Position numbers and translations under genes: made by a program. A DNA stretch of 64,000 nucleotides from a virus, in the IMG/VR virus record IMGVR_UViG_3300028365_000002, positions 1 to 64,000 of that record; one strand, given 5' to 3'. Positions within the stretch are counted from its first letter, which is position 1. The number at the start of each line of letters is the position of its first letter. The notes under the pieces were generated by a model. That model saw only the letters and a program-made list of their open reading frames with translations. It had not been told where the DNA came from and ran no database searches. Of the stretch, positions 1 through 64,000 are shown piece by piece.

Positions 1-900
1 TTGTGCACCCAGAGTACCATCTATACCTCGAATACCAGTAGTTCCTTGAATGCCTTGAATACCCTGTGCACCCAGAGTACCATCTATACCTCGAATACCA
101 GTAGTTCCTTGAATGCCTTGAATACCCTGTGCACCTTGTGCACCCAGAGTACCATCTATGCCCTGAATGCCAGTAGTTCCTTGAATACCAGTAGTTCCTC
201 GAATACCTTGAATACCTTGTGCGCCCAAGGTTCCATCTATGCCCTGAATGCCAGTAGTTCCTTGAATACCAGTAGTTCCTCGAATACCCTGAATACCTTG
301 TGCGCCCAAGGTTCCATCTATGCCCTGAATGCCAGTAGTTCCTTGAATACCTTGAATGCCAGTTGTTCCTTGAACGCCTTGTCTACCTTGAATACCAGTA
401 GTTCCCTGAATGCCTTGAATGCCAGTAGTTCCTTGAATACCTTGAATACCTTGAATACCCTGAATACCCGCTGTTCCTTGAATACCCTGGGACCCAACTG
501 TTCCTTGAATGCCAGTAGTTCCTTGAATACCTTGAATACCTTGAATACCCTGAATACCCGCTGTTCCTTGAATACCTTGAATACCCTGAATACCCTGTGC
601 GCCCAAAGTCCCATCTATACCTTGAATACCTTGGGACCCATCTATGCCTTGAATGCCAGTAGTTCCTTGAATACCTTGGATGCCCGTTGTACCTTGAATA
701 CCTCGGGACCCAGTAAATCCGAGAGATCCAGTATAGCCAAGATTACCCTGTGATCCAGTATAGCCAAGATTGCCCTGTGACCCAGTAAATCCGCGAGATC
801 CAGTATAGCCAAGATTACCCTGTGATCCAGTATAGCCAAGATTGCCCTGTGACCCAGTAAATCCGCGAGATCCAGTATAGCCGATTGGGCCACGTATTCC
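1..900. repeat. Imperfect tandem repeats encoding Gly-X-Y triplets
   Basis: The DNA consists of 9-bp-based imperfect repeats in several higher-order units. A 72-bp unit starts at 709 and recurs at 781 and, in part, at 853. Longer blocks of about 60-70 bp recur between 1 and 330, and a block around 415-480 recurs around 505-570. The repeats are in frame with the collagen-like gene on the minus strand, so length changes by recombination would keep the reading frame. Confidence 0.85.
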
Positions 901-2163
901 CTGAGATCCAGAAAACCCAGTGCCAACAGATCCAGTAAATCCAGTGTCACCTTTTATGCCTGCAACTCCGTCTAAGTTTACATCCCATGTACTATATGTG
1001 CCAGATCCAGTTATCGATGTAACATTAACTTCAAGATCTCCATTAACAGGATTGTAGCTAACTACTTCGCCTGTCATAAAGTTTATGCTGTCAAATGATA
1101 TAATAACTGTTTGAGAGATAGAGTATGATAAATCTTCGTCAACAACTAAGTTTTTTGTACCTGTGCTAATAGTAAGTGTCGATGAACTAGTTGTTTTGTA
1201 GCGGTCGCTGCTACTACCAGTATCACCTTGTGGTCCTTGTGGACCACTAGTGGTTACCCATTGTTGACTTGTTCCATCATCATAATATATATTAAGAGTC
1301 GAGTCAGACGTATTAAACCAAACTTGTCCGTCTACTGCATTGCTTGGCTCTGTATCAGAGGTTTCGGCTCCAAGCAATGCAGTTGTTGACGTTAATATTT
1401 GCCATGTAGAACCATCAAATATAAACCTATTAATCTCTTCAGAAACTGATAATACATAGTCATTAGTCTGTCCTTCGATTGTATTCCCGTTGCGTATTAC
1501 TGTAACATTATTAACCGCTACATTGCCACCGTCGCCGATAATAACAACACTACCCGATACTGGTGCAGCCGGCAATGTAACATTAAATGATCCAGTAGTA
1601 GTACTATCAAGTAATAATGCATCTCCGGAAATAGCAGTATAATTGCCAGTTATATATGTCCAGTTTGAATACTTTCCAGAATTAAATGTGTCAACATAGT
1701 TCTTGGTAGCAGCATCTTGCGGGCCAGTTGGCGGTAATACATTAATAATTCTTGAATTAGTTACAGAAACAACCCCAGTGCCGTTAGGGTTGAGTACAAT
1801 ATTTTCATCAATCTCTGATGTAATTGTAACACCACTAATATTTAAGTCGGCAACATTTATGCCGTTTTCAAACGTTGAAATGTCCTGAAATGTTTTAAGT
1901 CCATTAATAACTTGGTCACCTGATGTTCGAATAACAGTGCTATCAACGCTAATTGAATCATCGTTATTAACTTCTATGCCATTGTCAAAGTTTAACCATT
2001 TTCGTGTACCAGAAATATCTGATGCCGGAACACTATTTTCAACTGTGGGTACTCCTAAGTCTGGCTCGGCATTTTGTAGATCTATAAAATCATAACGGTC
2101 TGCAGAGGCATCTGCAGACGGAGTTTTTTTAACTTTATTACTTAAAAGTTTTAAATTACGCAT
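1..2163 (-). CDS. Collagen-like tail fibre protein (3' end beyond window)
   Basis: Open from an ATG at 2163 to the left edge with no stop (721 codons), so the C-terminus is missing. The first ~300 residues are a fibre-type head domain, including a 'PQDAATKNYVD'-like motif at about residues 140-150 that is common in phage fibres. A short GPQGPQGD stretch sits near residues 305-312. From about residue 400 to the edge the protein is an almost perfect Gly-X-Y collagen repeat, rich in GIQ, GTT, GID, GYTGSQ and GNL triplets. Such repeats form trimeric stalks in phage fibres. The start overlaps the stop of the upstream 112-residue gene by 8 bp, which suggests coupled translation. By inference it is a distal or accessory tail fibre; the receptor-binding tip, if any, lies outside the window. 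The serine/asparagine-rich plus-strand frame opposite it is an artefact of the repeat. Confidence 0.85.
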   Translation of the reverse strand, partial: MRNLKLLSNKVKKTPSADASADRYDFIDLQNAEPDLGVPTVENSVPASDISGTRKWLNFDNGIEVNNDDSISVDSTVIRTSGDQVINGLKTFQDISTFENGINVADLNISGVTITSEIDENIVLNPNGTGVVSVTNSRIINVLPPTGPQDAATKNYVDTFNSGKYSNWTYITGNYTAISGDALLLDSTTTGSFNVTLPAAPVSGSVVIIGDGGNVAVNNVTVIRNGNTIEGQTNDYVLSVSEEINRFIFDGSTWQILTSTTALLGAETSDTEPSNAVDGQVWFNTSDSTLNIYYDDGTSQQWVTTSGPQGPQGDTGSSSDRYKTTSSSTLTISTGTKNLVVDEDLSYSISQTVIISFDSINFMTGEVVSYNPVNGDLEVNVTSITGSGTYSTWDVNLDGVAGIKGDTGFTGSVGTGFSGSQGIRGPIGYTGSRGFTGSQGNLGYTGSQGNLGYTGSRGFTGSQGNLGYTGSQGNLGYTGSLGFTGSRGIQGTTGIQGIQGTTGIQGIDGSQGIQGIDGTLGAQGIQGIQGIQGTAGIQGIQGIQGIQGTTGIQGTVGSQGIQGTAGIQGIQGIQGIQGTTGIQGIQGTTGIQGRQGVQGTTGIQGIQGTTGIQGIDGTLGAQGIQGIRGTTGIQGTTGIQGIDGTLGAQGIQGIRGTTGIQGTTGIQGIDGTLGAQGAQGIQGIQGTTGIRGIDGTLGAQGIQGIQGTTGIRGIDGTLGAQ

Positions 2164-2494
2164 TAAGCGACTCCAGTACACTCAGTGTAATTTTAAATGC
2201 ATTATCTGACGATGCATATATTTTAATACTGTTGCCTTCCTCGATAATTAGTTTACCTGTAATTAAGCTAGTTGAATCGTTTCCAGGGATTGTAAATCCC
2301 TTTACTAATTCTGTATCTGTATTAGTCGAACTGTTAAAATGTGTAAAAGTTATTTCAGCACTTGACGTAGTTATGTTAGCAACTTGTGCCATTAGAACAA
2401 TTCCGGTGTTTCCTAGTGGTGAACTATATATTATTTCGTTAGCAGTTGTTACGTCTGCTGTTATAGTTCTAAATACGTTAATAGGTGATGCCAT
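2156..2494 (-). CDS. Small virion-type protein of unknown function (112 aa)
   Basis: The 112 residues begin MASPINVFRTITADVTTA and are rich in Thr, Ser, Ile and Val in alternating patterns, suggesting a compact beta-sandwich. No signal peptide or membrane segment is visible. It lies between the giant repeat protein (6 bp upstream) and the collagen-like fibre (8-bp overlap), so it is probably co-transcribed with them. By inference it is a fibre-associated or head-decoration protein. The fold resembles its neighbour at 7508-7870 in length and composition (both have an early 'TSI/ANEI..S..V.N' stretch), so the two may be distant paralogues. I do not recognise a named family. Confidence 0.75.
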   Translation of the reverse strand: MASPINVFRTITADVTTANEIIYSSPLGNTGIVLMAQVANITTSSAEITFTHFNSSTNTDTELVKGFTIPGNDSTSLITGKLIIEEGNSIKIYASSDNAFKITLSVLESLNA

Positions 2495-2499
2495 TATTA

Positions 2500-5400
2500 T
2501 TAATCCTCAATTGCTAGTATGTATGGTGTTAGCACAGCAAACAAACTTCTATCAAAAGTGTCGCCTTCAATTGTACCTGTCGTTCTATTTATCGTTAAGT
2601 CATCACCGATTCTAAAATCGCCTTCCTGATCTGTACCAGTATAGTAGACTCTGCCGCCGTTTTGTTGTATAACTTGATTTTCTAGAATTGGCCGTCCACC
2701 TTCGTACGGTAATGCAGCGTTAACGTCTATGCCGGCGCCGACCCACTCAAATGTATGTCCGCTTGCAGTAATTAAACTATACTGATGGAAACTAACTGAA
2801 GATCCTGATATAATGTCGTTGGTATCAAGTGGAATAGTTTCATCAAGTGTTACCTGACATACATATCCGTTATCAACCAGTCTAATTACAATGTCAAACA
2901 ACTCCTCAACTTTGATCACTTCGGTAGCTGTAGCAGGTGCAATCGAAGTATCTTGTACACTTACGGATTGCAGTGAATTAACTGTAATGTTAGTTATGCA
3001 ATCAGATACAACATCTTTTAATCTTGCATAAGTTGCAAGGGTGACAGATTTTTGACTTGCCGGAATCTGTAATGTGCCGCCGCTATAATATTCATCAGCG
3101 GCATCAATTGTTTGACTGTTTCCATTGTATAATAAATCGTATGTAATTGCATCTATTATAAATGCAATATCTTCTTCACATTTTGCAGAATTGTATTCGA
3201 GTAACGGATAATATAAAGAAATAAATGCAGTACCCTCGTCGATTATAAATTGTTTGTTATTTTGCAAAATATCTCTTGACTGTTCTACATTTACATTTAC
3301 GCCAACCGGCGCAGTGTAATTAATCGCAGGTGCTACACTAGTACCGTTAGATATAATGTTAATTAACATATCAAAACTATCCGAAATTGTACTATAGTCG
3401 CTAATAGAACTATCTATTAATTCTAGTATTTTTATCTTAACGAAGTTAATCGCCGCAGTTGTTTCTGATAACTGATTGCCAATAACTTTTGCTGCGCTTG
3501 CTCTATAATAACTCTTTCCTGCTAATATAGTTTTATAGTTAGTATCAAGTGCCAAGTCGTCAACAACTGCTTGTATAATAAGCTTAATATCCCTTGCACA
3601 CTTTGACTGGTTGTAATTGAACTTACTAAATCGAGTATTAATATAATCTATTGTCGCTGCTCGCGTGTCGATACTACTGGTAACTATTTCTAAATAGTCA
3701 CTTTGTAATTCTGTCGGTGCCCACGCAATTGACGGATTAATTTTTGAAACTACTGAATCGGTATTACCTGCTCTTATAACAGAGATCACTAATTCTAATT
3801 TTCTTGCAATTCCTGTTGCTGTAACTGCATTTGATGGAGTTGAATTAATCACCTGTGATTCTATATTTCCAGTAGTTACCGAGATTGCCACTTCCTGTAC
3901 AACATCGGTGATTACCGAACTAAGATGATCATAAGCTGAAATAGTTTCCATAACTTCGTCGGCACCTAGCTGACTTGTCCTGCCCGCAAAGTAACTCAAT
4001 GCTACTGTGCGCATTGCAGTATTACCGCCATAAAGTGTATCGTATGTTAATGCATCAACAATAAATCCTACATCTCTTGCACACTTGTCTTCGTCAAACG
4101 CAAAGTCTGCAATTTCATTGTTAATCTCGGCAATAGCAAGTAACGAAACAGATGACTTGTTACCAATAATTGTTGCATAATCAGCCTGAGCAGTTGTTGC
4201 CGTCCAAGTTATTGAAGGAAGTTCTTTTTCGTCCAAGCCGGCAGCTGATCCTGCTTGTACAATATCAATGGTTATTTGAATTAATGAAGTTGCGTCATTT
4301 GCTTCATTGACACTTGCTGCGTCGCCGGTAATATCTTGCACACTGGCATTGCCAGTTGACACTACTACACTTTGTTTCTGTATGACCTGAGCAACTACTG
4401 TTTGTAATCTTTCAAATACTGCAATAGTCGGAGCCGTTTGACCCGTGCCGAGTTGTAATACAGCGTTATCAAAATAGCTCTCTGCGACAACTCTAGAAGC
4501 AGTATTACCACCGTATAATGTATCAAATATTAATGCATCGATTATAAATCCAACATCTCGACGACATGCAGCAGCGTCATATGTAAATGATAAAGTAAAT
4601 GGTGAAATGTTCTCTGCAACTTGAACAGTAATCCATGCATCAATTTCGTCTTGCATAAAGAGTTTGTTTGCAACAAATTGAGAATTAGCATTGAGTGTAT
4701 TTTCTGTTGCGTTAATCGGTAACGTGTTAACTGTTGTACTCTGTGCATTTGTGTTTATTATGTTAGTTATTTCATTAAATAACGTAGCAACTCTAATTTT
4801 GCTAGTTGAACTAATATTTAATGCAAGTATTGTTACTTTTACAAATTCTATTGCTGCTAGTGTCTGTGACAATTGATTAGCAAGTACTACTGCCGAACTT
4901 CCTCTTCTGTATGAAAGTCCTGCTGTGATAGAATTATGATTTGAATTTAACACAACATCCAGTGAAACAGCATCTAAAATTAATCCAACATCTCGTATAC
5001 ATTTTTCTTCATTGTATATATGGGGAGGAAATGCGTCGTTAATAAACGCAATAGTCTCTGCTATAAGAAAATCTTTATTTAATTGTAATAAATCCTTAGC
5101 ATTAATAGTTGCACTATCTGCATTAGTAGGTTCCGGAAATGTTATCGAGTCCGGATTATTGTTTTCAAAAATGTCCAGCATTTCGTTAAATGATAGATTA
5201 ATCCTTGAGGTTGCAGTAGTACCAACCTCAAGGGCAATTAAGCTATCTCTAACAAATTCAATTGCCGATTTAGTTTGTACAAACTGGTCTTGTTTTACTT
5301 TAAGAGAGTTTATTCTTTGATAAGACAAACCTGCAATAACCGAGTTGTAATTTGTTCCTAGTGCAACGTCCATAGAAACAGCATCAATGATTAAGCCAAC

Positions 5401-7506
5401 GTCTCTTGAACATAGTACTTCGTCGTAAACAAAACTAGAAAATTGGTCATTTAAAAACTCAATAGTATCAATAGAAATTTTAGTTTTATTGTCGAGTATA
5501 GTTTGTCTTGAAGACAACGAAGTAGCATCCTGTGACGAAAAGTCTGGCTCATTGTTGTCAATAAAATCATTTATAAAACTACCATTCTCTATATAACCTG
5601 TTATAGTGTCATATAATGTATTTGTTTTAATTGTCATCTCTACTGTAGACGAATTAGTGCTAGTATCTTGTGTAGTAACTGAATTTTTACGCACAACTGT
5701 AATGTTTAATAGGCAATCTTTTGTAACTGTTCTAATATAATTATATACAGCAAGAGTTGAATCTTTTTCATCTTCGCCTAATTGCAGTGCAGTACCAAAA
5801 TAATATTGTTGACCCGCTACAAGACTTTGACTGTTTCCACCGTAAAGGACATCGTATGTAATAGCATCAACTATATAACCAATATCAGTTCTGCATACTG
5901 CTTCGTTATATGTCGACGAGGGATAATTTTCGTTAATATATGCAATACCTTCTTCAATAATAAAGTCTTTGTTTAATACTAAAATAGATTTAGCTCTTAG
6001 TTCAGCACTTGATACACCAACTGGGTCGTTGAACTCTATTGTGTCGGCATTACCAATGCCATTGGTTACAATATCAATGATTTCATTAAGGTTAGATTCT
6101 ATTCTTATATATGGAACAGTACCATTAGTTAGTAATGCTAGCATTTCTGTTTTTAAGAATTCAATGGCTGCAATTGTTTCCGTTAACTGGTTACTAATTA
6201 ATCCACTTGCTGACCCATTATAGTACGACCTTGCTGAAACAATACTACTGTAATTAGTATTCATTACCATGTCGCTAGTAGCAGCTTTAATAAGGATGCC
6301 AACGTCTCTTGCACATTTAGATTGACTGTATTGCAATGATGGATATGTTGTATTAACATAAGCTACTGTATCAACCTTTAATGCATCAGTTGCTGCAATT
6401 ATTGTATTTCTTGCAATCTGCAGGGACGACAATTGATTAGTAAAATTAGGATTTTCAACCGTTGTTTTACCAATTTTAACATCGGATGTTGTAGAAACTG
6501 TGTAATATTTTGATCCGTCGAATGATAATGCGTCTCCGGAGTTTGGACGCTTAACTAAATTATTTATTAATATATCCGAGCCACCAAATTTTGGTGCTGT
6601 AATTGTCTGAGCAACTGACCCGTAATACTTCGGAAGACTTACTCCATCGGCTTTTAATCCAAATGTACCAAACGAGCTGTTTGAGTTTGTTAATGAACAA
6701 AATCCTCCAGATTCGCATAGAATTGCAATTTCGCAACAAATTGTAAATACCGAAACTAACTGAGTGTTACCTAGGTTCAGCATGTGAATTCCAGTGCCGC
6801 CTTGGTTATATTGAGTAAATGCGTCAACAACCATAGACTTTAATCCAGTTGCATGTGCGCCGTCGACTCGCATACCAGTACCGGTAGTAGTGATAGACGT
6901 ACAGTTTTGTACGTACGGAGATTTAAAAATTTGTCCAGCTGATCCATCAGGGTTAAATGCTACAACAGCTGCCGGTGCTTCGTGATCCTTAAAAGTGATA
7001 CCGGCAAGATACGAACCGTTGTTTACCCAAAACATGTCTACCTTTGGTGAAGCTGATCGTATTATAACTGTACGTAAACTATCTCCAATGATTCCTACAT
7101 CCTTTGGAACAATAACAGGATTTTCTAAAGTATAATCACCTGCTTTAATGTGCAAAGTTGCACCCTCGGGTACTTTGCTCAATGCATATTTAATAGATGA
7201 AAATCCACTGCCTATTGTTTTGCCATTGTTTGAGTCTGACCCATTCTTGGTAACATAAAACACATTGTCGGCTATGTCAATTGCATTAGTCCATTCGTTG
7301 CCTTCAAAATACTCAAATTTAAGCGTGTCTGTGTTGTATCGTGCCGATCCAGCTGCGGCTCTGAGAGGACGTAACGAAGTTGGGCCTTTGGGAATAATTA
7401 AAGATCCGCTAACATCAAGTGACACTTGTTGCTGCGATGGATCTACCTTTAGGCCACTTCCTTTGATGTTTCTTGAGTTTGTATTTTGTGATTTAAGTAA
7501 TCTCAT
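2500..7506 (-). CDS. Giant fibre/virion protein: beta-helix head, eight internal repeats, conserved tail
   Basis: 1668 residues. Residues ~80-290 look like a right-handed beta-helix of the pectate-lyase type: 'FYVTKNGSDSNNGKT' is followed by ladders such as ATLHIKAGDYTL, GIIGDSLRTVIIR and MFWVNNGSYLAGITF. From ~390 to ~1560 there are eight repeats of about 140-160 residues, each with a signature like 'Y-x4-C-x-R-D-[VI]-G-[FL]-I-[IV]-D-A', in two subtypes. The last ~90 residues (FEWVGAG, GRVYYTGTDQEGDFRIGDDL, a TIEG turn, then a LFAVLTPYILAI-type end) match the C-terminal signature I recall from large cyanophage fibre and structural proteins. Start ATG at 7506 follows a GGAAG ribosome site. 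No enzyme active site is evident. Probably a tail or side fibre; the exact virion location is unknown. Confidence 0.8.
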   Translation of the reverse strand: MRLLKSQNTNSRNIKGSGLKVDPSQQQVSLDVSGSLIIPKGPTSLRPLRAAAGSARYNTDTLKFEYFEGNEWTNAIDIADNVFYVTKNGSDSNNGKTIGSGFSSIKYALSKVPEGATLHIKAGDYTLENPVIVPKDVGIIGDSLRTVIIRSASPKVDMFWVNNGSYLAGITFKDHEAPAAVVAFNPDGSAGQIFKSPYVQNCTSITTTGTGMRVDGAHATGLKSMVVDAFTQYNQGGTGIHMLNLGNTQLVSVFTICCEIAILCESGGFCSLTNSNSSFGTFGLKADGVSLPKYYGSVAQTITAPKFGGSDILINNLVKRPNSGDALSFDGSKYYTVSTTSDVKIGKTTVENPNFTNQLSSLQIARNTIIAATDALKVDTVAYVNTTYPSLQYSQSKCARDVGILIKAATSDMVMNTNYSSIVSARSYYNGSASGLISNQLTETIAAIEFLKTEMLALLTNGTVPYIRIESNLNEIIDIVTNGIGNADTIEFNDPVGVSSAELRAKSILVLNKDFIIEEGIAYINENYPSSTYNEAVCRTDIGYIVDAITYDVLYGGNSQSLVAGQQYYFGTALQLGEDEKDSTLAVYNYIRTVTKDCLLNITVVRKNSVTTQDTSTNSSTVEMTIKTNTLYDTITGYIENGSFINDFIDNNEPDFSSQDATSLSSRQTILDNKTKISIDTIEFLNDQFSSFVYDEVLCSRDVGLIIDAVSMDVALGTNYNSVIAGLSYQRINSLKVKQDQFVQTKSAIEFVRDSLIALEVGTTATSRINLSFNEMLDIFENNNPDSITFPEPTNADSATINAKDLLQLNKDFLIAETIAFINDAFPPHIYNEEKCIRDVGLILDAVSLDVVLNSNHNSITAGLSYRRGSSAVVLANQLSQTLAAIEFVKVTILALNISSTSKIRVATLFNEITNIINTNAQSTTVNTLPINATENTLNANSQFVANKLFMQDEIDAWITVQVAENISPFTLSFTYDAAACRRDVGFIIDALIFDTLYGGNTASRVVAESYFDNAVLQLGTGQTAPTIAVFERLQTVVAQVIQKQSVVVSTGNASVQDITGDAASVNEANDATSLIQITIDIVQAGSAAGLDEKELPSITWTATTAQADYATIIGNKSSVSLLAIAEINNEIADFAFDEDKCARDVGFIVDALTYDTLYGGNTAMRTVALSYFAGRTSQLGADEVMETISAYDHLSSVITDVVQEVAISVTTGNIESQVINSTPSNAVTATGIARKLELVISVIRAGNTDSVVSKINPSIAWAPTELQSDYLEIVTSSIDTRAATIDYINTRFSKFNYNQSKCARDIKLIIQAVVDDLALDTNYKTILAGKSYYRASAAKVIGNQLSETTAAINFVKIKILELIDSSISDYSTISDSFDMLINIISNGTSVAPAINYTAPVGVNVNVEQSRDILQNNKQFIIDEGTAFISLYYPLLEYNSAKCEEDIAFIIDAITYDLLYNGNSQTIDAADEYYSGGTLQIPASQKSVTLATYARLKDVVSDCITNITVNSLQSVSVQDTSIAPATATEVIKVEELFDIVIRLVDNGYVCQVTLDETIPLDTNDIISGSSVSFHQYSLITASGHTFEWVGAGIDVNAALPYEGGRPILENQVIQQNGGRVYYTGTDQEGDFRIGDDLTINRTTGTIEGDTFDRSLFAVLTPYILAIED

Positions 7507-7507
7507 T

Positions 7508-7870
7508 TTATACTTCCAGGTAACTTACTGATACTGATAAATTAGTTAATTCTCCAACTAGGGCCGGAAAGGCAACAAAACTTAATTCTTCTCCTTGGTC
7601 AAGAATAACTTTTTCAGTATCAAATGTAAAAGTTTCTCCTGCGACCAAGTCTAATGATCTTACTACGCATGTAACACTGTTTGATAGTGCCTGACCTGCT
7701 TTTCTAAAATGCATATCAAAACTTGCAGTATTTGCACTAGCGTCTCCGGCATTTGGATCATACGTGTTGCATACCATGATGCTGGTAATAGCAAATCTTT
7801 TATTTGCTGGCACGCCGCCTACAAATAAGTCTAACCGAGAAGTAGTTAGTTGTGCATTTTCTAGTGCCAT
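7508..7870 (-). CDS. Small virion-type protein of unknown function (120 aa)
   Basis: 120 residues beginning MALENAQLTTSRLDLFVG, with alternating hydrophobic residues and a C-terminus NLSVSVSYLEV typical of an all-beta structural protein. It is packed between two fibre-type genes: its stop is 1 bp from the start of the 1668-residue gene and its start is 10 bp from the preceding stop. That implies one late transcript. Length, composition and the central 'F.I.SI.VCNT' segment recall the 112-residue gene at 2156-2494. Function unknown; by context a decoration or fibre-attachment protein. Confidence 0.75.
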   Translation of the reverse strand: MALENAQLTTSRLDLFVGGVPANKRFAITSIMVCNTYDPNAGDASANTASFDMHFRKAGQALSNSVTCVVRSLDLVAGETFTFDTEKVILDQGEELSFVAFPALVGELTNLSVSVSYLEV

Positions 7871-7880
7871 TTTTATTCCT

Positions 7881-8801
7881 TTATAAAACCATACTAAACA
7901 ATAATGCTCTATTTCTAGATATTAATTCGTCAGTATTTGCGTCTTCGTCTATGTAGTATACTCCTGAGCCGCCCTCAGATGGTGTGTTAACGTAAAAACT
8001 ATGACCGCTAACTGGAGCATTAGGAACAGTATCAACCCGTTCAATTTCTAAAATTTTACTGATCTTAATTGTACCTTGCCCGGTAACAACTAACGTTATT
8101 GAGTCGTTTATGTTAGAAGTCTGAAAAGTTGTAACTGTTCCAAGTGATACAGAAGTTTCTGTAATCGTTAATCCATTAACTCCGTCGACTTCAACATCAA
8201 TTTTGCTAGGCGCGCCCGACACACTAAAATCACTTATTTCAATTTTAGTGTCGCCTTCGACAATTTTATTTTTAAAATCTTGTGATGTAAAGTCAATTAT
8301 TGCTTTAACATTTGGAATAGCATCGTCATCAATTGGTACACCAGTGTTTTCGTCATTAACATAAACAAACACTTGCTGTTCGTAATCAGTTGTTCCTGTT
8401 ACACTAACAATACTAGTACCGGAATTTATTAAATATAAATCTTCGCCATTGGTAGTTATGCTACTGGTCTTAATACCTATTAGATCTCCTAATGTGTTCT
8501 TAAATTCAAAATTTCCAAGAACAGTAGTACCATCAGACGGGTCCATCCATCTATTATCTTCATTAAATAATATAACAGTATCAGGAAGTGTTCCTCTGTC
8601 AATTTGAATACCCGAGGTATTTAAACTAATGCCGCTGCCAGTTTCTCCCTTGTTAATATGAACTATATTGTCAAAAATATCAAGGTTTCCAAGAATTTTT
8701 ACTGACCCAGCAGCACCAGGATCAAGGGCGATTTCGCCGCCGGTATTAATTTTAATCTTATAGTAATCGACTCCGTAGTTTGTTACCTTACTTAATGCCA
8801 T
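7881..8801 (-). CDS. Fibre-like virion protein (306 aa)
   Basis: 306 residues beginning MALSKVTNYGVDYYKIKI, followed by short beta-repeats (SVKILGNLDIFDN, GISLNTSGIQIDRG, IGIKTSSITTNGEDLYLIN). This is the usual look of phage fibre shafts that spell out alternating strands and turns. The C-terminus (SGHSFYVNTPSEG, GVYYIDEDANTDEL, LISRNRALLFSMVL) resembles attachment or trimerisation ends found in several marine myovirus fibre genes. There is no catalytic motif. It is preceded by the 124-residue gene (13 bp away) and probably shares the late promoter at 9268-9275. I infer a tail-fibre component; the family is not certain. Confidence 0.7.
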   Translation of the reverse strand: MALSKVTNYGVDYYKIKINTGGEIALDPGAAGSVKILGNLDIFDNIVHINKGETGSGISLNTSGIQIDRGTLPDTVILFNEDNRWMDPSDGTTVLGNFEFKNTLGDLIGIKTSSITTNGEDLYLINSGTSIVSVTGTTDYEQQVFVYVNDENTGVPIDDDAIPNVKAIIDFTSQDFKNKIVEGDTKIEISDFSVSGAPSKIDVEVDGVNGLTITETSVSLGTVTTFQTSNINDSITLVVTGQGTIKISKILEIERVDTVPNAPVSGHSFYVNTPSEGGSGVYYIDEDANTDELISRNRALLFSMVL

Positions 8802-8814
8802 CTCAAGTCACCTA

Positions 8815-9189
8815 TTATATTGCAGTCAGAACTAGAATATTAGATGTTGAATCGTCTTGAACTTCCCAAGTATAACGGTTGTTGTCAAAATCGATCATGG
8901 TTCTGTTATGAAATTTGCGTATGTTGACACCGTCGCCGTTGCCGCCGATGTATCCCTTGACAACCATTTCGTTGTCAGATGGAATGTCTTTGTCAACTAG
9001 AACACACGAACCGGAATTGCCGTCGCCGCCTGCTAGATCATTAACTCTAAATTTGGTTTCTGATCTTTGTGAAAGAATTATTCCGGTTAGTGTAACGTCG
9101 TTTGTTCCGATCTTAACCGTTGCTGGAATTGTTCCATCGTCGGCATCATTTGTAGTACCAAGATATTGTTTGTTAATTGGACGTCCCAT
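8815..9189 (-). CDS. Small virion-type protein (124 aa), first gene of the fibre operon
   Basis: 124 residues, MGRPINKQYLGTTNDADDGT at the start, Gly/Asp-rich loops (LAGGDGNSGSC, GYIGGNGDGVNIRKFHN) and a beta-rich C-terminus. ATG at 9189 has a good AGGAGAAAC ribosome site. A late-promoter motif lies about 80 bp upstream and a terminator just before that, so this gene opens the leftward fibre transcription unit. No enzyme motif is seen. I recall similar small proteins in cyanophage structural clusters, but no function is established from the sequence. Confidence 0.75.
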   Translation of the reverse strand: MGRPINKQYLGTTNDADDGTIPATVKIGTNDVTLTGIILSQRSETKFRVNDLAGGDGNSGSCVLVDKDIPSDNEMVVKGYIGGNGDGVNIRKFHNRTMIDFDNNRYTWEVQDDSTSNILVLTAI

Positions 9190-9267
9190 TTGTTTCTCCT
9201 ATGTTGACGTTCTAGGTCTACGCGGAGGGTATCCGCATAAGTCTGCTTGCGCAGCACTAGACACTTA

Positions 9268-9275
9268 TATTTATC
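9268..9275 (-). promoter_or_regulatory. Late promoter (GATAAATA)
   Basis: The minus strand reads GATAAATA, one base from the T4 late consensus TATAAATA. It lies between a strong terminator and the start of the 124-residue gene at 9189, leaving a leader of about 75 nt. It is well placed to drive the whole leftward fibre cluster. Confidence 0.6.
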
Positions 9276-9302
9276 AAAAGAACAGAATAGGTAGTCAAGG
9301 AA

Positions 9303-9331
9303 AAAGACTAGTCCGAATCGGACTAGTCTTT
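9303..9331 (-). terminator. Rho-independent terminator
   Basis: A perfect 14-bp inverted repeat (AAAGACTAGTCCGA and its complement) with a single central base is followed on the minus strand by a run of five T. It would stop transcripts coming from the 193-residue gene at 9621-10202. The stem is nearly symmetrical, but the T-run on the plus strand is only three bases. Confidence 0.8.
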
Positions 9332-9620
9332 AATAAGACAGAGAAGAAAAAGTATTAAAAACTGGCTGATCAAAGTGCATACAGTATACGGTTCGCTAGG
9401 CGCACCCACTGTGGCAAAAGTCAAAAAGCAAAAAGCATAAGGATCCTATTTCCAGCCAGCAATATGCAGGCACAGTTAAGGCTAATAAGTGGCTGGGACA
9501 CAATCTTGCTATGATCAAACGATCTTAATTGAAAGTGTATGACCTCATACATGGTACCGGTCTTCTTTTATCTTTCTCCTCTGGGTAATTTACGCTTTCA
9601 ACGCATAATCACCAAACTGT
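9332..9620. other. Gene-free stretch between the 193-aa gene and its terminator
   Basis: About 290 bp with no convincing gene on either strand. The longest frame with an ATG is 49 codons on the minus strand from 9552, but its nearest GGAG is about 22 nt upstream, too far to be a normal ribosome site. A small hairpin (GTATGACCTCATAC) is present near 9537-9550. No tRNA fold was recognised. If transcribed from the 193-residue gene it would be a long 3' untranslated region ending at the terminator. Confidence 0.5.
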
Positions 9621-10202
9621 TTACAGGATACCAGCTGCTGTAAGTGCTGGTACACTGTCTGCGTCAACTTCAATTTGAGTCTTCACATTTAATTCAAGAA
9701 GTGTATCTTGTAACAAGAGCTTTCTCTTTTTCATTTCAGCAGCCTTCTTGCGGAATTCATCAATTTCAGCTACTTCGAAGATCGAAGTAGCAACTTCGTC
9801 TTCATTAGCGCTTGCAAAGCGGTAAGTATCGGCTGAGCCAGATTCTCTGCTTCTAATCTTGCCAAGCTTGCCGCGCATAACTTCTGCAGCAACACAAGGC
9901 TTTGATTTTGACAAACGTGTCATGTGCCCAATTTGTTTTTCAAGCAATGCTACCTCTGTAAGTATATCGTTAATACCTACAGCGGCGTTTGCTCTAGCAA
10001 CATTGCGTCGGATATCATATAATGCTGCAAGCATTACTTCGCGTGTTTCTGAATTCTCAGTGAATACAATTCTTGCCGCTGCAATTTTTTCATTTGGCTT
10101 TTCAAATTCATTAACACTAACATTTGTGTCAAGATCCAAAGCAGTAATTGCTTCATTGATTGCTGCTTGTACAGCGTTTGCCTTGCGTAGTGTAATTTTC
10201 AT
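9621..10202 (-). CDS. Conserved-looking helical protein of unknown function (193 aa)
   Basis: 193 residues, MKITLRKANAVQAAINEAIT at the N-terminus. It is mostly charged and helical, with likely coiled-coil stretches at about residues 40-100 (ETREVMLAALYDIRRNVARA) and 145-175 (EIDEFRKKAAEMKKRKLLLQ). No catalytic or membrane motif is visible. It forms its own transcription unit, with an ATTAAATA-like late motif upstream at 10229-10236 and a terminator at 9303-9331. It sits next to the capsid genes with only the homing endonuclease between. I recall proteins starting this way in marine T4-like phages but know no function for them. Confidence 0.75.
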   Translation of the reverse strand: MKITLRKANAVQAAINEAITALDLDTNVSVNEFEKPNEKIAAARIVFTENSETREVMLAALYDIRRNVARANAAVGINDILTEVALLEKQIGHMTRLSKSKPCVAAEVMRGKLGKIRSRESGSADTYRFASANEDEVATSIFEVAEIDEFRKKAAEMKKRKLLLQDTLLELNVKTQIEVDADSVPALTAAGIL

Positions 10203-10349
10203 GTGCCTATGTCTTCCTTGTTGTTATGTATTTAATATAACATCACATGCAGCAAAGGTCGACCTCTTTAACACTTAACCAAGAGAAATATATTTTTAAA
10301 TTATGTCTAATTATTTTTATAAATTTTATTTAATGTAGTTAAGATTAAT

Positions 10350-10378
10350 TTGATTTTTTGCATACTCAATGTTATAAT
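10350..10378 (+). promoter_or_regulatory. Sigma-70-type promoter for the homing endonuclease
   Basis: TTGATT at 10350-10355 and TATAAT at 10373-10378 are separated by exactly 17 bp. They lie about 50 bp before the endonuclease ATG on the plus strand. This host-type promoter would let the gene be expressed early, independent of the flanking late genes. A GTTAAATAC late-like motif follows at about 10382-10390. Confidence 0.6.
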
Positions 10379-10429
10379 AAAGTTAAATACAGCTAGTTAT
10401 ATAACAGGCTCAAAGGTATATAGAACAAT

Positions 10430-12016
10430 ATGAAACTTCAATTACAACAATTAATTAACCAATATCCAAAACACTATACTAGAATGATTAAAAAAGATAC
10501 TAATATTAACAAATTTGTAGAAACATTTATTGGAAATACAATTGCAGAAAAAGCATATAATGCATTACACAATCCTATAACACAATGTCCTCATGGCCAG
10601 CAATATAAATTTAAAGGAATAACCCAGGGATACTCCTTTTGTGGCAGGGCAAATGCGTGTAAATGTGCTAGAGAAAGTGTTTCTCTAGCAGTGTCTAATA
10701 CTAAGAAAAAGTTTACCGAAGAGAAAAAACAACAAATACAATCAAAAAAAATTAATAGCTTAAATAAAAAATACAATGTCAACAACGCAGGAAAATTAAA
10801 ACATGCTATACAAAATCATGCAGACTTTTATAATAATTCCGATAACGTAAATACAGTTGTATCAAAAGTACAACAAACAAAACTTATCAAATACGGAAAT
10901 TCTAATTACAATAATCCTGAAAAAATTAAACAGACTTTTAAAGAAAAGGATACTGTTTTTTGGCAACAGCGATTTCCTGAAAAAGATATTTCAACATTAC
11001 ATGATAAATTGGCATTAAAAAAAATGTTTGAAACTATACCCATTACTGACATTGCAACAACACTTGGCGTTCATATACAAACCGTTTATCAGTACCTCAA
11101 TAAGCATAAAATTAAAAGTCCTTACCAGAGCTCGTATGAGCAAGAAATAGTATTGTTTTTGCAGAGTTTAGGAATTACAAACATAATACGCAACACACGG
11201 AAACTGTTACCTAGCGGCAAGGAAATTGATATTTATTTGCCGGACTACCGTTTAGCAATTGAATTTAACGGAATTTATTGGCACCACGAAGATATAAGTC
11301 ACATCACTCGGTCTTATCACAAAAACAAGTTTATAGAAGCCGAGTATTTAGGAATACAGCTAATTACTATCTTTTCAAACTTTTGGAACACGCGCAAAGA
11401 TATTGTAAAACAATCTTTAATAAATAAACTAGGCTTAGATACTCAATCGATTTATGCCAGACAAACAGTAGTCAGACTGATATCTGCAAAACATACAACA
11501 GAGTTTTTAAATAAAAATCATATACAAGGATACACGCCGGCTTCGGTATGCTACGGATTATTTGATCATAACGATATATTAGTTGCTGTAATGACGTTCT
11601 CGCGTTCACGCATTGCACTAGGCAAGCAAACTCGGGGATTTGAATTAGTAAGATATGCTAGTGCGTTACGGGTAGTTGGAGGCGCAGGAAAATTATTAGC
11701 AGCATTTTGTAAAGAATATCCTGATCAAGCAGTGTATTCTTACAGCAACAACGAATGGAGCAACGGCAGTTTGTATAAAACACTTGGGTTTGATTTAGAA
11801 AGAGACATTGATGTTAGCTATTGGTATATTCATCCAAGAGAAGAAAAACTAATGCACCGGTTTAATTTTTCAAAACAAAAGTTAATTAAAAAAGGATACG
11901 ATAAATTAAAAACAGAAAAAGAAATATGCAAAGAAATTGGGTTACTTAAAGTGTGGGATTGCGGCAAGCGGCGATGGATGTTAGAATCTAGTAATTCACG
12001 AAAATCAGGGTTATAA
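10430..12016 (+). CDS. Free-standing homing endonuclease, EDxHD (Vsr-like) family
   Basis: 528 residues. The N-terminal ~230 are basic and helical, with a helix-turn-helix-like segment near 190-215 (ITDIATTLGVHIQTVYQYL). The nuclease core follows: YEQEIVLFLQSLG (~236-248), KEIDIYLPDYRLAIEFNG (~263-280) and YWHH (~283-286). That gives the E...D...E...H order of EDxHD/PD-(D/E)XK phage homing enzymes, a family including cyanophage F-CphI. Residues ~345-500 carry a second module (FELVRYASALRVVGGAGKLL, YSYSNNEWSNGSLYKTLGF, KVWDCGKRRW) found at the C-terminus of many phage homing proteins. It lies on the plus strand between minus-strand late genes, beside the gp23 capsid gene. That is typical of a mobile element that spreads by cutting a neighbouring essential gene in intein/intron-free relatives. 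The ribosome site is weak. Confidence 0.85.
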   Translation: MKLQLQQLINQYPKHYTRMIKKDTNINKFVETFIGNTIAEKAYNALHNPITQCPHGQQYKFKGITQGYSFCGRANACKCARESVSLAVSNTKKKFTEEKKQQIQSKKINSLNKKYNVNNAGKLKHAIQNHADFYNNSDNVNTVVSKVQQTKLIKYGNSNYNNPEKIKQTFKEKDTVFWQQRFPEKDISTLHDKLALKKMFETIPITDIATTLGVHIQTVYQYLNKHKIKSPYQSSYEQEIVLFLQSLGITNIIRNTRKLLPSGKEIDIYLPDYRLAIEFNGIYWHHEDISHITRSYHKNKFIEAEYLGIQLITIFSNFWNTRKDIVKQSLINKLGLDTQSIYARQTVVRLISAKHTTEFLNKNHIQGYTPASVCYGLFDHNDILVAVMTFSRSRIALGKQTRGFELVRYASALRVVGGAGKLLAAFCKEYPDQAVYSYSNNEWSNGSLYKTLGFDLERDIDVSYWYIHPREEKLMHRFNFSKQKLIKKGYDKLKTEKEICKEIGLLKVWDCGKRRWMLESSNSRKSGL

Positions 12017-12036
12017 GCACAATAATTCAAAAGAAA

Positions 12037-12052
12037 AGGCCCCAAGGGGCCT
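12037..12052 (-). terminator. gp23: Rho-independent terminator after gp23
   Basis: AGGCCCC, a two-base loop and GGGGCCT form a 7-bp GC-rich stem. On the minus strand it is followed by TTTTCTTTT, as expected for a terminator 25 bp after the capsid gene stop. It also separates gp23 from the convergent homing endonuclease gene. Confidence 0.85.
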
Positions 12053-12076
12053 AATCTTGTTTTCTTGTTGCTACGT

Positions 12077-13258
12077 TTAGCTAAAGCTAAGATTACCAGT
12101 GTTGACTCCAACAACACCCAGGTAGTCAGCTGCGTTACCAAGTGATGACGCAGTGTTAGTTAGTTCTACATAACCATACCGTGTCATAAAGCTAACCACT
12201 GGCTCGAATGTTTGTGGATCAAGCACAACGCCGGAACTCATTAGTGGAATGTATGGGCAATAGAAGGCCGCTGCATCTGATTCACTTGTTCCTTTGTAGC
12301 CAATGATCACATCATCTGAAGTTGCATATGTGTTGACATATACTTTCATTGCGTTGTTAAGAGTACCGACCATTTTAGTGTTGGTTGGTGCTTCAAATGT
12401 GCCTTCGGTAGTACGAGCAAATGCCGAAGTAGTTGCTGACTGTAGAAGTGTAAGAACAGTTGGGGAAACAACTGCCCAGTTACCTGCACCGCGACGAGTA
12501 CGCTGAGCGATTAGGTTTGATACTCTGTTGATCTGAACAGCTAGTGCAGCATGCTCGTCACCGACAAAGGTAGCAGTACCGGATACTGCTGCTTGATCGT
12601 AAGTTTCTACAGCAGAACCAGCTAGTGAGCGCAGGCTGCGTAGTACTTCTTGATCAATTTCAGCAGTAATTTCTTGTGCAAGAGCAGCCATGATTTCTGC
12701 TTCTACGTCGATGCCATGCATCGCTTGTGCGTCTTGTGCAGCTTCAAAAGTCCAACGTGCTGATAGCTTACGTGATTTAGCTTCAACAGTCTGCTTGAGG
12801 ATCTGGATAGACATCCTGTTACCAGCAACGCCTTCGAGCGCCGCAGTATTTGCCGGACGACCATTGCCAGTGCCAATGTTACCTGAGTAACCTTCAGCAA
12901 TCTTGAATGGACTTAGGGCTTCTTCACCAGCTGTTACGTTTCCGCCGACACCGTCAGTGAAGCCGTCACTGTAACGCACACGTAGAGTGTGAATCTGCGA
13001 TACTGGTCCCTGCATTGGCTGTACACCAACAAGCTCGTTTGCAATAACAGTAGGCATAACACGTCTAATCACTGGAAGGATTACACGGTGTAGTGTTGCG
13101 ATATTACCAGCAGAAGTGGCACCGGCAGTTGCACTTTCTGAAAGATACTTACGAGTATTTTCCAGTGTAACATTCATTACTGCTTTTTTGTTGCCTGCAA
13201 GGCCTTCAAGAAGGGCACCCTTGGTCTCCTGCCATCTACTTTCTAATAGTTCTGACAT
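12077..13258 (-). CDS. gp23: Major capsid protein gp23
   Basis: 393 residues forming the hexameric shell. The signature gp23 region is clear: VILPVIRRVMPTVIANELVG followed by VQPMQGPVSQIHTLRVRY (residues ~58-95). The C-terminal segment PQTFEPVVSFMTRYGYVEL is also diagnostic. It is the last gene of the head module and ends at a strong terminator. T4 gp23 has 521 residues and is cleaved by gp21 after an N-terminal propeptide. Here the region before the conserved core is only ~55 residues (LLEGLAG, then NVTLENTRKYLSES) and the middle is compact, so part of the T4 insertion domain seems absent. ATG at 13258 follows a GGAGAATC ribosome site, 12 bp from the gp22 stop. Confidence 0.95.
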   Translation of the reverse strand: MSELLESRWQETKGALLEGLAGNKKAVMNVTLENTRKYLSESATAGATSAGNIATLHRVILPVIRRVMPTVIANELVGVQPMQGPVSQIHTLRVRYSDGFTDGVGGNVTAGEEALSPFKIAEGYSGNIGTGNGRPANTAALEGVAGNRMSIQILKQTVEAKSRKLSARWTFEAAQDAQAMHGIDVEAEIMAALAQEITAEIDQEVLRSLRSLAGSAVETYDQAAVSGTATFVGDEHAALAVQINRVSNLIAQRTRRGAGNWAVVSPTVLTLLQSATTSAFARTTEGTFEAPTNTKMVGTLNNAMKVYVNTYATSDDVIIGYKGTSESDAAAFYCPYIPLMSSGVVLDPQTFEPVVSFMTRYGYVELTNTASSLGNAADYLGVVGVNTGNLSFS

Positions 13259-13270
13259 TTTTGATTCTCC

Positions 13271-14359
13271 TTATTTCAATCCTGCAAGACGACGTATGTC
13301 TAATACATTTGTGTCTGCTGTTGATGTCATGTGTTCTTGTTTACGATTGCCTGTGATTTCTTTGCCTTCTTTAAGGGGTGCCTTTTGTCTTGCGCGAGGA
13401 TGCCCATCTATTACAGATGGAAGGTACTTGTTAAACGAACTTTGCAGTCTGTTTGTTTGTACCGATTCTAACAAGTCGTTCATTATTGCCTTTTGACTCT
13501 TGTTTAAGGGGCCAGTGAGGTCGTTTAGTACTTTTGCTCTGTCTCTAGATTCAACTAGGTGCTTGACTTCGTTATTCTTTGATTCTGCTAAGTTCTTTGC
13601 TTTAACGGCAAAGGCTTTGGCTTCTGCAAGCTGTTTGTCTTTTGCATTAAGTACCTTTAGTAGTTTCTTGGTTTCTGACTTCTCATTTAAGTGACTGTTC
13701 AGATATTCACCAGCAAACGCCTCAAATATTTTACGACCAAAGTCGTTCATGCGTGCAACTTCGATATCTTCTTTAAGTTGAAGAATTTCGGAACGTAGTC
13801 CCTTTTCAACTGTTTCGGATAGTGCAGTTACGCTTCTGTTAATAAAGTCTTGCTTAACTTTAGCAAAGTGCGATTTGGATTCTCTTACGAGACGTACTTT
13901 AGTTTCTGCAAGGTCGTTTTTATCTTCCTGGAATTCAGCAAGTTCTTTTGCAAGTTGCTCTACAACAAAATCTTCAAGTACAGCAAATTTAGTTGCTGTT
14001 GTCTTTTGATCGTTGTGTAGTTCAGAAATTTCACCAGCAAGTTGTTCCATTACAAAGCGCTTCATTAATTTTGCGTCTTCACGCATCTTAATTGCATACT
14101 TTGCTTTAGCTTCAGCTAGCTGTTTGCGGTCTTCATTGAATTCTACCATTTCCTCTATGAGCTTTTCGCTCACAACAGTATCAATTGCTTCGATCATAGC
14201 ACTTTTATCATGCTCATATTTCTTAGCAAATTCTTCACGAAGTGCCGTTGTTACCTGTTTGCGGTTTTCTACAACCTTAATGTCCCAGGCTTCTTGAATC
14301 TCTGATTTCATTTGCTCAGATATCGCGTCACTCTCTAAAAGGGCTTTTAGTGCTTCCAT
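13271..14359 (-). CDS. gp22: Prohead core scaffolding protein gp22
   Basis: 362 residues, almost entirely charged and helical, with long predicted coiled-coil stretches (about 60-260; EDRKQLAEAKAKYAIKMRED, KELAEFQEDKNDLAETKVRL). This fits T4 gp22, the main internal scaffold of the prohead that gp21 later degrades. The C-terminus NVLDIRRLAGLK also looks like other marine gp22 ends. It lies between gp21 and gp23 as in T4, with 12-bp spacers on both sides and a GGAGAAAAT ribosome site. Confidence 0.9.
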   Translation of the reverse strand: MEALKALLESDAISEQMKSEIQEAWDIKVVENRKQVTTALREEFAKKYEHDKSAMIEAIDTVVSEKLIEEMVEFNEDRKQLAEAKAKYAIKMREDAKLMKRFVMEQLAGEISELHNDQKTTATKFAVLEDFVVEQLAKELAEFQEDKNDLAETKVRLVRESKSHFAKVKQDFINRSVTALSETVEKGLRSEILQLKEDIEVARMNDFGRKIFEAFAGEYLNSHLNEKSETKKLLKVLNAKDKQLAEAKAFAVKAKNLAESKNNEVKHLVESRDRAKVLNDLTGPLNKSQKAIMNDLLESVQTNRLQSSFNKYLPSVIDGHPRARQKAPLKEGKEITGNRKQEHMTSTADTNVLDIRRLAGLK

Positions 14360-14371
14360 TATTTTCTCCTT

Positions 14372-14995
14372 TTAATTGAGTCTGTCTATTATGTTCAATA
14401 GACTCTCTGCAATGTATTTTTGTGCCTGTGGGTTGCCTGTTACTTCTTTACTTCGCATAAATGCTTTATAACCGCCTCGTTGATTCATAAGGTGCTCATA
14501 AATTGGTGTTGGGTATGCACCCGGAGCACTGGGTTGTGCCACTACATCAACAGTAATAATTTCAAATTCTGATACTTCGCCGCTGCCGTCTTCTTTAACG
14601 TTGCCACTTCCACGCGATGAAACACCTAGTTTAACACCCGCTTCGAGCATTGTTTGAACTAGTTGTCCCATCGGTGTAGGAAGTATCTTTAGTTTACCAT
14701 AACCATTTGGGCCATCCATCCACATTTCTGTGATCATATGACTTACGCGGTCTAGGTTGATATTAAGGCCTTCAGGATGATCTACTTCACCGAGAACTGA
14801 GTATCCTCCGCTAACCTGATCGTTAAGAGTTCTGACAGCCCTGCCAATTTCATTTACGGGATACAAACGTTGATTTGCGTTACGTATTCCGCCTTGAATA
14901 ACAATACCCTTCATATGAAGAGTTTTGCCATCTTCGGCAGACTCAACTATCATTTTAGCCTGGTCGAAACTAAGACTCTCTGTTAAGAAATTCAT
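14372..14995 (-). CDS. gp21: Prohead core protease gp21
   Basis: 207 residues. This serine protease matures the head by cutting gp22, gp23 and core proteins. The family catalytic features are visible: GEVDHPEG with His73, and GVSSRGSG with Ser126/Ser127, followed by a conserved 'TVDVVAQPSAPGA' strand (~148-160). N-terminus MNFLTESLSF and length match T4 gp21 (212 residues). It sits between the acidic core gene and gp22, in the T4 order. Confidence 0.95.
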   Translation of the reverse strand: MNFLTESLSFDQAKMIVESAEDGKTLHMKGIVIQGGIRNANQRLYPVNEIGRAVRTLNDQVSGGYSVLGEVDHPEGLNINLDRVSHMITEMWMDGPNGYGKLKILPTPMGQLVQTMLEAGVKLGVSSRGSGNVKEDGSGEVSEFEIITVDVVAQPSAPGAYPTPIYEHLMNQRGGYKAFMRSKEVTGNPQAQKYIAESLLNIIDRLN

Positions 14996-15017
14996 CTGTT
15001 GTCCTTACCTTCTTGCC

Positions 15018-16037
15018 TTACTTCTTGCGCACAGTAGTTTTGATTGTACTACCAGCGCCTCTGTCGGCAGTTTCTGGCTTGCCTTTCTTTTCGGCGCCAT
15101 GACCTGGTTCATTCTTCTTAAAAGAAGATTTCCCAGCCTTCCCGCCTGGAACGTTTATATTCCCTGCGTTATCTGTTTTTGGGTTACCTTTAAACACACT
15201 TTGGCCCTTCAAGTGACCCTTGTTTGCTTCAGTTGGAGTTTCTGTGTCTGTGCGTAGTATGTTAGCAGATGATCCTCCCATGTCATTCTTCGAAGCAACT
15301 GTTGACTTGGAGTTTGCTCCGTTGTCGCCGCCAATTTTGGAACCTAATTCACCGCCTTGAACTTTTTCAACATACTCGCGCATTTGTTCGCCAGCGCTTT
15401 TTGGTCCTCTTGGAGATTTTGATGATTCATAAGCAAATGATTCTTCTTCAGCTTCGTCTTCTTCAGCTTCTTCTTCTTCGCCTTCTTCTTCGCCTTCTTC
15501 TTCTTCGTCATTTCCAAATGGATTTGCTTCGTCATCGCCGTCGTTGCCGATTATGTCTTGAAATTCTGATCTTAGCTTTTCCAATGCATCTGCAAGGTCA
15601 TCAATTGCTGCCAATGGGCCGGCACCACCCTCGTCGTTCATCATGTCGTCCATGCCATCGTCTGGATCCATTTCACCGTCTTCGTCGTCCATGCCAACGT
15701 CGCTTATCATGTTATCAGTAGCGTCGCCGCCCATCATTGATGGATCTTCTTCGGACATATTGTTAAGACCAAACATTTCGTCTAGGTCTTCCTCGTCGTC
15801 CTTGTCTTCGTAAGAGCCTTCGGATACTTCCTCGTCATCAAGATCGTCCTCTTCAGCTTCGTCAAGGTCGTCCTCTTCTTCTTCATCTAGATCTTCGTCT
15901 TCATCAGACTCGATGATATTTTGATAAATTGCTCTTGATTTCTCTACCACAATCTCGTGGAATAATTCTTCGGCACCGGCTCTGTCTTCATTAATAAGAC
16001 GCTCTACCATTTGTTCAAATTTGCTACGTTCAGTCAT
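15018..16037 (-). CDS. Acidic prohead core protein, gp67-like
   Basis: I place the start at the ATG at 16037 (MTERSKFEQMVERL...), which has a clear AGGAGAAC ribosome site, rather than 10 codons earlier; this gives 339 residues. Residues 1-55 (MVERLINEDRAGAEELFHEI...IYQNIIESDEDEDLDEEEED) have the same plan as T4 gp67: a short helix, then a Glu/Asp run. T4 gp67 is 80 residues and is an internal core protein cut to internal peptides. Here the acidic region is expanded to ~200 residues, followed by a basic Gly/Lys/Ser-rich tail (KGKPETADRGAG, TTVRKK). Its place between gp20 and gp21 is that of T4 genes 67/68. The assignment to gp67 is inference from position and composition. Confidence 0.7.
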   Translation of the reverse strand: MTERSKFEQMVERLINEDRAGAEELFHEIVVEKSRAIYQNIIESDEDEDLDEEEEDDLDEAEEDDLDDEEVSEGSYEDKDDEEDLDEMFGLNNMSEEDPSMMGGDATDNMISDVGMDDEDGEMDPDDGMDDMMNDEGGAGPLAAIDDLADALEKLRSEFQDIIGNDGDDEANPFGNDEEEEGEEEGEEEEAEEDEAEEESFAYESSKSPRGPKSAGEQMREYVEKVQGGELGSKIGGDNGANSKSTVASKNDMGGSSANILRTDTETPTEANKGHLKGQSVFKGNPKTDNAGNINVPGGKAGKSSFKKNEPGHGAEKKGKPETADRGAGSTIKTTVRKK

Positions 16038-16101
16038 GTTGTTCTCCTGTATGTCCAAGGCTGTCAATTGTATTTACATACAATTAAAAAAAGTATGCCG
16101 A

Positions 16102-16123
16102 AATGGGCCCAAACGAGCCCATT
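16102..16123 (-). terminator. Possible terminator before the gp67-like gene
   Basis: AATGGGC and GCCCATT form a 7-bp stem with an 8-base loop just after the stop of the MptE-like gene at 16136. On the minus strand a run of seven T follows, but about 10 bases after the stem, so termination may be partial. Confidence 0.4.
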
Positions 16124-16135
16124 CATTTATTTACC

Positions 16136-16852
16136 TTATACTAGTCTAAATCTCTTCTTAAAATTTTCAACTGTTATATGAGTAAGATTAGGTATTCCTA
16201 TTAACGTGTCGGGTATAAATGAAGTTGCTGTTTCAATTACACGTATGTATTTAACCGTTGTATTTCTTTTAATGCAACTTGTTGTTTGTTTTTGCCAGTT
16301 TCCAAAGTAAGTTGCTCTGTCGTTGACATTTTTATAGTTAGCCGATCCCGAGTACACGTTGTTCACTAATTCATTTTTGTTTCCAATACCTTTGTAATCA
16401 AATCCTAAAATATAAATTGTTTTATTTTCGTGGGTGCTTGCTAAATTTAATGCACTTGGGCCGCTGCTCCATCCTAAGTTCGGGTCAAATAAATTTAATC
16501 CTACAATCTCTTTTGAGTATTTGTTTGTATTAGTCCACACAGAATGTAGTTTGTGATACCCAGCAGTTGCAATTTCTCTAACCATCTTAGTATCAACTGC
16601 AATCAGGTAGTCGGGCGAAAATTCTCTATACAGTGCGTTGCAGCCATATGTAATTCCATGAATTCCAAGGTCAAATGGATTGATACTCTGTCGACTAACC
16701 CCGTTGCCTAACACAAATGCAACACTAGTGTATGTGGTTGTTGGAATTATTTTTTCAACAATTAAGTTTTGTTCACGGATTACAGCTTTTTCGTCACGCT
16801 TCCTGTTTTTACGTTGTTGTGTTGTTTCGTTTGGTAAAAGATCTTTGGTCAA
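16136..16852 (-). CDS. MptE/DUF115-like Rossmann protein of unknown function
   Basis: I choose the TTG at 16852 as start (MTKDLLPNETTQQRKNRK...). AAGGAGA overlaps the upstream stop and stands 6 nt before it, giving 238 residues. The core has VAFVLGNGVSR (~45), ITYGCNALYREFSPDYLIAV (~67-87), a WTN motif, GWSSGPSALNLA (~127-138), IYILGFDYKG (~145-154) and a later FGNWQKQ. This GNG...D...GLD-like layout resembles the MptE/DUF115 nucleotide-binding fold, a comparison made by eye. I recall similar genes beside gp20/gp21 in marine myoviruses. T4 has no equivalent, and the substrate and role are unknown. A virion or head-assembly link is suggested only by position. Confidence 0.7.
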   Translation of the reverse strand: MTKDLLPNETTQQRKNRKRDEKAVIREQNLIVEKIIPTTTYTSVAFVLGNGVSRQSINPFDLGIHGITYGCNALYREFSPDYLIAVDTKMVREIATAGYHKLHSVWTNTNKYSKEIVGLNLFDPNLGWSSGPSALNLASTHENKTIYILGFDYKGIGNKNELVNNVYSGSANYKNVNDRATYFGNWQKQTTSCIKRNTTVKYIRVIETATSFIPDTLIGIPNLTHITVENFKKRFRLV

Positions 16853-16862
16853 AAGAATCTCC

Positions 16863-17114
16863 TTACATTGGAGGTTGCTCTTGCATCTGCGCAGCAATGC
16901 CGTACATTGCTTTAATGTGATCCAAGTCTTTATTAGCTTCTTTTCTATGCATGTCGTCTGCGCGCCGGGCCTTGTTTATGTCTTTTAAGGTAAGTCTCGT
17001 TTTGCGCAAGTCATCAATGTCCATAATGGAATCGTCTTCGCCTGCGTCATAACGTTCGTCGTCAACGGGCTCCATTGTCTCTTTGTCAAAGTAATATAAT
17101 TCACGTATTATCAT
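16863..17114 (-). CDS. Small charged protein between gp20 and the core genes (83 aa)
   Basis: 83 residues starting MIIRELYYFDKETMEPVDDE, with a central acidic segment (DAGEDDSIMDIDDL) and a helical basic half (KTRLTLKDINKARRADDMHR, then DHIKAMYGIAAQ). It sits 8 bp after the portal gene and its stop overlaps the ribosome site of the MptE-like gene, so translation is likely coupled. The position is that of small prohead core genes in T4, but I see no sequence likeness to gp67 or gp68. A CATAAATA late motif (17120-17127) is so close to the ATG that a transcript from it would be nearly leaderless, so the gene is probably read from upstream. Confidence 0.75.
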   Translation of the reverse strand: MIIRELYYFDKETMEPVDDERYDAGEDDSIMDIDDLRKTRLTLKDINKARRADDMHRKEANKDLDHIKAMYGIAAQMQEQPPM

Positions 17115-17122
17115 ACTATTAT

Positions 17123-20017
17123 TTATGACCCAAACGGCGCATTGCCGCCTTGTGTATCTGCAGATGCTCCAGGCGATGCACTTGCGTCACCGGTTGTATC
17201 ATCTAAGTCTATATCAGAGTCTGGTCCATCTGCTGCACCCATGTCTGCACTAATATCTGCGCCTGTAATGCCAGCATCTCTCATTTGAGAGCTTGCATCT
17301 TGCTCGCCTGTTTCAAACTCATCTTCGTTTTCTTCTCTCCAAAGCTTTTCGTTGGTGGCAATTTCTTCCTTGGACAATCCTAAAAATCTCTCTAACGCAA
17401 AACGGTTGGCAATAAACGGAACAGCTTGCATAGATGAGAAAGTTGAAATTCTATTGCTGTCAAGTTCTGCTTGTCGATAGCTTGCAAAGTTTTGCGGTGG
17501 CTGTAATTTCAGATCAAACATTGCAACATCGATGTTGATGCCTTTTTGACTTAGATAAAGTTTAAATTCTTTGTTAAACACTTCGGCAACAAGGCTCTGT
17601 AGTCGTTCACAATAGTTGTTGAAGCGTAGCTCTTGAATGTAAGCAGTACCAACACGTCCGTCATTGAATTGGCTTGCACTATCATCGGCACCGGTTGGAA
17701 GGTACGAACTGGGAATACGAAGACCGCGTAACAATTTGTTGGTAAAGTATCTTAAGTCGTCAATCTCTCCAAGGTTGGTACCGCCCGGAAGTGTTTCAAC
17801 TTTTGATCCTCTACCTTCACTGTTGTGAACATATATTCCAGCTGCTAGTCCAAACCAATGGCTGTTACTGTCACTTAAAACAGTAATATCTCCAGTGTCC
17901 ATAGTTTCAGTTAACCATTCAATAGCCGCAACTTTGTGATTTTGTTTGTTAGAGAACTTACTATGCTGACCAGTATAATCTTTTTTCCAATCGCCAAATG
18001 TTCTATATCCTACTACTCCTACAATCTTGTTAAGAGTAGTATCAGTAACCTGTAAGTTGCTGCTTTTATTTTTGTCTCTCTTTAAATTTGTATTTGCATC
18101 TTTGAATGATTGTTGAAATTCCTCGTTATTTTGAAGATGCACTGATAACTTAGAAATACTATCATTGCCAGTATCAAATGCTTCCTTCATTTTATTAAAC
18201 ATGTTTATTGAGAAGTTTATTGTCTTAGCAGCTGAGTTTTTGTTTCTTGATAATTGTAATGACTTGTAAACAGACTGTCTTGATTCTCTTGAAATTTTAG
18301 ACCATCCAGCTAACGCATTTTTTTGATTGCGCTTACTGATTTTTTCCATAAAGCAACTATCCGAATTGGCATACAAGTTCTTCATTCCGTCTAATAACTT
18401 TTGTCGAGATTCTGGATTACTCCACTGCTTATTAATGCTGTATGAACCTGCATTCCTATGTAATTCAATATGATCCGCAGTTAACAGTACTTGTAAATTA
18501 GTCGGATTATTGTTTTTGCTGTTAAAGTCAACATGGTGAACTTGAGTATCTTTTCCCGGCTGCTTGTTTGCCACAGTAGCATGAACAAACTTAATACTTC
18601 CTTCGTTGTTACTACGGTACCTTGTGTATTTTTTATTTTTTTGTTTTGGACCAGAATATCCATCGCGCAATTCTAGCGGCATTAAGCTGTCATTGATTAA
18701 AAGATGCTGAGCTTCTACTTCTCTACCGTCGCGCATAATGAACCTATGATCAGGCGTAGAGGTGATGGTTTCACCGTTGTCCAGTGTTATCTTTAAAACT
18801 TTAGCATTTTTACGAGTGATACCAGCCCACTTGATTTCAGCTGATTCCATTTCATGAGTAATGTTGCTCAACCCATAAGTCCAATTACGCTTGCCATTTT
18901 TATATTCTAAAATTATTTCATCTAACGTTAGCGTCCTTCCGTCTAATAACGGTATTGGTGTTTCTAATGAAAGGCAGGTCTGGGGGAAGAAATAATCCTC
19001 ATTGATAGACAACGGATTGTATGAACTATCAATAACAGTTTGACCTCCGCCTGTCTTCGATGGAATTCGTCTTTGGTGAATTTCTGTTTTTACTCTTTCC
19101 ACAAACTGCATAGCAAGGTGACTTGGCATGTTGCCAACGTCTACATAAAATACTCTGCGCTCTGGCGCACGCTGAACGCGGTAGATGATGATTGCATCCT
19201 CTAGTAATTCTTTTTGCTTGTAAACTTTGAAGATGCTTTCCAGCAAACTGTTGCCAAACGGATAGTTTTGATCCATTCCTTCGCTAAGAGACATGTGTAT
19301 AACATGTTCTGCATCAACTGCTGTCTCGTTCGATTCGTTTGAGAATCTACTTGTGTTCAAATCTGGTGTACTTCCGGGTGCGCCTCCGCCGCTGCCCATA
19401 GACGGTCCGCCCATGCCTCCTGCGCCGTTTGGTCCGTATGCATTAGTGGTGTTTAGCTTGGTCGCCGACAAGCTTTCAAATGATATGTTTATATCCTTAA
19501 CCATGTATTGCTCTGGACGCTTGCCTTCACTTTCGTTTACAATAATTTTACTCAAGTTAGCAGGATCAACATGGAACCACTTTTTGGTTTCAGGGTCTCT
19601 TAGGAAAAATTGGTCACCATACTTGAAAATATTTCTAATAATTCTAAACATACGAGTTTCAAATTCTTGTAATTTTGCCCACCGGTGAAGATACTGACTT
19701 AGAATTTGCACTTCGCTGTTAGTAGGCGCGCCATTGTATTCAATTTTAAATGGTGTGTTGTTTTCTTTGTTCTTTTGAGTGCAAAACTCAGCAAGGATGT
19801 CCAATGCTGCATTTATTTCAGAATCACTGTCCATGGTGTTGTATTGTCCGTAGCGTTCAACACGGTTTGGATTGCCAACATAAACGTCTGGAAGATGTGA
19901 ACTATAATTAGAGGCAGCAGGACCGAGCCCTTGTCCTTTTGAGAAACTAAAAGGACTATAGCTGCCTCCCTGATTCATGCTTGTCGGAACAGGCGAGAAG
20001 TATTTTTTCCACGACAT
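17123..20017 (-). CDS. gp20: Portal vertex protein gp20, interrupted by an intein
   Basis: 964 codons: a 347-residue N-extein, a 385-residue intein (residues 348-732) and a 232-residue C-extein, so the spliced portal is 579 residues, near the T4 size of 524. Portal features include the N-terminal GNPNRVERYGQYNTMDSDSE (~48-67), ALDILAEF, FEFETRMFRIIRNI-like stretch at ~119-130, APERRVFYVDVGNMP (~284-298) and SINEDYFFPQT just before the intein. After it come SEGRGSKVETLPGGTNLGEI, LRIPSSYLP and NDGRVGTAYIQELRF. The C-tail is acidic and Gly/Ala-rich. gp20 forms the dodecameric DNA entry ring and starts head assembly. It is the first gene of the leftward head operon. Splicing is needed for a normal portal. 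Confidence 0.95.
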   Translation of the reverse strand: MSWKKYFSPVPTSMNQGGSYSPFSFSKGQGLGPAASNYSSHLPDVYVGNPNRVERYGQYNTMDSDSEINAALDILAEFCTQKNKENNTPFKIEYNGAPTNSEVQILSQYLHRWAKLQEFETRMFRIIRNIFKYGDQFFLRDPETKKWFHVDPANLSKIIVNESEGKRPEQYMVKDINISFESLSATKLNTTNAYGPNGAGGMGGPSMGSGGGAPGSTPDLNTSRFSNESNETAVDAEHVIHMSLSEGMDQNYPFGNSLLESIFKVYKQKELLEDAIIIYRVQRAPERRVFYVDVGNMPSHLAMQFVERVKTEIHQRRIPSKTGGGQTVIDSSYNPLSINEDYFFPQTCLSLETPIPLLDGRTLTLDEIILEYKNGKRNWTYGLSNITHEMESAEIKWAGITRKNAKVLKITLDNGETITSTPDHRFIMRDGREVEAQHLLINDSLMPLELRDGYSGPKQKNKKYTRYRSNNEGSIKFVHATVANKQPGKDTQVHHVDFNSKNNNPTNLQVLLTADHIELHRNAGSYSINKQWSNPESRQKLLDGMKNLYANSDSCFMEKISKRNQKNALAGWSKISRESRQSVYKSLQLSRNKNSAAKTINFSINMFNKMKEAFDTGNDSISKLSVHLQNNEEFQQSFKDANTNLKRDKNKSSNLQVTDTTLNKIVGVVGYRTFGDWKKDYTGQHSKFSNKQNHKVAAIEWLTETMDTGDITVLSDSNSHWFGLAAGIYVHNSEGRGSKVETLPGGTNLGEIDDLRYFTNKLLRGLRIPSSYLPTGADDSASQFNDGRVGTAYIQELRFNNYCERLQSLVAEVFNKEFKLYLSQKGINIDVAMFDLKLQPPQNFASYRQAELDSNRISTFSSMQAVPFIANRFALERFLGLSKEEIATNEKLWREENEDEFETGEQDASSQMRDAGITGADISADMGAADGPDSDIDLDDTTGDASASPGASADTQGGNAPFGS
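17822..18976 (-). mobile_element. In-frame intein with HNH homing endonuclease inside gp20
   Basis: 385 residues from Cys348 to Asn732 of the precursor. Splicing blocks are all visible: A, CLSLETPIPLLDGRTLTLDE; B, GETITSTPDHRF with the T-x-x-H motif (Thr421, His424); F/G, NHKVAAIEWL and HWFGLAAGIYVHN, ending His731-Asn732, followed by Ser733 as the +1 nucleophile. The HNH nuclease is QVHHVDFNSKNNNPTNLQV then TADHIELH (His494/495, Asn501-507, His516/520). A long basic helical region (~525-690) follows, ending in a 'GYRTFGDWKKDY' segment. Flanks join as ...DYFFPQT / SEGRGSK..., an uninterrupted portal sequence. The insertion point is in a highly conserved stretch of gp20, as usual for homing inteins. 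No frameshift or missing catalytic residue is seen, so it is probably active. Confidence 0.93.
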
Positions 20018-20041
20018 TTTATATTACCTTAATTTTTCTAA

Positions 20042-22501
20042 TCACAAGCCTGCACCCTTGAACATATCTGTTCCTAGTCCGCGTAGGCCTTTTCTTGTTC
20101 TTTCCTGAACTGCAACACCTTGTTGTGTTGCTCCCAGCAATCTTAATATGTTACTATTTAGCTCATTTAGTGCAGTTATTACGCCAGTTTGGTTATTACC
20201 AGAGTCTGTAGAAATCATTTTTGTCTGCTGTGACAACAGCTTTTCTACTACATCTTCTATGTCAGTATCAGAAGTTGCAATGTTGTGCATTACAGCCGGT
20301 GTTGACCTACTAGGGCTCTGAAAACCGTTTGTACTGTTTTGTTGGTCAAAGAAACTTGCTAACATTTCACCAGCAGGCGAATTTCTTGGAACAACTGCTT
20401 CTGATCCGTGCAACATAACCGGTGTGCCGCCGCCAAATTGTTCAAATCCGTCTGTGCCTTGCGAATATTGTTGCAGGCTTTCCAGCACACTTAGTCGATT
20501 CTCAGCAGCCCAAAGCGCTTCAGGATCTCGATACATGCCCAGCTGATTAGTGTTTTCGGGGCCTGAAAGTCGAGCAACTTCTGCTTGCATCCTTGAGATT
20601 TCGTTGCGAAGGGAATCTCGGTTTTCATCGCCGCCGAATTCCCTTTGCACTGATTGGTCTTCTCTGCGTTGTTCTAGAGCTCTATCGTTGATAAACAGTC
20701 CGGCGAAGCCATTGTTAAGTGTGTCAAATAAATTAATTATTTGATCTTCTAAAAATAATCTCATAGAATCCAGCATGCCTTGCACCTCGGAACCTTCCCA
20801 GAGATCAGTTATTTTTTGAATAATATATTCAGAAACATTTACAAATGCAGTACTAATAGAGTTTCGCAACTCTGCATTTTCAAACAATCTAGTAAATACG
20901 CCAGACATCATACTACCAAAATCACCAACTTCCTCAAGCAACGCAATCCATAACCCGTCTTCGCCTACATTTTCAATAAAGTTTTTGCCCCATTCGGTAA
21001 TTACACCAAACGCTATTCCGGCACCTTCGAGTACTCCTTGGAATTTATCTGACTTAACAAAGTTAGCTAACTTTGTTAAGCCAATAGTAAATATGCCTGT
21101 TTCGCCAAATAAATATCTCATAGTATTAGAAATAGTAGTTTTCATCATAGAAAATGGTCCACCCCCTTCGCCAAATGTATCCATCATTTCTTGACCAATT
21201 CTTCCAAGCTCAGTTGCAAACTCACTGTCGAGGAAAGTAGTAAACAAGAAAGATCTAAATGCTGCTAATGCTTGTTCAAACTTGCCAAGTGTGCCTGTTA
21301 TTCTGTTTCTCTTCTCCTGTTCAGCCGCTGCTTCTTCAGAGTTTAGGTTTACCATGTTGTTTAGTTGATATGTATCGTCAACCATTTGCGCCATTGCTCC
21401 TTGCACGCCGCCCATTCCTCTAAGTACCTGCAATGTTGCGTCAGGCATTTGTCGTGCAAATTGTTGCAAATGTGGCTGAACATTATTAGCCATAAAATCT
21501 ACATACTCTTCTTGGCTAACCGATCCGGCACCGACTCGTTGCATGAATTGTGTTATTCCAGGAACTGCGTTTTGCAATGCCCGGCCTAGATCGGATTGTG
21601 CGACTCCGTCGCTGAGATCCAACAACGACTTGTGGAAGCCAGGAAGTGCATTATCCTGTAAAGTATAAATTGCTCTAAGTTCTTCAGCTTTTGCTGCGCC
21701 TAGCCTCTCTTCTACTCTTGCAATTTGATTGCGCACCTGGCCGTCAGTTTGTAATGCTGCCTGAGAATCCATTAATGCTTCGCGTTGCTTGCCAGTTAGT
21801 TTAGCAAGCTTGTCCAGTTGCATGATGTATTCAGCTGCGCCTGCTTGCGATTCTGCATCGCTTCTGATGTTTCTTTTTCCTCGCATGGTTTCTAATGTCA
21901 TGTATCCAATCAGCGATTCATTGACACTTTCCATGGTCATGCCCATTTCAAAGAAACGCTGACCGATGCCCATCCGAATGTCTCTACTAAACTCTCCGAC
22001 AAGTTTTGCACCAGAGGTTACACTACCACCGAACTTAGCAAGTTCAGTACTGTTGCTTCTTACCATTCCAACAAATTCGTCCAAGTTCATTGCTGCGTCA
22101 AGGCTGGTTCTTACCATATCAGACAAGCTGTTGTTAAAACTTCCGCCCACTGAACTCAGTTCTCTAAACTGATCGATTGTTTTGTCAACAAAGTTTACAA
22201 AGAGAGTTATTTTGCCACTGCCCAACAACATTTCAGAAAAGTCGCCAAGTCTGTTACCAGTTATCAGCAGCTTGTCAGCAAATGTACCAACTGCACCAGT
22301 ACCTGCTTTTATGCCTTTGACAAATTTGCTTTGCTCTTTGGTAGCGGCTGCTGTGGATCTATTATAAAGGTCTCTTAATCTCTGCGCATCACTGTTGCCA
22401 GATCCGCCGGTGGTACCTTTGACTGCATCTATTAGTTGTAGTAATGTTGCTTCACTGGCGACTCCTCGGCCGCCTACATTTTTAATTTCAACTTCATCCA
22501 C
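20042..22501 (-). CDS. Tail tape measure protein (probable)
   Basis: 819 residues. Start GTG at 22501 (MDEVEIKNVGGRG...). Long amphipathic helices run through ~40-460. Hydrophobic segments lie at ~95-110 and ~470-560 (LFGETGIFTIGLTKLANFV, GAGIAFGVITEWGKNFIENV). A C-terminal motif GGTPVMLHGSEAVVPR (~687-702) is typical of tape measure proteins. Tape measures set tail length and are injected with DNA. In T4 this role belongs to gp29 (590 residues), and I cannot see clear gp29 identity, so no symbol is given. It is 25 bp upstream of gp20 on the same strand and divergent from gp26, whose product could be its chaperone. A GCTAAATA late motif lies 60 bp upstream. Confidence 0.75.
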   Translation of the reverse strand: MDEVEIKNVGGRGVASEATLLQLIDAVKGTTGGSGNSDAQRLRDLYNRSTAAATKEQSKFVKGIKAGTGAVGTFADKLLITGNRLGDFSEMLLGSGKITLFVNFVDKTIDQFRELSSVGGSFNNSLSDMVRTSLDAAMNLDEFVGMVRSNSTELAKFGGSVTSGAKLVGEFSRDIRMGIGQRFFEMGMTMESVNESLIGYMTLETMRGKRNIRSDAESQAGAAEYIMQLDKLAKLTGKQREALMDSQAALQTDGQVRNQIARVEERLGAAKAEELRAIYTLQDNALPGFHKSLLDLSDGVAQSDLGRALQNAVPGITQFMQRVGAGSVSQEEYVDFMANNVQPHLQQFARQMPDATLQVLRGMGGVQGAMAQMVDDTYQLNNMVNLNSEEAAAEQEKRNRITGTLGKFEQALAAFRSFLFTTFLDSEFATELGRIGQEMMDTFGEGGGPFSMMKTTISNTMRYLFGETGIFTIGLTKLANFVKSDKFQGVLEGAGIAFGVITEWGKNFIENVGEDGLWIALLEEVGDFGSMMSGVFTRLFENAELRNSISTAFVNVSEYIIQKITDLWEGSEVQGMLDSMRLFLEDQIINLFDTLNNGFAGLFINDRALEQRREDQSVQREFGGDENRDSLRNEISRMQAEVARLSGPENTNQLGMYRDPEALWAAENRLSVLESLQQYSQGTDGFEQFGGGTPVMLHGSEAVVPRNSPAGEMLASFFDQQNSTNGFQSPSRSTPAVMHNIATSDTDIEDVVEKLLSQQTKMISTDSGNNQTGVITALNELNSNILRLLGATQQGVAVQERTRKGLRGLGTDMFKGAGL

Positions 22502-22517
22502 GGGCTAGATCATCCTG

Positions 22518-22525
22518 GTTAAATA
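22518..22525 (+). promoter_or_regulatory. Late promoter (GTTAAATA) for gp26
   Basis: GTTAAATA stands 56 bp before the gp26 ATG on the plus strand. It matches the AAATA core of the late consensus but deviates in the first three bases. It is the only candidate promoter for the short rightward gp26 unit. Confidence 0.4.
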
Positions 22526-22560
22526 CGTGTATAACATATATCGATATATAGTGTTAGTAT

Positions 22561-22568
22561 TATTTAGC
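22561..22568 (-). promoter_or_regulatory. Late promoter (GCTAAATA) for tape measure gene
   Basis: The minus strand reads GCTAAATA 60 bp upstream of the GTG start of the tape measure gene. It lies downstream of the opposing GTTAAATA motif at 22518-22525, so the two units would have overlapping, divergent 5' ends. Confidence 0.4.
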
Positions 22569-22580
22569 CGGAGAAAATAT

Positions 22581-23438
22581 ATGGATCACGCATCACCGAA
22601 CCCACTGTCAAAACATTTTAGACAGCCCAAACTTTTTGTAGAATTACCCAGTCGAGGACAGTACTATCCCAACGGTGCAATTAACATTCCTGACAACCAT
22701 CAATTCCCAGTGCTAGCAATGACAGCCAAGGACGAATTGATGTTTAAAACTCCAGATGCATTGCTAAATGGTCAGGCAACAGTGAGTGTTATTCAAAGTT
22801 GTTTTCCTAGTATAAAAGATGCGTGGAGTGTTCCAAGCATCGACATCGATGCAATACTAATTGCTATTCGCATTGCAACATATGGAGAAATGATGGATCT
22901 TGAAATTAAGATTCCACAGACCAATGAAGAAAAAGGGTTCTCAGTTGATCTAAGAGTGATGTTGGACACATTGTCAGCCAACGAATATGATAATATAGTA
23001 GTGTTTGGCCCGTATACTTTTGAACTTCGTCCACTTAACTATAAATCGTATACTGAAACAGCAATGAAAACATTTGAAGAACAAAGAATTTTTAAAACAA
23101 TCAACGACAGAGATCTCGACGATGTACAAAAATTAGAAATGTTTACAAAGAGTTTTGACAAATTAACAGACATCAACATCAGACAACTTGCAAAAACAGT
23201 TGCATCTGTTACATACGATCAAGAAGAAGCTGTTACTGATCCCGAATTTATCACTGAATTTTTTGAAAACACCGAGAAAGAAGTGTTTAAATCAATCATC
23301 GACAGGATTGACCAAGAGAAAGTTAAGTTTTCTGTTAGGCCACAAATAATTACAACAACAGACGAAGATAGAGAAAAGGGCGCGCCCGACACATTTGAAG
23401 TTCCAATAACGTTTGACCAAACAAATTTTTTCGCATGA
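22581..23438 (+). CDS. gp26: Baseplate hub/tape-measure chaperone-like protein gp26
   Basis: I take the ATG at 22581 (MDHASPNPLSKHF...), preceded by GGAGAAAATAT, giving 285 residues; an earlier ATG at 22527 lacks a ribosome site. The conserved gp26 region is clear: FVELPSRGQYYPNG (~22-35), MTAKDELMFKTPDALLNG (~49-66), VIQSCFPSIKDAWSVPSIDI (~71-90), ILIAIRIATYG. T4 gp26 (208 residues) is needed for baseplate hub assembly. Members of the same T4 baseplate family have been proposed to act like lambda gpG, the tape measure chaperone. That reading fits the divergent tape measure gene next door. The last codons contain T TTT TTC, and the stop overlaps the next ORF's ATG. Confidence 0.85.
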   Translation: MDHASPNPLSKHFRQPKLFVELPSRGQYYPNGAINIPDNHQFPVLAMTAKDELMFKTPDALLNGQATVSVIQSCFPSIKDAWSVPSIDIDAILIAIRIATYGEMMDLEIKIPQTNEEKGFSVDLRVMLDTLSANEYDNIVVFGPYTFELRPLNYKSYTETAMKTFEEQRIFKTINDRDLDDVQKLEMFTKSFDKLTDINIRQLAKTVASVTYDQEEAVTDPEFITEFFENTEKEVFKSIIDRIDQEKVKFSVRPQIITTTDEDREKGAPDTFEVPITFDQTNFFA

Positions 23439-23479
23439 GGATCTTAACCTGGCCTCTTGAAAAGATATTAGAGGAGGTT
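23426..23479 (+). promoter_or_regulatory. Candidate -1 programmed ribosomal frameshift signal
   Basis: T TTT TTC at 23426-23432 is in the correct phase with the gp26 reading frame (codons TTT TTC) for tandem -1 slippage. The gp26 stop is at 23436-23438. A hairpin starts 13 nt after the slip site: AACCT (23446-23450) pairs with AGGTT (23475-23479), and CCTCT (23453-23457) with AGAGG (23470-23474), leaving a two-base bulge and a 12-base loop. Slippage would read CGC and then continue through the 75-codon ORF, giving a 360-residue fusion. This copies the lambda G/GT layout. Confidence 0.55.
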
Positions 23480-23662
23480 GAGGTCCTTGAAAGCCAATGC
23501 AAACAATTAAAATTTGATTTATCCAAGCTTTGCTGGTTTATGAGAGGCAGTGTGAGCCTAACTGAAGCCTACGAAATGTGCGTCGAAGATAGAGAAATTA
23601 TTTATAAATTAATCAAAGAGAATCTAGAAACAGCAAAGGCAACCAAGCAACCGTTCTGGTAA
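23435..23662 (+). CDS. Small ORF after gp26, possible GT-like extension (75 aa)
   Basis: 75 residues, MRILTWPLEKILEEVEVLES at the start, then a charged helix, a FMRGSVSLTEAYEMCVEDRE motif (~36-55) and a helical end closing with TKQPFW. It overlaps the gp26 stop by 4 bp (ATGA) in the -1 frame, so it could be translated by re-initiation or as the C-terminal part of a gp26 frameshift fusion. Its length and its place next to a tape measure gene match the T half of lambda G/GT chaperones. The sequence alone does not prove the family. Its stop directly abuts the stop of the convergent gene at 23663. Confidence 0.75.
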   Translation: MRILTWPLEKILEEVEVLESQCKQLKFDLSKLCWFMRGSVSLTEAYEMCVEDREIIYKLIKENLETAKATKQPFW

Positions 23663-24385
23663 TTACTTGGTTACTTTGTAACCCTGTGCTTTTAATTTAT
23701 CAATCATTGCAGCAGTATCGTCGCTGCCTGCACTGCTGGCGAACTTGCTTTTGCTGAAGCCTGCTTGGTCTCCATAAGCTTTGGTGATTACTTGCTTGAG
23801 TATGCCTCTAATCTGTCTTTTGGACAGTGACGGTTCTTCTTCTGCCTCAGAAATACTTTCAGTTGGTGAAGAATTATTTAATTCTGCTTTTTGTGCTTTA
23901 CTTGCCATTCGACCAGTCCTTGAATCTCTCCATTGATTACCCAACCATTTGAATTCAGATCCGTCGGCAGTTTTTGCCACCGATCCACGTTCGCGTGGCT
24001 CAGCAGCAGCAGGACTCCCGGGGGCAGGAGCACTGGTGTCACCAGTAGGGGCACCTCCACCGGACAACGGTGGCTCTTGGCGAGGATTGTCCATTCCGAC
24101 AGCCCCAGGTCCAGCAGCTTTATCAGCAGCAGCATCTACAATTGGGTTACCAACTGTCCCAAGACCTTTTTGATTTAAATAATTTTTTACAAGTGACGGT
24201 GTGGCAGTTTTGTTTCCTGAGTTCTTCATGTAAGTTAATAATTCAACTTCCATGGACTGAACTTCATCTTTCAATGATCCTCTAGTTGCTTTGTCAGCTC
24301 TCTTCAAATTACGACCCTGCTTGGTCAGTCCTAAATTCAATTCAACTAGATCATTATTCTCGCATATAACAGTGTACACTTGCAT
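23663..24385 (-). CDS. Unknown protein with central Pro/Ala/Gly-rich linker (240 aa)
   Basis: 240 residues. The N-terminal ~75 form a helical domain (LLTYMKNSGNKTATPSLVKN, then YLNQKGLG). Residues ~85-135 are a Pro/Gly/Ala-rich linker (PPLSGGGAPTGDTSAPAPGS). Next comes a short conserved-looking patch, SEFKWLGNQWRDSRTGRMAS (~141-160), then an acidic stretch and a helical C-terminus (SKRQIRGILKQVITKAYGDQ). No catalytic motif is seen. A perfect TATAAATA late promoter lies upstream at 24412-24419 and AAGGA precedes the ATG, so it is a late, probably virion-related, protein. I do not recognise a named family. Its stop touches that of the convergent 75-residue ORF. Confidence 0.75.
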   Translation of the reverse strand: MQVYTVICENNDLVELNLGLTKQGRNLKRADKATRGSLKDEVQSMEVELLTYMKNSGNKTATPSLVKNYLNQKGLGTVGNPIVDAAADKAAGPGAVGMDNPRQEPPLSGGGAPTGDTSAPAPGSPAAAEPRERGSVAKTADGSEFKWLGNQWRDSRTGRMASKAQKAELNNSSPTESISEAEEEPSLSKRQIRGILKQVITKAYGDQAGFSKSKFASSAGSDDTAAMIDKLKAQGYKVTK

Positions 24386-24411
24386 TTACATATCCTTAAC
24401 TACATTAATAT

Positions 24412-24419
24412 TATTTATA
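24412..24419 (-). promoter_or_regulatory. Late promoter (TATAAATA, exact consensus)
   Basis: The minus strand reads TATAAATA exactly, 27 bp before the ATG of the 240-residue gene. An AAGGA ribosome site lies between. It is one of the two best late-promoter matches in the window. Confidence 0.75.
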
Positions 24420-24425
24420 CTTATT

Positions 24426-24445
24426 AGATGAACTAACGTTCATCT
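24426..24445. other. Perfect 8-bp hairpin upstream of a late promoter
   Basis: AGATGAAC, a TAAC loop and GTTCATCT form a perfect inverted repeat 6 bp upstream of the TATAAATA motif. It has no T-run on the minus strand, so it is not a standard terminator. It could be a transcript end for the early block or a protein-binding site. Confidence 0.4.
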
Positions 24446-24532
24446 GTTCTTTCGCTGTCGCTCAATCACGTTTCAATCTCTTATAACAAAAGCTTAAAGT
24501 TATAATATACATATAGTGAACGTCTATTAACA

Positions 24533-24718
24533 CTAGATATTCATGTAGATTGTTTCGGTCAGACGGAACCTTTGTGTGGCCCCGTCGTCTAAAAGATTTA
24601 CTTCATGTGAGTTATATCCAGCCATAGACTTTGGAAATAGGTATTTATTATACACAAGTTCATTGGGCTCTGACCTTTCCCAACCTACGTCGACATTGCG
24701 CCATGTACATAACATCAT
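24533..24718 (-). CDS. Possible small protein (61 aa)
   Basis: A 61-codon frame, MMLCTWRNVDVGWERSEPNE at the start and ending FRLTETIYMNI. The residue mix (WERSEPNELVYNKYLFPKS, YNSHEVNLLDDGA) looks like a real folded protein rather than random sequence. Against it, no ribosome site is visible before the paired ATGs and there is no promoter nearby. A stop codon lies two codons upstream, so the frame is not a fragment of something longer on that side. It lies in the otherwise gene-free region after the 93-residue gene. Function unknown. Confidence 0.35.
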   Translation of the reverse strand: MMLCTWRNVDVGWERSEPNELVYNKYLFPKSMAGYNSHEVNLLDDGATQRFRLTETIYMNI

Positions 24719-24957
24719 ATACTAAAGATAATATACAATATAAGATACACAGCACTACCTCCCGCTTCGTTCCGATTGCTAAGGAGTTTTTATGAACTAT
24801 GTTGTGTTTTTCAATTGACAGTAAACAATTTATACCAACCGGTGAGCCCAATTTGTTTGGTGGCTTCCTCCCTCTGGGGAGTTGATCAGTATGTTACGTG
24901 TGTTCCTATACGGTAACCTTTTCCACAGCGGAGAATTTATAATCTGGCCCGCCAACC

Positions 24958-25239
24958 TTATGTACTGTGATGTTTGCCTAAAAAATTATTTTTTTTTTGC
25001 CTTTGAGCGAGTTCTTTGATTGCTATTTGTCTTGCATAACTTGTTTTGTCAAATCTACTAATAATAAATTCCAAGTAGCTAACAGTTAACTCAGATATCT
25101 CTTTGCCTTTGTGGATACCGTTTATTGGCCACACCCCTTTGTTTACAAGGTGCTGATAACTGGTATCGTCAATTTGTGATTTTATTAGTTTGCCTAATTC
25201 TCGTTGTCGCCAGCCTGTGTTTTTACTTTTTTTTGGCAT
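24958..25239 (-). CDS. Small DUF3820-like protein (93 aa)
   Basis: 93 residues. The central part WPINGIHKGKEISELTVSYL (~37-56) followed by EFIISRF and a helical KELAQRQKKN end matches the 'G-K-x-KG-x-x-[IL]-x-x-[LV]-x-x-x-YL' layout of DUF3820-type small phage proteins, often found near exonuclease or recombination genes. The match is by eye and weak. Its start overlaps the GIY-YIG gene by 17 bp, so they are co-translated. No catalytic residues can be named. Confidence 0.65.
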   Translation of the reverse strand: MPKKSKNTGWRQRELGKLIKSQIDDTSYQHLVNKGVWPINGIHKGKEISELTVSYLEFIISRFDKTSYARQIAIKELAQRQKKNNFLGKHHST

Positions 25240-25657
25240 GTTCTAACAATCGCTGCCGAAGTATATTTGATCCGCCTACTCTTACGTTAATGATACCGTT
25301 GTAGTAATCATCTGTTTCAAGAACTTTACGATCAAACTGCTGTTTTGCCTCTATGTAACTTAATTCACCTCTGCTCATGCAGTAGAAAAGTATTTCCCTA
25401 GTAAATTTGTCGTCACCGAGTGCAGCGATGTCAGCAAGCAACTTATCCGATGAGCCCCAGTAGGTTCTCCAGTCGCTTTCTTTAGTGCCGCGCCTTTTAT
25501 TTTTTTTGCCTTTAAGAGGTGGTTTGGTTGTTTTAAACTCTGTGAGTTTTTTGCCTATGTATTTTCTATTGTTTGTCAAATTTGTAATAAGATAAACGAA
25601 GCCTATGTAGCCTTCTGGTATATTTTCAACCGGTTCGTCATTGTACATCCATTGCAT
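25223..25657 (-). CDS. GIY-YIG-type endonuclease-like protein (144 aa)
   Basis: 144 residues. GFVYLITNLTNNRKYIGKKL (~19-38) is a GIY-YIG core in which the GIY element reads FVY and YIG is intact. It is followed by a Lys-rich loop, WRTYWGSSDKLLADI (~67-81), KFTREILFYCMSRGELSYIE (~89-108) with a conserved Glu, and a late DDYYNGIINV. Such proteins include T4 Seg homing endonucleases and small phage nucleases related to them. It lacks the long C-terminal DNA-binding domain of Seg proteins. I recall close relatives fixed next to gp46/47 in marine myoviruses, so it may be a resident nuclease rather than a mobile one. Confidence 0.75.
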   Translation of the reverse strand: MQWMYNDEPVENIPEGYIGFVYLITNLTNNRKYIGKKLTEFKTTKPPLKGKKNKRRGTKESDWRTYWGSSDKLLADIAALGDDKFTREILFYCMSRGELSYIEAKQQFDRKVLETDDYYNGIINVRVGGSNILRQRLLEHAKKK

Positions 25658-25679
25658 ACAGTACTTACCTATGAAGTTT

Positions 25680-25919
25680 TTACGGAGCCTTCTTTTTGAT
25701 ATTTTTCTTCTTGATGTAGTTTTTTTCGCCTTTATACCTGTGTGAATCTAATATTTCTTCTCGTCGATTCTTAGCTAATAACATAATAGTACTCAGCCAT
25801 TTCCTTGCAGCAACTCGCTTGGCAAGCGAGGGTTTACGAATAAACACCTCGTTTGCTTTAAAGTATTCTAAAAATGCTCTTGCTAACTGATCGTGCAGGT
25901 CGTTATCATCATCTATCAT
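25680..25919 (-). CDS. Small helical protein (79 aa)
   Basis: 79 residues, MIDDDNDLHDQLARAFLEYF at the start, helical with a basic Lys-rich tail (KGEKNYIKKKNIKKK). It could bind nucleic acid, but no family is recognised. The ATG is 5 bp after the stop of the gp46 C-fragment, so it is probably translated by coupling within the gp47-gp46 unit. Confidence 0.7.
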   Translation of the reverse strand: MIDDDNDLHDQLARAFLEYFKANEVFIRKPSLAKRVAARKWLSTIMLLAKNRREEILDSHRYKGEKNYIKKKNIKKKAP

Positions 25920-25923
25920 TTAG

Positions 25924-27924
25924 TTACACAACACTGCTAATTTCAAGATCGTTACTAAAGGTTGTAAAGCCGTTTTCTTTAATCACCTTTAATAAGTGGT
26001 TAACTCTACCAATTAGCTCATCTTTGTGAGATATTAAAAATATATTCTTATTTCTTTCTCTTCCCATCTTCTTTAGGATAGCAAGAGAATTTTCAACTCC
26101 GGCTGTGTCCATTCCGCTGTCAATAAGTTCGTCTATGAACAGTAAATTAACACCTTGGTACAACGATTCCCATACATCGCGGAATGCAAAGCTCAATCCT
26201 AGGATCAATCTGTTGCGTTCTCCTCTTGACAAGTTGTCAAAGTCCAAATCTTGGCCTAGTTGTGTGATTTCTACAGATAAATCATTTTGAAATTGTACCT
26301 GATGTGGTAATCCTAGCTTGTCAAGGTATGAAGTTAGCCTGCTGTTGAGGTAAGCAAGGTTTTGATCAATGATCTTCTTGCGAATAAAACTGTCCTTGTT
26401 GGTTAACAGCTTGAGAAGGAACTCTTGGTGCTCTTTTAGCAATGTAAGTGTGTTTACTTCATCCCAACTCACATCTTGCAATGCAGTTTCGGTTAAATCG
26501 TCAATTTGCTGCTGGTAAGGGTCTTCGTCATCGAGTTTGGTTTGCAGAGCATTGGTTAGTGAGTCGACATTATTTCGATGCTCATAGGCTTCTTTGGCAT
26601 TTTCATAATAAGTCTTTGGTCTGCCGTTGATATCGCCAATGTTTTCAAGTGCTGTTAGTACTGTACCGAGTTTACGAGCAACTTCGCTCTGGTATGTAGT
26701 AGCATCCTCTAGTTCTTTGTTCCGTTTAGCTGTAATCTCTGCTTTTTTGTCTGCATGAAGTTCTTGTCCGCATGTGTAACACGTTGCATTGTCTAACCCG
26801 GATATATCATTAACAAGTGTACTCACACCTTTGTCAGCCCGTAACATAGCAGAGTCCAGTGTTGACTTTTCCTTGTTGAGTGCTGTTATTTCGTTGTTGT
26901 GCTTGGTCCAGTTGGCAAGCAAATCGTGAGCTTCTAGCTCTTTGTCAATGTCTAGACGCTCGAGTTCTGTAATTGCTGACTGAAACTTTACAATATCCTG
27001 CTTTGTCTTGGTGTTCCATGCATTCCGTCGAGTCTTTAGTGTGTTAATACTCTGGCCAATCTTCTCATTGCTTGTTTGAATGGAACTGATCTTAAGAGTT
27101 TCTTCGGTAATAGACTCTTTTGTTCGCTTTACCTTCTCTTTGAGTACTTCGGCCTTCTCGGAAAGCAAGGTAATACCTAATAGCTGTTCGATGATCTCTC
27201 TTTGATCATTGGTTCTCATACTAAGGAACGGTTCGGAGTAGGTGTTTAGAGCTACAATATGCTTGAACATGTTGTGGGTCATTCCTAGTAATGTACCAAT
27301 TGCCTTTTGTGTTTCTCTGCTGTCGCCTTGACTTTCGTCGGTAGTAGCGTCAACTTGTTCAATATCGTTTACATAAAATTTGAGTACATTAGGAGATCTT
27401 CCACGCTCGATGCGATAAGTTAGTCCTCCCTTTTCAAAGTTTAGTGTAACCAACATACCTTTGCGGTTGGTCTTGTTGATCAAGTTGTTCCGTTTGATGT
27501 TAGTAAGCGCTTGTCCGTAAAGCGCATACGACAATGCGTTGATGATAGTGGTATTATGCGAAAGTATGTTGTTTGAATAAAATCTGTGATCATTGCTATC
27601 TACTGTTACGTCAAACATATTCTCGCAAAGGTCGGTTTTGATAAGTTTTACAACTAGATCAGGACCGTGCTTTGTTATTATTTTTGTTTTGTTTTTGATA
27701 ATATCTTTAACAAAAATTTCATCGAAGCTTTGGTCGAACACAATATGAGTATCAGCACATTCTAGAATTAATCCAGAATCAGTCTCTAGTTTCCACACTG
27801 TATATGGAACAGTTTTGTGAATAGTAGTTACAGGATGCCACCCGCTATCTGTTTCAATTTCCAAGTTGGATAGATCCAGGCTATCAATAAACTTTCTTTC
27901 TATTGTGTTAGAAATTGTATGCAT
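25924..27924 (-). CDS. gp46: gp46 recombination nuclease, C-terminal fragment with C-intein
   Basis: 666 codons. Residues 1-124 are the C-half of a split intein and residues 125-666 are the rest of gp46. The C-extein opens TTIINALSYALYG, completing the Walker A motif. It continues with coiled coils on either side of a zinc-hook CYTCGQ (~residue 382), then the ABC signature LSRGERNRLILGLSF, Walker B NLLFIDELIDSGMD and the D/H-loop IFLISHKDEL. gp46 is the SMC/Rad50-like ATPase partner of gp47 in T4 recombination and DNA end processing. After joining with the 52-residue N-extein it would be 594 residues, against 560 in T4. The ATG overlaps the end of the homing endonuclease ORF by 25 bp; AGAGG lies 13 nt upstream. 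Alone the fragment lacks the P-loop glycines and lysine and could not hydrolyse ATP. Confidence 0.93.
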   Translation of the reverse strand: MHTISNTIERKFIDSLDLSNLEIETDSGWHPVTTIHKTVPYTVWKLETDSGLILECADTHIVFDQSFDEIFVKDIIKNKTKIITKHGPDLVVKLIKTDLCENMFDVTVDSNDHRFYSNNILSHNTTIINALSYALYGQALTNIKRNNLINKTNRKGMLVTLNFEKGGLTYRIERGRSPNVLKFYVNDIEQVDATTDESQGDSRETQKAIGTLLGMTHNMFKHIVALNTYSEPFLSMRTNDQREIIEQLLGITLLSEKAEVLKEKVKRTKESITEETLKISSIQTSNEKIGQSINTLKTRRNAWNTKTKQDIVKFQSAITELERLDIDKELEAHDLLANWTKHNNEITALNKEKSTLDSAMLRADKGVSTLVNDISGLDNATCYTCGQELHADKKAEITAKRNKELEDATTYQSEVARKLGTVLTALENIGDINGRPKTYYENAKEAYEHRNNVDSLTNALQTKLDDEDPYQQQIDDLTETALQDVSWDEVNTLTLLKEHQEFLLKLLTNKDSFIRKKIIDQNLAYLNSRLTSYLDKLGLPHQVQFQNDLSVEITQLGQDLDFDNLSRGERNRLILGLSFAFRDVWESLYQGVNLLFIDELIDSGMDTAGVENSLAILKKMGRERNKNIFLISHKDELIGRVNHLLKVIKENGFTTFSNDLEISSVV
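27553..27924 (-). mobile_element. C-terminal half of split gp46 intein (124 aa)
   Basis: Starts at the ATG at 27924 (MHTISNTIERKF...) and ends in NILSHN, with Thr as the +1 residue. It carries block B as GLILECADTH (C-x-x-x-H, the form also seen in gp41-1-type inteins). It also carries blocks F/G as MFDVTVDSNDHRFYSNN followed by ILSHN. Because block B is here and not in the N-half, the intein is split unusually early. Confidence 0.9.
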
Positions 27925-29006
27925 TTCTCTAATACTTCCTCTTTATTTCTTTTAAAATCACTTTCCCAGACAACTAAAACTTCGTATCCTTGATCTTCGG
28001 CAAATTTAATTTTTTGTTCGTCTAACTTCCATTTTTCAGAAGCTATCAGTTTAGTTCTAGGATTTATATAATCTGCAGAATATTTTTTAGGATTACAGTG
28101 CCAAAAGTCTCCGTTGTATTCAATAATTTTATTTTTGCAAGCAATATCGTAAACATATTGTTTTTTATTGTTAACTGATAAGGTAAATTGCGGTATAATT
28201 ATTAAGTCTTTATATGTTTTCTCTACTTCATTAATAATTTTTTTTTCAGCAGCCGAAACGGTTATTCCTTTTGTAAGTTTTAATCGATTAATTCTTGCTT
28301 TCTCTTTATCTGACTTTGAATTTAATGTCTCTTGCCAACGGTCTTGTCGATCTTGCCAAATTTTTAATCCTCTTTCTTTTCCATATTTTTCGATACATAT
28401 ATCTTTAGAAAAATATTTTTGACCTTTGGCTACTAATTTTTTAGATTCTTCTTTGTTATAACCTCTTGTAGTATAATATTCAATACATCGTTTTGATGTA
28501 ACACGTCTTACATCCGAATCTGCAGATTTTTTTGCTCCTTTTTTGTTATTAGAAGATTTTGTTTCTTTTGCTAGCCTGGATGCGTCTTCGACGTTATATC
28601 CTTTATTAATCCAATATTCTTTTCTAATAGGTCGACGACTGTTACGTTCAAAATCTGCTTCTTCGACTGTATAAAGCTTGTTAGTAGACAGGTTAATTTT
28701 TTCTAACCAAAATTCTCTGCTATATACACTTTTATAATTTTTTTGTTTGTTTTCTTTTGAATTAACATAAGCTTCGTTGTCTGTCCAGCCTCTGAGGGTC
28801 CAATACTTTTTTGTATGTCTTGAATCTTTTGTAACAATACCTAATCTATTTCTAATATAGGTTTCGATATTTTTTTTATTATTTTTTATATCTAAAGCTA
28901 ACACTTCATCAAGCATCTTATTATAAGTATTTGTTTCTATATTTTTAATTACATTATTTAATATATCAATGCAATTATTTTTTAGACTGTTGTTCCATCG
29001 CGGCAT
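27900..29006 (-). CDS. Homing endonuclease ORF inside the fractured gp46 gene
   Basis: 368 residues. ATG at 29006 has an AGGAG site nine bases upstream. The middle (~65-190) holds about four copies of a 'K-x-Y-W-x3-G-[YW]-x3-E-A' motif (KKYWTLRGWTDNEAY, KEYWINKGYNVEDAS, IEYYTTRGYNKEES), likely DNA-binding repeats. The C-terminal ~110 residues form an EDxHD/Vsr-like nuclease: AAEKKIINEVEKTY (Glu), YVYDIACKNKIIEYNGDFWH (Asp, Glu, His) and GYEVLVVWESDF. The ORF overlaps the N-fragment by 32 bp and the C-fragment by 25 bp and is out of frame with both. It is therefore a separate gene between the intein halves, the 'fractured gene' arrangement described by Dassa and colleagues in metagenomic phage genes. 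It probably spreads the split intein. Confidence 0.88.
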   Translation of the reverse strand: MPRWNNSLKNNCIDILNNVIKNIETNTYNKMLDEVLALDIKNNKKNIETYIRNRLGIVTKDSRHTKKYWTLRGWTDNEAYVNSKENKQKNYKSVYSREFWLEKINLSTNKLYTVEEADFERNSRRPIRKEYWINKGYNVEDASRLAKETKSSNNKKGAKKSADSDVRRVTSKRCIEYYTTRGYNKEESKKLVAKGQKYFSKDICIEKYGKERGLKIWQDRQDRWQETLNSKSDKEKARINRLKLTKGITVSAAEKKIINEVEKTYKDLIIIPQFTLSVNNKKQYVYDIACKNKIIEYNGDFWHCNPKKYSADYINPRTKLIASEKWKLDEQKIKFAEDQGYEVLVVWESDFKRNKEEVLEKCIQFLTQ

Positions 29007-29244
29007 TGTATAGCTCTCCTATTGTTGTTTTGTAAATTTCACCTGTAACAGTGTTTCTTACCTTTACAATAGTATTTATACAAAGGCATTTGCCAGTACC
29101 GTTTCGTGAACCATTGTCGTCACCACCTTGATCAAGGTTCTCACCAAGCACTAGTGTTAACTGTTCTTTATCAAAATCCACAGCTTGCGTTACATTCCCC
29201 ACTGACATAAAGTTCTTTGCGGTTAAGTCTTTAATTTTTATCAT
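28975..29244 (-). CDS. gp46: gp46 recombination nuclease, N-terminal fragment with N-intein
   Basis: 89 codons. Residues 1-52 are the start of gp46 (MIKIKDLTAKNFMSVGNVTQ... and the P-loop glycines ending NGTGK). Residues 53-89 are an N-intein beginning CLCINTIVKVRN. The extein stops exactly after the Walker A lysine, so the nucleotide-binding loop only becomes complete after trans-splicing to the C-fragment (next residues TT). The ATG overlaps the gp47 stop by 4 bp (ATGA), the usual gp47-gp46 coupling, so the original operon start is preserved. The fragment ends with a normal stop, and its last 32 bp overlap the homing endonuclease start. Confidence 0.93.
   Translation of the reverse strand: MIKIKDLTAKNFMSVGNVTQAVDFDKEQLTLVLGENLDQGGDDNGSRNGTGKCLCINTIVKVRNTVTGEIYKTTIGELYNAAMEQQSKK
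28978..29088 (-). mobile_element. N-terminal half of split gp46 intein (37 aa)
   Basis: Cys53 to the last residue of the N-fragment: CLCINTIVKVRN, then TGEIYKTTIGELYNAAMEQQ. It has block A with Cys1 but no block B. At 37 residues it is much shorter than the ~90-100 residues of usual N-inteins. This resembles the atypically split inteins known from other phage genes. Confidence 0.9.
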
Positions 29245-30251
29245 AAGTCGTTATAAATATCCAAAAGAACCTTTTTATCAAAGGCTTCACTATCGATTGC
29301 AAGTATTTCGTTACTAACAATTTGATCAACACTCTCGAACTGTTCGATATCAAGTCCGGTATTAATTTCTTCGAGTTGTTTCTGCGGTATTAATGTAATT
29401 TCTCGACATTTGTACTCTTCCATGAATGTTTCTTTAATGAAAGATGCTTCCTCAAAGCTGATTGGTATGTCGAGTACTACCCTAAGGTACATCTTATTTT
29501 TGATCAATTCATCTTTCTCATCGATCAGCCTACTAAGAGTAACTGTGCGATACTTAGGACATTGTTCCCAATTGATATACTGTGGTTCGGCATTGTTTTC
29601 AGTGTCCAGTATCATCATTCCTCTGTCATCGTCCCATGCATCAGCATAGTTGTGAGGAAACGCATTGCCCATGTAGTGAACTTTGCCTTGTTTCTGACGT
29701 TTGTGGAAGTGGCCGCTGAACACATACTCTTGATGTTTGAAATGTTCAGCTTTTAGCTCACCGTGATCGGGCATTTGCACCATTGCGTTCATGTAGAACG
29801 ATGGCAATTCGAAGTGTCCAAACAAATACTTTGATTTAATCTTGGAAATACCTTTCCATTCGTCGCCCACTAGCCACGGAACCAGTGCAACGTCACCATC
29901 GATGAAAGTTTCGTTAACAACTGTAATTCCCGGAACATGTTTTGCAAACTCTGTGGACTTAACATCTCTTTTGTCTTTGTAATAGAGATCATGGTTGCCT
30001 GCAAACATATAAAATTTGTCAAACGCTGCACCTAGTTTCTCCAAACACCGCAATCCACTGTCCATTGTGGTTAAATTTAGTGCATTTCTATTATGATTCC
30101 AGTCGCCGCAGAAGATTCCAGTTTCGCAGCCATTTGCTTTTGCAGTAGCAATGTACCAGTCGACAAATTCTTCACAATCGTTGTTGTGTACCTTGGAATT
30201 ACCTTTCATTCCAAGATGAAGGTCAGTAAAGACCGCTGCTTTTTTAAACAA
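29241..30251 (-). CDS. gp47: Recombination nuclease subunit gp47
   Basis: 336 residues, as in T4 (339). Mre11/SbcD-type metallophosphoesterase with all metal motifs: D10-L-H12, GDWNHNR (49-55), GNHD (85-88), GHFE (145-148) and GHFH (180-183). With gp46 it resects DNA ends for recombination-dependent replication. The start is TTG at 30251 (MFKKAAVFTD...), with GGAG seven bases upstream; no ATG fits better. It lies 52 bp after gp55 and overlaps the gp46 N-fragment by 4 bp. It is intact, unlike its partner. Confidence 0.95.
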   Translation of the reverse strand: MFKKAAVFTDLHLGMKGNSKVHNNDCEEFVDWYIATAKANGCETGIFCGDWNHNRNALNLTTMDSGLRCLEKLGAAFDKFYMFAGNHDLYYKDKRDVKSTEFAKHVPGITVVNETFIDGDVALVPWLVGDEWKGISKIKSKYLFGHFELPSFYMNAMVQMPDHGELKAEHFKHQEYVFSGHFHKRQKQGKVHYMGNAFPHNYADAWDDDRGMMILDTENNAEPQYINWEQCPKYRTVTLSRLIDEKDELIKNKMYLRVVLDIPISFEEASFIKETFMEEYKCREITLIPQKQLEEINTGLDIEQFESVDQIVSNEILAIDSEAFDKKVLLDIYNDL

Positions 30252-30303
30252 ATTTATACTCCGTAATTTATTATAGTATAAAGCAATAAAGTCATTAAGT
30301 CAA

Positions 30304-31134
30304 CTATTTCTTTTTATGAGAGTCTTCAAATCTTTGAAGCCCCAGCTCGTATTCGCCTTCGGCTTGCCGAGTAAACGACGGAGTTAGGTTATTCATTTCA
30401 AGAATGTTGTCTCTTACTTGCCGATTTCGCTGTTCGATGTTAATAACTCTAACAAATGAGTTGGTAACAGCAGCAGTGTAGTAAGCAAATGGGTTTTGAC
30501 TCTTTGATTCGTCAAATTGCAACCCGATCTGAGCCAACTGCAAAATAGCCTGTCCTTTCATTTCGTCATTGTAAGTGTAACCTCTTACATTGCCCCTGGT
30601 TGCATATCGTTCGCACAACTTCAACCACATCATTGCAAGTGTGTTGGTAGCTCTTCCGTGTTCTTTGGAAAAATGTCCGTTTTCCATACCGCCCTGCCAA
30701 TGACTCTTGCCTACTAGAATTAATTCATCATTTTCGTTGTACTTGTAATGGTGAAACGGAGGAAAGTTTAACTTGGTCTTGGTATCAGCAACAGTCTTGG
30801 GGTTTTTCTTACGACCGGGCTCTTCTGGTATATGGTCAAATGTCATAACTCTAAAAATCAGATCGTGTTTTTCTATTTTTCTATAGTCGTGTTCACAATC
30901 AGCTTGCTTTACCTTTTCGCCGGCTTTCTTTCGACAATCATATTCTTCCGAGCTAAGTTTCTTTGCTTTGTTGCGTTTAGCTTCGGCTACTGTCCTGATA
31001 TTAATTTCATTAGTACTCAGTAAAATAATGTCGTGATTAGCGTATTCGGGCGCAACAAAGCTAGAATACGTGCTTTTCGACTTGTGAATTTCTTTCAGCA
31101 TGTCTTTATTATTGAGATAGTTTACTCTTTTCAT
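30304..31134 (-). CDS. gp55: Late-transcription sigma factor gp55
   Basis: 276 residues from the ATG at 31134 (MKRVNYLNNKDMLKEI...), which has GGAGAAACT directly upstream; a longer frame from 31206 lacks a site and would run into the promoter. The C-terminal half carries the sigma region-2-like part: GRATNTLAMMWLKLCERYAT, then QNPFAYYTAAVTNSFVRVIN followed by EQRNRQVRDNILE. This is where T4 gp55 binds core polymerase and the TATAAATA box. It is longer than T4 gp55 (185 residues) because of an extended N-terminal region (~1-140). It opens the leftward early/middle unit and would switch on the late promoters listed here. Confidence 0.9.
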   Translation of the reverse strand: MKRVNYLNNKDMLKEIHKSKSTYSSFVAPEYANHDIILLSTNEINIRTVAEAKRNKAKKLSSEEYDCRKKAGEKVKQADCEHDYRKIEKHDLIFRVMTFDHIPEEPGRKKNPKTVADTKTKLNFPPFHHYKYNENDELILVGKSHWQGGMENGHFSKEHGRATNTLAMMWLKLCERYATRGNVRGYTYNDEMKGQAILQLAQIGLQFDESKSQNPFAYYTAAVTNSFVRVINIEQRNRQVRDNILEMNNLTPSFTRQAEGEYELGLQRFEDSHKKK

Positions 31135-31155
31135 AGTTTCTCCAAACTTAGTATT

Positions 31156-31184
31156 ATAATAATACACATAGTTAATTTTGTCAA
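31156..31184 (-). promoter_or_regulatory. Sigma-70-type early promoter for gp55-gp47-gp46
   Basis: On the minus strand TTGACA (31179-31184, exact consensus) and TATTAT (31156-31161) are 17 bp apart, 22 bp before the gp55 ATG. This host-type promoter makes the gp55 unit early. Confidence 0.7.
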
Positions 31185-31191
31185 CTAAATA
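31184..31191 (+). promoter_or_regulatory. Possible late promoter (ACTAAATA) for the baseplate operon
   Basis: ACTAAATA stands 19 bp before the gp48 ATG and shares a base with the -35 box of the opposing early promoter. A transcript starting 6 bp downstream would begin within the AGGAG ribosome site, so the leader would be very short and the call is tentative. Confidence 0.35.
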
Positions 31192-31209
31192 CTGTAGGAG
31201 AAACAAATA

Positions 31210-32085
31210 ATGGCAACATCAGGAATCAACAATTTTTTACAAACAGTGCAAGGTACTGCAAGTGATGCATCAAGGATACTCGGCGCCGGAGTAGGGGTAA
31301 CAAATGCACTTGGTAATTTTGGAAGCGCCCTGGGTATTTCTCGCATGGCTAGACTAGGTGGTCTCCCTGCTGGCGCCGAAGAAACCTATGAAGATTATAC
31401 TCCGGTTAGCTGGAGTGCAGGGTCAGAATCAGGAGGAAGTGACTGGAGAGTAAGATTGCATCTTCCTACCAACATACCGTCCTTTATGAATTCCCCGATA
31501 TTACAACCATTATATGATTCAAACAACAGTATGGTGTTCCCGACTACTCCTCAAATATTAGTTACTCATGCTGCAAATTACAATAACCTGCAACCCACGC
31601 ATACTAACTATGCTTATCCTGTTTATCAAAGCAGTACAGTCGAAGACATTACTATCACTGCAGAATTTCCAGTTGAAAACGAAACAGACGGAAGATATTG
31701 GATATCCGCAGTACACTTTATGAGAAGTGCAACAAAAATGTTTTACGGCAACAGCAGCCATCTAGGCGCACCGCCACCATTGGTTCATTTAAGTGGATAC
31801 GGAGACTTTGTTTTTAACAAGATGCCGTGTGTGGTTAAGTTGTTTACCCTTGACTTGCCGGATAGCGTTGATTATCTTCAAGTTCCTGTATCAAACAGTT
31901 TAGATTTAAGTCAAACTCCGGAATTGTCAAGAACTTCTGTACCTGGCGGATACAGTCATGTTCCAACATTAAGTCGTTTGAACATCACAGTATCGCCTGC
32001 ATACAGCAGAGACACTGTGAGAAAATTCAGCCTAGATACTTATGTACAGGGTGGATACATTGGCGGCGGACAAGGAATTATATAA
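31210..32085 (+). CDS. gp48: Baseplate tail-tube cap protein gp48-like
   Basis: 291 residues. Core features: DWRVRLHLPTNIPSFMNSPI (~79-98), VFPTTPQILVTHAANYN (~112-128), SSTVEDITITAEFPVEN (~142-158) and AVHFMRSATKMFYGN followed by GAPPPLVHLSGYGDFVFN (~168-200). These match the gp48 annotation I recall in marine T4-like phages. T4 gp48 (364 residues) joins the baseplate hub to the tail tube. The gene opens the rightward baseplate operon with an AGGAG ribosome site. The stop overlaps the next start (TAATG). Confidence 0.75.
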   Translation: MATSGINNFLQTVQGTASDASRILGAGVGVTNALGNFGSALGISRMARLGGLPAGAEETYEDYTPVSWSAGSESGGSDWRVRLHLPTNIPSFMNSPILQPLYDSNNSMVFPTTPQILVTHAANYNNLQPTHTNYAYPVYQSSTVEDITITAEFPVENETDGRYWISAVHFMRSATKMFYGNSSHLGAPPPLVHLSGYGDFVFNKMPCVVKLFTLDLPDSVDYLQVPVSNSLDLSQTPELSRTSVPGGYSHVPTLSRLNITVSPAYSRDTVRKFSLDTYVQGGYIGGGQGII

Positions 32086-32387
32086 TGGCAAGATACAATA
32101 AATCAAGTCCTTACGGATTAACAAAAACAAACAGCGGAGGATATCTAGACTTTTGGCAAAAGCGATCAATACCATCTGATCCAAGTGACATACTGTACGA
32201 AATTACACCACAATACACATATAGGCCAGATTTGTTAGCATTTGACTTGTATGACACACCAAAATTGTGGTGGGTGTTTACGGAAAGAAACATTGAAGTT
32301 TTAAAAGATCCATTATTTGATTTTATTCCAGGGACACAAATATTTTTACCAAAGAAATCAACATTATCATCATTGTTAGGAGTTTAA
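32085..32387 (+). CDS. Baseplate wedge gp53-like protein
   Basis: 100 residues. LLAFDLYDTPKLWWVFTERN (~56-75), then DPLFDFIPGTQIFLPKK, is the short 'Y-x-x-P-x-[LY]-WW-[VI]-x-x-x-N ... D-P-x-x-x-[IL]-x-P-G' pattern seen in gp53-type wedge proteins and small LysM-like baseplate proteins. T4 gp53 is about twice as long, so this is either a minimal version or a related family member. It overlaps gp48 by 1 bp and is followed after 3 bp by the hub-type gene. Confidence 0.65.
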   Translation: MARYNKSSPYGLTKTNSGGYLDFWQKRSIPSDPSDILYEITPQYTYRPDLLAFDLYDTPKLWWVFTERNIEVLKDPLFDFIPGTQIFLPKKSTLSSLLGV

Positions 32388-32390
32388 TAC

Positions 32391-34955
32391 ATGGCATTAC
32401 TGGCCAATCCACTGCACAAATACGTATCGTATAACTATATTTGGACTATGAGTGCAATGTATCCCGGCGAAGTTAATCGTCCAGAAGAATATATAGGCAC
32501 ACAGGGAAAGCTACAAATTATTAGCTCAGGTGGCATCGGAAATAAAAAAACTACAACCACACAAATGGAAGAAGACATTGATTCAAATGTCGAATTCTTT
32601 ATTGATGATGTAATACTGGATAATAATTTTACTCCTACTTCTGATGCTCCTGCTGTTGCTATTGCAAACTTGAGTTTCAAAGTGCACGAGCCTTACAGCT
32701 TGGGATTATTTTTGCAAACAGCAGCATTAGCAGCCAGACGAGCAGGGTTTGACAATTATATTCAAGCACCGTATTTGCTAAGCCTGCAATTCAAAGGCTG
32801 GAAAGATGACGGAACTTTTGAGGAAGTATCACAAAAGAATTTTGTTATAAGTATCTCTTCGATCAATTTTACATCAGGACCAGACGGCGCAGTGTATGAA
32901 ATTACTGCAACACCGTGGAACCACGAAGGACTTTCGTTTGCCCGGCAGGGATTAAAAGAAGAAATAAGTATCAAGGGGTCAACTGTTGCCGAAATCTTAA
33001 GTTTTGGTGAAAGAAGTTTGACAAATGCAATAAACAAACAAGAAATATTAAGCGAAGACAGAACATTTAAGGTCATTGGCGACCAGTACCAAATAAACTT
33101 TCCGTTTGATATCTCTCCTGATGCGCCGGCAAACAGCGGCGCCATTGGCGGCGCATTACAAACAATACAAAACGGTCTTGATGTAGTTAACAACACAATT
33201 GAAAGCATTGGCGATGTATCCAATTCTTTGGGCAATCTTGGCAACACTATTAACAATATAGCATCTATTAACTCAGGAAATGGGCTGAATGACACCAACA
33301 CTGCCTCTAATCTCGAAGTGGGAATTAATTCAAGATTGAATACCATCGGATCTGCAATCAACAACCTTGCATCTGCAATATCATTGGACGGCCTCAGCCA
33401 AAACAGCAACGAAATTGGCTCAAGTGCAATGATTGACAGCTTCAACGAGTTTGGAACAGTTGACTTTGCAAATGAAGCATTTATATTTGACGAGGACGGC
33501 GAGTTTTACAATAGAGAAAGCTTATCCATTGACCCATCTGAACGAGTTTATACTTATCCACAAGGAACAACAATTGAACAAGTAATTACATCGGTGATAC
33601 TTTTGTCAAAATGGGGACAGTCATTTATAACTCGCCCAATTGACAGCTCTGGAATGCGTCCCTGGTTTAAGATCAAAATTAAAACTTATATTTTATCAGT
33701 GACTGAAATGGCCACTGCAGGACGCCCGGCATTTAAATTTGTATTTGAAGTATATCCGTATTTTATACATAGTTCGTCAGTTTCTCTTCCTAGCATGTCC
33801 AACAACACAGATCGTGCAATTGATGATGCTGTTAAAGCATACAATTACATGTACACTGGCCTCAACAGAGATATTATTGATTTTAATATTACATATAATG
33901 CAGCATACTTTATGGGCCGCCCATCTGACAACAACCAAGCAAGTACTCAAGCTGTTACATCCTGGGGAGGATCGGCATATACAACGCCCAGCACTCCTCC
34001 TATTACAACACCAACAAACAGCGAACAAACTGAAAATACACTAGGGGAGTTGAGAGCAACCATTGAACAAGTTACAAGTCTTTATAAAACTGCCGGCGGA
34101 ACATTTATTGACACTGATAGAACCCGGGCAGCAAAAACCTTTAGAGATTTAATATTGCATAGTCGTTCCGACCTTGTTAGTATGGAACTGACTATTATGG
34201 GCGATCCTTATTTTATTAATTCTAGCGATTTTGGAAACTATGTTTCTGCACCGTTGGCTCCAGGAATAAATGCTGACCGTGAAGCAGATCCGCTAAGAGG
34301 CGAGGTGTACGTATTATTAAAGTTTAACACACCAGTTGATTACAACAGAGACCTATTGTTAAGCGATCCTGCAGATCAGTTTACTGGTCTCTATAGGTGT
34401 AATGTAGTTGAAAATAAGTTTGAGCAAGGAAAATTCTTACAAGTTTTAACAATGACAAAAACAGCACACCAAACACAGAGTTCGATTGACAAATTAAAAA
34501 ATATTGTGGATACTTTCTTTGCCGGCTTGGGTGCAATACGCAACTTTGCAACCCAAATCGGCGCAGAAGGCGTTGCCAGCAGCGTAAATAACTTTATAGA
34601 AGAAGCCGGCCCGGCTGCAAATTCTTTGCTTGGACTTGCACAAATTGGAGCAAACATTGGTGAAATTGCATCAGGAGATTATCAAACAATTGGAGAAAAA
34701 CTAGTTGGATTAGAAAGCTTTTTTGATCAAGTGCAACAACTTGAATCACAGTATAGAAGTTCGCTAACGGCATTAGGCAGAATTGACGGTAACATATTAA
34801 CTCGGAATACAAGTCCTGTGCCGCCCACACGCCCTGTGCCGCCCACACGCCCTGAGCCGCCCACAGAGACATCTGTGACACAAGCTCGAATAACAACTAC
34901 TACATTGCCTCCACAAACACAACCAAGAGACCCTAGAAACAATAGACCGAGATAA
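32391..34955 (+). CDS. Large baseplate hub-type structural protein (854 aa)
   Basis: 854 residues. The N-terminal ~220 form a mixed domain (FFIDDVILDNNFTPTSDAPA, NLSFKVHEPYSLGLFLQTAA, YLLSLQFKGW, YEITATPWNHEGLSF). A low-complexity Asn/Ser/Ile stretch at ~255-350 is followed by a conserved region with QVITSVILLSKWGQSFITRP-type sequence and FKFVFEVYPYF. Residues ~600-700 hold 'ELTIMGDPYFINSSDFGNY' and YRCNVVENKFEQGKFLQVL, a signature common in hub proteins that bind the tail tube. The tail ends with Pro/Thr-rich repeats (VPPTRP twice, EPPTET). The order gp48, gp53-like, this gene, gp5 suggests a gp27-type hub role, but I see no direct gp27 identity. Confidence 0.7.
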   Translation: MALLANPLHKYVSYNYIWTMSAMYPGEVNRPEEYIGTQGKLQIISSGGIGNKKTTTTQMEEDIDSNVEFFIDDVILDNNFTPTSDAPAVAIANLSFKVHEPYSLGLFLQTAALAARRAGFDNYIQAPYLLSLQFKGWKDDGTFEEVSQKNFVISISSINFTSGPDGAVYEITATPWNHEGLSFARQGLKEEISIKGSTVAEILSFGERSLTNAINKQEILSEDRTFKVIGDQYQINFPFDISPDAPANSGAIGGALQTIQNGLDVVNNTIESIGDVSNSLGNLGNTINNIASINSGNGLNDTNTASNLEVGINSRLNTIGSAINNLASAISLDGLSQNSNEIGSSAMIDSFNEFGTVDFANEAFIFDEDGEFYNRESLSIDPSERVYTYPQGTTIEQVITSVILLSKWGQSFITRPIDSSGMRPWFKIKIKTYILSVTEMATAGRPAFKFVFEVYPYFIHSSSVSLPSMSNNTDRAIDDAVKAYNYMYTGLNRDIIDFNITYNAAYFMGRPSDNNQASTQAVTSWGGSAYTTPSTPPITTPTNSEQTENTLGELRATIEQVTSLYKTAGGTFIDTDRTRAAKTFRDLILHSRSDLVSMELTIMGDPYFINSSDFGNYVSAPLAPGINADREADPLRGEVYVLLKFNTPVDYNRDLLLSDPADQFTGLYRCNVVENKFEQGKFLQVLTMTKTAHQTQSSIDKLKNIVDTFFAGLGAIRNFATQIGAEGVASSVNNFIEEAGPAANSLLGLAQIGANIGEIASGDYQTIGEKLVGLESFFDQVQQLESQYRSSLTALGRIDGNILTRNTSPVPPTRPVPPTRPEPPTETSVTQARITTTTLPPQTQPRDPRNNRPR

Positions 34956-34964
34956 GGAACAAAG

Positions 34965-37900
34965 ATGAGTAATAACGAAAACACAAGACCAATTGATTCT
35001 GCAATTCTGTTGCCGGATTCGGGACCATATCTGGCAAAAGTTGTTAGTCATCTTGATAATAAATTTATGGGTTCTTTACAAGTTCAAATTTTAAAAATAA
35101 ATTCTTCTGGAACAGCATACGACAACACTGACAGACTAGTTACTGCGTTTTATGCAAGCCCATTTTATGGGTCAACTAGCTGGAAATCCACAGGATCAAA
35201 CGACGATTATTCTAGCACACAGCAAAGTTACGGAATGTGGTTTGTGCCACCGGATCCTGACACAAAGGTGCTGGTGACATTTGTTGAAGGCAGACGAGAT
35301 ATTTGTTATTGGTTTGCTTGTGTGCCCGATGACTACATGAACTTTATGGTGCCCGATGGCCGTGCAGCAACTACCTTATCTACTAGTGGCAGCGGCGGAG
35401 CAACTGGAAGAAAATTGCCAGTTGGTGAATACAACAAACGCCTGATTCCTCTAGCAGGAAACAACCAGCCCACAAACTATGTTAAGCCGGTTAACACAGA
35501 CTTTGTCAACAGTTTAACCGAAGAAGGACTGTTAGAAGACGATTTCAGAGGGTTGACAAGCTCGTCTGCTCGTCGAGAAATTCCTAGTTCGGTGTTTGGT
35601 ATAAACACACCTGGCCCTCTTGACAAACGCCCGGGCGCTCCTAGAGCAACTCGCGGACCTCTTGATGCATCTGCAAACGTTCCTAGAAGCCGATTGGGCG
35701 GATCCAGCATTGTTATGGATGATGGCGACGACAAATTATTAAGGAGTCAACCAGCTAACGAAGGTCCTCCTGTGTATATTGAAAGAGAAACCGATAGTAG
35801 CACACTACCACCTGGCGCCGAAACTCGCCCAGCGAATGAATTAATTAGATTGAGAACAAGAACCGGGCACCAGATACTGTTGCACAATACCGAAGATTTA
35901 ATTTATATTGCAAACGCACGCGGCACAACATGGATTGAACTTACCTCAAACGGTAAAATTGATGTTTATGCGCAGGACAGTATTAGTATGCACACCGAAG
36001 GAGAATTCAACGTAACAGCAGATTCTAATATTAATTTAACATCTGGAGGAAATGTAAACATAAACGCAGTCGGTGATATTAGGAACACGGGCAGAAACCT
36101 TGATTCAATTGCAACTGGCAGAGTTGCATTTCAGGCAAGTTCAGAGTTCTCTGCGCTTGCAGGTGATTATATGTCTCTCAAAAGCAGCAGCGATTTGGCA
36201 CTTACTTCGGGTGCAGCATCAGTCAACGTTTCGGGAGGATCAAATGTTGAAATAAACAGCGGATCAGACGTTAATTTGATTGCCGATGGAGGATCAGTAA
36301 GAGTGTCGGCTTCGAGTAACTTTGATGTTACTGCTGGCACACAAGTTGCAATGATTGCACCCGAAATACATGATTCGAGTAATCTGAGAGTTGTTTCTGC
36401 TGAAGCAGTGCATTTAAATGCTGCCAGCAACCTTTATGCTAGCGGAGGAAGTATTGATCTAGTTTCTAGCGCAGCAATTGTATCATCTGCTGGTGGCCGA
36501 ATATCATTTAAATCTGGCGGCAATTTTGAAGTTGGCAGCACAAATTTAAGTGTATCGTCTGGTAGTATTGACTTCGAGGGCAACTCTTCGATAACAGGAA
36601 CCATAAAAACCAGCAACGTAGAAGCCCCTGCTGGTGAGTTTAATGCTATCAAGTATAACAGTAAAAGCGGAGCAGCGGCTGTTGCACCTACCTACAGTGC
36701 TTCTGATCCCGGAGACGCAGAACCTGCGACTGATAGTGTTCCTCCCGGAACTGCATCAAAGACAGATGGGCCAGCACCAACTGAGCCATCTGCAGCGGAC
36801 ATTACTGCAAGAGTTCCTCAACACGAACCTTGGTTCCAGCACGAAAACTTGGACCCAACTGCTTCAAATGTGCGAGCAGGTTCCGCAGGCGCCGAAGTGT
36901 ATATTTTGCCACTGCCGGATACTTTTTTAAACATCGGACGAAACAATGCTAGTGGGTCAGCAGTGTCTTACCAGTCAACTGGTCAATCACCTAACCCGGG
37001 ATTTGGGGAATCTGATCAAGAAGAAGAATCATTTGATGGCTACAATTTTAACCAGTACAACAATAATGTCAGCCGAGTAGTAGAATACTTCGAAGCCAAC
37101 GGATTTGAAACATGGGTCGGCGCAGGTATTGCAGGTGCGCTGATATGGGAATCGGGAACACAGATTAATGTCGGTGCCTACTTACCGCCAAACGACAAAT
37201 TGCCATCGAGTAGTAACCCAATTCCGGGTAATACCAGCAGTTCGTATGGCGCAAGAGGAATTTGCCAATGGCGAGGTGGCGGCACAAATGGAAGATTAAC
37301 CAATGTTGAAAAGTTTTTAGGAAAATCTTTATTACAACAACCCATAACTGATCCGTTTTTGCCAGAATATCGTATTAGATCCAATAGACTGCCGACTGCC
37401 AGGCTAGATTGGGTTCCGCCTGTGTATGTAGTTCCTGCAAACACAACTCTTGAAGAGCAGCTTTCGGTTATAATTTGGGAATGGGAAAACGACGAATCTA
37501 GGACCCTGGAATCAATTAACCAAATAAATTCCGGCAGCAATGTAATAAAAGCAAGACGTGTTGCAGAAATATTCAATGACGATTATCTAAGATCAAACAA
37601 TCCGCAAATTTCAATCGGCGGCGGCCGCACTCAGGGTGTAAAGGAACTACGAGCAAGTTCTGCTCAAGAAGTATACAGAGCTGTTGTAAGTGGAAGAGGA
37701 ACAGCCCCTATATTTGATCCGCTTGAAATCTCGTCTTCTCCACTTACAGAAGACGGCAGCGATCCTGCTGCAAATGCTCGCCCACGAAACGAATCGGATA
37801 CTATCGACTTAACAACAACATCAAATTCGCAAGATATCATTACAGGTTCTGCAGGCATTAGACGAGGGCCCCTTCGCCCCGAGTTTCGATCTGCACTTAA

Positions 37901-38468
37901 CAGAGCAGCCCGAGATAGTGGAATTTATGAAATCAAAGGAACAAGCTTTGCAAATGAATGTCTTAGAAGAATCAACACTTCGACCCAATTGCCTCTGTCA
38001 AACTGGCGCACCTTCCCAAGTAGGGCATCAGGTCCTGATGCAGATCTAAGAGAGGTTAACGATGTATGGTTAAAACTTAATAGATCAACTGGAAGATTTG
38101 AAACTCGAACCGGTAGTACAAGCAGCGGCCCCGGTTGGCGATACGGCACAGAAAGACATGATACTGGACTAGCAATCGACGCCTATTTGATGGTTTTAGA
38201 CGGAGATCAATTGCGCGCGCTAGTCCCGACCAATCAAGCTGATAGAGCAAGAATGGAAGCATTTGTAACAGCCTTTGCAAGGTACGGCGGACGCGGAGTT
38301 GGTATTGGCGGAAATGGTAGCACTATGGCACCGGGTCTCAATCACTACGACATGCTTGGAGGCCACACCGCATCTGGATGGAATAGGCGTATAACGTCTT
38401 GGACATACGGCAACGGAAACAATAGTTGGGTAATGGCTGCATTGAATAGGGGTGTATCAGTTGGCTGA
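34965..38468 (+). CDS. gp5: Baseplate hub/tail spike gp5 with lysozyme and M15-type peptidase domains
   Basis: 1167 residues, twice T4 gp5 (575). Domains in order: an OB-fold (~20-130, PYLAKVVSHLDNKFMGSLQV, MWFVPPDPDTKVLVTFVEGR); a variable linker; a gp5/VgrG-like triple beta-helix needle (~320-560, GEFNVTADSNINLTSGGNVN ...); a phage tail lysozyme domain (~695-880, WVGAGIAGALIWESGTQINV with Glu, later SSYGARGICQWRGGG); and a C-terminal D-Ala-D-Ala carboxypeptidase/M15-like domain (~965-1160) with GTERHDTGLAID (His and Asp) and a later NHYDM (His). In T4 the lysozyme lies between the OB-fold and the needle; here both hydrolase domains are after the needle. The protein would puncture and locally digest the cell envelope. 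AAGGAAC precedes the ATG. Confidence 0.9.
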   Translation: MSNNENTRPIDSAILLPDSGPYLAKVVSHLDNKFMGSLQVQILKINSSGTAYDNTDRLVTAFYASPFYGSTSWKSTGSNDDYSSTQQSYGMWFVPPDPDTKVLVTFVEGRRDICYWFACVPDDYMNFMVPDGRAATTLSTSGSGGATGRKLPVGEYNKRLIPLAGNNQPTNYVKPVNTDFVNSLTEEGLLEDDFRGLTSSSARREIPSSVFGINTPGPLDKRPGAPRATRGPLDASANVPRSRLGGSSIVMDDGDDKLLRSQPANEGPPVYIERETDSSTLPPGAETRPANELIRLRTRTGHQILLHNTEDLIYIANARGTTWIELTSNGKIDVYAQDSISMHTEGEFNVTADSNINLTSGGNVNINAVGDIRNTGRNLDSIATGRVAFQASSEFSALAGDYMSLKSSSDLALTSGAASVNVSGGSNVEINSGSDVNLIADGGSVRVSASSNFDVTAGTQVAMIAPEIHDSSNLRVVSAEAVHLNAASNLYASGGSIDLVSSAAIVSSAGGRISFKSGGNFEVGSTNLSVSSGSIDFEGNSSITGTIKTSNVEAPAGEFNAIKYNSKSGAAAVAPTYSASDPGDAEPATDSVPPGTASKTDGPAPTEPSAADITARVPQHEPWFQHENLDPTASNVRAGSAGAEVYILPLPDTFLNIGRNNASGSAVSYQSTGQSPNPGFGESDQEEESFDGYNFNQYNNNVSRVVEYFEANGFETWVGAGIAGALIWESGTQINVGAYLPPNDKLPSSSNPIPGNTSSSYGARGICQWRGGGTNGRLTNVEKFLGKSLLQQPITDPFLPEYRIRSNRLPTARLDWVPPVYVVPANTTLEEQLSVIIWEWENDESRTLESINQINSGSNVIKARRVAEIFNDDYLRSNNPQISIGGGRTQGVKELRASSAQEVYRAVVSGRGTAPIFDPLEISSSPLTEDGSDPAANARPRNESDTIDLTTTSNSQDIITGSAGIRRGPLRPEFRSALNRAARDSGIYEIKGTSFANECLRRINTSTQLPLSNWRTFPSRASGPDADLREVNDVWLKLNRSTGRFETRTGSTSSGPGWRYGTERHDTGLAIDAYLMVLDGDQLRALVPTNQADRARMEAFVTAFARYGGRGVGIGGNGSTMAPGLNHYDMLGGHTASGWNRRITSWTYGNGNNSWVMAALNRGVSVG

Positions 38469-39480
38469 TATTACACCACTGGAAGACAGCACAGACAGCA
38501 CATTACTAGATGCAGACAGTTCGGCAGTTGATAATTCTGGACCGGATTTTATATCCGGTGTAACCAACGCGGTCGGATTAGTAGCAGGGTTATCTGCTAT
38601 TGGATCAATAGCAGAATCTTTGTCTTCGATATTCAATACAACTACTGCCCCTGGCAACTTTATTGTTCCAGATCTTGCCAACAACGGTAGTCAGTCTCTG
38701 GGATCCGAAGGATCCAGTGGCGGCACATTTGGAAGTTCATCCATAGTTAATATAGTCCCTCCGAGTTCAGACACTGATATGCTAAGTGCTGGAATTATTC
38801 CAGGAACGTGGGAAGCTCTTGATTTTGTAATCAATAAAACATTAACTGGAATGGACTGGAAAACACTAAATGCCGACCCTGGAAATCCAAATATATTAGA
38901 AGCATATCGATTTGCCGGACGAGGATTTACTGAAGATGGCGGAACTGGACAATTTTCGTGGGGCGCAGCATTTGCCACATGGATTTTGGTAAAGTCGGGA
39001 TTTTCCGGACTTAGAACCATGGCACCAAGTTCATTTTCCAGTTACGGCATTCCTGTTAGATTCCACGGTCCGCGAGATTTAGAATATGTACAAAAGTGGG
39101 ATATTGTTGTGTTTACCAGTAATGTAAATATTCAACATGTTGGATTTATTAAAAGTTTTAATCCTGCTGAACGTACAATGGAAATAGTCGGTGGCGACCA
39201 AGCCGACACTGTTAAAATAACAACAATGCCGTACAGTGTAAGCAATCCTCTTTTTAGAGTAACCCATGTTAGACGACAATGGGCAGTATCATCTATAAAT
39301 GACACTTCGATCGCTCCAGGGTATCGGGGCGCAGCCCCGGGTGATGTTAGACCAATTGCTCCGCCGGCACCAATCACTGTTCAAACTATTGCCGATGCTG
39401 AATTTATTGAAAGTATTGAATCTGCATTAGATCGTGCAACATCACCGGCCCCGACTCGTCCACGCACTGCTCCTAGGTAA
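38452..39480 (+). CDS. CHAP/TIGR02594-like baseplate protein lacking the catalytic Cys
   Basis: Up to 342 residues. The start is either GTG at 38452 or, better placed after AGGGG, TTG at 38461; both overlap the gp5 stop. Residues ~150-260 follow the TIGR02594/CHAP amidase pattern: FSWGAAFATWILVKSGFSG, KWDIVVFTSNVNIQHVGFIK with the His, and MEIVGGDQADTVKI. The catalytic cysteine expected in the W-C-A-A-F element is Gly here (W-G-A-A-F). The N-terminal ~100 are Ser/Asp-rich with one hydrophobic stretch (VGLVAGLSAIGSIAE), and the C-terminus is Pro/Ala-rich. It probably acts as a structural or binding partner of gp5 rather than as an enzyme. Confidence 0.7.
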   Translation: MYQLADITPLEDSTDSTLLDADSSAVDNSGPDFISGVTNAVGLVAGLSAIGSIAESLSSIFNTTTAPGNFIVPDLANNGSQSLGSEGSSGGTFGSSSIVNIVPPSSDTDMLSAGIIPGTWEALDFVINKTLTGMDWKTLNADPGNPNILEAYRFAGRGFTEDGGTGQFSWGAAFATWILVKSGFSGLRTMAPSSFSSYGIPVRFHGPRDLEYVQKWDIVVFTSNVNIQHVGFIKSFNPAERTMEIVGGDQADTVKITTMPYSVSNPLFRVTHVRRQWAVSSINDTSIAPGYRGAAPGDVRPIAPPAPITVQTIADAEFIESIESALDRATSPAPTRPRTAPR

Positions 39481-39495
39481 TGAGGTAAATATAGT

Positions 39496-39939
39496 ATGAG
39501 TTCATTAGAGAAAAATTTATATAAAAATCTAAGAGTGGTTCCTCCTAAAAGAGAAAATCCAAAAGTTTCTGCCGGAACTTACAGAGGAATTTCTACGGTT
39601 AATCCTGAAAGCAAAGAATTTAAACTTTATGACTTGGCACTAATCAAGCAAGATCTTATAAACCATTTTCATATTAGACTTGGAGAAAAACTAGAAAATC
39701 CTGCGTTTGGCACAATTATTTGGGATGTGTTGTTTGAACCACTTACTGATTCGTTAAGAGACGCAATTATTCAAAACGTTACAGAAATTATCAACTACGA
39801 TAAAAGAGTCAAAGCAGACAGGGTTACAGTTGATAGTTACGAATATGGTATTCAAATCGAATGCGATTTAACCTATTTAGAGTACAGTATTAGCGAACAA
39901 TTAAAGTTTTCGTTTGATCAAAGAAACGGTCTAAATTAA
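39496..39939 (+). CDS. gp25: Baseplate wedge protein gp25
   Basis: 147 residues (T4: 132). Typical gp25/GPW family plan: LYDLALIKQDLINHFHIRLG (~45-64), LENPAFGTIIWDVLFEPLTD (~68-87), RDAIIQNVTEIINYDKRV and a C-terminal IQIECDLTYLEYSISEQLKF. gp25 forms part of the wedge core with gp6 and gp53 and nucleates the sheath. It is preceded by a GGTAAATA late-like motif and a TGAGG ribosome site 15 bp after the CHAP-like gene. Confidence 0.95.
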   Translation: MSSLEKNLYKNLRVVPPKRENPKVSAGTYRGISTVNPESKEFKLYDLALIKQDLINHFHIRLGEKLENPAFGTIIWDVLFEPLTDSLRDAIIQNVTEIINYDKRVKADRVTVDSYEYGIQIECDLTYLEYSISEQLKFSFDQRNGLN

Positions 39940-39959
39940 TACACGCACTTTAAAATTAT

Positions 39960-39967
39960 CATAAATA
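39960..39967 (+). promoter_or_regulatory. Late promoter (CATAAATA) for gp6
   Basis: CATAAATA is one base from consensus and 23 bp before the gp6 ATG, with AAGGAAG between as ribosome site. It lies in the 51-bp gap after gp25. Confidence 0.6.
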
Positions 39968-39990
39968 TTATATAATTAAGGAAGTGCAAT

Positions 39991-42900
39991 ATGTCATCCA
40001 CTGACAGACAAAATAGATTACTATTAGCTGAAGATTGGAAAACAATCTATCAGAGTTTCAAGTATGCTGATTTTAAAAGTTACGACTTTGACAATCTGCG
40101 TCGTACAATGATAGAGTACCTTCGTGAAAATTATCCAGAAGATTTTAATGATTATATCGAATCCAGTGAGTACCTTGCACTAATTGATATGATTGCGTTC
40201 CTTGGGCAAAATATCAGTTTCCGCATTGATTTAAATGCCAGGGAAAATTTTATTGAATTAGCCGAGCGCAAAGAAAGTGTGTTGCGCCTGGCAAATCTCT
40301 TGAGTTACAACGCAACAAGAAACCGTCCTGCACAAGGCTTGTTGAAATTTACCAGCGTTCGCACAACCGAACAAGTAATAGACAGCAACGGTTTTAACCT
40401 TTCAAATAGATCAGTTGTTTGGAATGACACAACCAATCCAGATTGGTTTGAGCAATTTACTAAGATTTTAAATGCCGGACTTCCTGTGCAAAATACTTTT
40501 GGAACGCCTGTAAAATCTGACAGCGTTGCCGGAGTTGCAACCGAACAATATCGGTTGAATAATATTTCAAACAATGTATCTGTGTTTACATTTTCCAAGC
40601 CTGTTAACAGCAGAACTTTGGATTTTGAAATCGTAAGTACTGGAATTGTAAACGGAGAAATTGCAGAGGAAGCGCCTCTGCCGGGTAGCCAATTTAGCTT
40701 CTTGTACAGAGACAACGGCCAGGGCCCTGGCAGCAACACCACTGGATTTTTTGCACAATTTAGACAAGGTACACTGCAAAGAGGAGACTTTAATATTGAC
40801 TCGGCTGTGCCAAATCAGAAAGTTGACATAGACGCCGAGAACATCAATCAAACAGATGTATGGCTTTACAAGCTCGACAGCAACGGACGTGAAGGTAAGC
40901 TGTGGGATAAAGTTGACGCAGTTGAAGGCAACAATGTAGTATTTAACAGTTTGAATAAAAAAATTAGAAGTATTTACAGCGTGTTAACAAGAACTGGTGA
41001 TAGAGTGTCGTTGGTGTTTGCAGACGGCATTTTTGGCGATCTTCCAAAGGGACAATTTAGGTCGTATTACAGAATCAGTTCAAACAGCGATTATACAATA
41101 CTTCCGCCTAACATGACAAACGTTACTGTTAGAATTCCTTATCTCAGCAATGCAAACAAGCCCGAAACCCTAACTGTTACACTTGATCTTAAAGTAGCGG
41201 TTAATAATGCTGTTAGCACCGAAACTATTGACAGTATTAAAGCAAATGCACCGTCGACTTACTACACACAAAATAGATTAATCACTGCTGAAGATTACAA
41301 TGTCGGGCCCCTTGGAATAAGTCAAGATATAATCAAGGTAAAAGCTGTAAACAGAACTGCTAGCGGAATTAGTCGAAATTATGACATTCTTGATGCTACC
41401 GGAAAGTATAGTAACACAAATCTCTTTGGCACAGACGGTGTTCTGTACAAGGAAAATATCGAAAGCAAGACAACTTTTAAATTCCGTACACGAACAGACA
41501 TTGAGAGCGAAGTCGAAAACACAATTACAAATATACTTCAGAACAAAAATGTTAAGAATTTCTATCTAACAAAATACTTTAATCAAAACTACAATGAATC
41601 AAATCTTTCTTGGAATAGCATAACATCATCTACCAATCGGTCAACTGGACTAATCAATGACGACAATGGTATAATTTATGCTATTGGTGCTTTTACAGAA
41701 GGTCCGCTTAGATTTTTTGAACCCGGTGCAATGGTCAAGTTTATTCCTCCAGTTGGATCAGCGTTTCTCAACGAAAAACTAACAACTGATTTAACTGCTC
41801 CTGGAACAAAATCCTATATGTGGTCAAAAGTTATAAGTGTATCAGCCAATGGAACAGAAATACTAAACTCTGGGCTTGGTCCAATTGTGTTCAACGATGT
41901 TATTCCAGATCGGTCTATATTAAACGAAATCAAACCCAAGTTTGTGAGAGATTTAACAGACAATGTTAAATTACAAATTATCGACAACGCATTTGCATAC
42001 AGAACTTTTGGACTTAGATATGATAGAAACAACAGAGCATGGGCAGTTGTAACACAAGAAAATTTAAATATTGTACAAGACTTCAATCTAGGATTAGCAG
42101 GCGACACTTCTGGACAACAGCTCGATAGTAGTTGGATTGTATTGTTTGAAACAAATGGTACAACTTACGACGTTACATATCGAAATACTAGATATATCTT
42201 TGAAAGCGATACCGAGGTTAGATTTTATTTTGACAGCGCCAAGAAAATCTACGACAGCAAAACTGGAAAAATTATTAGAGATAAAATCTCTATTTTAAGT
42301 ATTAACACTGACATAAACACAGCACCTGGAACTACTGCATTTACTCGAGATTTTGAATGGGAAGTATCTGGTGAATACAGAGATGCAGGCGGATATGTTG
42401 ACAGTAAAAAAATCGAAGTTACGTTCTTTGATTCCGATGATGACGGCGTAGTAGACGATCCTGACATCTTTGAGCAAATCGTCAACTTGAACAACTACAT
42501 TTTTACAAAGAAAGTTGTTATAAACAACAACCAATTTGAAGTATATGTTAATTCGTCTGACGAAAACATTGTAACAGTTTCCAATTCGAGCCTTGTAAAC
42601 ACTCAAGCAATTGGCAATCCTATATACTACATTGCAGCCGACAATATCTTTAGACAGTTAAACAGCCAAACAAGACTATTAACCACATTGTTTGATTATA
42701 AATCGTACACTGGTAGAGAAGCGCTGAAGTTTCAGTACAATCACGCCACTGACGAAAATACCAGAATTGATCCTAGTAGTACAAACATAATTGATACATA
42801 TATACTCACAAGACAATACGATACTATATTTAGACAATATTTAAATAATATAGTAACCGACCGTCCTATGCCGCCTAGCAGCGATCAGTTGTTTAGAAGC

Positions 42901-43425
42901 TACGGTAGCGAAATTAACAAGGTTAAAAGTATCAGTGACGAAATAATATATCAACCAGTAAAATACAGAGTTTTATTTGGAAATAAAAGTGAACCTATTA
43001 TGCAGGCAGTATTTAAAATTGTAAAGAATTCAACAAGAGTTGTCAACGACAATGACTTAAAGTCTCGTGTTATAAGTGCAATTAATAATTTCTTTGCACT
43101 CGACAACTGGGACTTTGGAGAAACATTTTATTGGAGTGAATTAAGCGCCTTTATCATGAAAGATTTATCACCAGACCTGAGCAGCATTGTAATAGTGCCA
43201 CGAGATGCATCAAGCTCGTTTGGAAGTCTGTTTGAAATTAAATTAGAATCAGATGAAATTTTTATAAGCAGTGCAATTGTTGACGATGTTGAGGTTATCA
43301 CTTCGATCACAGCAGAACGCCTAAAATCAGAAGGAGCAGTAGTAACCTCTGCTTCTAAAACAAATACTGGTATACAAAGTGCAACTGGCACCATATTACC
43401 TAATACCGGAGGCTTTATTTACTAA
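39991..43425 (+). CDS. gp6: Baseplate wedge protein gp6
   Basis: 1144 residues against 660 in T4. The N-terminal gp6 signature is clear: YADFKSYDFDNLRRTMIEYL (~25-44), YIESSEYLALIDMIAFLGQN, SFRIDLNARENFIELAERKE and ESVLRLANLLSYNATRNRPA (~95-115). A later J-like core has DRVSLVFADGIFGDLPKGQF and APSTYYTQNRLITAEDYNV. The C-terminal ~150 (FKIVKNSTRVVNDNDLKSRV, FALDNWDFGETFYWSELSAF) is the wedge-dimer region. The middle ~400 residues are extra relative to T4. gp6 forms the inner ring of the baseplate. The stop overlaps the next ATG by 1 bp (TAATG). Confidence 0.95.
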   Translation: MSSTDRQNRLLLAEDWKTIYQSFKYADFKSYDFDNLRRTMIEYLRENYPEDFNDYIESSEYLALIDMIAFLGQNISFRIDLNARENFIELAERKESVLRLANLLSYNATRNRPAQGLLKFTSVRTTEQVIDSNGFNLSNRSVVWNDTTNPDWFEQFTKILNAGLPVQNTFGTPVKSDSVAGVATEQYRLNNISNNVSVFTFSKPVNSRTLDFEIVSTGIVNGEIAEEAPLPGSQFSFLYRDNGQGPGSNTTGFFAQFRQGTLQRGDFNIDSAVPNQKVDIDAENINQTDVWLYKLDSNGREGKLWDKVDAVEGNNVVFNSLNKKIRSIYSVLTRTGDRVSLVFADGIFGDLPKGQFRSYYRISSNSDYTILPPNMTNVTVRIPYLSNANKPETLTVTLDLKVAVNNAVSTETIDSIKANAPSTYYTQNRLITAEDYNVGPLGISQDIIKVKAVNRTASGISRNYDILDATGKYSNTNLFGTDGVLYKENIESKTTFKFRTRTDIESEVENTITNILQNKNVKNFYLTKYFNQNYNESNLSWNSITSSTNRSTGLINDDNGIIYAIGAFTEGPLRFFEPGAMVKFIPPVGSAFLNEKLTTDLTAPGTKSYMWSKVISVSANGTEILNSGLGPIVFNDVIPDRSILNEIKPKFVRDLTDNVKLQIIDNAFAYRTFGLRYDRNNRAWAVVTQENLNIVQDFNLGLAGDTSGQQLDSSWIVLFETNGTTYDVTYRNTRYIFESDTEVRFYFDSAKKIYDSKTGKIIRDKISILSINTDINTAPGTTAFTRDFEWEVSGEYRDAGGYVDSKKIEVTFFDSDDDGVVDDPDIFEQIVNLNNYIFTKKVVINNNQFEVYVNSSDENIVTVSNSSLVNTQAIGNPIYYIAADNIFRQLNSQTRLLTTLFDYKSYTGREALKFQYNHATDENTRIDPSSTNIIDTYILTRQYDTIFRQYLNNIVTDRPMPPSSDQLFRSYGSEINKVKSISDEIIYQPVKYRVLFGNKSEPIMQAVFKIVKNSTRVVNDNDLKSRVISAINNFFALDNWDFGETFYWSELSAFIMKDLSPDLSSIVIVPRDASSSFGSLFEIKLESDEIFISSAIVDDVEVITSITAERLKSEGAVVTSASKTNTGIQSATGTILPNTGGFIY

Positions 43426-46400
43426 TGGCATACAACAAAGACCAAGAAGACTTTTCATTGCCAGTTGGCAACCGTGTTGACCAAAGTGCTAGCAACTTCT
43501 TACCAAAATATTTTAGAACAGATACCAATAAAAAGTTTATAAACAGCACAATTGATCAAATGATCAATCCTGGAGTAGTTGAAAAAATTGATGCTTATGC
43601 AGGACATCGATATGCAAAAGCTACAAAACCTACTGACAACTTTTTGCAAGACTTTACTGCTAACAGAGAAAATTATCAGTTTGAACCAGTTGCAGTTTAC
43701 AAAGACGAACTTCAAAATGTTGGATTCTTAAAGAACTACAATGACTATATTGCTCAGTTAAAAAACTTCAAAGGCACAGTTGATAACCACAGTTTGATTA
43801 ACAGTCAGGAATTTTATGCCTGGAACCCACACATTGATTGGGATAAGTTTGTAAATTTCCGCGAATATTATTGGCTACCTACTGGCCCTGTGCCCGTTGC
43901 AATTGCAGGACAATCCGACAAAGTTGTTAGCACGTATACCGTTACGTTGGCAGACGACGGCGACAATTTTGCCTACGTATTTACTCCAAACGGGTTTACT
44001 AGAAATCCAAATTTAAAGTTGTACAGAGGTCAAACGTACCGTTTTGAAATCAACACTCCTGGTCATCCAATTGCTATTGCAGTATTAAGAAACTTCACAG
44101 ACAACGACTTAACCAGCGACACTGACTTTACCAACACAAGTACCCTTTACACCGACGGCGTAACTTCGGATACTGATTATGTTGAGACCGGTATCATTGA
44201 GTTTACTGTTTCAATGACTGCACCCGACACTCTTTATTACATAAGCCAAAACGATATTAATACTAGCGGCGTATTTTCGATGTTTGGTATTGAAGACAAT
44301 ACCAAAATTGATGTTTCTGCAGAAATTATAGGTAAAAAAACTTACAAGACCAGTACAAATGTTGAACTAAGTAATGGAATGAAGGTGTACTTCCAGGGAA
44401 CTGTAACTCCTGAAAAATATGCCGCTGGCAATTGGTATGTTGAGGGCGTTGGCTCAGAAATATGTTTGGTGTCCGAATCTGATCTCGAAGTTCCGTCGAT
44501 CTTTACAAGTAATTTTCAAGTACCGTTTGACGATCCGGAAATTGGATTTGACCAATACCCATTTGACGACGCAACAAGTTATCCTGGAACCAAAGATTAT
44601 ATTACTATCAATCGCGCCAGCGCTGACAGAAACCCCTGGACACGATACAACAGATGGTTCCACAGAAACGTTGTCGAAACTTGCTTATTATGCAACAACT
44701 TGCCTGTGGATATAAACGAAGCTGCAAGAGCACGCCGGCCAATTATTGAATTCGAAGCTGGTTTAAAGTTAATCAATCATGGTACAAAAGCAAAATTAAA
44801 TGTTGACCTTGTTGACACATTTACAACCGATGTGTTTTCGACTATTGAAGGAAGTGTTGGCTATTATATTGACAACGTTAACCTAGTTGACGGCCATCGC
44901 ATTTTGTTTACAGCAGACAACGACAGTACTGTGAATGGAAAAATTTACGAAGTCAACTTTATTTTACACAACGGTACAAAACAAATTAGTTTAATAGAAA
45001 TTAACGAAACAACTCCAAAAATTAATGAAGTTGTGCTAGTGTTGTCCGGAGTTGACCACAGAGGAAAAATGTTTTACTTTGACGGAGAAAAGTGGTTCTT
45101 GTCACAAGAAAAAACAGGTGTAAATCAATCTCCGTTGTTTGACTTGTATAACAACAATGAAATTAGTTTTACTGACACTATGATTTATCCTGCAAACAGT
45201 TTTGTTGGTAACAAAATTTTTAGCTACAGAATTGGCAATGGCGCCAATGATCCTGAGCTAGGATTCCCACTTACGTATAAAAACATTGCAAACGTCGGAG
45301 ACATAGTTTTTGACTTTAATTTACTCAATGACGACTTTGTTTATCAAGATTCTTTAAATAATCCACTGACACTTTCTACTGATACAGGATATCTTAAAAA
45401 CTACAACAGCACTAACGATAATGCGGTATATCAAAATGCATGGAAAAAGGCTGTAAAAAACAGCCAACAACCGGTTGTTAGGCAGTATAATATTGATACT
45501 CAATTAAATAATTTTGCAGTTGACGTTTTTGACAATAGCGGAACATTAACTGATCTTCGTGTAAGCGTATACGTTAACAGTATTAGAAAGTCCATTGGTA
45601 GTGACTACACAATTGAAAATGAGAGCGGCACAGCAACAGTTGTTTTTGCAGATGACATAACTGTAGACGACCTAGTGTTACTCAAGTGCTACAGTAAAAC
45701 TCCTAAAAACAACAATGGCTTTTACGAAATTCCAATCAATTTTGAGAAAAATCCATTAAATGAAAACATAACAGATTTTACACTAGGTCAGGTCAACGAC
45801 CACCTAGATAGTATTGTAGAAGACATAACAGGATTTTCTGGAATTTTTCCAGGATTTAGTAACCTGCGTGACCTGGGCTCTATTACAGAATATGGTAAAA
45901 AGTTTGTTCAGCACAGCGGCCCTGTAAATCTGGCACTATACCATATAACAGACAAAGACGCAAACATAATCAAGTCCTTGAAATATGCCAGACGGGAATA
46001 TGCTAAATTTAAAAGAACTTTTATCAACGAATCATTAACAACCGGGTTTGACGGAAACATCAAAGATCATGTTGACTTAATTCTGTCAAGAATCTCAAAA
46101 GACAAAAAACCAAACATGCCATTTTTCTTTAGCGACATGATTGGTATTGGTGCAGCAACAAAAACTATTCATACAATTGAATATTCCGGCCCTGCATATT
46201 TTGCACTTTCTAACAATTTTACTCTATCAACATTGTCATCTCTTTCTGTAGGAGTTTACAAGAACTCTATTCAGCTGCTGCACGAAAGAGATTACACATT
46301 TATTAATGGATTTGTTTACATAACCTCCGAGCTAAATGACGGCGATATAGTTGAAATATACGAATATGAATCAACCAACGGATCTTATATTCCACCAACG

Positions 46401-49400
46401 CCAACAAAGTTAGGTCTTTACCCTGCATACCAACCCGCTGTTTACACGGATTCAACTTACGTTAAATCCACATCGGTGATTCGCGGCCACGACGGAAGTC
46501 AAACAATCGCATTCAATGACTACAGAGATGACCTTCTTATAGAATTAGAAACACGTATATACAACAACATTAAATGTAACAACAACAAAGACTTAATTGA
46601 CATCCATGACTTTGTAGGGGGATATGCAAGAGATACTGGATATTCAAAACAGAATATTAATACTGCAATACTTGCAGATTTTGCACAGTGGTTGGAAATT
46701 TCAGGATCAGTTGATTATTCAACTCATGACTTCTGGGACCCGGCTAATACTTTTACATACAACTACTCTAGTACAAATGATCTAGACGGCATTTCACTGG
46801 ACGGCTTTTGGAGAAGCATTTATAAGAAGTATTACGATACAGATTCTCCTCATACTAGCCCGTGGGAAATGTTAGGATTTACTATCATGCCAACATGGTG
46901 GAAAACTGTGTATGGTCCAGCCCCTTACACCAGCAACAACAGAATACTCTGGAACGACCTACAAGAAGGAATTTTCAGAGAACCTAACAAGTCGGTTATA
47001 CGAGATTCTAAATACAAAAGACCTAACTTGATAAAGTTTCTACCAGTAGACGAATTTGGAAGACTTCTGAGTCCACTGGAATCTGGCCTTGCACAAAACT
47101 TTTCTCTTGCTAACAGTAAGTCTAGTTTTAAGTTCGGCGACATGTCCCCTGTTGAAACAGCCTGGAGAAGAACCAGTGAATATCCGTTTAGCCTGATCAC
47201 TGCATGGGCATTACTTCAGCCAACAAAGATAATTGGATTAGGATTTGATTGTAGCAGAACTCAACGAGATATAACCGGAAATATCATCTATACAGATACC
47301 CAAAAAGCAATTAATCTTAGCAGTCTGGTATTGCCAAGTACGTCAACAAATGGCGCTCCTGCACTAACGTCCGGACTGGTTAATTATATTGCAGAATACA
47401 TGGTTACTAAGACTGAAATAAAGTACAATGACTACAAAGAAAAACTACGAAATCTTACCAATCAGCTAGCAGTTAAGCTTGGCGGCTACGGAGACAAGAC
47501 CAAGCTAAAGCTTTTGCTGGACAGCAGAAGTCCGTTAAACAAGACAAGTTTATTTGTTCCAGACGAAAATTACCAAATTGAATTTGTTACCAGCAATGCT
47601 CTTGACATTGTTGTTCTTAGCGGCATAATCGTTGAAAAGACAGAACTAGGATACATTATTTCTGGATACGATAAGGAAGACCCAGTCTTTAACTTCAACA
47701 AGCCTATTGTGCAAAACGCAGATCCTGTAATCACAGTCGGCGGCATATCAGAATCGTTTGTTAACTGGACAGAAAACAAAAGATACACTGGCGGAACAGT
47801 TGTTGAATATTTAGGAAAATATTACAGAACAAAAATAACCCATACTAGCACAACTACTTTTGATTCTGGTAAGTTTGTTGTATTGTCGAATCTTCCTATA
47901 GTCGGCGGCATCAGTGCTAGCTTGCGTAAAACATTTCAAGACACGCTAACAAGTTTTTCATATGGCACACTGTTATCGAGTGTACAAGAAGTTGTTGACT
48001 TTATGTCAGGGTATGAAAATCATCTTATTAATCAAGGCTTTATATTTGATTTCTTTAATCAAGATACATCTGCTGTCGAAGATATGAAACTTTGCATCCA
48101 AGAATTTATGTTTTGGGTAACTCAAAATTGGGACAACGGAACTGTGTTAACAGTTAGCCCTGTCGCAAATAAAGTTTCTTTTGAAAGAGAGTACTTTGTA
48201 GTCGATAATGTACACGACAGCTTCTACGATTATAATCTGCTAACCGGCAACGGAACTCGCATTGGCAAGGAATTTACAAATATATTTAGAAGCAATTCTA
48301 ATGAATTTGGTGTTAAGCCAGTTAATTCCGAGGATGGTATTTTCCTAGTTAAATTACCACTTGTTCAAAAAGAACACATTATACTAGTTGACAACACCAC
48401 TGTTTTCAATGATACTATCTTTGATAAAAAAACAGGATACCGTCAAGAACGTATTAAAGTTGTAGGTTACAGAACTGCTGACTGGACCGGCGGCCTAAAT
48501 GCACCTGGATTTATATACGATAAAGCAAAAGTTACACTTTGGAAAGAGTGGACAGATTATGCAATCGGTGACGTGGTTAAATACAAGGAATTTTTCTATG
48601 CAGCTAATTTAAAGCACACTGCCACAGATTTCTTTGATGCTAACTACTGGAATATTCTTGCAAAAAGGCCCGAGCCAGAACTACTTCCTAACTGGGATTA
48701 TAGAGTAAACCAATTTACAGACTTCTACAGCCTTGATACTGACAACTTTGACAGTGAGCAACAACGCCTTGGGCAACACTTAATTGGTTATCAAAAACGA
48801 GAATATCTTGCTAACATTATTTCAGACAGCGTCAGCCAGTACAAATTTTATCAAGGATTTATTCAGGATAAAGGAACCAAAAATGCACTTACTAAGTTGT
48901 TTGATGCGCTTAGTTCTGCTAACAAAGATAGTCTTGAGTTTTTTGAAGAATGGGCAATTAGAGTAGGACAGTATGGCGCAGTCGAGAATGTATCCGAGGT
49001 TGAATACAATCTCGAAGAAAGCAAGTATCGATTAGAGCCACAATTAATAGAATTAGTAAATAGCATCTCGGCGTCTAGAACTGACCTTGTTTATGAAATT
49101 GCTCCATACCAAACTTACATTAAGCCAAATAATTATGACCATGCTAATTTGTTTACTGAACTATCGGGAACAGAAAATTATACCAAAGACAGCGGATATG
49201 TAAGAGACAAGGATGTATCCTATCTTTCAGTTGGTCGCGATCAAATTCTTAATCTTTCCATTGACAACATATTAATTGGTGAATTTATTTGGGTAAAGGA
49301 CGACAAACAATCCTGGACAGTGTTGCGACATGTTAATTCTAATTACCAAGTTAGTAACATTATTCCTTCGTTGCCAGATAACCTACTGAGAGAACCACAA

Positions 49401-52400
49401 AATAGTAACGGATTCACAGTTTATTTTGATGAGTATGTAGACTTTAAAGAAGACGATATAATTGGAATTACATCTGGAATTGCAGACATCAACGGTTTCT
49501 TCAAAGTAGCATATTCGTCACTTAACGAAGTAGCAATTGTAACAGACGCCGCAGTGTCTATCCCTGCATTTACAGATAGCACAACATTGGCTGTCACAAG
49601 GCTTGTTAACAGACGTTTTAAGGACGCCGACGATGTTAACAAAAATATCACAGATATCACAGTTGACTTAAATGATACAGTCTGGATTGATGATGTAGAG
49701 TTTGGAAAGTGGGGAGTTTACGAAAATAGTAATATTTTCTCATTGCACAACGAGTTAGTAAACCCAACCGGTAGCGAAACCGGATACGCATCAAGTTTCG
49801 CTGCATCGGAATCCAACAGCATACTTGTCATTGGATCTCCAAATCAAGATACTGATCCGGTTACGCGGATTTATAGAAGATTCTCTGAAAATTCTCCAAG
49901 CATATTATTACAGGGAATCACAGCAACTGATGAAATATTATCAAACAGCCTTTATGGGTTTGATGTAGCAATTAGTATAACAGGCGACATTATTGCAGTC
50001 GGTGCACCGGGCGCAACAAGAATTGATGATTCAACAGCCGGACCATCTGCTCAAGGAGCAGTGTTTATATACAGCAGAATACAAGATGCTACATATCGTA
50101 ATACTGCAACTATCTTCAGCCCAGTTCCTGCAGAAAATGAACAATTTGGATATCAGATTGAATTAAAAAGTGACGAGCACGGTGTTACTAAGCTATTTGT
50201 TGGAGCACCTGGCAGCAATGACGATAATGGTAAACTTTATGTATTTGATAATTCAACAACTGATTGGGTTTATAATAATGTTACCATTGATACAGTTAAG
50301 AACTTTGCTGTAAACAAATTAGGCGATGTTGTACTAACTTCGGCGCCAGTTGGCACTACAAAAGAAATGTCTGTTTACAGAAAGCAAGACGACGGAACCT
50401 TTGATAATTCGATAATGCCTGTGATCAGAGAAGAAGATAGCTCTGAAGGATTTGGTTATGCTATTGCAATCAACGATTCGGGCGACCAGATTGCTATTTC
50501 GGCTCCTCGTAACGACGATAACGGTATTGATGCCGGAGCAGTTTATATTTATAATCAGAGTAATACATCTGAATACGTATTATCACAAGTGTTAAATAGC
50601 CCGTTTGATGAAAAGAACGAAGCGTTTGGAACAGGATTAAGCTTTTCGTTAAACAAGCTTGCTATTTCAGGAAAAAACACTGACACACGAATAACAACTT
50701 CTTTTGATAATTTCTTTACGCTAATTAGTGAATACCAATTAGGGTTTGATAATACTAACTCTCCGGTATATTCAACATATGTGTTTGATCAAACTTCTGC
50801 TAGCAACGAGTCTGGCACAACAGTCGACGGCGGTACAACTAGATTTGTAAATATCAAAAAAGACACAGGCAGAATTGCTGTGTTCCAAAAGATAGGACAC
50901 TCTTTCATATTTGGCGAAGATGTAAGCTACGATAGAAATACATTACCAGCTAATATTTCAAACTTTAAACTAGTTGAAAACCATCTCTATATTGGTTTTC
51001 CTAAACTAAAACCAGAGACTTTAAATTCTATTTTTGAAGGAAATCTTGTAAACAACGAGCCAGGCGTTGGAGTCTTTGTTGATCTACGAGCAGATAAAAC
51101 AGCCAATAGTTGGGAACTACTCACAGAAGAATCAGGAAAAGTTGACATTTCAAAAATACAACAATGCTTTGTGTATTCAAAAGATAAAAATGATATTATT
51201 TCAACCTTGGACATAATTGATCCTCGACAAGGAAAGATCGCCGGTCCTGCAGAACAGGAATTAGATTTTAAAACATTTTACGATCCAGCAATTTACTCAA
51301 TAAACACTAACGGAATCAACGGAGCAATTGTAGACGATGCATCTAACTGGACTGAAGATTATGTAGGCAAGCTTTGGTGGAATTTAAATTCAGTAAGTTG
51401 GTATAACCCGTACCAGGGCGATTCGCAATATAGAGCAAACAATTGGAACAAACTCACAGCAGGGTCTTCAGTTGATGTATACGAGTGGGTTGGCAGTAAA
51501 TTACTTCCAACAGAATGGAATGCTATATCCGATACCAACGAAGGTTTTGCACAAGGAGTTAGTGGAATATCTCTTTATGGAAATAGCGTATACAGCTCAA
51601 AAAGAGTTTATGATAGAGTTTCGAGATCTTTTGCACTAAAGTATTTTTACTGGGTTAGAAATAACAGACTGGTTCCTAGCTTGTCTTCGAGAAGACTGAG
51701 CGCAATTGACGTTGCAGGACTTATTAGAGATCCTGCATCATCCGGTTACCGTTTTGTAGCACCTCTTGATACAAATAAATTTGCAATTTACAACTCAAGC
51801 AGCTTGGTCGAAGGATCAAACACTGTATTGCATTACAGCTTCGCAGCAGATCCAGCTCTGCAAACCAATGTGCATAGAGAATACCAGCTAGTTACTGAAG
51901 GCCTTGATACTAGTATAATCAACAACGAAATAGAAACCAAGTGGTTTGACAGTTTAATTGGATACGATCAAAATTCTAATTCTGTTCCTGATCCTGCATT
52001 ACCAATCAAGCAACGCTACGGAGTTCTAAACTTTCCTCGTCAGGGAATGTTTGTTAACAGACTTGAGGCTGTTAAGCAAGTAGTTGAAAGAGTCAATGAA
52101 GTATTAATGGCAAATCAAGTCGTCGACGACACGGATTTTTCCACTTTATTGTCAAAAGACGAGATTCCGGATATTAACAGCGGAGCATACGATACTACTG
52201 TGGACACCGTTGACCAGTTGAAATTTGTTAGCGTTGCTAGAACTGCGAGAGCAGAAATTCTTCCAATTATTGAAAATACTCGTATAGTCGGTGTTAACAT
52301 TGTAAATCCTGGAAGGGGATATACTGTTGCGCCAGAAATAATAATCAGCGACCGGAGCGGCACAGCCGCAACAATTACCGTAACTATTAATAATATTGGA

Positions 52401-55400
52401 CAGATTACCAGCGCTAAAATTAAATCTCAAGGAAACAATTACTCAGATACTGCAACTATATTAGTTAGGAAATTTAGTGTATTAGTTAGTTCAGATGTAG
52501 AAATTGGCAACCGGTGGGCAATCTATTCGTGGGATGTATCAAGCCAATCCTGGACAAGAACTAACAACCAATCGTTTGATACAGCTCGTTACTGGGAATA
52601 TGCAGATTGGTACGCCGGCGGCTACAATTCGCTAACGCCAATTAATATTATTGTTTCTCAAACTTACAAACTGCACGACCTTGATACTAACATTGGAGAT
52701 ACTATTAAAATTGAAAATACTGGCACAGGCGGCTGGACTATTTTAAGAAAAACCAGTAATGTTTCTGGCCAAGATTTCACAGACAATTATGAGACGATAG
52801 GTAGAGAAAACGGCACTATACAATTTTCAACTAAAATTTATGACTACGCTTCTACTGCAAGCGGATTTGATGCAGCTATCTATGATAACTCGTTTTATGA
52901 CAGAGAGCCAGTAACTGAATTGAGAAATCTTTTAATTGCGCTAAGAGACGATTTGTTTGATGCCGACTTAGCAGTTGAGTGGAATAAATTATTCTTTGCA
53001 AGTATGAGATATGCATTCTCAGAGCAATCGAATATTGATTGGGCATTTAAAACAAGCTTTGTTAGAGCAAAGCACAACCTTGGCAAGCTAACTCAAAAAG
53101 TTACATTCCAAAACGACAACTTGGAAAATTACGAAGATTATGTAAATGAAGTAAAGCCTTACAGCACTAAGGTTAGAGAATATATTAGTTCTTATGAATT
53201 TACAGAACCTACCGGGTCCTTGACCACTGACTTTGATTTGCCGCCTGCGTATAATAATGTAACTAAAAACATTGAAACAAGTTCGGCAACGCTCGACGGC
53301 GACACTGTAAGCAATCTTGTGTCGGAATACTTCCAGCCTACGCTCAGTCAGTGGACAGAAAACAATGGCTATGAGATTATCAGAATTGATGTAGCAAATA
53401 GCGGAAATGGTTACAGAGAAACTCCTAGGGTCGAAATTGGTAACAACCGAGGAACAACAGCTTCGGCTTTCTTGAGCAAAGATTCTGTTAAATCTATTGT
53501 AGTCGATAATCCAGGTAAAAAGTATTATTCCACCCCGGTTATTACACTAATTGGTAGTCAAGAAACAGGAAGCACTCCTGCAACTGCTGTTGCAATTATG
53601 GGCAATGGTAATGTGCGGTCGTTTCATATGACTATTAAGTTTGATAGAGTTAGCGGATCATATGTGTTTACTGAGTTGAGTAAAACAGAAAACTTCGAAG
53701 GAAACTCTTCTAGAGAAATATTTAACTTAAAATGGCCAATAAATATCAATACCAACTCGTATAATGTTACAGTTAATGGTATCACCCAGCTTGCAAGTAC
53801 TTTCGAAATAAGCAATAACTTAGACAAATCAAAAGGATATGACAGATATATCGGCCGCATAGATTTTGTAAATCCGCCTGCAATAGATACTTTGATAGAA
53901 ATTCAATATCAAAAAGATATTAATTTACTGGATGCTGCTGACAGAATCAACTTCTTCTATAATCCGTCAACTGGCATGCTGGGCAACGACCTAGCGCAAC
54001 TAATGGATGGCGTCGAATATTCAGGAGTAACAATCGACAGCTTTACATTTGGCATTGACCAAGGATGGGACATTGCAGGATACGGATCATTGCCGTGGGA
54101 CACATTTGATGAAACCAACCAGGATGAAATCTTTGTATTAGACAGTAGCACAACAATATTTGAATTAAGTCAACCCTTGGAAATCGGGGTTGAATACAAC
54201 TTCTATCTAAACGGAACAAGAATTGACGACCCGAACTACGGCACACTAACACCTGTAACAACTGTTGGCGCTGTTATGCAGACAATCACCGGTGACGGGT
54301 TTTCTACTACTATTGTAATCGATGAAGAGCTAGTAACAACAATAGCTGGTGACATTGTAGTCATTAGAAAAAGCACAAGCGATGGTGCAACAATATTTTC
54401 TGGCTACGACACACAACTGTCAGGCGGCAATCTTGGCTACACTACAGCAACTGGCATTGACAGCGGAGAAATTAACATAGACGGCGACGGCTTTGTTACT
54501 CCGACTACTTCAAAGGGCCCAGAGGAACTTGTTCCGGGAGAAATTAGAGATACATTGGACATTCAGGTGTATCACAGACCATCAGACGGTGTTGGTATTA
54601 TCGGAACTGTAAATTACAACATAGACGGATCAAGTGTAGAATTTTCATTACCGGCAATTCCGCAAACCAATGATAGTGTAATTGTTAAATTAGACAATGT
54701 AATTCTCGGCAATGATCTATACACTATTGATTATACAAATCGCAAAATCTACTTTGATGACGGTACACTACAAATTGGTACAAATTTAGCTATCACGACC
54801 ATTGGCACAAACGGAATCAATCTAATTGATACAACTAACTTTTACTCCGACGGAACTACAACAAGTGTTGTAACGTCAGCTGCTTGGAGTGATCAGGTGT
54901 CGGCACTGATTACAGTTAACGGCAATGTACTAACCAGTGGCATTGATTATATATTAGCAGAAACAACAGCAGGTGATGGATTCCCTAACAGAGTAAAAAT
55001 TGAGTTTTCTGTTAGTGCGCTGACAACTGATGACTTTGTTCAATACAGCCTTTACAGTACGTTAATACAAACATACAGTCAGGTAACCATTGACAAAACA
55101 TTTACGGCGAACAACAGCAATGATTATCACAAATTTGACGGAACAATCAACACTGTGCCGTTTAACAACAAGCCTATATCTCATAATATACTTGTAAAAG
55201 TTGGCAACAAGATCTTAAACCCCGGATACAGTGTTGTGTATACAACGACTGATTCACGAGTTTATAACATAGAAGAATGGCAGTTTAGTGATAACTTTAT
55301 AACTGCAAGCGACGTATTTGTGTTTGCAGACCATCAGCAGCTGGATTCTAGTGAATACACTTATGATGCAGTAAATATACGAATTAACTTATTGACAGCT

Positions 55401-56780
55401 CAAGTAGCACCGGCCGGCACACGTCTTGACATTTATGTTATCAAGGATGCAGAGTACTATTTTGTTGACACACAAATTATATTTGACACTGATATAACAG
55501 CTATTGTGTCAACTGGCGACACTTTAACATTGGAATCAGCAGAGGACAGCACTGTTTATACCGGAGTTGTTACGTCGACTAATGCAAACACACTTACTAT
55601 ACAGCGCCAGCGCACAGAAATAAGAGAATCGTTTTTAGATAATAACAATTTTTCTATATCAGCAAATGGTAACACAACCGACGTTGTTGTTACTACTGTG
55701 TCGTACGTTACAAGCGAAGGAATGACTTTTACATCACCGCCGCAATCTGCCGATTTGGTAGAAATATACCAGTTCAGTAATCATGATATTAATAATTTTG
55801 AAAGAATTACATATAAGGTCATTACAGATTCGGACATAACTGCGGATTCGTTTGATTATGCAACTAGAAATCTAGTTGCAACAGGGTTTATTCCATTAAG
55901 AGGAACAATACCAAACTCGAGTTATGCATGGATTGCAGTCAACGGAGAGTTATTAACTCCTGAAGTTGATTATTCGTTGAATTCTGCAGGTACTACTATA
56001 GAGTTGTATAAAACACCTTCAGAAGATGATGTTATTGATGTAATACAATTTGGCGCAACTCCGGTTACTAATAAATTTGGATACAGAATTTTTAAAGACA
56101 TGTTAAATCGAGTTCATTACAAGAGACTTAACCAGGATAACAGCTATGTTCTATTAAATCCGCTAAATTATTATGACATTAGAATTATGTTAGAAGATGC
56201 AACTGGAATGTTTCAACCTAACAAGGCAAAAAATATTCCAGGCGTGTTGTTTATTAATGGCGAAAGAATTGAATACTTTGAAATCAATGGTAATCAAGTA
56301 CAGCAACTTAGAAGAGGTACTTTAGGAACTGGCGTTAAAGAAACGTATAACGCCGGAACACGAGCATACGGCCAAGGGCCAGACGAGACTGTTAATTACA
56401 CTGATACAATTTTGAATCAGACAATCAAGTCCGACGGAAGCACAGATATTGTGCTCGATTACACTCCGTTAAGTGTTGACGAAATCGAAGTGTTTGTTGC
56501 TGGACACAGACTTAGAAAAGCTTCAATAGAAAGATATAATACATCGTTGCATCAAGACAGCCCTGAAGGAGACAATACAGTAGCCGCGGAATTTACATTA
56601 AACGGAAATACTATTGTCTTTAACTTAGACAGAAATAATATAACACCTGCCGACGGAGAATTGGTTTCAATCATACGAAAAGTAGGCAAAGTGTGGAACG
56701 ATGAAGGAAAATCGTTGGCAAATACAGATAATATCATAGGTAACTTTTTGCGAAACGCAACAATAGAGTTGCCTAAATAA
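43425..56780 (+). CDS. 4451-residue giant baseplate protein at the gp7 position
   Basis: One uninterrupted 13.4-kb frame between gp6 and the gp8-position gene, where T4 has gp7 (1032 residues). Visible parts: an N-terminal region NRVDQSASNFLPKYFRTDTN; a cupredoxin-like beta-domain (~190-290, LKLYRGQTYRFEINTPGHPI, later DTLYYISQ); two CBM5/12-like segments (~1446-1490, NWTENKRYTGGTVVEYLGKY, and ~1704-1745, WKEWTDYAIGDVVKYKEFFY); a helical block after the second (YQKREYLANIISDSVSQYKF); an FG-GAP-like beta-propeller (~2120-2430; ILVIGSPN, IIAVGAPGA, KLFVGAPGSNDDNGK, IAISAPRNDDN); paired 'GRGYTVAPEIII' and 'GNGYRETPRVEI' modules (~2955-3390); and a C-terminal GVLFINGERIEYF...LRRGTLGTG signature seen in marine phage structural giants. 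By inference it is a wedge component with carbohydrate- or surface-binding arms. Confidence 0.8.
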   Translation: MAYNKDQEDFSLPVGNRVDQSASNFLPKYFRTDTNKKFINSTIDQMINPGVVEKIDAYAGHRYAKATKPTDNFLQDFTANRENYQFEPVAVYKDELQNVGFLKNYNDYIAQLKNFKGTVDNHSLINSQEFYAWNPHIDWDKFVNFREYYWLPTGPVPVAIAGQSDKVVSTYTVTLADDGDNFAYVFTPNGFTRNPNLKLYRGQTYRFEINTPGHPIAIAVLRNFTDNDLTSDTDFTNTSTLYTDGVTSDTDYVETGIIEFTVSMTAPDTLYYISQNDINTSGVFSMFGIEDNTKIDVSAEIIGKKTYKTSTNVELSNGMKVYFQGTVTPEKYAAGNWYVEGVGSEICLVSESDLEVPSIFTSNFQVPFDDPEIGFDQYPFDDATSYPGTKDYITINRASADRNPWTRYNRWFHRNVVETCLLCNNLPVDINEAARARRPIIEFEAGLKLINHGTKAKLNVDLVDTFTTDVFSTIEGSVGYYIDNVNLVDGHRILFTADNDSTVNGKIYEVNFILHNGTKQISLIEINETTPKINEVVLVLSGVDHRGKMFYFDGEKWFLSQEKTGVNQSPLFDLYNNNEISFTDTMIYPANSFVGNKIFSYRIGNGANDPELGFPLTYKNIANVGDIVFDFNLLNDDFVYQDSLNNPLTLSTDTGYLKNYNSTNDNAVYQNAWKKAVKNSQQPVVRQYNIDTQLNNFAVDVFDNSGTLTDLRVSVYVNSIRKSIGSDYTIENESGTATVVFADDITVDDLVLLKCYSKTPKNNNGFYEIPINFEKNPLNENITDFTLGQVNDHLDSIVEDITGFSGIFPGFSNLRDLGSITEYGKKFVQHSGPVNLALYHITDKDANIIKSLKYARREYAKFKRTFINESLTTGFDGNIKDHVDLILSRISKDKKPNMPFFFSDMIGIGAATKTIHTIEYSGPAYFALSNNFTLSTLSSLSVGVYKNSIQLLHERDYTFINGFVYITSELNDGDIVEIYEYESTNGSYIPPTPTKLGLYPAYQPAVYTDSTYVKSTSVIRGHDGSQTIAFNDYRDDLLIELETRIYNNIKCNNNKDLIDIHDFVGGYARDTGYSKQNINTAILADFAQWLEISGSVDYSTHDFWDPANTFTYNYSSTNDLDGISLDGFWRSIYKKYYDTDSPHTSPWEMLGFTIMPTWWKTVYGPAPYTSNNRILWNDLQEGIFREPNKSVIRDSKYKRPNLIKFLPVDEFGRLLSPLESGLAQNFSLANSKSSFKFGDMSPVETAWRRTSEYPFSLITAWALLQPTKIIGLGFDCSRTQRDITGNIIYTDTQKAINLSSLVLPSTSTNGAPALTSGLVNYIAEYMVTKTEIKYNDYKEKLRNLTNQLAVKLGGYGDKTKLKLLLDSRSPLNKTSLFVPDENYQIEFVTSNALDIVVLSGIIVEKTELGYIISGYDKEDPVFNFNKPIVQNADPVITVGGISESFVNWTENKRYTGGTVVEYLGKYYRTKITHTSTTTFDSGKFVVLSNLPIVGGISASLRKTFQDTLTSFSYGTLLSSVQEVVDFMSGYENHLINQGFIFDFFNQDTSAVEDMKLCIQEFMFWVTQNWDNGTVLTVSPVANKVSFEREYFVVDNVHDSFYDYNLLTGNGTRIGKEFTNIFRSNSNEFGVKPVNSEDGIFLVKLPLVQKEHIILVDNTTVFNDTIFDKKTGYRQERIKVVGYRTADWTGGLNAPGFIYDKAKVTLWKEWTDYAIGDVVKYKEFFYAANLKHTATDFFDANYWNILAKRPEPELLPNWDYRVNQFTDFYSLDTDNFDSEQQRLGQHLIGYQKREYLANIISDSVSQYKFYQGFIQDKGTKNALTKLFDALSSANKDSLEFFEEWAIRVGQYGAVENVSEVEYNLEESKYRLEPQLIELVNSISASRTDLVYEIAPYQTYIKPNNYDHANLFTELSGTENYTKDSGYVRDKDVSYLSVGRDQILNLSIDNILIGEFIWVKDDKQSWTVLRHVNSNYQVSNIIPSLPDNLLREPQNSNGFTVYFDEYVDFKEDDIIGITSGIADINGFFKVAYSSLNEVAIVTDAAVSIPAFTDSTTLAVTRLVNRRFKDADDVNKNITDITVDLNDTVWIDDVEFGKWGVYENSNIFSLHNELVNPTGSETGYASSFAASESNSILVIGSPNQDTDPVTRIYRRFSENSPSILLQGITATDEILSNSLYGFDVAISITGDIIAVGAPGATRIDDSTAGPSAQGAVFIYSRIQDATYRNTATIFSPVPAENEQFGYQIELKSDEHGVTKLFVGAPGSNDDNGKLYVFDNSTTDWVYNNVTIDTVKNFAVNKLGDVVLTSAPVGTTKEMSVYRKQDDGTFDNSIMPVIREEDSSEGFGYAIAINDSGDQIAISAPRNDDNGIDAGAVYIYNQSNTSEYVLSQVLNSPFDEKNEAFGTGLSFSLNKLAISGKNTDTRITTSFDNFFTLISEYQLGFDNTNSPVYSTYVFDQTSASNESGTTVDGGTTRFVNIKKDTGRIAVFQKIGHSFIFGEDVSYDRNTLPANISNFKLVENHLYIGFPKLKPETLNSIFEGNLVNNEPGVGVFVDLRADKTANSWELLTEESGKVDISKIQQCFVYSKDKNDIISTLDIIDPRQGKIAGPAEQELDFKTFYDPAIYSINTNGINGAIVDDASNWTEDYVGKLWWNLNSVSWYNPYQGDSQYRANNWNKLTAGSSVDVYEWVGSKLLPTEWNAISDTNEGFAQGVSGISLYGNSVYSSKRVYDRVSRSFALKYFYWVRNNRLVPSLSSRRLSAIDVAGLIRDPASSGYRFVAPLDTNKFAIYNSSSLVEGSNTVLHYSFAADPALQTNVHREYQLVTEGLDTSIINNEIETKWFDSLIGYDQNSNSVPDPALPIKQRYGVLNFPRQGMFVNRLEAVKQVVERVNEVLMANQVVDDTDFSTLLSKDEIPDINSGAYDTTVDTVDQLKFVSVARTARAEILPIIENTRIVGVNIVNPGRGYTVAPEIIISDRSGTAATITVTINNIGQITSAKIKSQGNNYSDTATILVRKFSVLVSSDVEIGNRWAIYSWDVSSQSWTRTNNQSFDTARYWEYADWYAGGYNSLTPINIIVSQTYKLHDLDTNIGDTIKIENTGTGGWTILRKTSNVSGQDFTDNYETIGRENGTIQFSTKIYDYASTASGFDAAIYDNSFYDREPVTELRNLLIALRDDLFDADLAVEWNKLFFASMRYAFSEQSNIDWAFKTSFVRAKHNLGKLTQKVTFQNDNLENYEDYVNEVKPYSTKVREYISSYEFTEPTGSLTTDFDLPPAYNNVTKNIETSSATLDGDTVSNLVSEYFQPTLSQWTENNGYEIIRIDVANSGNGYRETPRVEIGNNRGTTASAFLSKDSVKSIVVDNPGKKYYSTPVITLIGSQETGSTPATAVAIMGNGNVRSFHMTIKFDRVSGSYVFTELSKTENFEGNSSREIFNLKWPININTNSYNVTVNGITQLASTFEISNNLDKSKGYDRYIGRIDFVNPPAIDTLIEIQYQKDINLLDAADRINFFYNPSTGMLGNDLAQLMDGVEYSGVTIDSFTFGIDQGWDIAGYGSLPWDTFDETNQDEIFVLDSSTTIFELSQPLEIGVEYNFYLNGTRIDDPNYGTLTPVTTVGAVMQTITGDGFSTTIVIDEELVTTIAGDIVVIRKSTSDGATIFSGYDTQLSGGNLGYTTATGIDSGEINIDGDGFVTPTTSKGPEELVPGEIRDTLDIQVYHRPSDGVGIIGTVNYNIDGSSVEFSLPAIPQTNDSVIVKLDNVILGNDLYTIDYTNRKIYFDDGTLQIGTNLAITTIGTNGINLIDTTNFYSDGTTTSVVTSAAWSDQVSALITVNGNVLTSGIDYILAETTAGDGFPNRVKIEFSVSALTTDDFVQYSLYSTLIQTYSQVTIDKTFTANNSNDYHKFDGTINTVPFNNKPISHNILVKVGNKILNPGYSVVYTTTDSRVYNIEEWQFSDNFITASDVFVFADHQQLDSSEYTYDAVNIRINLLTAQVAPAGTRLDIYVIKDAEYYFVDTQIIFDTDITAIVSTGDTLTLESAEDSTVYTGVVTSTNANTLTIQRQRTEIRESFLDNNNFSISANGNTTDVVVTTVSYVTSEGMTFTSPPQSADLVEIYQFSNHDINNFERITYKVITDSDITADSFDYATRNLVATGFIPLRGTIPNSSYAWIAVNGELLTPEVDYSLNSAGTTIELYKTPSEDDVIDVIQFGATPVTNKFGYRIFKDMLNRVHYKRLNQDNSYVLLNPLNYYDIRIMLEDATGMFQPNKAKNIPGVLFINGERIEYFEINGNQVQQLRRGTLGTGVKETYNAGTRAYGQGPDETVNYTDTILNQTIKSDGSTDIVLDYTPLSVDEIEVFVAGHRLRKASIERYNTSLHQDSPEGDNTVAAEFTLNGNTIVFNLDRNNITPADGELVSIIRKVGKVWNDEGKSLANTDNIIGNFLRNATIELPK

Positions 56781-56783
56781 ATA
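56776..56783 (+). promoter_or_regulatory. Late promoter (AATAAATA)
   Basis: AATAAATA overlaps the stop of the 4451-residue gene and stands 18 bp before the next ATG at 56801. The leader would be about 12 nt but still contains the AGGTGGTAGG ribosome site. Confidence 0.5.
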
Positions 56784-56800
56784 CAATACAGGTGGTAGGA

Positions 56801-57412
56801 ATGACAAATTTAAAAGAATATAGCGGTTTACACGTCGAAGGTCATATTAAGATATTTGACCCAGCATCCGGAGAAACCTTTATTAACAAACGAAATGCTA
56901 TTAATTATGAAAACATGAGTTTATCATTAGCAGAAAGCTTGGCCAATCGCGGACAGGGGTTTATCTACGAAATGAGTTTTGGCAACGGCGGAACAAGTGT
57001 GGATCCAACAGGTATTATTACATATTTAACTCCGAACACAACTGGAACAAATGCTAGTTTATACAATCAAACTTATACAAAAGTTATTGACGATCGTAGT
57101 GTCAACAACGTGGATCCTACTAGGAACAAAACAGAAGTTCGACATGTTTCAGGAACTAATTATACTGACATCTTGATCAGTTGCTTATTAGATTATGGCG
57201 AGCCGTCTGGGCAAGAAGCATTTGACACAAGCAGTAACAGCAATGGATTATATGTTTTTGACGAACTAGGATTAAAAGGTTTCAAGTCGTCAGACACAGG
57301 ACGTTTGCTAACACATGTTATATTTCATCCTGTTCAAAAAAGTTTAAACAGATTAATACAAATTGATTATACTGTTAGAGTACAAAGCCTCAGCGGCTTC
57401 AACGAGGGATAA
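56801..57412 (+). CDS. Baseplate wedge protein at the gp8 position
   Basis: 203 residues from the ATG at 56801 (MTNLKEYSGLHVEGHIKIFD...); a GTG three codons earlier is less likely because GGTAGGA lies between. Core: GETFINKRNAINYENMSLSL (~28-47), IYEMSFGNGGTSVDPTGI, TYLTPNTTGTNASLYNQTY, ILISCLLDYGEPSGQEAFD and HVIFHPVQKSLNRLIQIDYT near the end. This family is widespread in marine T4-like phages, often annotated as virion structural or gp8. T4 gp8 is longer (334 residues), so the gp8 link rests on position. It lies between the giant wedge gene and the fibre paralogues. Confidence 0.75.
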   Translation: MTNLKEYSGLHVEGHIKIFDPASGETFINKRNAINYENMSLSLAESLANRGQGFIYEMSFGNGGTSVDPTGIITYLTPNTTGTNASLYNQTYTKVIDDRSVNNVDPTRNKTEVRHVSGTNYTDILISCLLDYGEPSGQEAFDTSSNSNGLYVFDELGLKGFKSSDTGRLLTHVIFHPVQKSLNRLIQIDYTVRVQSLSGFNEG

Positions 57413-57414
57413 AA

Positions 57415-59490
57415 ATGCCATACAATGTAAAATTTACCGATAACGTCAACAAAGGCTCGATTGTTGTTGTTGACAAAACCTTCAACAATGAAACTAGCCT
57501 GTCACTTCCTGGCAGAGATCAAGGAGAATACGGAACAATTGTTGCAGAGAACTTCTTGCATCTACTGGAAAATTTTGCAAACACTAGTTCTCCTGCAAGA
57601 CCAGTTGAAGGCCAGTTATGGTACGACACAACTGACAATGCCAACCAATTAAAACTTTACGATGGCACCCAGTGGGTAAGTGCCGGTGGACTAAAAAAAG
57701 CAACAACCGAACCCGATGCAACTTCGAGTACACTGGGAGATTTATGGATTAACACCTCGACACGGCAGCTTTATTTATACAGCGGATCTGGTTGGATTCT
57801 TGTTGGCCCGTCAGACGCAGCAGGCAGCGGCACAGGAACAACAACACAAACTATCAAAGACACTAACAACAAGGTCAGAACTGTTATAGTCAACTATATT
57901 GCAAATAAAGTTATATCGGTGATTAGTGCAGATCAATTTACAGCCAAGAATCAAAGTGATCTTCCAGGTTTTTCAACTGGCGCAACTAATAATATAATCT
58001 ATCCTGGTGTTAACCTAAGTAAAACAATAACAGGCACAGGGGAAGACCTAGGCGGCATAACAACCAATACAAAATATTACGGCGTTGCAAGTACAGCCGA
58101 GAGTCTAATCATCAACGGTTCACCAAGGGCTGCTGCTGAATTTGCAATACTCAGCAATGCAAATACTTTTACAAAATCGTTAACAGTAAATAGTAACGAC
58201 GGCATAACAGTCGGCGACGACACAAAGTTTAAAATGTCTGTTTCAGGAAGCATTGGTGAAATTAGAAATGGTGCATCTGATGGCAGCATTGACTTCAGAG
58301 TAAGAAAAGACGGAGTGTTAACAACTGCACTAAGAGTCTACCACGATACTAGTGTAGTAATTGGTAGTCCGACTAGGATTCCAACAGCCACGCTCGATGT
58401 CCGAGGTGATGTGAGAACAGCTGGCAATCTCAATGTTGGCACTAACTCAGATTCTGATCCGTCAAATTTAATTGTCAGTGGCAACAGCAGTATACTAGGA
58501 GATTTGGAAGTCGACGGAACTGCAACTGTTACAGGAAATATTACTGTTAACAATATTGTAACAACCTCGTCAAGTCTATCAAGCGTTGGGTCGTTATTGC
58601 TGCCGTTTTCTAATATGTTCGCTGAAAGATTCACTGGGGCATTTACTGGAAACTTAACCGGTAACATAACAGGATCGGCATCGTCGGCTGGGAAGTTAAG
58701 CAGTGCTACAAGTTTTCAATTAGTTGGTGATGTAATATCTCAAGTTGTTGAGTTTGACGGCCAAGTTAGTGGATTGACAAAAGAGTTTAATACTACGTTA
58801 AATGATACATTCTTCACTGATAAGGATAAAGTAACAACGTCGGAAACAACTGATCAAATCTTAGTTAACAGACCCGGTACTGGAATACGAATAGTAGAGC
58901 AACGAGCATTATTAGAAAAAATACCCAACGATGCATTAGGTCCACTGGTTCCAATTGGCACTATTTTACCGTTTGGCGGCCAAGCAGCGCCAACTGGGTG
59001 GTTAATGTGTGACGGAGCAGAGTACGAAATTGCTACATACGAACTATTATATAACATCATCGGTCCAAGCTTTGGAATTTCGTCATCGCCGCTGTTACTA
59101 TTTAAATCTCCTGACATGCGCGGCCGATCTTTGCTAGGAGGACTGGCCGGAGCAACTGGTGCTGCTCGAGTCCTCAACGACGGCGCTGCTAACACGGTTG
59201 GCAACTACGGCGGCTCGTCTGCTGCATTAATCGAAACAGATCAATTACCGGAGCACACGCACAGTTTACAAGGCGATGCTGGAACACAATTTTATGCTAC
59301 TAACAACAACGTTACCAATCCAGCTGACTCGTCAGCGGTTAGCGCGCTTCCATCATCTACTGGGCCACTCACTGGGTCAGGAATAACAAGAACAGAAGGC
59401 ATTGCCAATCGTGCATTATCGCAAGAAGAATTTAAAACAGTTTCGCCTTTTGCAACAGTTAACTTTATCATATACCACGGAGTCTTTTAA
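57415..59490 (+). CDS. Short tail fibre/collar-domain protein (691 aa)
   Basis: 691 residues. The N-terminal ~135 form a domain shared with the next two genes: GEYGTIVAENFLHLLENFAN, PVEGQLWYDTTDNANQLKLY, LGDLWINTSTRQLYLYSG and WILVGP. The shaft has beta-repeats (GNLNVGTNSDSDPSNLIVSG, GDLEVDGTATVTGNITVNN, GNLTGNITGSA). The C-terminal ~190 hold a phage tail collar domain: PIGTILPFGGQAAPTGWLMC (~518-537), YELLYNIIGPSFG, SPDMRGRSLLGGL, DQLPEHTHSL (His motif) and a FATVNFIIYHGVF end. This is the T4 gp12/gp10-like receptor-tip type. It starts 2 bp after the gp8-position gene, and its stop overlaps the next start (TAATG). Confidence 0.85.
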   Translation: MPYNVKFTDNVNKGSIVVVDKTFNNETSLSLPGRDQGEYGTIVAENFLHLLENFANTSSPARPVEGQLWYDTTDNANQLKLYDGTQWVSAGGLKKATTEPDATSSTLGDLWINTSTRQLYLYSGSGWILVGPSDAAGSGTGTTTQTIKDTNNKVRTVIVNYIANKVISVISADQFTAKNQSDLPGFSTGATNNIIYPGVNLSKTITGTGEDLGGITTNTKYYGVASTAESLIINGSPRAAAEFAILSNANTFTKSLTVNSNDGITVGDDTKFKMSVSGSIGEIRNGASDGSIDFRVRKDGVLTTALRVYHDTSVVIGSPTRIPTATLDVRGDVRTAGNLNVGTNSDSDPSNLIVSGNSSILGDLEVDGTATVTGNITVNNIVTTSSSLSSVGSLLLPFSNMFAERFTGAFTGNLTGNITGSASSAGKLSSATSFQLVGDVISQVVEFDGQVSGLTKEFNTTLNDTFFTDKDKVTTSETTDQILVNRPGTGIRIVEQRALLEKIPNDALGPLVPIGTILPFGGQAAPTGWLMCDGAEYEIATYELLYNIIGPSFGISSSPLLLFKSPDMRGRSLLGGLAGATGAARVLNDGAANTVGNYGGSSAALIETDQLPEHTHSLQGDAGTQFYATNNNVTNPADSSAVSALPSSTGPLTGSGITRTEGIANRALSQEEFKTVSPFATVNFIIYHGVF

Positions 59491-60809
59491 TGAGTTATAA
59501 AATTAATACAACCAACGGCGCACTTTTAGTAGATTTGATTGACGGCAGAATCGATGACGAGACCACCGACTTGATTCTTATTGGAAGAAATTATACAGGA
59601 TACGGCGAAGCATTTAATGAGAATTTTGTTAAAGTTCTTGAAAACTTTGCAAATACCGCCGCCCCGTCAAACCCACTTGTTGGACAGCTTTGGTACGATA
59701 CTAGCGAAGTAAGATTAAAAATCTACAATGGAGAATCTTTTATAGCAACTGCTGCAACTGTTGTTTCTTCTACAACTCCTTCATTAGCACCTGGAGAACT
59801 TTGGGTCGATACTGCAAACAAGCAATTAAAGTTTAGCGATGGCGATAATACATTTCTTGCAGGCCCAATTTACACTGTTGCACAGGGAGAGTCCGGATTA
59901 GATGTTCAAACTCTAGTTGACGAGTTTGGAAATTCAAAAGTTGTTGTGCGATTGTTAATAGCTGCACAACCGATAGCAATCATTAGCAGAGAATCGTTTA
60001 CTATGGCCATTGCTTTGCCTAATTTTGAGAAAGATATCAAAGAAGGTATTAATATTAGCTCTTTGTATTCTAATTTTCTTTACCACGGAACTGCTGAATC
60101 TGCATTATCAATTTCTGGAATATCAGATACTGGATTTCTTCGAACCAATCCAGAAAGTGAAGTAGTTGGTAATACAACAACTGGTATATTAAAAATACAG
60201 ACCGATCTTGGTCTAACAGTTGGCGACAATAATGATTTCAAATTACTTGTATCAGATAATAATACTATATTGAGAAGTCAGACTGGCAACGCAGGAATCA
60301 AATTTCAAGTTAACCCAGGACCAACAGTGAGTGAAAACTTTTTAATTGATTACCTAACTGTTAATACTACTGCTGGAAATGTAGGAATTTGGCAAGATAA
60401 TCCGCAATATAACCTTGATGTTTCTGGAGATGTAAGAATAACAGGAAATCTTGCCATTGAGGGTGCCATAACAAACACTGACGTTTTCTTCTCACTTGAT
60501 ATTACAGGATTAAATAATTCATTGATTGTAGACATAATTGAATCTATGGTGCCGTCGAGCACAAAAATTGACAACGTAGAAGCATTAATACATTGTACCG
60601 AATACAGCGGAACAAACACGTACAATGCGTCTGATGGAATTTCAAAAACTTTTGTCACAGTTGACAAAGCAGGTACCGAAAACCAGTCTGTGTTAGCTGA
60701 TGTATTATTTAACAATGCTACTAACACACTTGCATTAACTGTTGCACGTACTTTGAAGAGATTTAGAGTAGTTGCCGGAAGTTGGGCCTATATTGAAGAC
60801 GTAAGCTAA
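59490..60809 (+). CDS. Tail fibre paralogue (439 aa)
   Basis: 439 residues. The N-terminal ~130 repeat the domain of the previous gene: GYGEAFNENFVKVLENFANT, PLVGQLWYDTSEVRLKIYNG, PGELWVDTANKQLKFSDGDN, AGPIYTV. A shaft follows (LKIQTDLGLTVGDNNDFKL, YNLDVSGDVRITGNLAIEGA). The C-terminal ~110 is a different module (VEALIHCTEYSGTNTYNA, TLALTVARTLKRFRVVAG), lacking the collar domain. It probably pairs with its neighbours as alternative or co-assembled fibre subunits. Confidence 0.75.
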   Translation: MSYKINTTNGALLVDLIDGRIDDETTDLILIGRNYTGYGEAFNENFVKVLENFANTAAPSNPLVGQLWYDTSEVRLKIYNGESFIATAATVVSSTTPSLAPGELWVDTANKQLKFSDGDNTFLAGPIYTVAQGESGLDVQTLVDEFGNSKVVVRLLIAAQPIAIISRESFTMAIALPNFEKDIKEGINISSLYSNFLYHGTAESALSISGISDTGFLRTNPESEVVGNTTTGILKIQTDLGLTVGDNNDFKLLVSDNNTILRSQTGNAGIKFQVNPGPTVSENFLIDYLTVNTTAGNVGIWQDNPQYNLDVSGDVRITGNLAIEGAITNTDVFFSLDITGLNNSLIVDIIESMVPSSTKIDNVEALIHCTEYSGTNTYNASDGISKTFVTVDKAGTENQSVLADVLFNNATNTLALTVARTLKRFRVVAGSWAYIEDVS

Positions 60810-60825
60810 GATATAATGTTTAACT

Positions 60826-60833
60826 GATAAATA
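60826..60833 (+). promoter_or_regulatory. Late promoter (GATAAATA)
   Basis: GATAAATA stands 29 bp before the ATG at 60863, in the only larger gap between the fibre paralogues. An AGGGGTT ribosome site follows. Confidence 0.65.
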
Positions 60834-60862
60834 CTATTAACGCAATAGGGGTTAAACCATAA

Positions 60863-62314
60863 ATGGCTTATATTATTAACAGATACAACGGATCGGTCTT
60901 AACAACAGTTGAAGATGGAACGGTAAATCAAGCTACTGAAGTAAAATTCATTGGCAAAAACTTTGCTGGCTACGGCGAAGCACAGAACGAAAACTTTTTG
61001 TTCCTTTTAGAAAATTTTGCTTCGTCAACAGCTCCAACTCGGCCAATCGCCGGCATGCTGTGGTACGACAGTATTAATTCTAAAATTAGAGTATATGATG
61101 GTACAATTTGGAAAACAACAGGCGGCGGCGAAGTAAGCGCAACTGCACCAATTGGTCTATCCGAGGGAGAACTTTGGTGGAACAACAGTACCAATCAGCT
61201 CTATAGTAGAAATTCAGTAAATGAGTGGGTACTAGTAGGACCACAGGGCGCAGGATCCGGACTTACTCAAATGCAATCACTGACGCTCTTTGACACGGTT
61301 GGTAATCCGCATGCAGTTATTGCTGCTACTATTGAAGATATCATTGTTTATATTACAAGTCCGACTGCATTTACAATCTCAGCAGGTGATGCAATCACAG
61401 GGTTTGACGAAATCAAACAAGGTACAACGCTTGTGAATACTCAGGCAGCAACAGCCGGTGTTACTACAAGCGATCATGTTTATTGGGGAACTGCAAGCAA
61501 TGCATTAACTTTAAACGGCCAAACCGCAGCAGAATTTCTTACAACTGATAATGCAGTATTTACCAATGTTGTTAAGTTCAATGATCCTGGATTTACACTA
61601 GGCAATGACGACGACCTAGTTGTTAAAATTGCACCCGATGCTTTTACACCTATAATACAACTTAAACGAGGCCTGCTTAAAATTCAAAATGCAGCCGACG
61701 GAGATATTATAAATATTTCTAACACTGAAATTAAGCCAGCAGTAAACAACACGTATGCATTGGGCACGATTACTGAACGATGGTCTAACATTTATGCAAC
61801 TACATTTAATGGTACTGCAACACAGGCAGATACATTATCTGTTAGCGGCTTATATAGAACAGCTACAACTGCCGGTTCTATAAATACTATCGCAGCAAGA
61901 GATGCAAGTGGCGACATAACTGCGGTAGTATTTCGTGGAATAGCAACAACTGCTCGATATGCCGATTTAGCAGAAAATTATTCAACCAACGAAGAACTAC
62001 TTCCTGGAACCGCAGTAGCAGTTAGCGCAAGTATTGACTACGAGGTAGAACCTGCTACTGCGAGTAACCATTGCATTGGGGTTATATCAACTGACCCTGC
62101 ATACTTAATGAACAGCGAAGCACACGGTCAGCCCGTTGGTCTAAAGGGTCGTCTACCTGTTAGAGTATCAGGACCAGTTAAAAAAGGTCAAGCAGTGTAT
62201 GCAATGGTCGACGGTGTATGTACTACAATTGCAACTACTGCACTAGTTGGAATATCACTTGAGTCAAATTACAGCAACGACGAAAAATTAGTTGAGTGTG
62301 TGCTTAAGGTATAA
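60863..62314 (+). CDS. Tail fibre paralogue with conserved C-terminal module (483 aa)
   Basis: 483 residues. The N-terminal domain is again the shared one: GYGEAQNENFLFLLENFASS, PIAGMLWYDSINSKIRVYDG, SEGELWWNNSTNQLYSRNS, WVLVGP. The C-terminal ~125 residues (ARYADLAENYSTNEELLPGT, IGVISTDPAYLMNSEAHGQP, LKGRLPVRVSGPVKKGQAVY) are a module that closes many marine myovirus fibres. The 'YADLAE-Y' element is also seen near chaperone/peptidase-type fibre ends. No autoproteolytic serine can be assigned. It is the third of three consecutive paralogues and has its own late promoter. Confidence 0.8.
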   Translation: MAYIINRYNGSVLTTVEDGTVNQATEVKFIGKNFAGYGEAQNENFLFLLENFASSTAPTRPIAGMLWYDSINSKIRVYDGTIWKTTGGGEVSATAPIGLSEGELWWNNSTNQLYSRNSVNEWVLVGPQGAGSGLTQMQSLTLFDTVGNPHAVIAATIEDIIVYITSPTAFTISAGDAITGFDEIKQGTTLVNTQAATAGVTTSDHVYWGTASNALTLNGQTAAEFLTTDNAVFTNVVKFNDPGFTLGNDDDLVVKIAPDAFTPIIQLKRGLLKIQNAADGDIINISNTEIKPAVNNTYALGTITERWSNIYATTFNGTATQADTLSVSGLYRTATTAGSINTIAARDASGDITAVVFRGIATTARYADLAENYSTNEELLPGTAVAVSASIDYEVEPATASNHCIGVISTDPAYLMNSEAHGQPVGLKGRLPVRVSGPVKKGQAVYAMVDGVCTTIATTALVGISLESNYSNDEKLVECVLKV

Positions 62315-62317
62315 ATA
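62310..62317 (+). promoter_or_regulatory. Late promoter (TATAAATA, exact consensus)
   Basis: TATAAATA overlaps the stop of the preceding fibre gene and is 28 bp before the ATG at 62346, with AGGAAA as ribosome site. With 24412-24419 it is one of two exact late consensus sites seen. Confidence 0.75.
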
Positions 62318-62345
62318 AAACTAGCAGTTTATAGGAAAAAAAATA

Positions 62346-63233
62346 ATGGCCGTAGGCGATATAATCTCAGCAGCACGATACAATGCAATGCAAACAATTG
62401 TAACTCAAGTTTTAGGCAACGGGGCAACTAACTTTGGGTACGGACAGGTATTGTCAAGTTCTGCTGTGGCGCCAGGCGCCACAGTTGTTGCTACTCACAT
62501 GCAAAGATTAAAAACTGATCTTGTTAACATACATGCTCACCAAAACGGTGCTTTACCGGTACTGCTGTCAATTGCTGCTAACACTGATATTACAAATAGC
62601 GCGTACACCCAGTATGAATCTATAACTTCTGGAATTACCGGAGCATCTCGTTTTAAAATTGATCCTGCAGAAGCTACAACTTCTGCACTAGCATCTAGTA
62701 CTAGAAATACCACCTGGAATGGCACAATCACACATGAGTTTAGGGTAACATTTGAATCTGCAAATGCACGGAGATACTTCTTTAATTCCGGAGGCCAAAT
62801 ACGATTTGGCGCTCAATTATCTGCCCCGGCAGATGCCAAATCGTCAGCCTGGGCATCGTTCTTATCCAGTATGCAATCTATTATTTTCAATCATACCACA
62901 GCGGTATCAACTGCTACAATTGTAACTGATACTTCTGCAAACATTGGTAATTTTGATTTGATAGACAATGCTGAATATGTACAAATTTATACAAACTCAA
63001 AAACCACTGGATATTCGGACACTTTTTACACCATTCGTGCCAAGGCAACTGCTGACGCATTAACTTTCCTGGTCGAATTTATAGATGGGGCAGGGGCAAC
63101 CGGCCCTGGCGGATCAATTGACGAAAACGTTACTGGTAATATCACAAGCATAATTAACCAATTTAGAGCAACTGGTGCATATGTTTCGGTACCAAGTCCG
63201 TTGTTTTCAAACATTAGTGCTCTTAGTACATGA
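62346..63233 (+). CDS. Virion structural protein, first of a paralogous pair (295 aa)
   Basis: 295 residues. It opens MAVGDIISAARYNAMQTIVT followed by GNGATNFGYGQVLSSSAV, then a helical LKTDLVNIHAHQNG, and mostly beta-structure after that (TITHEFRVTFESANARRYFF, NSGGQIRFGAQLSAP, FYTIRAKATADALTFLVEF). The next gene has the same plan. Proteins of this type occur in fibre clusters of marine myoviruses; the exact location in the virion is unknown. It has its own exact late promoter. Confidence 0.75.
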   Translation: MAVGDIISAARYNAMQTIVTQVLGNGATNFGYGQVLSSSAVAPGATVVATHMQRLKTDLVNIHAHQNGALPVLLSIAANTDITNSAYTQYESITSGITGASRFKIDPAEATTSALASSTRNTTWNGTITHEFRVTFESANARRYFFNSGGQIRFGAQLSAPADAKSSAWASFLSSMQSIIFNHTTAVSTATIVTDTSANIGNFDLIDNAEYVQIYTNSKTTGYSDTFYTIRAKATADALTFLVEFIDGAGATGPGGSIDENVTGNITSIINQFRATGAYVSVPSPLFSNISALST

Positions 63234-63236
63234 TGC

Positions 63237-63244
63237 AATAAATA
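63237..63244 (+). promoter_or_regulatory. Late promoter (AATAAATA)
   Basis: AATAAATA lies 21 bp before the ATG at 63266, with a CGGAG ribosome site between, in a 32-bp intergenic gap. Confidence 0.6.
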
Positions 63245-63265
63245 CACTGTTAACGGAGACTATAC

Positions 63266-64000
63266 ATGCCTGTAAGTGTTGGCGGAGTAATATCTGCATC
63301 AGAATATAATAATATAAGAACCACGCTATCAACAGTGTATAATACCACCTACGGTCAAACTTTAAGATCATCACCGGTGGTTGCTACATCGAGCAAAGTT
63401 ACATCTCAACAACTGGAAGAACTGTACCTTGATGCACAAGGCTGCTATGTTCATCAAGCTGGATCAATCTCCGCTCTTATCAACGTTCCTGCAACCGGAC
63501 AAACAATTGGTGCCGACGTTTCTCTAGAATTTAATCAAGTTACTGGAGCAAAAACGGCAACATCAACTAGTACAACATCGGGCATAAACGATTATAATCA
63601 ACTAGTAGTTGATATTAGCAATTTTGACGGAAGTACATCTGGCTGGCCAGATAGTAGTTTTTCTCTTGGCACTGCAGATGCGAGCGCAAGAAGCACATCA
63701 TGGGGAAATTCTTCTAATAACCAAACTATATATCATGTAGTTACTTTTACATTTGCTAGCCTAGCAGAACGCGACTATTATTTTGAAACCGGCGGCGAAC
63801 TAAGATTTTCTGCAAGCTTAACAGCTGGATCGGGCGCAAAGGACACCGATTGGGCAAATATGCTATCGGCAATAGGAACTATAAAATTTGACAAATACCG
63901 ACTAACTGCTAATTCCGGAACACCTTCTACTAGTGGATACAATGCACTAACATCAACGTATCAATTAATTTATACTAAAACTGGGTCTGGTGTGTATAGT
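63266..64000 (+). CDS. Virion structural protein, second of the pair (cut by right edge)
   Basis: From ATG 63266 (MPVSVGGVISASEYNNIRTT...) the frame is open to the last base (245 codons), so the C-terminus is outside the window. It parallels the preceding 295-residue protein: V-GG-VISA-YN at the start, then YGQTLRSSPV, LEELYLDAQGCYVHQAGSIS, HVVTFTFASLAERDYYFETG, GELRFSASLTAGSGAKDTDW and a SAIGTIKF stretch. This points to tandem duplication. Function as for its paralogue: fibre or baseplate-associated, not further defined. Confidence 0.75.
   Translation, partial: MPVSVGGVISASEYNNIRTTLSTVYNTTYGQTLRSSPVVATSSKVTSQQLEELYLDAQGCYVHQAGSISALINVPATGQTIGADVSLEFNQVTGAKTATSTSTTSGINDYNQLVVDISNFDGSTSGWPDSSFSLGTADASARSTSWGNSSNNQTIYHVVTFTFASLAERDYYFETGGELRFSASLTAGSGAKDTDWANMLSAIGTIKFDKYRLTANSGTPSTSGYNALTSTYQLIYTKTGSGVYS

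What the first reader, a model, noticed from the sequence alone, without database searches (positions are those of the whole stretch)
25924..29244. gp46 is fractured at its Walker A motif by a split intein with a homing endonuclease gene in the gap
The gp46 ATPase is encoded by two separate ORFs. The first ends with the P-loop lysine and a 37-residue N-intein starting with Cys. The second begins with a 124-residue C-intein ending HN and resumes at the Thr-Thr that must follow the lysine. An EDxHD-type nuclease ORF lies between, overlapping both by 25-32 bp. The protein can only be active after trans-splicing through its catalytic loop. The layout matches the 'fractured gene' class reported from metagenomic phage sequences, but I do not recall gp46 as a described host gene.
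Basis: partly seen in the sequence, partly recalled or inferred. Interest (0 to 1): 0.92.

Follow-up and report, generated by a model that had tools for sequence, protein, structure and literature searches.

The report
Phage repair gene split by intein
In a T4-like virus a mobile element has cut the gene for a key DNA-repair enzyme in two exactly at its ATP-binding loop, so the enzyme probably has to be stitched back together as protein, and the element appears to carry its own hidden late "on" switch.

Summary
Three overlapping minus-strand ORFs encode a gp46 N-half ending at the P-loop Lys plus a 37-aa N-intein, a 368-aa Vsr/EDxHD-like nuclease, and a 124-aa C-intein plus the rest of gp46, resuming at Thr-Thr. 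No second gp46 was found in the 115-kb record or in a 251-kb near-identical record. About 34 distinct gp46/SbcC copies share the fracture, with Cys1, block-B His and terminal His-Asn invariant and all modules under purifying selection; 78 close relatives are intact at the same codon. Fractured copies are scattered among intact ones. The same intein-nuclease family sits at the same Lys|Thr/Ser site in terL, DnaB-like helicase and Clp-like genes. The split lies between blocks A and B (VidaL/Cat type), not at the usual site. New here: the N-intein encodes a near-invariant late-promoter box (NATAAATA), present in 49 of 56 distinct loci with nuclease sequence and 0 of 7 without; a hairpin over the nuclease start is only weakly supported. 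Trans-splicing itself is inferred, not shown. The class is known; gp46 as host and the nuclease-linked promoter look new in the literature I could read.

The parts
29089..29244 (-). gp46 N-extein, 52 codons, ends ...RNGTGK (Walker A lysine)
   Evidence: phrog_77 match to residues 1-52
28978..29088 (-). N-intein, 37 codons, Cys1, block A only
   Evidence: Cys1 in 27/27 distinct joined inteins
28975..29244 (-). whole N-half ORF (89 aa) with stop
29073..29080 (-). TATAAATA, late-promoter-type box inside the N-intein coding sequence (codons Ile4 ATA, Asn5 AAT)
   Evidence: consensus TATAAATA/NATAAATA from PMC2984593
29006..29083 (-). possible RNA hairpin: the promoter-side arm pairs with the sequence at the nuclease start codon (tentative)
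29016..29020 (-). AGGAG Shine-Dalgarno-like site of the nuclease gene, inside the N-intein
27900..29006 (-). homing endonuclease gene, 368 aa; Vsr/EDxHD-like nuclease domain at the C-terminus, target-specific N-terminal region
27937..27940 (-). AGGA, possible Shine-Dalgarno site of the C-half, inside the nuclease gene
   Evidence: by eye
27553..27924 (-). C-intein, 124 codons: block B CADTHI, block F, block G ILSHN
   Evidence: VidaL 3.9e-10, Cat 2.1e-7, gp41-1 2.4e-11
25927..27552 (-). gp46 C-extein, 542 codons, starts TTIINALSYALYG; includes a Rad50 zinc-hook-like CxxC
25924..27924 (-). whole C-half ORF (666 aa) with stop
29241..30251 (-). gp47 (SbcD-like nuclease), overlaps the gp46 N-half start by 4 bp
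30304..31206 (-). gp55-like late sigma factor (would read the TATAAATA box)
   Evidence: phrog_12791 4.2e-76

Best explanation
A mobile split intein sits in gp46, the phage Rad50/SbcC ATPase. It consists of two intein halves and a homing endonuclease gene between them, and it entered precisely after the Walker A lysine codon. Steps inferred: (1) the two precursor proteins are made separately, each from its own start site; (2) the 37-aa and 124-aa intein pieces associate and trans-splice, joining ...GTGK to TTII... to give a 594-aa gp46 with a restored P-loop; (3) the endonuclease cuts the uninterrupted site in co-infecting phages, and repair copies the whole element in; the nuclease's N-terminal half gives target specificity and its C-terminal Vsr/EDxHD-like domain cuts; (4) a late promoter box hidden in the N-intein codons (TATAAATA) turns on the nuclease, and incidentally the C-half, late in infection. 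A hairpin may mute the nuclease on earlier read-through transcripts, as for I-TevI in T4. Shown here: anatomy, conservation, site precision, mobility signature, host range of the family, codon-level constraint on the box and its link to the nuclease. Not shown: splicing, cutting, promoter activity.
For: Exact anatomy. Invariant Cys1, block-B Ala-Asp-x-His, block-F Asp and His-Asn in 27/27 distinct joined inteins from several host genes. Profile matches to solved split inteins VidaL, Cat and gp41-1. Purifying selection on all modules: pN 0.04-0.33, well below pS in the same pairs. Empty sites in 78 relatives at the same codon. Fractured copies interspersed with intact, at least 4 changes forced by starred branches; L093 and L096 inteins group together (87/67) while their exteins reject it (p-AU 1e-11). 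Nuclease gene lost with both intein halves and catalytic residues kept as separate ORFs: L003, L181, L194, L201, L224. Nuclease N-terminus tracks the host gene: alignment starts at residue 1-28 in 32/32 gp46/SbcC loci, at 66 or later in 23/24 others. Ile4 is ATA in 51/52 and Asn5 AAT in 56/57 distinct loci, against background 0.28 and 0.68; 0 of 29 N-extein and 0 of 193 C-extein conserved columns are codon-invariant. Box present in 49/56 loci with nuclease sequence, 0/7 without (Fisher 6e-6, not corrected for relatedness). Same overlapping three-gene layout in isolated phage Aes123 polB, whose intein is the split intein engineered in PMC11923092.
Against: No biochemical evidence in this phage. 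The AlphaFold model of the C-half alone is poor (mean pLDDT 69.6) and the joined intein could not be modelled here. TATAAATA as a motif is not enriched in the window (9 against 5.8 expected), and promoter activity is by consensus only. Hairpin support is uneven (z from -6.9 to +0.4) and predicted start-site accessibility does not differ between long and short transcripts in the close gp46 group. The intein data alone do not reject the extein clade (p-AU 0.26).
Confidence: 0.88

Rival explanations
1. The two gp46 halves work as a non-covalent two-subunit enzyme, as the split NrdA of phage Aeh1 does, and the intein pieces are relics.
For: Non-covalent split phage enzymes made by homing endonuclease insertion exist (PMC2988022).
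Against: Catalytic intein residues invariant and intein halves under purifying selection, also in copies that lost the nuclease. The cut lies inside the P-loop, between Lys and Thr, where covalent continuity is expected to matter.
Confidence: 0.05
2. The insert is an intron or an assembly error rather than a split intein.
For: Homing endonucleases often ride in group I introns.
Against: No Rfam match between 25500 and 30500; continuous intein coding up to both junctions; the same structure in many independent assemblies, with four contigs carrying a nuclease 100% identical to the window's.
Confidence: 0.01
3. Trans-splicing occurs, but the TATAAATA box is only a by-product of the conserved Ile-Asn-Thr peptide and codon bias, not a promoter.
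For: Ile4-Asn5-Thr6 is conserved at protein level; AT-rich genomes; the motif is not enriched overall.
Against: ATA is 28% of Ile codons yet 51/52 here, and the two codons are the only invariant ones in the N-intein. All 7 loci without a nuclease lack the box, by changes such as Ile4 to Thr, Lys or Tyr, Ile4 ATA to ATT, or Asn5 to Asp. The phage encodes a gp55-like sigma factor.
Confidence: 0.2
4. The element has been domesticated: splitting gp46 is now a timing switch useful to the phage, with gp46 assembled only when the C-half is made.
For: Splits persist after nuclease loss in several loci.
Against: Sporadic distribution, many intact relatives and tree discordance fit a selfish element; nuclease loss is accompanied by loss of the box.
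Confidence: 0.1

Closest known systems
Fractured genes with split inteins and a Vsr-like endonuclease (Dassa et al. 2009; paper not held here, recalled from memory)
   Same: Conserved phage enzyme gene broken by a split intein with a free-standing Vsr-like endonuclease gene between the halves
   Different: I could not read its list of eight host enzymes or its remarks on control elements, so gp46 or the promoter may be mentioned there; here the split is at the atypical position
Aeromonas phage Aes123 polB (gp43B1 / VSR endonuclease / gp43B2), JN377899
   Same: Same three overlapping genes (16 and 17 bp overlaps), related nuclease (37.6% over residues 276-364; fold E 2.6e-8); its intein is the Aes123 PolB1 split intein of PMC11923092
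   Different: Long N-piece and short C-piece (canonical split), no cysteine nucleophile, no ATAAATA in the record
Atypically split inteins AceL-TerL, VidaL, Cat, PolB16
   Same: Short N-piece with block A only; C-intein profile matches VidaL 3.9e-10, Cat 2.1e-7, PolB16 0.008
   Different: N-piece of 37 aa here, against about 15-25 aa in the described ones (PMC11923092); host gene gp46 not found among them in the papers read
T4 intron endonuclease I-TevI control
   Same: Endonuclease with an embedded late promoter and, possibly, an RNA fold that mutes it on early transcripts (PMC2988022)
   Different: Here the promoter lies inside intein codons; the hairpin is only weakly supported
P-loop inteins of terminases (TerL1-a, mycobacteriophages)
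   Same: Insertion between the invariant Lys and the nucleophilic Thr (PMC5050341)
   Different: Not described there as split with a separate nuclease gene; this one is in two ORFs with a nuclease gene between
I-Bth0305I / Vsr endonucleases
   Same: Predicted nuclease domain matches 3r3p and 1vsr, probability 0.99
   Different: Sequence match not significant; different N-terminal region

Membership tests
Fractured gene (split intein plus nuclease gene) | Conserved enzyme gene broken into two ORFs at one point | tested here: met
Fractured gene (split intein plus nuclease gene) | Complementary N- and C-intein pieces at the break | tested here: met
Fractured gene (split intein plus nuclease gene) | Separate endonuclease gene between the halves | tested here: met
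Fractured gene (split intein plus nuclease gene) | Trans-splicing joins the exteins | not testable with these tools
   needs expression or mass spectrometry
Class 1 split intein | Nucleophile at position 1, block-B His, penultimate His, terminal Asn, nucleophile +1 | tested here: met
   Cys1, His97, His160, Asn161 in 27/27; +1 Thr or Ser in the listed gp46 loci
Atypically split intein (AceL-TerL/VidaL) | Split between block A and block B, short N-piece | tested here: met
   VidaL and Cat profile matches
EDxHD/Vsr homing endonuclease | Vsr/I-Bth0305I-like nuclease fold | tested here: met
   Foldseek probability 0.99 to 1vsr and 3r3p, though E 0.1-0.2; viral Vsr-annotated protein E 2.6e-8
EDxHD/Vsr homing endonuclease | Significant sequence relationship to a characterised member | tested here: inconclusive
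   best E 0.04-0.25
EDxHD/Vsr homing endonuclease | The namesake E-D-x-H-D residues in place | not tested
   invariant D287, E296, G299, H303 seen, but the founding alignment was not available
EDxHD/Vsr homing endonuclease | Cuts the intact allele | not testable with these tools
   needs an in vitro cleavage assay
gp46 / SbcC / Rad50 | SbcC-like sequence with partner gp47 next to it | tested here: met
   phrog_77 3.4e-87, phrog_100 3.1e-68
T4-type late promoter | TATAAATA/NATAAATA box with a gp55-type sigma encoded by the phage | tested here: met
T4-type late promoter | Transcription starts there late in infection | not testable with these tools
   needs 5'-end mapping

The most novel reading that the evidence does not exclude
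The N-intein coding sequence doubles as a late-gene control element: a gp55-type promoter, and perhaps an RNA switch, written into block A and kept only while the nuclease is present. The element would then make the nuclease and part of the gp46 C-half late, inside the very recombination nuclease (gp46/47) thought to help process the breaks that homing creates.
Probability: 0.4. Interest if true: 0.75.

Novelty: new variant of a known kind. Interest (0 to 1): 0.62.

Why it matters
It adds the phage Rad50/SbcC ATPase to the genes known (to me) to be rebuilt by protein trans-splicing, at a catalytic loop. Because gp46/47 possibly takes part in homing repair in T4 (PMC2988022), the element interrupts part of the machinery it may rely on. 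It gives dozens of new short-N split inteins with GK/TT junctions, useful for protein semisynthesis. The nuclease-linked box in intein codons offers a natural test of how a selfish gene writes its own timing into a protein-coding element.

Tried and rejected
Chance or assembly error: rejected (many assemblies). Group I intron or other RNA family: no Rfam match. Second gp46 copy: none found. Start-site sequestration by the hairpin: pairing exceeds shuffled and slid controls, but computed accessibility of the start region is the same for long and late transcripts in the close gp46 group (0.58 and 0.59), so kept only as tentative. C-half structure model: too poor to use. Strict test that the intein phylogeny rejects the extein clade: not significant (p-AU 0.26); only the converse test for L093+L096 is strong, and that pair was chosen after seeing the tree. 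Literature: intein with gp46, Rad50 or SbcC gave no report of an intein in gp46; Dassa 2009 and Thiel 2014 are not held. Isolated phage Cr30 as a laboratory stand-in: its terL is intact and its related nuclease gene free-standing.
Full report
WHAT IS THERE. The N-half (29244..28975) is gp46 residues 1-52, ending RNGTGK, followed by a 37-residue N-intein starting with Cys. The nuclease gene (29006..27900) overlaps it by 32 bp, and the C-half (27924..25924) overlaps the nuclease gene by 25 bp. The C-half starts with a 124-residue C-intein ending ILSHN and resumes with TTIINALSYALYG. PHROG matches place the two halves on contiguous parts of the SbcC profile, positions 295-333 and 334-955. gp47 precedes gp46, and a gp55-like late sigma gene lies further upstream. 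The window is part of a 115,228-base virus record. Neither it nor a 251-kb record with identical gp46 halves and nuclease holds another gp46; both may be incomplete.

RELATIVES. Scans of IMG/VR gave 78 intact gp46 genes at about 72-77% identity, all reading GTGK-TT without a gap, and many fractured ones. After removing duplicates there are 34 distinct N-inteins in gp46/SbcC genes and 29 in other genes (that list keeps only loci with Lys before Cys1). The other hosts are terL, a DnaB-like helicase, a ClpA/B-like ATPase and another AAA+ protein. Where both junctions could be read, the break follows the Walker A lysine and the C-extein begins with Thr or Ser in nearly all cases. In L137 and L221 the N-piece matched belongs elsewhere in the gene. 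This is the 'classic' P-loop intein site (PMC5050341).

IS IT A WORKING SPLIT INTEIN? In 27 distinct joined inteins Cys1, the block-B A-D-x-H, the block-F Asp and the final His-Asn never vary. A profile of the C-intein matches gp41-1 (2.4e-11), VidaL (3.9e-10) and the Cat consensus intein (2.1e-7) in the PDB. The N-piece holds block A only, so this is the atypical split. Non-synonymous change is far below synonymous change in the exteins, the C-intein and the nuclease, and lower also in the N-intein. Several copies have lost all or most of the nuclease gene but keep both intein halves and their catalytic residues as separate ORFs: L003 (gp46), L201 (SbcC), L181, L189 and L194 (terL), L224 (DnaB-like). 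This argues that splicing is maintained independently of the nuclease. Splicing itself could not be tested here.

IS IT MOBILE? On a gp46 tree, fractured copies fall among intact ones, with at least four changes forced by well-supported branches, for example L003 beside intact L049 and L092 beside intact L071. Intact relatives were collected by closeness to the window, so the count is a lower bound. The inteins of T4-type gp46 form one group apart from those of terL and the more distant SbcC genes (support 92). Within gp46 the intein tree differs from the extein tree: L093 and L096 inteins group together (87/67), whereas the extein data reject that pair with p-AU 1e-11. The pair was picked after seeing the tree, and the intein data alone do not reject the extein clade (p 0.26). 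The nuclease's predicted fold matches Vsr (1vsr) and I-Bth0305I (3r3p), both at probability 0.99 but with E-values of 0.1-0.2; a viral protein annotated as Vsr endonuclease matches more strongly (2.6e-8). Its N-terminal half is shared among gp46/SbcC loci (alignments start at residue 1-28 in 32/32) but not with the others (start at 66 or later in 23/24), while the C-terminal domain is shared by nearly all. The simplest reading is target recognition at the N-terminus and cutting at the C-terminus.

THE HIDDEN PROMOTER. Synonymous change is unusually low in the N-intein. In 16 divergent gp46 loci only two degenerate codons of the N-intein are invariant, Ile4 ATA and Asn5 AAT; none of 29 conserved N-extein columns and none of 193 C-extein columns is. 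Invariant codons in the C-intein (Ile4, Ser5) and at the nuclease's Gln364/Phe365 fall in or beside the ORF overlap; Glu120 and Lys332 of the nuclease are the only others. The two codons, with the base before them, spell TATAAATA (29080..29073), the late-promoter box of T4 and KVP40; NATAAATA is that of cyanophage S-PM2 (PMC2984593). Across all distinct loci Ile4 is ATA in 51 of 52, with a background of 28%. The box is present in 49 of 56 loci with nuclease sequence and in none of 7 without (Fisher 6e-6; relatedness not corrected). Six of the seven have no room for a gene between the halves and the seventh, L189, keeps a 120-aa remnant. The seven are in gp46, SbcC, terL and DnaB-like genes; one (L222) is a cis intein with no nuclease beside a nuclease-bearing near-twin (L219) that has the box. 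The bare motif is not enriched in the window, so the case rests on codon constraint and the link to the nuclease. T4 intron endonucleases are likewise driven by embedded middle or late promoters (PMC2988022). A hairpin pairing the promoter stretch with the nuclease start region is predicted in most gp46 loci, with some compensatory change, but z-scores are uneven and computed start-site accessibility does not change in the close gp46 group. I treat it as a lead.

MOST LIKELY MECHANISM. Two precursors are translated from their own start sites, assemble through the intein pieces and splice to 594-aa gp46 (inferred). The nuclease, expressed late, cuts intact gp46 in co-infecting relatives and the element is copied in (inferred from distribution and precise site). 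Since gp46/47 possibly takes part in processing homing breaks in T4 (PMC2988022), the element sits in part of the machinery it may use.

KNOWN OR NEW. The general class, a fractured gene with a split intein and a Vsr-like nuclease, is known (Dassa 2009, recalled, not held). Aeromonas phage Aes123 polB shows the same overlapping layout, and its split intein is the one engineered in PMC11923092. Atypically split inteins are known too. What I could not find is gp46 as a host or the nuclease-linked late-promoter box. From memory, the Dassa abstract mentions eight DNA synthesis and repair enzymes and 'gene control elements', so part of this may have been anticipated. I therefore file it as a new variant of a known kind.

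Noticed in passing
window 17123-20017 (-): Portal protein gene of 964 codons with an in-frame intein that carries an HNH endonuclease (...FFPQT|CLSLETPIPLLDG ... AAGIYVHN|SEGRGSKVETLPGG).
   Followed up: partly
window 25223-25657 (-): SegE-type GIY-YIG endonuclease gene (Pfam 1.5e-35) just downstream of the gp46 C-half: a second, free-standing endonuclease next to the fractured gene.
   Followed up: no
window 10430-12016 (+): HNH homing endonuclease gene on the opposite strand beside the major capsid gene (12077-13258).
   Followed up: no
L236 1-4001 (from the 251-kb record that holds L084): Ribonucleotide reductase gene with one cis intein and two more breaks with split-intein ends in 4 kb; this virus is unusually rich in inteins.
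   Followed up: partly
L115, L123, L140, L166, L175, L211: terL genes fractured twice: at Walker A by this family and again further downstream by another split intein, so three polypeptides would have to be joined by two trans-splicing events.
   Followed up: partly
L205 3974-5008: Nuclease gene with the usual N-terminal modules, but the C-terminal domain looks GIY-YIG-like instead of Vsr-like: a possible nuclease-domain swap (by eye).
   Followed up: no
L219 412-3348 and L222 2506-4728: terL with the intein in one continuous ORF; in L219 a 279-aa nuclease ORF lies inside it in another frame, in L222 the nuclease is gone and the late-promoter box is mutated.
   Followed up: partly
L238 2566-3588: In isolated Caulobacter phage Cr30 a related nuclease gene (44% over residues 175-366) stands free just upstream of an uninterrupted terL.
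   Followed up: partly
L107 160-1500; L134 4317-5404; L140 5593-6581: Nuclease ORFs broken by frameshifts next to intact C-inteins (in L107 the N-intein too); decay or sequencing error.
   Followed up: no
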